Shown here: positions 1 to 21,255 of the stretch, piece after piece
How the letters are laid out: each line of letters starts with the position of its first letter
How positions within the stretch are numbered: the stretch's first letter is position 1
From: Promethearchaeota archaeon
GTDB taxonomy: Archaea > Asgardarchaeota > Lokiarchaeia > Sigynarchaeales > SOKP01
Assembly: GCA_016839905.1 (NCBI GenBank)
Contig: JAEOTJ010000105.1
Span: 1-21,255, forward strand
Direction: 5' to 3'
Length of the DNA: 21,255 bases
Program-made: the position numbers and the translations under genes
Notes under the pieces: generated by a model
Databases searched by the model: none
Told to the model about the DNA's origin: nothing
What the model saw: only the letters and a program-made list of their open reading frames with translations

Positions 1-6
1 ATTAAA

Positions 7-276
7 ATGTCCATTTATTATGTCTATATTTTAGAAACAACGACAAACAATGGAAAAAAGAGTTATTATACAGGATATACAAAAGATCTATATAGAAGAT
101 GGAAGGAACATCGCCAAGGTAATGGAGCAAAATATTGTCGGGGTAAAAAAAGCATAGAATTGAAATATTTTGAAACTTATACTGATAGAAAAGAAGCGAT
201 GAGAAGGGAATTGAAAATTAAGTCCTTTTCAAGGGAAAAAAAGAGAGAGTTAATTGAAAAAATAAATAATAGCTGA
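7..276 (+). CDS. GIY-YIG domain protein, small single-domain (YhbQ/UPF0213-like)
   Basis: An 89-residue protein made almost entirely of a GIY-YIG nuclease fold. The two signature strands are visible as YVYIL (residues 5-9) and YTGYT (21-25). Conserved basic residues follow (R30, R31), then H35 in a KEH motif, and a glutamate at 68 inside RRELKIK, the position of the metal-binding catalytic Glu in the family. Length fits stand-alone UPF0213/YhbQ-type proteins, which lack the extra DNA-binding domains of UvrC or homing endonucleases. The family acts on DNA or is uncharacterised, so a repair or nuclease role is inferred only. It ends 8 nt before the PSTK gene and may be co-transcribed with it. 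The start lies at the window edge, so an upstream promoter cannot be judged. Confidence 0.88.
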   Translation: MSIYYVYILETTTNNGKKSYYTGYTKDLYRRWKEHRQGNGAKYCRGKKSIELKYFETYTDRKEAMRRELKIKSFSREKKRELIEKINNS

Positions 277-284
277 TTCTATTC

Positions 285-1088
285 TTGATAAAAAATAATT
301 TTCTGATTTGTTTAGTAGGATTACCAGCTTCGGGTAAAACTACATTTGCAAATAAGATAAAAACTATTATTGAGAAAGGTTTTAATAATTTTAAAGTAAA
401 GATTATAGATCCTGATTTAATCAGAGAATCATTGAACCCTGACAAGTTTGACTATAAAATGGAACAAAAAGTAAGAAAAAAAAATCTTAAAGCAATTAAA
501 AACGCATTAGAAGATGGATATATTGTTATTAGTGATGACTTGAATTATTACTCCAGCATGCGAAATGATTTAAAAAAGATTTCTGAAAATTTAGATAAGG
601 ATTTTTTCATAATTCACATCGCAACTCCTTTAGAAACTTGTATAAAATGGAATATAAAGAGAGGGTTGCCTATTTCAAATGAATTAATTCAAAATATTAA
701 TGAAAAATTTGATAATTTCGATCGATATAGCTGGGATATGCCAATTATTAAATTTGATTTCACAAACATAAAAGATCTAAATCAGGAGGCTGAAAATTTA
801 TTAGATCTCATTGATAATACTTTTGTTGATAAAGAAAAGAGTGCTATTAATGATTACAATAATTATGAATCTTCAAATATAGATAACGAGAATTTAGATA
901 AATATACTAGAAAATATGTAGGGAATTTATTACAAAATCCAAATTTTCAATATTTAAAAAAGGAACTCCTTCAATATCGGAAAGTTTTCATTAAAAAATA
1001 TTTAGCAAAATCTTTAGATAAATCAAAAATATTAAAGGAGTTTAAGGAATTTTTAGAAATAAAATTAGATATAAAAATCCGATTATAA
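285..1088 (+). CDS. pstK: L-seryl-tRNA(Sec) kinase (PSTK)
   Basis: Predicted to phosphorylate serine on Ser-tRNA(Sec), giving O-phosphoseryl-tRNA(Sec), which SepSecS then converts to Sec-tRNA. The Walker A motif is GLPASGKT (12-19), followed by DPDLIRES (42-49), a DDLNYYSSMRNDL segment (84-96) and an ERG-like KRGLPISNELI stretch before FDNFDRYSWDMP. These resemble, from memory, the Methanocaldococcus jannaschii enzyme in order and spacing. The C-terminal part from about 205 contains DKYTRK and LKEFKEFL, matching the helical tRNA-binding domain. Length (267 aa) is normal. The start is TTG: the first beta-strand begins at residue 6 and the frame is closed by a stop at 270-272, so no ATG is available upstream. 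No clear Shine-Dalgarno precedes it. KTI12 or another P-loop kinase is the alternative, but the C-terminal domain favours PSTK. Confidence 0.88.
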   Translation: MIKNNFLICLVGLPASGKTTFANKIKTIIEKGFNNFKVKIIDPDLIRESLNPDKFDYKMEQKVRKKNLKAIKNALEDGYIVISDDLNYYSSMRNDLKKISENLDKDFFIIHIATPLETCIKWNIKRGLPISNELIQNINEKFDNFDRYSWDMPIIKFDFTNIKDLNQEAENLLDLIDNTFVDKEKSAINDYNNYESSNIDNENLDKYTRKYVGNLLQNPNFQYLKKELLQYRKVFIKKYLAKSLDKSKILKEFKEFLEIKLDIKIRL

Positions 1089-1184
1089 AAATTAAACCAA
1101 AAGAAATTAAACCATAATTTATTTTATAAACTTGTATAATGATTATATTATTAATTCTATTAATAAAATCCCAGTAGATTTAAC

Positions 1185-4250
<3,066 letters not shown>

Positions 4251-4303
4251 GAGAGAAAACTCCCCTTATATATTTTTAACTTTTTTATAAAATATTAAAT
4301 TAA
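4251..4303. terminator. Convergent intergenic region with T-rich terminator tract
   Basis: A 53-bp spacer lies between the convergent cdc48 and aminotransferase stops. On the + strand it holds two T-rich tracts separated by AAC (about 4270-4287), fitting archaeal T-tract termination for cdc48. No hairpin is needed or clearly seen. Confidence 0.4.
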
Positions 4304-5455
4304 TTATAATTTATTAACAAAATCCTCAATACGATTCAATGCTTCCTCTAATTTTGATAATTCTGTTGCATAGGACATTCTTAATTTATCATCAGAGAAA
4401 GAACCAAAAATATCTCCAGGAACTATGGCAACTCCTTTTTCTTTAATCATTCTTTTTGAAAATTCTTGACCGTTCATGTTATATTTTTTAACGGAAGGCA
4501 TGATGTAAAAAGCCCCACGAGGTTTAACGACATCAAATCCAATCTCTTTTAATCTATTATAAATTAAAAGCCTTCTTTCGTTATATTTTTTCAATATCTC
4601 CTTGAAAAAGCTTGTATCCATTTTTAAAGCTTCAATAAATCCATATTGTGCGGCGTGATTAGTACCGGCAACAGTATAAGTTGTATAGGATTCCATTAAG
4701 TCAATAATTTCCTTATTAGCAACTACATAACCAAGTCTAATTCCAGTAGCTGAAAATAATTTTGACATTGCATTGATCGTAATTGTTCTCTCGAACATTT
4801 CATCCATTGAGGCTGGACTCGTATGCCATAAACCATCATAAATATAATTCTCATACACTTCATCACTAATCAAATATAGATCTTTCTCTAAAACACTTTC
4901 AACAATTTCTTCAAGTTCTTTTCTATTTAAAGCATATCCAGTAGGATTATTTGGGGAATTTAAAATAATTGCTTTGGTTTTATCTGATATTGCTTCTTTA
5001 ATTTTTTTTATATCTGGACTAAAATCACTATTCCTTTCAATCTCAATAACTTTTACACCAAAAAATGCCGCTAAATAAAAATAACTCACGAAATTAGGTG
5101 AGGAGAGTATAATTTCATCACCAGGATTGAATATTGATGCATATGCAAGTGTTAATGCCCCTGAACCCCCATTACTAACAATCACGTTTTCATTAGGATT
5201 TACTTTTATCCTGTTAAATTTTTCAACCTTTTTACTAATTTGATTTAACAACTCTGGCGAGCCTTTCGTGGGAGCATACATCGTAATATTTTTTTTTAAA
5301 GCATCAATAATTCCTTTTACTGCTGGTTCGGGCGTTTTAAAATCAGGTTGACCAATACCAAGGCTTATGATATCTGATCTTCCAGCTGCCAAATTAAATA
5401 ATTCCCTAATTATTGATTTTGGAGCTCGTGATACTCCATGAGATAATTCTTTCAT
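4304..5455 (-). CDS. PLP-dependent aminotransferase, class I/II (aspartate/aromatic type)
   Basis: A 383-aa fold-type I aminotransferase transferring amino groups between an amino acid and a 2-oxo acid. Visible family marks are GIGQPDF (33-39), MYAPTKG (59-65), NSPNNPTG (166-173) with the cofactor-contacting Asn170, SDEVYENYIYDG (197-208) with Asp198 and Tyr201, and INAMSKLFSATGIRLGY with the Schiff-base lysine K232. KLRMSYA near the C terminus carries the arginine that binds the substrate carboxylate. Length is normal. It most resembles the subgroup of archaeal aspartate or aromatic aminotransferases; the exact substrate cannot be read from sequence. The gene stands alone on the minus strand, downstream of the GTPase gene with an 88-bp gap, and nothing ties it functionally to the GTPase cluster. 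Confidence 0.93.
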   Translation of the reverse strand: MKELSHGVSRAPKSIIRELFNLAAGRSDIISLGIGQPDFKTPEPAVKGIIDALKKNITMYAPTKGSPELLNQISKKVEKFNRIKVNPNENVIVSNGGSGALTLAYASIFNPGDEIILSSPNFVSYFYLAAFFGVKVIEIERNSDFSPDIKKIKEAISDKTKAIILNSPNNPTGYALNRKELEEIVESVLEKDLYLISDEVYENYIYDGLWHTSPASMDEMFERTITINAMSKLFSATGIRLGYVVANKEIIDLMESYTTYTVAGTNHAAQYGFIEALKMDTSFFKEILKKYNERRLLIYNRLKEIGFDVVKPRGAFYIMPSVKKYNMNGQEFSKRMIKEKGVAIVPGDIFGSFSDDKLRMSYATELSKLEEALNRIEDFVNKL

Positions 5456-5543
5456 AATTTATGCAATTATCTTATATATTAAAAAACTTAGTTTTTTATT
5501 ATCTAAAAAAGAATAAGAGAATTAGATTAAAAAATATTTAAAT

Positions 5544-6101
5544 TTAGATTACTTCGCCATAATTTCTTAAAATCTGATAGACCAAGTCTTGAAAAGCTTT
5601 CTCGACATTCAGGTTTTCCTTTGCGCTCGTTTCTATGTAATCGACCGCGCTCAATTCTTTTGCCATTCTCTCAGCTTGGTCGGTAGAGACTGATCTCTGA
5701 TCCTCCAAGTCGCTCTTGTTTCCAATGAGAATGTATGCGCCTTCTTTTTTTACATATTTCTTGAAATCTTTTAACCACTTCTGCGGGATGCTCTCGAATG
5801 TGCTATTACGCGTCATATCGAAAACAAGTAACGCTCCTAAAGTTCCTTGAAAGTACATGCTCCGGATCACGTTATATTTCTCTTGACCCGCAAGATCCCA
5901 CATGATAAGGCGACATTTTGCATTTATTTTTTCTATCGCCACATCCTTTCTAATTATGTTTGCACCTAATGTCGGTTTGTAATCCTCTTGGAATGTCTGT
6001 TCAACATATTTATTAATTAAGGACGTTTTACCAACAGCTGCATCTCCAAGGATAACTATTTTAAAGACATATTCTTTTACTTCGCTATCATTCTCTCCCA
6101 T
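5544..6101 (-). CDS. Ras/Rab-like small GTPase (1), GC-rich for this window
   Basis: A 185-aa Ras-superfamily switch protein with all five G motifs: G1 GDAAVGKTS (19-27), switch I YKPTLG with T44, G3 WDLAGQEK (68-75) with the catalytic-Gln position Q73, G4 NKSD (128-131) and G5 ETSAK (157-161). Subtype falls among Rab/Ras/Rho-like proteins. There is no C-terminal cysteine box, so prenyl anchoring is not expected. Ala fills the positions of Ras Gly12 and Gly13. The start is supported by a strong GAGGAG five bases upstream. GC content is clearly higher than in neighbours (about 40-50% in sampled 60-base lines against 22-28% in the paralogue) with many C-ending codons, suggesting high expression or a different history. 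It lies 149 bp downstream of the V4R-like gene. Confidence 0.95.
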   Translation of the reverse strand: MGENDSEVKEYVFKIVILGDAAVGKTSLINKYVEQTFQEDYKPTLGANIIRKDVAIEKINAKCRLIMWDLAGQEKYNVIRSMYFQGTLGALLVFDMTRNSTFESIPQKWLKDFKKYVKKEGAYILIGNKSDLEDQRSVSTDQAERMAKELSAVDYIETSAKENLNVEKAFQDLVYQILRNYGEVI

Positions 6102-6106
6102 TGTTT

Positions 6107-6112
6107 CTCCTC
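6107..6112 (-). promoter_or_regulatory. Strong Shine-Dalgarno of GTPase 1
   Basis: The minus strand reads GAGGAG, then five bases, then the ATG at 6101. It is one of only two strong purine-rich sites seen in the window. It fixes the start and fits a well-translated gene. Confidence 0.6.
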
Positions 6113-6250
6113 AATCTCAATTATATTTAATATTTTTTAAAAATTTTTAGTTATTCCATAAATTTTTTTTTTTTAAATTTATTCCTTTACTTCTTTAATA
6201 GTCATTTCAATTTATTTTACTTGTAATTAATAATAGATATTAAGTTATAT

Positions 6251-6820
6251 TTATTTATTCAAGTTTTCAATTTTTAATTTTAATATAAAATTATTATGAT
6301 CGGAATCATTAACATCTTTACAATCAAAATGTGCAATAACAACTTGTTTTTCGGATTGCAGTGATTTCTGTAAAGAATTAATTAAAAAACCTACAAAAAA
6401 ATCACAAGATATTCCAATTTGAGAACAAAAAACGCAATTTTCAACTTTTACAGTAAATAAATCTTCCGTTCTTTCTATAATCTCAACTTTCCAATCGGTT
6501 TGTATTAAATCATTCATTTCTGATATGATATCCTCAAAACTTTTTCCATAAGGAAAGAGGTAAAAAGAAAAATTCTTCCCTATTTCTTGAAGGAGATCAT
6601 CACAACAAAATAATAAACAATTTTGAGCAGAGATGATTTTCATGAAAATAAAAAAATCAATAGTGTCATTTGGATTTAAATCAGTTTTATTTCTTAAATC
6701 TAATAATTCTGCTTCTCTCAAAATCGATTTTAACCCATCATAATCTAGAGTATCCTGATACGCTTGAAAAAGTGCCGTTATAACTTTATTTTTAACCTTA
6801 CCTTTATATTCCCCAATCAT
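6251..6820 (-). CDS. V4R/Bet3-like domain protein between two small GTPases
   Basis: A 189-aa soluble protein without a firm family call. The second half shows the pattern of V4R (4-vinyl-reductase, hydrocarbon-binding) domains, the fold family that includes TRAPP Bet3: strand-rich KVEIIERTEDLFTVKVENC, then a cysteine-containing C129-V-F-C132, then GISCDFFVGFLINSL (136-150), a strand VVIAHFDCKD, and a final FILKLKIENL strand. Cysteines at 129, 132, 139 and 167 match the usual Cys positions of V4R proteins. Length is close to Bet3 (about 180-190). It starts 48 bp after the stop of GTPase 2 and lies upstream of GTPase 1, so co-transcription with GTPase 2 is likely. Because TRAPP subunits act on Rab GTPases, a GTPase-regulator or scaffold role is attractive, but this is inference. 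A haem-NO-binding-like or metal-binding sensor is the alternative. Confidence 0.55.
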   Translation of the reverse strand: MIGEYKGKVKNKVITALFQAYQDTLDYDGLKSILREAELLDLRNKTDLNPNDTIDFFIFMKIISAQNCLLFCCDDLLQEIGKNFSFYLFPYGKSFEDIISEMNDLIQTDWKVEIIERTEDLFTVKVENCVFCSQIGISCDFFVGFLINSLQKSLQSEKQVVIAHFDCKDVNDSDHNNFILKLKIENLNK

Positions 6821-6868
6821 TCCGTTTTACTTGAGTTATTCAACATTTAATTCTAATTTAGGATTTAA

Positions 6869-7417
6869 TTAAAAATTAACTCCATAATTATTTAGGATTT
6901 TAGAAACTAACATTTCAAAAGCTTTATCAACATTTTCTCCATATTTTGCACTAGTTTCAAAAAAATCAATGGCATCTAATTTTTCTGCTAAAACCTTTCC
7001 ATCTTCTTCTGATACTCTTTTTAAGTCTTGTAAATCTAATTTATTTCCAATTAGGATAAATTTACCTTCATTAAGAGAAAATTTCTTTAAATCTATGAAC
7101 CATTTAGACTCAATATGATCAAGAGTCGAAGGTCTTGTAACATCATAAACAAGTAGCCCTCCAACACATCCAGAAAAGAAAGAACTTCGAGATATTTCAT
7201 ACTTTTCCTGCCCAGCTATATCCCATAGGACTAAAGTGGTATGAATGTTTTCCTTTTCTAAGAACATTTCTTTTATCATGATATTAACACCAATAGTGGG
7301 CCGATAATCGTTATTAAAGCTGTGCTGGATGTATTGCTCTATCAATGAGGTTTTTCCAACGGCAGGGTCTCCTAGTACGACCAATTTTAATACAAACTTT
7401 CTCTCCTCCTCAGACAT
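6869..7417 (-). CDS. Ras/Rab-like small GTPase (2)
   Basis: A second Ras-superfamily GTPase, 182 aa when started at the ATG at 7417. A GTG nine bases upstream (7426) is open but less likely: the ATG gives an N terminus that aligns with GTPase 1, both running into a KxVxLGD strand. Motifs: G1 GDPAVGKTS (16-24), switch I YRPTIG with T41, G3 WDIAGQEK (65-72) with Q70, G4 NKLD (125-128), G5 ETSAK (154-158). Proline sits at the Ras Gly12 position. There is no C-terminal Cys box. Codon use is AT-rich like the surroundings, unlike GTPase 1. The V4R-like gene follows after 48 bp. The upstream 353-bp spacer separates it from the 7TM-longin genes and presumably carries its promoter. Confidence 0.94.
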   Translation of the reverse strand: MSEEERKFVLKLVVLGDPAVGKTSLIEQYIQHSFNNDYRPTIGVNIMIKEMFLEKENIHTTLVLWDIAGQEKYEISRSSFFSGCVGGLLVYDVTRPSTLDHIESKWFIDLKKFSLNEGKFILIGNKLDLQDLKRVSEEDGKVLAEKLDAIDFFETSAKYGENVDKAFEMLVSKILNNYGVNF

Positions 7418-7770
7418 ATGAACCACTTATTAATTTTAATTCTAATAAAGATAAATTGAATTGAAGATCGTTCGTTCTGATAAATCCTTAACTAATTACT
7501 CGTAAATAAAAAATATTTAGAATAAATATTAGAAGTTTTAAAAATTTTACATAAGAACCATTATTTAAAGTTAGTTTTTTCAAAAAATTCATAATTATTT
7601 TATCTGTTTTAAGAGTTAAAAAGAAAAACTAAAGAAATTTTAATTTTCAAATGTTTCTGGTGATACTAAACCTTAGATGTGTATCAACCAGAACAATTTT
7701 GTATTAAATTAAGATTTTATCGGATATAGATTCATGATCTTATTCAATTTTGTTCATCTATAATACTTTT
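7418..7770. other. 353-bp intergenic region upstream of GTPase 2
   Basis: No coding frame is convincing here. On the minus strand it is the 3' flank of the 7TM-longin operon and the 5' flank of GTPase 2. It contains an AT-rich 8-bp inverted repeat with a 3-nt centre (7512-7519 and 7523-7530), about 95 bp before the GTPase 2 start, which could be an operator or promoter element. It also contains the strong hairpin at 7655-7693. Confidence 0.5.
7655..7693 (-). terminator. Hairpin 3' of the 7TM-longin operon
   Basis: A 12-bp stem with one bulged base: 7655-7666 pairs with 7681-7693 (7687 unpaired) around a 14-nt loop. On the minus strand it lies about 80 nt after the stop of the 7TM-longin gene, and T-rich stretches follow (7621-7650 complement). 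It may mark the operon's 3' end or protect the transcript. Archaeal termination rarely depends on hairpins, so another RNA role is possible. Confidence 0.45.
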
Positions 7771-8865
7771 TTAAAAAAAGATATCTTTAGCAATCCCTTT
7801 AATTGACTCAAAAACCTCTAGATTCCCATCCCATTTTTCAAAGACTTTTGAATAAATCTCTTCAATTTTATTAATAAAATTATTTAATAAGATACGAAAT
7901 GAAACCAAGTTTTCATCACATACAATCACTCCTATAATGAATTTTGAAGGTTCAATTAAAATTATTTTTCCTTTCTTTTCAATTACAGAGACGGCTTCTT
8001 TTCTGGTAGCCATTTCCAGCGTCAATTTTACAAGTGCCAATTCTCCGGATATTAATATATCATCAACTTCTACATCTTTCTCCCGAAAATTTTTTTTAAA
8101 TATTGGAATTCCAGATTTATGCATGATGATAACACTTTCAATCTTATCTTGCCAAATATATTCCGAAAAAGTTGGTATTGAAATAAAGCATGAATATAAT
8201 AAAATAACACCAATTATTTGAAAGATATCCCCCAGTAAGCGATAACCTAAGCCTAGTGTAGTTACGACTAATCGTGTAGTTAAATGATATCCGATGGCAA
8301 CTGAGATTATTCCAATAATAATTTTAACAAAATTTAATTTAAAATGTCCAATCTTTCTTTTTACATGAAAATCTAAATAAATTTCTTTTAAATAAACTAT
8401 AAAAAAAAGGAAAAAGATGATCCAAAATGAAGTTGATATGTATGCGGCGTAATCTATGGCAAAAAGGAAAAAAAATAGATAAATAGGAATTATAATCGAA
8501 AAAATTTTGGTAAATAAATATTTTTTAAGAAAAATCTTATAATTTTCCATTATATAAATGAAAAATAAAGCACATATGATTTGGATTAAAAATCCTAAAT
8601 TTAAGCATATTAAGCTTAAAGATGGATCAGTTATATGATAGTCTGCCAAAATAATAAAAAACCACATTATGGAATAACCAAGAAATAACCAAATATAGGC
8701 TTTTTCTTGTAGAGATTTTAATACCTTTTTTTGAGTTTTGATCCTCACCCAAAATACGGCTGATAATTCTAAGAATAAAAAGAAAATTATTCCCTCAAGT
8801 ATTAATAATGGTTCTTTTAATAGGCCACTTATGGGAGAAATGTTCAAAATCACTAATATAACCAT
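7771..8865 (-). CDS. Seven-pass membrane protein with C-terminal longin-like domain (1)
   Basis: Unrecognised as a named family. Residues about 18-230 hold seven hydrophobic segments (for example IIFFLFLELSAVFWV, FLGYSIMWFFIILA, IIPIYLFFFLFAIDYAAYI, IIGIISVAIGYHL and IIGVILLYSCFISIP). After a junction reading SEYIWQDK, the remaining 120 or so residues follow the longin order: strand SVIIMH, strand GIPIFKKNF, helix DDILISGELALVKLTLEM, three strands (AVSVIEK, GKIILIEPS, FIIGVIVCD) and a long helix LVSFRILLNNFINKIEEIY. The helix carries an LISG motif shared with other longin-like proteins here. The domain is likely cytosolic. It starts 12 bp after its paralogue's stop, so the two form an operon. 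A sensor that passes a membrane signal to a small GTPase is inferred. The stop is TAA. Confidence 0.6.
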   Translation of the reverse strand: MVILVILNISPISGLLKEPLLILEGIIFFLFLELSAVFWVRIKTQKKVLKSLQEKAYIWLFLGYSIMWFFIILADYHITDPSLSLICLNLGFLIQIICALFFIYIMENYKIFLKKYLFTKIFSIIIPIYLFFFLFAIDYAAYISTSFWIIFFLFFIVYLKEIYLDFHVKRKIGHFKLNFVKIIIGIISVAIGYHLTTRLVVTTLGLGYRLLGDIFQIIGVILLYSCFISIPTFSEYIWQDKIESVIIMHKSGIPIFKKNFREKDVEVDDILISGELALVKLTLEMATRKEAVSVIEKKGKIILIEPSKFIIGVIVCDENLVSFRILLNNFINKIEEIYSKVFEKWDGNLEVFESIKGIAKDIFF

Positions 8866-8877
8866 TATCTTTTTTTA

Positions 8878-10002
8878 TTATATTAATTTTTTTACGGTCT
8901 TATCAAAACTTGAAAATATTTTCTCTTCACTTCCAGTTATTGCATCTAAATTCAGTAAAATGTTTTTATAGTTTTCATTAAATTTATAATTAATGTTTTT
9001 TAAAAAATATTTAAAGCTGTTCATTTCTTTTTTAACAAACAGAGCATATGTTATAAATGAGAGAGGATCTTCCCCGTGCCTTAAAAATATTAACAGATCT
9101 CCTTGTTTTATTTTATAAATTTTTTCATCTTTCGTACTTGCTATAATTGACATTATCCTTTCAATACCACTTATCCCTTTTGTAAAGAAATGATCACTGT
9201 CCGTAATAGAATGCTGCTCCACTTTATCTGAGGCTCCAGTGAAATTATATGAATATATAATCTTTAGATGTAGCATATCTATGATAAAAAGACCTATTAA
9301 ATTTTCTTTCCATTGAAATTCAAGAATAATAGGAAACCTAAATACACCTAAAAAAACGATACATAATGCTATACTCGACAATGGTGTAGCAATAATGAGA
9401 AAAAATGGTTCAGCTTGTTGAAGTAAAACAGACCTTGAGTATTCACCTCCAAAAAACATGGCCCCTACTATCAATAATTCTCCAATCATTATTAGAATTA
9501 ATCTTTTTCTCACTTTTCTTTCTGAGAATTTTATCATTTTAATGTGAAAAATAAGCATACCTAAAGCACTTATAAATACAAGTATCATTATTAGATTTGA
9601 TACATACGATCCCTTTTTAAAAAAAAAAATCGACACTAAAGGGATGATTGATATAGCACAACACAATTTCATTAGGTTTGGGTTAATTATTTCATGAAAA
9701 TCCCTTGATGATATGAAATAAAGGAATAATAATATAGAAAGTACTAAAAAGCAATTAGTAATTTTAAAATACATCTCCCTTATAATAGGATTTTCAATAT
9801 AAAACTTATTTATATTCCGAAATAAAATTCCGGTCATGGCTAAAACAAAAAACAACCCATTTGCTAAAAAAAATTTATTTAAATCCATTTTTTCATCTTT
9901 AAATTTATAGTATTGATAGAAAAAATACCCAGCTAATTGGTATCCAATAATGACAGCAATAAATATAGCGGGTAATTGAAAATCTCTTATTTCAAAAGAC
10001 AT
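8878..10002 (-). CDS. Seven-pass membrane protein with C-terminal longin-like domain (2)
   Basis: A paralogue of the gene just downstream, with the same plan in 374 aa: about seven hydrophobic segments up to residue 230 (including PAIFIAVIIGYQLAGYFF, LFFVLAMTGILF, FLVLSILLFLYFI and LSSIALCIVFLGVF), then the conserved junction (FRFPIILEFQWKEN against the paralogue's ISIPTFSEYIWQDK), then a mixed alpha/beta tail. The tail has LIGLFIIDM and KIIYSYNF strands, a helix around GISGIERIMSIIAS, strands KIYKIKQGDLLIFLRHG and FITYALFVKK, and a helix MNSFKYFLKNINYKF. The longin pattern is weaker here: the LxSG motif has become TKGISG. It lies first in a two-gene operon with 12 bp between genes. Function unknown; the shared plan suggests the pair may act as a heterodimeric receptor-like unit. 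Confidence 0.55.
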   Translation of the reverse strand: MSFEIRDFQLPAIFIAVIIGYQLAGYFFYQYYKFKDEKMDLNKFFLANGLFFVLAMTGILFRNINKFYIENPIIREMYFKITNCFLVLSILLFLYFISSRDFHEIINPNLMKLCCAISIIPLVSIFFFKKGSYVSNLIMILVFISALGMLIFHIKMIKFSERKVRKRLILIMIGELLIVGAMFFGGEYSRSVLLQQAEPFFLIIATPLSSIALCIVFLGVFRFPIILEFQWKENLIGLFIIDMLHLKIIYSYNFTGASDKVEQHSITDSDHFFTKGISGIERIMSIIASTKDEKIYKIKQGDLLIFLRHGEDPLSFITYALFVKKEMNSFKYFLKNINYKFNENYKNILLNLDAITGSEEKIFSSFDKTVKKLI

Positions 10003-10096
10003 TGAGATATAAATTTATATTTTTATAATAATAATAATTAATTTGATTAATTATTTAATAGCATAACTATTTAAAGATTGAGATTTTAAAAATGAC

Positions 10097-10139
10097 TTTT
10101 AAGTAATACTAGGTTTTAGAATACCTGTATTACTAAAAA
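10097..10139. repeat. Extended hairpin between PPC copy 1 and the 7TM-longin operon
   Basis: An 8-bp stem (10102-10109 with 10127-10134) is followed after a one-base bulge by 4 bp (10111-10114 with 10123-10126) closing an 8-nt loop. Outside a single A-A mismatch, four more A-T pairs extend it (10097-10100 with 10136-10139). It lies 3' of the PPC genes and 5' of the 7TM-longin operon on the minus strand, so it could be a terminator, a leader element or an operator. Confidence 0.45.
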
Positions 10140-10178
10140 TAAAGATTTTTATCTAAAATTAAAGATTTTTTGTGAATT

Positions 10179-10607
10179 TTAAAGCTTTAATAGAGGTAAG
10201 TTGAATTGTGGCTCATTAGTTCTGACTAATTTTTGACCAATTTCGTATATATATACTTCAGCTGTGATAGAGATTATGCTAGGTTGGCTTAAATGACCTC
10301 CCATGATAGAATAGTCCTCTTTTCCAATAGTCACATGGAGATGAATTACTGGCTCATCGTCTTTCCAAGCTACATTTCCCATGCAGGAAATTAATTCTAC
10401 AGGGGTATCTAAAGTTGTAAAATTATATTTACTTGTCTTCATTTGGAAATATCCGATCGTGGTTTTTTTCAAGGCTCCAATTACATTAATTAAACCCGCC
10501 TTAATCTCATATTTCTTTACCATTTCGGTAATTGCATCAATTAAATCTTCGTCTGGCATTATTCTACCTATAACTACACGCTCTACCTTTGTTTCAATGC
10601 TCTTCAT
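10179..10607 (-). CDS. PPC/DUF296 domain protein, tandem copy 1
   Basis: A 142-aa single-domain PPC (plants and prokaryotes conserved; DUF296) protein. The family marks are present: PDEDLIDAI near the start, AGLINVIGALKKTTIGYF (39-56), ELISCMGN (72-79), and the histidine set HLHVTIG followed by MGGHLSQP, which in prokaryotic members binds a metal. Plant relatives are AT-hook DNA-binding proteins; the bacterial and archaeal versions are trimers of unknown role without an AT-hook, and none is seen here. The gene is a near-copy of the next gene upstream, offset by exactly 458 bp including the purine-rich leader; only the middle (about residues 56-72) and the last 15 residues differ appreciably. 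Likely co-transcribed with copy 2 (29-bp gap). Confidence 0.9.
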   Translation of the reverse strand: MKSIETKVERVVIGRIMPDEDLIDAITEMVKKYEIKAGLINVIGALKKTTIGYFQMKTSKYNFTTLDTPVELISCMGNVAWKDDEPVIHLHVTIGKEDYSIMGGHLSQPSIISITAEVYIYEIGQKLVRTNEPQFNLPLLKL

Positions 10608-10636
10608 TATGGTACTCTCTTAAGTTCTTTTTTTCA

Positions 10637-11068
10637 TTATCCTTTATGTTTAGCTTTTCTCAATTTTAACAAATGAGATCTTATTATTTTTTGATCAATT
10701 TCATATATATATACTTCAGCCGTGATAGAAATTATGCTAGGTTGGCTTAAATGACCTCCCATAATAGAATAGTCCTCTTTTCCAATAGTTACGTGAAGAT
10801 GAATTACTGGTTCATCGCCGTTCCAAGCTAGATTCCCCATACACGAAATTAATTCCACAGGTTCAACCAACGTTGTTAATTCATGTTTTCTTGAATTCAA
10901 GTTGAAATACCCCATAGTAGTTTTTTTTAAAGCTCCTATTACATTAATTAAACCCGCTTTAATCTCATACTTCTTTACCATTTCGGTAATTGCATCAAAT
11001 AAATCTTCATCCGGCATTATTCTACCTATAAAGACACGCTCCATATTTGTTTCGATGCTCCTCATCAT
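10637..11068 (-). CDS. PPC/DUF296 domain protein, tandem copy 2
   Basis: A 143-aa paralogue of copy 1 with the same HLHVTIG and MGGHLSQP histidine motifs and identical long stretches at the DNA level. Two ATGs stand together (11068 and 11065); the second aligns with the single start of copy 1, so either may be used. A GAGAG run precedes both copies at the same spacing. The C terminus differs: copy 1 ends in a hydrophobic PLLKL, while this copy ends in a basic RKAKHKG tail after a shortened final strand, suggesting drift after duplication. It is the first gene of the pair and is divergent from the MoxR gene across a 95-bp AT-rich spacer that must hold both promoters. Confidence 0.9.
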   Translation of the reverse strand: MMRSIETNMERVFIGRIMPDEDLFDAITEMVKKYEIKAGLINVIGALKKTTMGYFNLNSRKHELTTLVEPVELISCMGNLAWNGDEPVIHLHVTIGKEDYSIMGGHLSQPSIISITAEVYIYEIDQKIIRSHLLKLRKAKHKG

Positions 11069-11163
11069 AACTCTCTCTTAATATATTTTCATTTAATAAA
11101 TTTAAGAATGAATAATTGTTATTATTAAATAAAGAATAGTTTTTAAGACAAATGTGACTTTTA

Positions 11164-12084
11164 ATGCCTGAGAAAGTTGAGATATCTGGTGTAGAATTAA
11201 TACTCTCTGAGCCAGCAGAGGTAGATCTTGATTGGGTCGGCAATGAGGATTTAATCAATGAATTAAAAGCGGCTTGGTTGGTTGTAGATAAAGATGATCT
11301 CCCACTTTGTCCCAGAATATTAGGTAAGCCAGGAGTTGGTAAGACAACCTTAGCTTATGCCGCGGGAAAAAGACTAAAAAAAGATGTATATATCTTCCAG
11401 TGTACAATGGATACTCGCCCTGAAGACTTATTAATTAGCCCTGTTATAGCATCTGACAACAAAATTGCATATGTAGCAAGTTCTTTAGTTTCTGCGATGA
11501 TTAAAGGAGGAGTGTGTCTATTAGACGAGGGAAATCGAATGAGTGAGAAGAGTTGGGCTTCTCTGGCTGCGCTAATGGATAAGAGAAGATATGTAGAAAG
11601 TATTATAGCAGGTATTAGAATTTTCGCACATCCAGAATTTCGTATTTGCGTCACTATGAACGCTGATTCTAGCACATTTGAGGTACCTGAATATATTCAG
11701 AGCAGGTTGCAACCAAAGATTTTCGTAGAATTCCCAAATCGAGCCGATGAGTTGAAGATATTAAAATATAATTTACCCTTTTCTTCTGATGGAATTTTGG
11801 AATATTGTGTTGATTTCTTGCAAAATAGCCACGGACATGATGAACCATATACAGTAAGAGAAGGTATTAATATAGTCCGATATTTCATGAAAACTAGGGA
11901 ACTGAGTGGAAAGAATAAAAATACTTTGAATAAAAAAGAGTTTAAGCAAGCAATGATATCAATCCTAGAAGAAGGAGCAACACGATATTGTTCAGATGAA
12001 TATGAAAGATTTCTAAAGGAACAAAAAGAATCCTTTAATCATGATTTTCTTCCATTCTCGGATAAACATTATGAGGATTATTAG
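11164..12084 (+). CDS. MoxR-type AAA+ ATPase
   Basis: A 306-aa AAA+ ATPase of the MoxR/AAA_5 kind, which as oligomers remodel partner proteins, usually with a VWA-domain partner. Seen directly: Walker A GKPGVGKT (54-61), Walker B CLLDE (118-122), sensor-1 TMNAD with N166, the arginine-finger region QSRLQPK around R181, and a helical lid domain from about 195. The CTMDTRPEDLL segment (80-90) matches the MoxR pattern in which the ATPase addresses a loaded client. Length is normal. No SD is seen; a TTTTTAAG element lies about 25 bp before the ATG, so the message may be nearly leaderless. The gene precedes the DUF5682-like gene by 42 bp. No VWA gene is next to it, which is unusual for this association. 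Confidence 0.88.
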   Translation: MPEKVEISGVELILSEPAEVDLDWVGNEDLINELKAAWLVVDKDDLPLCPRILGKPGVGKTTLAYAAGKRLKKDVYIFQCTMDTRPEDLLISPVIASDNKIAYVASSLVSAMIKGGVCLLDEGNRMSEKSWASLAALMDKRRYVESIIAGIRIFAHPEFRICVTMNADSSTFEVPEYIQSRLQPKIFVEFPNRADELKILKYNLPFSSDGILEYCVDFLQNSHGHDEPYTVREGINIVRYFMKTRELSGKNKNTLNKKEFKQAMISILEEGATRYCSDEYERFLKEQKESFNHDFLPFSDKHYEDY

Positions 12085-12126
12085 TCAAACAATTAGAAAT
12101 TAAATATATTTAAAGTTAAGATACAG

Positions 12127-14127
12127 ATGGACAAAACACCATATATCAAATATAAAAACATCTACGTAATTCCAACGTTTCATTCTCGAATTGATTTTGC
12201 CAGATTAGCTCGTAAAGCCTTCTTTAAAGTTTTTCCTGATTTAATCGCAATAGAATTACCAAATAATGTTAAAAAAGAAGTAATCACCGGTATAGAAAGA
12301 TTACCTTTCTTATCATTAATAGCATATACAGATTCTTTAAATCCAACTAATCTGAATTTTATACCAATTGACCCCGGTGACTCCATAATAGAAGCCATAC
12401 GAATTGGCCTTGAAAATAACATACCAATCGAGTTTATTGACCTTTCTATGAAAGATTATGTACCTCCAATAATAAAACTTCCAGATGATTATTCTATTAA
12501 TAAAATCGGATTACAATTATTTTATGATAAAATTATAGAATATTCTGATAAAGAAAAGAAAGCCATAAGAGATGAATTAAGTGATAAAATAAGTTTAGAA
12601 GAATTTTTTATGGCTCAAGAAGAGGAAGAAGAGGAGGAGGAATATGATAATATTGCTAAAGATATCTTACGAGAAAAATACATGGCAAGTAAGCTCCAGA
12701 AAATGATGCCTTTATACCATCGAATATTACTAATAGTAGGAATGGCTCATTGGCAGAATATTAAATTTTACTTAGAACATCCTGATAAGATACAGGATGT
12801 AGAATCCGATTTAGTTCCCTTTAAATACGTTCAAATTTATAATATAAAAAGTTCAGATGCGAGATTTTTATTAAAAGAATTACCATATCATTCCTATAGA
12901 TGGATAAAATTTAGGAAAAAATATTCAAAAGAAGTTTTAGAAAACATGGAAGACCCCAATGAACTCTATACCATTTTAGATTCCTATAATAAATTGGATC
13001 ATGTTAAAAAGGTTTTTCTAAAAGCCAAATATGAATATGAAGAAGAATTTAAGGAATTTGTAGATCTTCATAAATTACACTCCCTTTTTCAATATGGCAG
13101 GAATTTAGCGCTTACTGAAAAAAGATTATTGCCTGGTCTTTATCATTTAATCGTATCTTCTAAAAATATTGTAGATGATGATTATGCTAGGAAAGTAATG
13201 GAAATAGCTACAAAATATCCTCATGATGATGAAAGTGAGCAATACAAAACGATGAAACTAAGCACGGAAGGAGGGAATACTCCTGATGGGCGCTATGTAA
13301 GATTAAGGCGGCACCATCCTTATAAATATGGAAAAGAACGAGATATTCCTTTAAAAGACATGCCTGAAGAAGAATATCCTGGACAATGGAGCGATAATTG
13401 GGAAGAAGGAAAATTAAATACCGTTTCTTATCCTCCTGAAGATATCATTGAAGAAGATTATTTTTCCTTTATCCGAGAAAAAGCCAAGAAGAATTTAAAA
13501 AATCAGAGAATCAAGATAGAGGAATTTAAATCTTCTCTTCTCGATGGAATTGCTATTCGGGAAACAATTCGAAATTGGGCTTTCAAAAAGAAAATTTATG
13601 TTCGAAATGAACAGCAAATACAGGGTAAAATTGACACGTTAATAGTCATATTTGATAAAGATGATGGAATTGAAGAAAAATATCCTTTTAACTTAACTTG
13701 GTGGGCAGAACATGAAAAAGAGAGCGATATGGCGTTCTATGCTACAAATCCTGGAGACTATTTGATAGGTCCGGGGATTTCCCATGTGGAAATCGGTGGA
13801 CTGTTATCCATTTTTCCACCACCTAAAATAAAGGAAATATTCAGGTCCTACATGGATTATGAATATCGGGATGTAAAGGATAAAAGTGAGCGACTTTTAA
13901 AGGCCGCTATTATTTACTCTAAACAAAAGTATATAGCTTATGTCGCTGAGAAACCTCCAAGAAAATACTTTTATTCACTTGCGGGCATTAAAAATCGAGA
14001 GCTAGTTTATATATCAATAGACCATTTTAATAAGGAATCACTTAAAACTATTAAACACGTCCATATACTCGCTGGAAAAGATAAGAGAGGAATTGCTCAC
14101 AATTACATTTTTCTAGACCGTCATTAA
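12127..14127 (+). CDS. DUF5682/TraB-TIKI-like protein paired with MoxR
   Basis: A 666-aa protein. The N-terminal third (1-220) follows the TraB/TIKI/EreA-like pattern seen in DUF5682 proteins: strand YVIPTFHSRIDFARLARKA with H19, PDLIAIELP (37-45) with E43, a PIDPGDSIIEAIRIGLENN stretch, PIEFIDLSM with D106, then EKYMASKL (183-190) and LLIVGMAHW with H208. The paired His and Glu positions are those implicated in metal binding in the superfamily. An acidic run of eight glutamates (165-172) interrupts it. The C-terminal 200 residues contain TWWAEHEKESDMAFYA and a GPGISHVEIGG motif that I do not recognise. DUF5682 proteins typically occur with MoxR and VWA proteins in proposed NTP-dependent conflict or quality-control systems. 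Here MoxR is present upstream but VWA is absent. A TATA-like AAATATATTTAAAG lies close before the ATG. Confidence 0.6.
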   Translation: MDKTPYIKYKNIYVIPTFHSRIDFARLARKAFFKVFPDLIAIELPNNVKKEVITGIERLPFLSLIAYTDSLNPTNLNFIPIDPGDSIIEAIRIGLENNIPIEFIDLSMKDYVPPIIKLPDDYSINKIGLQLFYDKIIEYSDKEKKAIRDELSDKISLEEFFMAQEEEEEEEEYDNIAKDILREKYMASKLQKMMPLYHRILLIVGMAHWQNIKFYLEHPDKIQDVESDLVPFKYVQIYNIKSSDARFLLKELPYHSYRWIKFRKKYSKEVLENMEDPNELYTILDSYNKLDHVKKVFLKAKYEYEEEFKEFVDLHKLHSLFQYGRNLALTEKRLLPGLYHLIVSSKNIVDDDYARKVMEIATKYPHDDESEQYKTMKLSTEGGNTPDGRYVRLRRHHPYKYGKERDIPLKDMPEEEYPGQWSDNWEEGKLNTVSYPPEDIIEEDYFSFIREKAKKNLKNQRIKIEEFKSSLLDGIAIRETIRNWAFKKKIYVRNEQQIQGKIDTLIVIFDKDDGIEEKYPFNLTWWAEHEKESDMAFYATNPGDYLIGPGISHVEIGGLLSIFPPPKIKEIFRSYMDYEYRDVKDKSERLLKAAIIYSKQKYIAYVAEKPPRKYFYSLAGIKNRELVYISIDHFNKESLKTIKHVHILAGKDKRGIAHNYIFLDRH

Positions 14128-14206
14128 ATCAATTATTCAGTTCACAAGATGTGACTTTTGATTTTAATCTTAAAAAAAATACCTTTGAAAAGAAGAAGAA
14201 TTGTTG

Positions 14207-15901
14207 TTATATAGATTTCAAGTATGATTCTATTTCTTTCTGAATTACTTCAGGCTTTTTTGCTTCCTGATCTTTTATAATATTGCCTTGCTCTATACGT
14301 TGGCGATGTATAGTGTTCATTGCACAGAAGGGCACTTCAAGAACGTGACCTGGATTATCCGGATCCATTACTCCATAATGCACGAGGCATTGTTTTACCC
14401 TTTCTAAATCAAAATTATAGGCATCTTGGAAATGCATTGCACTAATAAGCAAGTTCCTTGTTTGAAAGAAATTCCCCGCAGTTAACAAACTTGGGGCTGC
14501 TATTAATTTCATAAATGATTGATATGTCTTGCTCGTGAATGCTCTGGAAGGATCTTTTATGTATTTAACCATACCTGCAAAATAGTAAGCTTTCATCATT
14601 TGTCTATAACCTAAACTTGTCATGTCATCTATGAATGTACCAATTGTATTGGCAACACTGCCATAATCCGCTAAATTAATACCTTTTAATAGACTTGTAG
14701 GTTTTGGAACTTGCTTATCAACGACCATATCATATACTTTATTTGTCCATCTCATCAATCCTTCAACATCAAAAAAGTCTTCGATTGACTCCCAACCACC
14801 ATTTTTATTCACTATTAGGATTGTTGCAAATCCACAATCTTGGTGAGATATGGCTGCCCAGCCATCCACATCATCAAACCAAGCAAGCAGTTTTGTTAAT
14901 TTTGCTGGGGTTGCTAGAGGATAAAAATGATTAACTGCGTTATTAGTCGCTTTATTTATATCAATTTTTAAATCTGAAGTAGTATATCTCAAATCCATTA
15001 ATTCTTCATAATTTATACGACCACATAAGGCAATAGGCTGAAACATTATACCTGTGAGAATATCTATATTTTCTCTAGCAAATTCTAAGATTGGACCAAC
15101 TTGATTATCATTTACTCCCTTAGCAATCACAGGAACCAGCATTATCCCTTTTTGTCCAACTTCACGGAAATTTTCAAGAGCTTTTTTTTTTAAAGGCCAT
15201 AAATTAACTCCCCTTATTTTTTTCCATGCTTCTGGATCATCGGCAGCATCAAACTGTAAATAAATTGCATCGCATCCAGCTTCCTTTATTTCCCTACAAT
15301 ATTCCACTGATTTAGCCATTCTTATTCCATTTGTAGTAACCATTACTTCTATGAACCCTAATTCTTTTCCCTTACGTATGATGTCAGGTAAATCATTCCG
15401 CATCGTAGGTTCTCCTCCTGCAAATTGTAACATCACTGCAGGATATGGTTTCATTGATCTAAAATGCTCCATTATTTGTACTATTTCGTCAAAAGTTGGT
15501 TCTACAACATAGCCTTTTGCAGAAGCATTTGCGAAACAAATTGGACAAGTTAAATTGCACCTATTAGTTACATCAATTAAGCATATACAAGGAGCGCTTT
15601 CATGATTTTCACAGATCCCACAATCATAAGGGCAACCCTTTTTTATCTCTTTAATTCCCGAGGATACTTCGCAAGGTTTAGTTGAATTATTTATAGTCGA
15701 ACCGATATCATCCGTATATTTATTTTGCCATTTATATTCTTCAGGATCAACTGAAATTTTATCTTTAAATTCGCCATGATCCTTGCAATTCTTTCGCATC
15801 ATTACCCAATCTAATTCAGGATCAACAAAAATTTCTGCAGATATGGTTTGCAAACATTCTGGACATATACTTGTAGTCTTTCGAATAACTTCTTCAGTCA
15901 T
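14207..15901 (-). CDS. Radical SAM enzyme, tetraether lipid synthase (Tes)-like
   Basis: A 564-aa radical SAM protein. The SAM cluster motif is CNLTCPIC (C115, C119, C122), followed by GGEP (162-165) for SAM binding. N-terminal cysteines C13, C16 and C39, with a KDHGEF segment, fit the rubredoxin-like metal site of the MJ0619/Tes group. GCPYDCGICENH (89-100) and C105 supply further cluster ligands as in that group, and C-terminal cysteines (in HQDCGFA, PFCAMN) may hold another. Tes joins two archaeol chains into membrane-spanning tetraethers by forming C-C bonds between phytanyl ends. Length is somewhat above the M. jannaschii protein as I recall it. It is transcribed alone, convergent with the DUF5682-like gene. 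Asgard genomes can hold several related radical SAM proteins, so a different substrate is possible. Confidence 0.75.
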   Translation of the reverse strand: MTEEVIRKTTSICPECLQTISAEIFVDPELDWVMMRKNCKDHGEFKDKISVDPEEYKWQNKYTDDIGSTINNSTKPCEVSSGIKEIKKGCPYDCGICENHESAPCICLIDVTNRCNLTCPICFANASAKGYVVEPTFDEIVQIMEHFRSMKPYPAVMLQFAGGEPTMRNDLPDIIRKGKELGFIEVMVTTNGIRMAKSVEYCREIKEAGCDAIYLQFDAADDPEAWKKIRGVNLWPLKKKALENFREVGQKGIMLVPVIAKGVNDNQVGPILEFARENIDILTGIMFQPIALCGRINYEELMDLRYTTSDLKIDINKATNNAVNHFYPLATPAKLTKLLAWFDDVDGWAAISHQDCGFATILIVNKNGGWESIEDFFDVEGLMRWTNKVYDMVVDKQVPKPTSLLKGINLADYGSVANTIGTFIDDMTSLGYRQMMKAYYFAGMVKYIKDPSRAFTSKTYQSFMKLIAAPSLLTAGNFFQTRNLLISAMHFQDAYNFDLERVKQCLVHYGVMDPDNPGHVLEVPFCAMNTIHRQRIEQGNIIKDQEAKKPEVIQKEIESYLKSI

Positions 15902-16268
15902 ATGTTATTTTCTCGTGAAAAATAGTTATGAAATTTAATTTAATTAGATTATTATTTAATCAAATAAATATTCCTCAAATAAAAATATAATATTACGGCT
16001 AATATTATTAGCAGTATTATTAAAAAAGATATGAATTATTATTAAAATCAAGTTCCAATATAATTTAATGCAATGAATGCTCTTAAGAAATCAAATTACT
16101 AGTCTTAATAATTTATATGTAAATATTGAATCATTTGTTATGCATTTTTTTATATTTTTTATAATTTTTTAGATAAAATTTATATATTAATATTCTTATT
16201 TTAATTCTTATAGGATTTAAGGATTTTTTTTATAATAAAGGTTAATAATAGCCAGAGAAAAAATTATT
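15902..16268. promoter_or_regulatory. 367-bp divergent intergenic region with promoter-like elements
   Basis: No convincing coding frame. It lies between the divergent Tes-like gene and the roadblock operon. A TTTATATA element at about 16179-16186 is a candidate TATA box for the roadblock gene, implying a leader of some 60 nt. A short hairpin-forming inverted repeat (15998-16003 with 16007-16012) sits roughly 100 bp upstream of the Tes-like start and could be an operator. Assignments rest on pattern only. Confidence 0.35.
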
Positions 16269-16643
16269 ATGAGTAAAATAGAAGAAGCTAAGAAATGCTT
16301 AATCGAACTTGAAGGAAAAGTAAGTGATATAATAGGAAGTGCCGTAATAAGAACTAATGGCTTGGTAATTGCATCTGCATTACCTAGTGAAGCAAATGAA
16401 AGGATGATTGCTGCAATGTCAGCCGCTCTTTTAGGTACTTCCAAGAGATCTGCCGAAGCCCTTTTTAATGGAGATTTTAAAAGTCTTAACCTTGAACTTG
16501 ATAAAGGTAATATGTTTCTCATGGGTGCAGGTCGAGTTATACTTGTAGGGATAACAAAAAAAGAACCTAATATAGGACTAATTACCTTAGAAATGGAAGA
16601 TGCCAGTATTAAAATAAGTGAAATGTTCAAGATGGAGGAGTGA
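16269..16643 (+). CDS. Roadblock/LC7 (MglB-like) protein
   Basis: A 124-aa single-domain roadblock/LC7 protein. The family pattern is clear: an N-terminal helix, then IIGSAVIRTNGLVIASALP (20-38), helix ERMIAAMSAALLGTSKRSAEAL, strand SLNLELDKGNMFLMGAG, strand VILVGITKK, and a final helix IGLITLEMEDASIKISEMF. Roadblock proteins dimerise and bind Ras-like GTPases, as activators (bacterial MglB on MglA) or scaffolds (eukaryotic Ragulator, dynein light chain). It heads a two-gene operon: the V4R gene follows 9 bases after the stop, and its Shine-Dalgarno lies within the last codons of this gene. GC content is a little higher than in the unknown neighbours. No GTPase is adjacent; the nearest are at 5544-7417. 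Confidence 0.9.
   Translation: MSKIEEAKKCLIELEGKVSDIIGSAVIRTNGLVIASALPSEANERMIAAMSAALLGTSKRSAEALFNGDFKSLNLELDKGNMFLMGAGRVILVGITKKEPNIGLITLEMEDASIKISEMFKMEE
16634..16640 (+). promoter_or_regulatory. Shine-Dalgarno of the V4R gene inside the roadblock gene
   Basis: GGAGGAG overlaps the last codons of the roadblock gene, 12 bases before the ATG at 16653. This points to translational coupling of the two genes. Confidence 0.6.
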
Positions 16644-16652
16644 AATAAAAAA

Positions 16653-17099
16653 ATGAGCGAAGAAATGGGTGGATTGAAATTCGTGGCCTCGATGTTCAGA
16701 ATGGCGATCCAAGAAATAAATAACATTATGGGGCAAGAGTCTTTACAAACTATTTTCCGTTTAATGGGTGAACGTGTTGGAGAATCCATTGCTAAAAGGA
16801 TTAATGCAACCACACCAGAAGATTTTGCCGAAAAAATTAAGACTGATGTATTGGAACCTGCGTTAGGTAAAGGCGGTGCTGAAATAACTCTAAATGGAGA
16901 TGAAATCTCTGTTATTCTTAAAAAATGTCCGTTCGAAGCTGCGGGAATTGAAATAAAAACACGATTCTACTGCACATATACCGAAGGTTTAGTAGAAACT
17001 GTCTCTAAAAATTCCTTAGGAAACGTGGAAATAGTGAGCGAAAAACTTCGAGCGGTGGACAACTGTGACTGTTCTTTCAAGATTAAACTAAAACCATAA
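16653..17099 (+). CDS. V4R-like (hydrocarbon-binding domain) protein
   Basis: A 148-aa soluble protein whose second half fits a V4R domain: strands AEITLNGDEISVILKKCP with C92, then FEAAGIEIKTRFYCTYTEGLVETV (94-117) with C107, and the closing strands NVEIVSEKLRAVDNCDC with C138 and C140 followed by FKIKL. The N-terminal half is helical (MFRMAIQEINNIM, IFRLMGERVGESIAKRI). V4R proteins bind small hydrophobic ligands or metals and share a fold with TRAPP Bet3. It is translationally coupled to a roadblock protein, so a ligand-sensing or GTPase-regulating dimer is plausible but not shown. A decayed second copy of its 3' end lies downstream. It is shorter than the V4R-like protein at 6251-6820, and the two share the Cys pattern but little sequence. 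Confidence 0.7.
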   Translation: MSEEMGGLKFVASMFRMAIQEINNIMGQESLQTIFRLMGERVGESIAKRINATTPEDFAEKIKTDVLEPALGKGGAEITLNGDEISVILKKCPFEAAGIEIKTRFYCTYTEGLVETVSKNSLGNVEIVSEKLRAVDNCDCSFKIKLKP

Positions 17100-17116
17100 A
17101 TAGATTTAAATCTTTT

Positions 17117-17169
17117 CTAATAGATGAAATAGCTATTAGCGAAACGATTTTGTTTTACTTTTTTTTTTT
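17117..17169 (+). terminator. Hairpin and T11 tract after the roadblock-V4R operon
   Basis: A perfect 7-bp stem (17117-17123 with 17133-17139, 9-nt loop) is followed 20 nt later by an uninterrupted run of 11 T (17159-17169). The T tract alone would suffice for archaeal termination. Confidence 0.6.
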
Positions 17170-17217
17170 AAAATGACAATTATATTAAATTTAGACATTA
17201 GATAATAAATAAAAACA

Positions 17218-17301
17218 GATGCTAAAAACTCGTTAAATATTACCGAATTTTCAAGCTTAAAACTGCGTTCAATAGATAATTGTAATTGTTAATTTAAAAT
17301 A
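17218..17301 (+). pseudogene. Decayed 3' remnant of a duplicated V4R gene
   Basis: Read in the frame starting at 17221, this stretch encodes AKNSLNITEF, then SSLKLRSIDNCNC, a TAA stop, then FKI. The intact V4R protein ends SKNSLGNVEI, VSEKLRAVDNCDC, S, FKI. Sixteen of 27 aligned positions are identical, including the NC-C pair. Upstream, the same frame reads back through two stops (17203-17208) to an ATG at 17173 with a weak resemblance to the DEISVILKK strand, so most of the copy is deleted. It looks like a tandem duplicate that lost function. Confidence 0.72.
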
Positions 17302-17381
17302 ACTATATATATTTTTAATATATTTTTAATTCTCTTTATTAATATTTTTTTTTAAGATTTGTTTAAAAATATTAAATAATA

Positions 17382-18110
17382 ATGATTCTAACGGTTTTAA
17401 TTTTAAAACGAACTGGTGAAAACATTTGTACCAAAACTTTTGGGGACGCAGAATGGAATGAAACTTTAACTAGTGGATTTATTTCGGCTGCTTTTAATTT
17501 TACACAAAAAACTTTTGGTACTGAGATTCAGGATATAGAATTAGGACCCTATCGAATTTTATTTGAACTAACTGAAGATATAATTTTGGTTGCTTTTTTT
17601 GAAAAAACAGATAGTATCATTAATATTCGAGAAAAATTAATTGAATTGAAAGATATCATTTACTCCAAATATGAAGAAGCATTAAAAATACAATTATGTG
17701 ATTTGGAGAAATTTGAAGGTTTGGAAGAAATTATCGATGGACTTATGAAAGAAGCATCAAATATTAATATTAGTGAAGCTCTTAGAGAACAATACAAAGA
17801 TATGTTAGACAGCTTTCGATCAAATGCTGAAATTTTAGAGTGTGATTTAATTACAAGCTCAGGCGTTCCTTTAACGAAAGATTGGAATAAAAATTTTTTA
17901 GATCTTTGTTTAAGAATGATTGATACTTTTTGGAAATCTAAACGCTATGTTTTAGATCAGATTATTCTCTCTTATGAACAGAGATATCTGATTTTACATA
18001 AGATTGATGATAATTTTATTCTTTCTGCATTAATAAGAAGTAATACCCCAATAGGATTAGCTACTTTCTTAGTAGAGGAAACCTCTAATATAATTGCGAA
18101 AATGGGATAA
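17382..18110 (+). CDS. Longin-like plus roadblock-like fusion protein
   Basis: A 242-aa protein that I read as two related GTPase-platform domains. Residues 1-125 follow longin order: strand ILTVLILKR, strand ENICTKTFG, helix WNETLTSGFISAAFNFTQ with an LTSG motif, strands QDIELG, YRILFELT and DIILVAFF, and a long helix IINIREKLIELKDIIYSKY, then a third helix LEEIIDGLMKEA. Residues about 150-242 resemble roadblock/LC7: AEILECDLITSSGVPL, a helix LDLCLRMIDTFW, strands YVLDQIILSYEQRYLILHKI and NFILSALIR, and an end helix. Longin and roadblock folds bind small GTPases in eukaryotes (Mon1-Ccz1, SRX, Ragulator), so a GTPase regulator or scaffold is the best guess. The downstream gene follows by 34 bp. 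The assignment rests on secondary-structure patterns, not on strong motifs. Confidence 0.6.
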   Translation: MILTVLILKRTGENICTKTFGDAEWNETLTSGFISAAFNFTQKTFGTEIQDIELGPYRILFELTEDIILVAFFEKTDSIINIREKLIELKDIIYSKYEEALKIQLCDLEKFEGLEEIIDGLMKEASNINISEALREQYKDMLDSFRSNAEILECDLITSSGVPLTKDWNKNFLDLCLRMIDTFWKSKRYVLDQIILSYEQRYLILHKIDDNFILSALIRSNTPIGLATFLVEETSNIIAKMG

Positions 18111-18144
18111 AAAACAAAAAAAAACAAAAATAAGGAAGATTTAG

Positions 18145-18552
18145 ATGGGAGTATTCTCAAAATTTTTTAGTAAGAAATCAAAGGAAACAATCCAAGAGAT
18201 AGAATTAGATTTATTAAAATTAAAGAAGAAAACCAATGCCGAAATGATTGCAATTTTTGGAATTAGCGGGAGATTGAAAGGGTTACCCTTAATTTATGCT
18301 TCTGATGATGACACTGATTTAAAGAAATTTACTGCTAGATTGTATGAATTATTGGCTCCCATAGCCTTTCTCTCAGACAATAAGACTTTCCGAGATTTTG
18401 TCATAAATTATGAAGATTCAATTCTCTTTTATAAAGAAATTCTAACAAATATTGGATATTTTGCAATAATTCGAGATAAAGATGGTGTATTGCCCCTTAA
18501 ACAATGGGTCAATAAAAACGAAACGGTATTAAAAGACTTACTTCATAATTAA
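18145..18552 (+). CDS. Small roadblock-like protein, unassigned
   Basis: A 135-aa soluble protein with no family that I recognise with certainty. After a basic N terminus (FSKFFSKKSKE) and a helix IQEIELDLLKLKKKT come a strand MIAIFGISG, RLKGLPLIYASDDD, a helix LKKFTARLYELLAPIAFLS, a strand FVINYEDSILFYKEI, and a strand YFAIIRDKDGVLPLKQW, with an end helix. The order (strand, strand, helix, strands, helix) resembles roadblock/profilin-like platform domains but lacks their glycine signature. An AAGGAAG about 8 bases before the ATG acts as Shine-Dalgarno. It follows the longin-roadblock gene by 34 bp, so the two are likely co-transcribed and may act together. Confidence 0.5.
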   Translation: MGVFSKFFSKKSKETIQEIELDLLKLKKKTNAEMIAIFGISGRLKGLPLIYASDDDTDLKKFTARLYELLAPIAFLSDNKTFRDFVINYEDSILFYKEILTNIGYFAIIRDKDGVLPLKQWVNKNETVLKDLLHN

Positions 18553-18609
18553 ACTCAGTCAGATAAAATTATCTTGATATTATTTAATTTTTTGATCTTT
18601 TTTTAACGA

Positions 18610-18630
18610 AAATTACTTAAAACTATTTAA
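18610..18630 (+). promoter_or_regulatory. Candidate promoter of the structured RNA
   Basis: An A/T-rich element with CTTAAAAC (18615-18622) followed by TATTTAATTT lies 20-25 bases before the first base of the RNA's terminal helix, the usual distance of an archaeal TATA box. AT richness everywhere makes this weak. Confidence 0.3.
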
Positions 18631-18639
18631 TTTAAAAGG

Positions 18640-18762
18640 ATGACTCCTGCCAACAGACCTAATAAAAAGGTCAAAAAATAAAATAGGGGGAGGAGGGCGA
18701 AATCAGAGTGTAAAAATTTACACTAACCAAAAGACAAAAATCCAGGGTGTGGCAGGAGTCAT
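18640..18762 (+). ncRNA. Compact structured RNA candidate, unknown class
   Basis: About 123 nt closed by a perfect 13-bp helix (18640-18652 with 18750-18762). Inside are a 5-bp hairpin (18656-18660 with 18668-18672, 7-nt loop) and an 8-bp hairpin (18707-18714 with 18717-18724), making at least a three-way junction. A purine run with a 5-2-3 pattern of guanines (18686-18697) lies in the unpaired segment between them. GC is far above the flanks, which are nearly pure A/T. T10 and T8 tracts follow immediately. It lies in a 482-bp gene-free stretch, so it is probably an independent transcript or a 3' UTR element of the preceding operon. It lacks the hallmarks of tRNA, 5S, SRP RNA, RNase P RNA and C/D guide RNA. 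The strand is inferred from the T tracts; the helix itself is strand-symmetric. Confidence 0.6.
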
Positions 18763-18795
18763 TATTTTTAATTTGTTTTTTTTTTACTTTTTTTT
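18763..18795 (+). terminator. T-tract terminator after the structured RNA
   Basis: Runs of T10 (18776-18785) and T8 (18788-18795), preceded by a shorter T5, lie right after the 3' arm of the 13-bp helix. This fits factor-independent archaeal termination on the + strand. Confidence 0.6.
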
Positions 18796-19034
18796 CCATT
18801 TATTTGAATAATTAGTCAATTTATTAAACCATTTTAAAAATTTAAGTTTTCTTATGTTTCAAAAATACTTTAATTTCTTTTATATCTTACAGAAATTCTT
18901 TTATTTATACTTATACTTTTTAGTTGAAATATTAGGGAGTAAAAAAAAATATGAATCATATTAAATTAATTTTAATATAATGTTTTTAATCATTATTTCC
19001 TACAATACATAAACAATAATAATGGAATATTACC
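18796..19034. other. AT-rich non-coding spacer
   Basis: No gene or clear structure is seen between the RNA terminator and the next start. Several TATA-like strings occur close to 18960-18990, any of which could serve the small membrane protein gene. Confidence 0.4.
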
Positions 19035-19415
19035 ATGCCGAGTGAAAGTAAAGAAAAAACAGTCGGGAGACAGGAGCCAGATTTCAATTTTGATGCAGTA
19101 ACTATCATATTTATGATAATTGGATTTATAACATCTTGGATTAATATGTTAATCATTTTAAATACAATGGAAGTTTGGGCATATTTATCAATTATCTTTA
19201 CAACATCTATTCCGTGTATTTTAATAGGATTAAGAAATAGATATTGGGGCTATGGATACATATTTACCTTTGCCATTGCGGGAATCCCTTTTATAGGCAT
19301 TGATTTATTCATCGGTGGTTATACTTTAGCAACAACTATTTTCATTTTCATTATTATATGGCTAGTTTTTTGGAAAACATGGCGTGCTCTTAGTTCAATA
19401 AATAGACAAGAATAA
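19035..19415 (+). CDS. Small four-pass membrane protein, unknown
   Basis: A 126-aa protein not recognised as any family. After about 20 charged residues (ESKEKTVGRQEPDF) come four hydrophobic segments: VTIIFMIIGFITSWINMLIIL, VWAYLSIIFTTSIPCILIGL, YGYIFTFAIAGIPFIGIDLFI (each about 20 long) and TLATTIFIFIIIWLVFW. A short basic loop, RNRYWGYGY, lies between the second and third, and a polar C terminus follows. By the positive-inside rule both ends are probably cytosolic. No catalytic motif is visible. The gene is transcribed alone, convergent with the CBS gene, whose stop lies only 6 bp away. Confidence 0.75.
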   Translation: MPSESKEKTVGRQEPDFNFDAVTIIFMIIGFITSWINMLIILNTMEVWAYLSIIFTTSIPCILIGLRNRYWGYGYIFTFAIAGIPFIGIDLFIGGYTLATTIFIFIIIWLVFWKTWRALSSINRQE

Positions 19416-19421
19416 TAAATA

Positions 19422-19829
19422 TTATAACTCTTGAATGCCTAATTTTTGTTTTAAGTGTTTTAGTCTTAGATATCCAATAGTTTTTTTCTTTACTATACCT
19501 ATAACTTTTGTGTTATCATCAACAACACAAAATCTTTCACCTTGAACTTTTTCCATCTCTTCCCATGCTTCTTCTATGTCAAGATCTTGATTAATGATAA
19601 TTAATGGTATCATTATTTCTCTTGCTTTTTTAGGAATAGGATTTTCACCGGTTGTTAATAATCTAAAAAGCATTTTATCATCAATAAGACCAATAAATTT
19701 CCCCTTTTCGTTTTTTATAAGTACAGATCCAATATCATAGTCAACCATAGTTTGTGCTATGGTAGGAACCTCATCATCACTCTTGCAAAATATAATATTT
19801 TTTCGAGCTATACTTAATATATTTACCAT
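19422..19829 (-). CDS. CBS-domain pair protein
   Basis: A 135-aa protein made of two CBS motifs. The first runs from ARKNIIFCKSDDEVPTIAQTM through DIGSVLIKNEKGKFIGLIDDKML. The second has the REIMIPLIIINQDLDIEEAWEEM start and ERFCVVDDNTKVIGIVKKKTI end. Such pairs form a Bateman module that binds adenosine nucleotides or S-adenosylmethionine and controls partner enzymes or channels. There is no attached effector domain, so it probably acts in trans. It lies 36 bp downstream of the gene at 19866-20339 on the same strand, which makes that unknown protein the likeliest partner. Confidence 0.9.
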   Translation of the reverse strand: MVNILSIARKNIIFCKSDDEVPTIAQTMVDYDIGSVLIKNEKGKFIGLIDDKMLFRLLTTGENPIPKKAREIMIPLIIINQDLDIEEAWEEMEKVQGERFCVVDDNTKVIGIVKKKTIGYLRLKHLKQKLGIQEL

Positions 19830-19865
19830 AAAAAAATCAGTAATATGATTAAAATAAATTTATGA

Positions 19866-20339
19866 TTAAATAGTAGGAATATCTTCAATTGAAACATTTA
19901 TTATATTCACAATAGACATGAACTTTTCTTTAATAGATTCTGTTGATGAATCAATTAAACTCATATTATCTCCAATTAAGTAAGTTTCATAAAAACAATT
20001 CTCCATCTCATAGCATACACCCGTGGTATGCAATATCTCTTTATTTAAATTCAATTTTTTTAAAATATCTGCTATGCCTTGTACTAAATCATTTGAGAAT
20101 TCTTTGAGTTTTATGAGTATTTTCTTAATATTATTAGTTTTTGTAGGAAAACAACTTATTTTTATTCCATCTTCTCTTGAAATAAAAATAAATAAATAAT
20201 ATGCAGTATCAACGAGTTCATTTATTACTTCTTTTGGAAATATAGGATTACTCTTTAGATCATCATTAGAAAGGATTAAACCTACTGAAATTTTATTTTT
20301 TTGGCTTTCTTCAGTGTTTTCAATTACCATACCAATCAA
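19866..20339 (-). CDS. Unrecognised soluble protein upstream of the CBS gene
   Basis: A 157-aa protein that I cannot place. It has alternating strands and helices: strand KISVGLILSND, helix KEVINELVDTA, strand YYLFIFISRED, strand IKISCFPTK, a long helix IKKILIKLKEFSNDLVQGIADILKKL, strand EILHTTGVCYEMENC, strand YETYLIG, and helix ESIKEKFMSIVNIIN. The order is compatible with an ACT-like or roadblock/longin-like platform, but no diagnostic residues decide. Two cysteines (in TTGVCYEMENC) stand close together. The start ATG at 20339 has MIGM, so an ATG nine bases downstream is also possible. It is the first gene of a pair with the CBS protein. Confidence 0.6.
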   Translation of the reverse strand: MIGMVIENTEESQKNKISVGLILSNDDLKSNPIFPKEVINELVDTAYYLFIFISREDGIKISCFPTKTNNIKKILIKLKEFSNDLVQGIADILKKLNLNKEILHTTGVCYEMENCFYETYLIGDNMSLIDSSTESIKEKFMSIVNIINVSIEDIPTI

Positions 20340-20531
20340 AACTTTTTATTCATTAATTTTTTATTGATTAAGTAAAATATATTCTTTTTTTTTAATTTTA
20401 TTTTATCCTTTTTTTTATTAAAAGTCTGACGAAAAATATGCATGTAATATTTATATTTTTTAATTAAAAATTAACTTAATTAATTAAAGAAAGTATATCA
20501 AGGATTTTAATTAAAAAATAAAGGAAATTTT

Positions 20532-21026
20532 ATGACTCTAAAATGGAATAATGGCCCTTTAGATAAAACTTGTGGATTTAATTTGGAAAAATTAAGTCAG
20601 AAAGAGAGCAGGTTTCATTCCATATATCTTATCGATAGTTTATCAGGTGCCGTTCTTGTCAGCAATAAATATTCAGATAATTTAAGTGAAACTAATGAAG
20701 ATTTAATAAGTGGCTTTTTAAATGCAATAAACATGTTTATTAGGGAGATTAGAAAGGAGAAAGAAGAAATACAAGAAATTAATTTTAATGATTCAAGAAT
20801 TTTATATGAAAGAAAAGAGCGACTTGTGGTTATAGGTATATCAAAAAAAACAAATTTACAAATTGAAAGACATTTTTTACATGAAATCCTAAATGATTTT
20901 TATTATAGGTTTAAAAATCAAATAAATATTTTCAAAGGTCTTATTCCTCCGAAAATGCTGGATTATAAGAAAAATTTAAGAGATTTAAGTTATAACTCGC
21001 TTTTTAATTATAAATTAAAATTATAA
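20532..21026 (+). CDS. Soluble longin-like protein
   Basis: A 164-aa protein with a longin-like order in residues 25-135: strand FHSIYLIDS, strand GAVLVSNKYS, helix NEDLISGFLNAINMFIREI, strands IQEINFND, RILYERKE and RLVVIGISKK, and a helix LQIERHFLHEILNDFYYRF. The first helix carries LISG, the motif also seen in the longin-like domains at 7771-8865 and 17382-18110. The basic C-terminal tail (KKNLRDLSYNSLF, KLKL) is unstructured in appearance. There is no membrane segment. AAAGGA about 8 bases before the ATG is a plausible Shine-Dalgarno. It is divergent from the 19866-20339 gene across a 192-bp AT-rich spacer. Role inferred: partner of a small GTPase or of other longin proteins. Confidence 0.6.
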   Translation: MTLKWNNGPLDKTCGFNLEKLSQKESRFHSIYLIDSLSGAVLVSNKYSDNLSETNEDLISGFLNAINMFIREIRKEKEEIQEINFNDSRILYERKERLVVIGISKKTNLQIERHFLHEILNDFYYRFKNQINIFKGLIPPKMLDYKKNLRDLSYNSLFNYKLKL

Positions 21027-21255
21027 TTATTTAGGGAGCTTTTGGGAAAATCAAGATTAGTAAAACCATAATAATTAATAACAAAGGTCTTTCCTCCATA
21101 AGTTTTTAAAAATTTTCTTTTTAGAAAAGAATATGGATTAATAAACTAGAAAATCTCATTAGTATCTATTTTTAAATATACAACTTTTTTAAAAAATTAT
21201 TATGAAATAAGCATTCCCAAATTCTCTAGCAGATGATGGGATACAGGGTTTGGTG
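21027..21255. other. Window end, no supported gene
   Basis: 229 bp without a supported gene. GC rises over the last 50 bp, and an ATG-ATG at about 21233 opens a frame that runs off the window, so a gene may start here but cannot be judged. Confidence 0.3.

Follow-up and report, generated by a model that had tools for sequence, protein, structure and literature searches.

A Rab-like GTPase gene paired with a gene for a predicted V4R/Bet3/H-NOX-superfamily protein in Asgard archaea, beside a separate 7TM-longin gene pair

Five consecutive minus-strand genes in a 21,255-nucleotide stretch of a Promethearchaeota contig (JAEOTJ010000105.1; hereafter the window) raise the question of whether a V4R/Bet3-like protein, two Ras-like GTPases and two membrane proteins with longin domains belong to one machinery, as a first-pass annotation had suggested by likening them to a minimal archaeal TRAPP. 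All five open reading frames were found as annotated (Table 1), and the two genes called Ras-like GTPases indeed encode a Ras-family G domain, their PF00071 matches lying above the cut-off of 21.6 bits. Matching regulators to GTPases from genome layout is difficult because in MK-D1, according to Tran et al. (2024, PMC10933270), GTPase genes generally do not share operons with genes for RB, longin or TRAPPC3 proteins. Our literature search, covering titles and abstract openings of open-licence papers, returned no description of the V189-GTP1 pair or of 7TM-longin proteins.

Table 1. Features of the gene block and its flanks in the window
Feature	Position	Strand	Size and basis
Class I/II aminotransferase	4304..5455	minus	Pfam 221 bits
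GTP1, small Rab-like GTPase of a single domain, paired with V189	5544..6101	minus	185 aa; Pfam Ras 176 bits
V189, predicted V4R/Bet3/H-NOX-superfamily protein	6251..6820	minus	189 aa; predicted fold and distant relatives
C129/C132/C139/H175 of V189, possible metal site	6296..6436	minus	codon span, includes other residues
GTP2, second Rab-like GTPase	6869..7426	minus	185 aa; Pfam Ras 158 bits
TM364, 7TM protein ending in a longin domain	7771..8865	minus	364 aa; AF2 model, fold search
Predicted longin domain of TM364, residues 240-364	7774..8148	minus	AF2 model, fold search
Predicted 7TM region of TM364, residues 17-229	8179..8817	minus	AF2 model, hydropathy
TM374, 7TM homologue of TM364, encoded first in the tandem	8878..10002	minus	374 aa; hhalign, hydropathy
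PCC (PF03479) protein	10179..10607	minus	Pfam 105.5 bits
Second PCC (PF03479) protein, tandem copy	10637..11068	minus	Pfam 102.2 bits

Comparison of gene order across genomes showed that V189 is regularly followed by a GTPase gene. Of 60 testable loci, 56 had a same-strand GTPase no more than 300 nt downstream of V189, a number that rose to 58 at a limit of 1 kb. In the seven distant pairs L097-L103 the two genes were separated by only -4 to 30 nt; at locus L087 no GTPase was present downstream within the available 2.9 kb. Among 40 control loci carrying other Asgard V4R genes, which were hand-picked at one or two per genome with the V189 family excluded and of which 11 had stretches below 5 kb at contig ends, only two had a GTPase within about 3 kb on each side, ruling out that V4R genes are GTPase neighbours in general. 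The conserved V189-GTP1 order, together with these control loci, supports the proposed functional link of the V4R-like protein to a GTPase, and the pair stands as a conserved counter-example, in other lineages, to the MK-D1 layout.

The GTPase adjoining V189 is, moreover, a particular one. Searching 14 chosen Asgard genomes with the window's GTP1 returned 23-69 GTPase matches per genome, and in 12 of them, all nine distant ones included, the best match was the V189-adjacent GTPase, the exceptions being G089 and G091. In a FastTree phylogeny 53 of 60 V189-adjacent GTPases, GTP1 of the window among them, formed one exclusive clade (support 0.916), the remaining seven splitting into two further groups; a single-clade test did not reject one origin (p-AU 0.169), upstream GTPases and the background row L217, which falls among V189-upstream GTPases, having been omitted from it. 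Among searched genomes without V189, 12 of 20 had no GTPase more than 46% identical to GTP1, and seven genomes (G100-G104, G113, G138) carried one 53-59% identical with no V189 in the flank examined; four of these (G100, G101, G102, G104) keep a PCC-GTPase-GTPase order without V189. The solved structures closest to GTP1 are those of Rab11, with Rab11A as the best (E 2.6e-38).

What kind of protein V189 is was addressed by structure prediction and profile comparison. The predicted model (pLDDT 90.7) has a V4R/Bet3-type fold and matched H-NOX, PoxR and Bet3-family structures in a fold search. It is nearest to H-NOX: residues 9-186 aligned to H-NOX residues 1-180, a match that spans the complete domain with its N-terminal helices, and residues 9-41 aligned to H-NOX but not to the listed Bet3-family chains. 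Thor-TRAPPC3 entries were absent among the best 50 matches listed per fold search and may match further down. At the sequence level V189 gave no Pfam match above cut-off, neither to V4R (PF02830, 31 bits) nor to HNOB (PF07700); family profile A1 found no credible match among solved structures, and the narrow V189 family did not match an H-NOX profile. On the other side, the V4R Pfam domain was found in four of ten scanned relatives (L097-L100), which match V189 family profiles, and a V189 family profile matched the V4R structure of MJ1460 (E 6e-4). Thus, on the predicted fold and its distant relatives, V189 is a member of the V4R/Bet3/H-NOX superfamily, and the V4R/Bet3-like label of the first-pass annotation stood at that level, although it found no Pfam match in V189 itself and Bet3 is not the closest fold.

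Three Asgard H-NOX proteins share invariant H104, Y133, S135 and R137, the proximal histidine and the YxSxR motif, which we take to be heme-binding residues. By sequence and alignment V189 has no histidine in residues 84-128 and no YxSxR, which excludes it as a canonical heme H-NOX; by the same features, and by its missing HNOB match, it differs from the H-NOX heme sensor domain. From the V4R proteins PoxR/MopR/DmpR, MsvR and MJ1460 it differs by its lack of a V4R sequence signature and as a free-standing protein adjoining a GTPase, and from TRAPPC3/Bet3 and Thor-TRAPPC3 (7YH2/7YH3), which are farther from it in fold than H-NOX is, by its H-NOX-like N-terminal part and by having no conserved longin partner gene.

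V189 also carries a set of conserved cysteines. C129, C132 and C139 (C-x2-C-x6-C) were all present in 54 of 54 near relatives covering the site, 49 of which also keep H175, and in a weak profile alignment (E 0.043) the cysteines fall on the C-x2-C...C of Thor-TRAPPC3 7yh3. In the near relatives this set could bind a metal or react to the redox state; cysteines of the MsvR V4R domain are tied to a redox-dependent change (PMC3729527), and ligand cavities and Zn are described for the Thor-TRAPPC3 and PoxR V4R domains (PMC10933270). Among nine distant relatives the three cysteines were complete only in L095, L096 and L100, partly kept in L097-L099 and missing altogether in L101-L103, and since they are thus incomplete or absent in most distant relatives, a family-wide metal or redox role is unlikely.

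The two membrane proteins proved to be a pair of their own. In the AF2 model of TM364 (mean pLDDT 78.8) seven long helices are predicted in residues 17-229, followed by a C-terminal part with the longin fold b-b-a-b-b-b-a, which the fold search also recovered; the loops carry nine K/R residues on the longin-domain side versus one on the other. TM374 has about seven hydrophobic segments once overlaps are merged, and it aligned with TM364 over 347 columns (hhalign of A3 and A4, probability 99.7%, E 1.2e-25), so that the description of both as 7TM-longin proteins was borne out, TM374 as a full-length homologue. The tandem was present in 40 of 40 loci, and in other genomes it adjoins other GTPases. 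Among the 66 V189 loci, of which 11 have stretches shorter than 10 kb, TM374 occurred in none and a TM364 relative in one. The order that was expected to recur in relatives therefore does so as V189-GTP1 and as TM374-TM364, but not with both pairs together, and the five genes do not form one conserved unit.

This separation bears directly on the proposal that V189 and the longin domains of TM364 and TM374 make up a minimal archaeal TRAPP serving as exchange factor for GTP1 and GTP2, which gene order in relatives rules out as a conserved arrangement. According to PMC10152722, the TRAPP exchange site is built mostly from the longin subunits C1 and C4, and the C4-C1-C3 subcomplex is inactive in exchange until C5 joins. 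Because the longin pair stands apart, TRAPP needs C1/C4 and C5, and V189 is nearer to H-NOX, with residues 9-41 outside the alignments to the listed Bet3-family chains, a minimal TRAPP made of the V4R-like protein and these longins is unsupported, and we regard it as very improbable. TM364 and TM374 differ from the longin-domain exchange-factor platforms TRAPPC1-C4, Mon1-Ccz1 and Fuzzy-Inturned in that the longin is fused to seven transmembrane helices.

The explanation that we favour, with slightly better than even confidence, is that V189 together with GTP1 makes up a signalling module of two genes, with TM374-TM364 as a separate module. V189 would be cytosolic, would most likely respond to a redox cue or a small hydrophobic one and would pass this signal on by direct contact to its cognate GTP1, setting the nucleotide state or the membrane place of the GTPase. 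As a second module of homologous membrane proteins, we infer, TM374 and TM364 could pair their longin domains on the cytoplasmic side and might offer a small GTPase, here perhaps GTP2, a platform for docking or exchange. A wider reading, which we find doubtful, is that in Loki- and Helarchaea dedicated sensors drive Ras/Rab switches. A heme-less H-NOX-fold protein would give one Rab-like GTPase its soluble ligand or redox input, while paired 7TM-longin receptors would serve other GTPases as membrane exchange factors, contacting them directly by a longin dimer, a GPCR-like principle predating heterotrimeric G proteins.

The GTPase tails suggest another role for V189. Neither GTP1 nor GTP2 has a cysteine in its last 12 residues, no prenyl anchor like that of eukaryotic Rabs was found on them, and only one of 60 V189-adjacent GTPases has a cysteine within its last six. 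V189 could then be an effector or membrane adaptor, bound by active GTP1 and holding a lipid or the GTPase tail in its pocket, which would recruit a GTPase devoid of a prenylation cysteine to membranes. Consistent with this, an N-[Y/H]-G tail is concentrated in GTP1 and its near relatives (39/52), being found in none of 28 other GTPases of V189 loci, one of 23 just upstream of V189 and none of 22 near the 7TM pair; furthermore, the Ypt32 tail sits in the Trs31 pocket of yeast TRAPPII (PMC10152722) and mouse TRAPPC3 binds palmitate (PMC10933270). The motif is missing, however, in all eight distant GTP1-type partners examined, and other Asgard proteins were diffuse rather than membrane-localised in HeLa cells according to Tran et al. 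(PMC10933270), leaving the adaptor role unlikely. We consider it still less likely that V189 and GTP1 have no direct functional link and stay together only because the chromosome region around them changes slowly. Other genes do stay near V189-GTP1 in Loki-type genomes, namely the aminotransferase, which is the usual gene downstream of GTP1 there and has a relative in 51 of 66 V189 loci, and CDC48-like, KTI12-like and GIY-YIG genes; in addition, diverged second V189-family copies in G089 and G090 (121 and 103 bits), which stand outside the 60 testable loci, have no GTPase within 0.8-1.5 kb on either side. Yet the distant loci lose these neighbours and keep V189 with its GTPase: the aminotransferase occurs in none of the nine, and among those with 13-20 kb of sequence (L096, L097, L098, L100, L101, L103) CDC48 and KTI12 neighbours remain only in L096, the stretches of L095 and L102 being too short to judge.

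In the favoured signalling module, V189-GTP1 offers a concrete candidate for switch control in Asgard genomes with their dozens of Rab-like GTPases, and its two small soluble proteins are suited to binding and exchange assays. With a V4R/Bet3-superfamily protein adjoining a Rab-like GTPase outside eukaryotes, the origin of the Bet3-Rab partnership becomes testable, and the 7TM-longin pair is a candidate for a direct link from membrane receptor to small GTPase. In having a GTPase gene beside a presumed regulator gene, the V189-GTP1 pair resembles MglA-MglB and further prokaryotic pairs of a Ras-like GTPase with its regulator, but MglB is a roadblock protein, unlike V189. A survey of prokaryotic Ras-like GTPases (PMC4316618) does not use the words "V4R", "longin" or "H-NOX" in its main text.

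GTP2 has its own gene context. In the FastTree phylogeny the ten sequences nearest to it are GTPases encoded upstream of the PCC gene in relatives, and a PCC relative is present in 34 of 66 V189 loci. The window's GTP2 bears the N-[Y/H]-G tail as well, and its length is counted from a GTG; the true start may be an ATG three codons further on in the same frame.

The V189 gene, which encodes a 189-aa protein of the V4R/Bet3/H-NOX superfamily, is accompanied by a Rab-like GTPase gene in most of its relatives. As claimed in the first-pass annotation, the block holds five consecutive minus-strand genes, and its two Ras-like GTPases, GTP1 and GTP2, were both confirmed by Pfam as Ras family; the P-loop, DxAGQE, NKxD and TSAK motifs are legible in both translations. 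The PCC domain of the genes next to the block is not known to be linked to GTPases, though PCC genes often accompany V189.

Features of the window
Feature	Position	Strand	Remark
GIY-YIG gene	7-276		adjoins KTI12-like gene
KTI12-like P-loop protein	285-1088	+	124 bits (cut-off 22)
CDC48-like AAA protein	1185-4250	+	1021 aa
Aminotransferase gene			downstream of the block
GTP1	5544-6101	-	block
V189	6251-6820	-	block
GTP2	6869-7426	-	block
TM364, 7TM-longin	7771-8865	-	block
TM374, 7TM-longin	8878-10002	-	block
Two tandem PCC-domain (PF03479) genes	10179-11068	-	upstream of the block
Roadblock (PF03259), V4R-superfamily-like, 242-aa and 135-aa proteins	16269-18552	+	second GTPase-regulator-like cluster
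V4R-superfamily-like protein of that cluster	16653-17099	+	sub-threshold MetOD1 and MsvR matches
164-aa protein	20532-21026	+	sub-threshold FUZ/MON1/HPS1 match (first longin domain, E 0.0097)

A genome scan with the window's V189 returned seven loci in Lokiarchaeota/Lokiarchaeia MAGs at 60-65% identity, and the family as a whole was found in 64 of 227 genomes from the phylum, at 66 places, around all of which we fetched stretches of up to 19.8 kb (36 of at least 15 kb, 11 below 10 kb). Sixty loci offered 700 bases or more of sequence downstream of V189, in species-level genomes that are not independent of one another; a same-strand GTPase followed within 300 nt in 56 of them and within 1 kb in 58. 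Four loci were not counted within 300 nt: at L075 the GTPase lies 378 nt away and at L047 941 nt, at L087 no downstream GTPase was found, and at L096, whose stretch contains runs of N, tblastn places a 50%-identical GTPase 95 nt off. As a control, we took 40 V4R loci from the phylum outside this family, and two of them had a GTPase within the fetched stretch. Well separated lineages number at least three (Loki-type, Helarchaeal-type L097-L100, and L101-L103), and the pair was present in all six distant loci for which 13-20 kb of sequence was available, among which L096 alone kept the CDC48 and KTI12 neighbours. A frequent arrangement in Loki-type loci runs from MoxR (opposite strand) through GTPase, PCC, GTPase, V189 and GTP1 to the aminotransferase, some parts being absent from many loci; PCC was counted in 34, MoxR in 24 and aminotransferase in 51 of the 66 loci, and a second GTPase lay within 150 nt upstream of V189 in 21 of 59. 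A wider profile detected diverged second family copies in genomes G089 (L278) and G090 (L279), with no GTPase found in their fetched flanks.

Searching with GTP1, we found that the V189-adjacent GTPase was the top match in 12 of 14 hand-chosen genomes (9 distant, 5 near; at E <= 1e-10 each genome gave 23-69 GTPase matches), the exceptions being G089 and G091. In a tree of 175 GTPases, a clade without others takes 53 of the 60 V189-adjacent ones, which form three groups overall, a single origin being neither rejected nor established; GTP2 groups with ten GTPases sited upstream of a PCC gene in relatives (support 0.858). Among 20 V189-less genomes, 12 gave no match to GTP1 above 46% identity, seven (G100-G104, G113, G138) had a 53-59% match whose fetched flank lacked V189, and G126 had an uninformative 63% match at a contig end. 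The V189-less form of the locus, PCC then two tandem GTPases, occurs at L261-L268 in G100, G101, G102 and G104. Thus V189 usually has a GTPase neighbour and GTP1-related GTPases can exist without V189, a pattern expected of a regulator or an effector.

A functional link between V189 and GTP1 is likely, and we infer direct contact between them and a signal to V189, which would act as a sensor-type partner of GTP1. The main rival is that V189 is an adaptor binding lipid or the GTPase tail: an N-[Y/H]-G tail ends 39 of 52 proteins among GTP1 and its near relatives, as against none of 28 other GTPases of these loci and one of 23 upstream GTPases; however, it is absent from all eight distant partner GTPases and present on the window's GTP2. 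The proposal that the block is a minimal TRAPP fails for two reasons: the gene order does not bear it out, and the TRAPP exchange site is formed mostly by longin subunits (PMC10152722).

Canonical heme H-NOX identity is excluded for V189, which lacks both the invariant His and the Y-x-S-x-R common to three of the phylum's HNOB proteins; HNOB genes are themselves rare, exceeding the cut-off in 5 of 227 genomes. Its C129, C132 and C139 are kept in all 54 near relatives covering these positions and H175 in 49, and among nine distant relatives three have all three cysteines (L095, L096, L100), three some (L097-L099) and three none (L101-L103). Four cysteines hold Zn in Thor-TRAPPC3 and PoxR, where the Zn region contributes to the cavity (PMC10933270), and MsvR mutants suggest that V4R cysteines have a part in redox-dependent change (PMC3729527). 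For Loki-type V189 a metal or redox role is inferred and plausible. V4R-Bet3 homology has been in print since 2008 (PMC2253512) and Asgard TRAPPC3/V4R structures since 2024 (PMC10933270). Our search of the open-licence literature found no description of a conserved pair of V4R/H-NOX-fold and Rab-like GTPase genes, nor of the 7TM-longin pair.

Elsewhere in the window, the roadblock, V4R-like and 242-aa genes of the second cluster keep their order in all ten loci that we retrieved, taken from the best ten of 29 match rows, and nine of these loci also carry the 135-aa gene; the 242-aa and 135-aa proteins have no Pfam matches, and the V4R-like gene is present in 25 of 227 genomes. The CDC48-like protein appears from its sequence to have three ATPase domains, and the alignments to relatives encoded in this neighbourhood span 743-773 residues. 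In many V189 loci, the type of gene encoding the 164-aa protein has as neighbours a gene of 157 aa and one for a small membrane protein.
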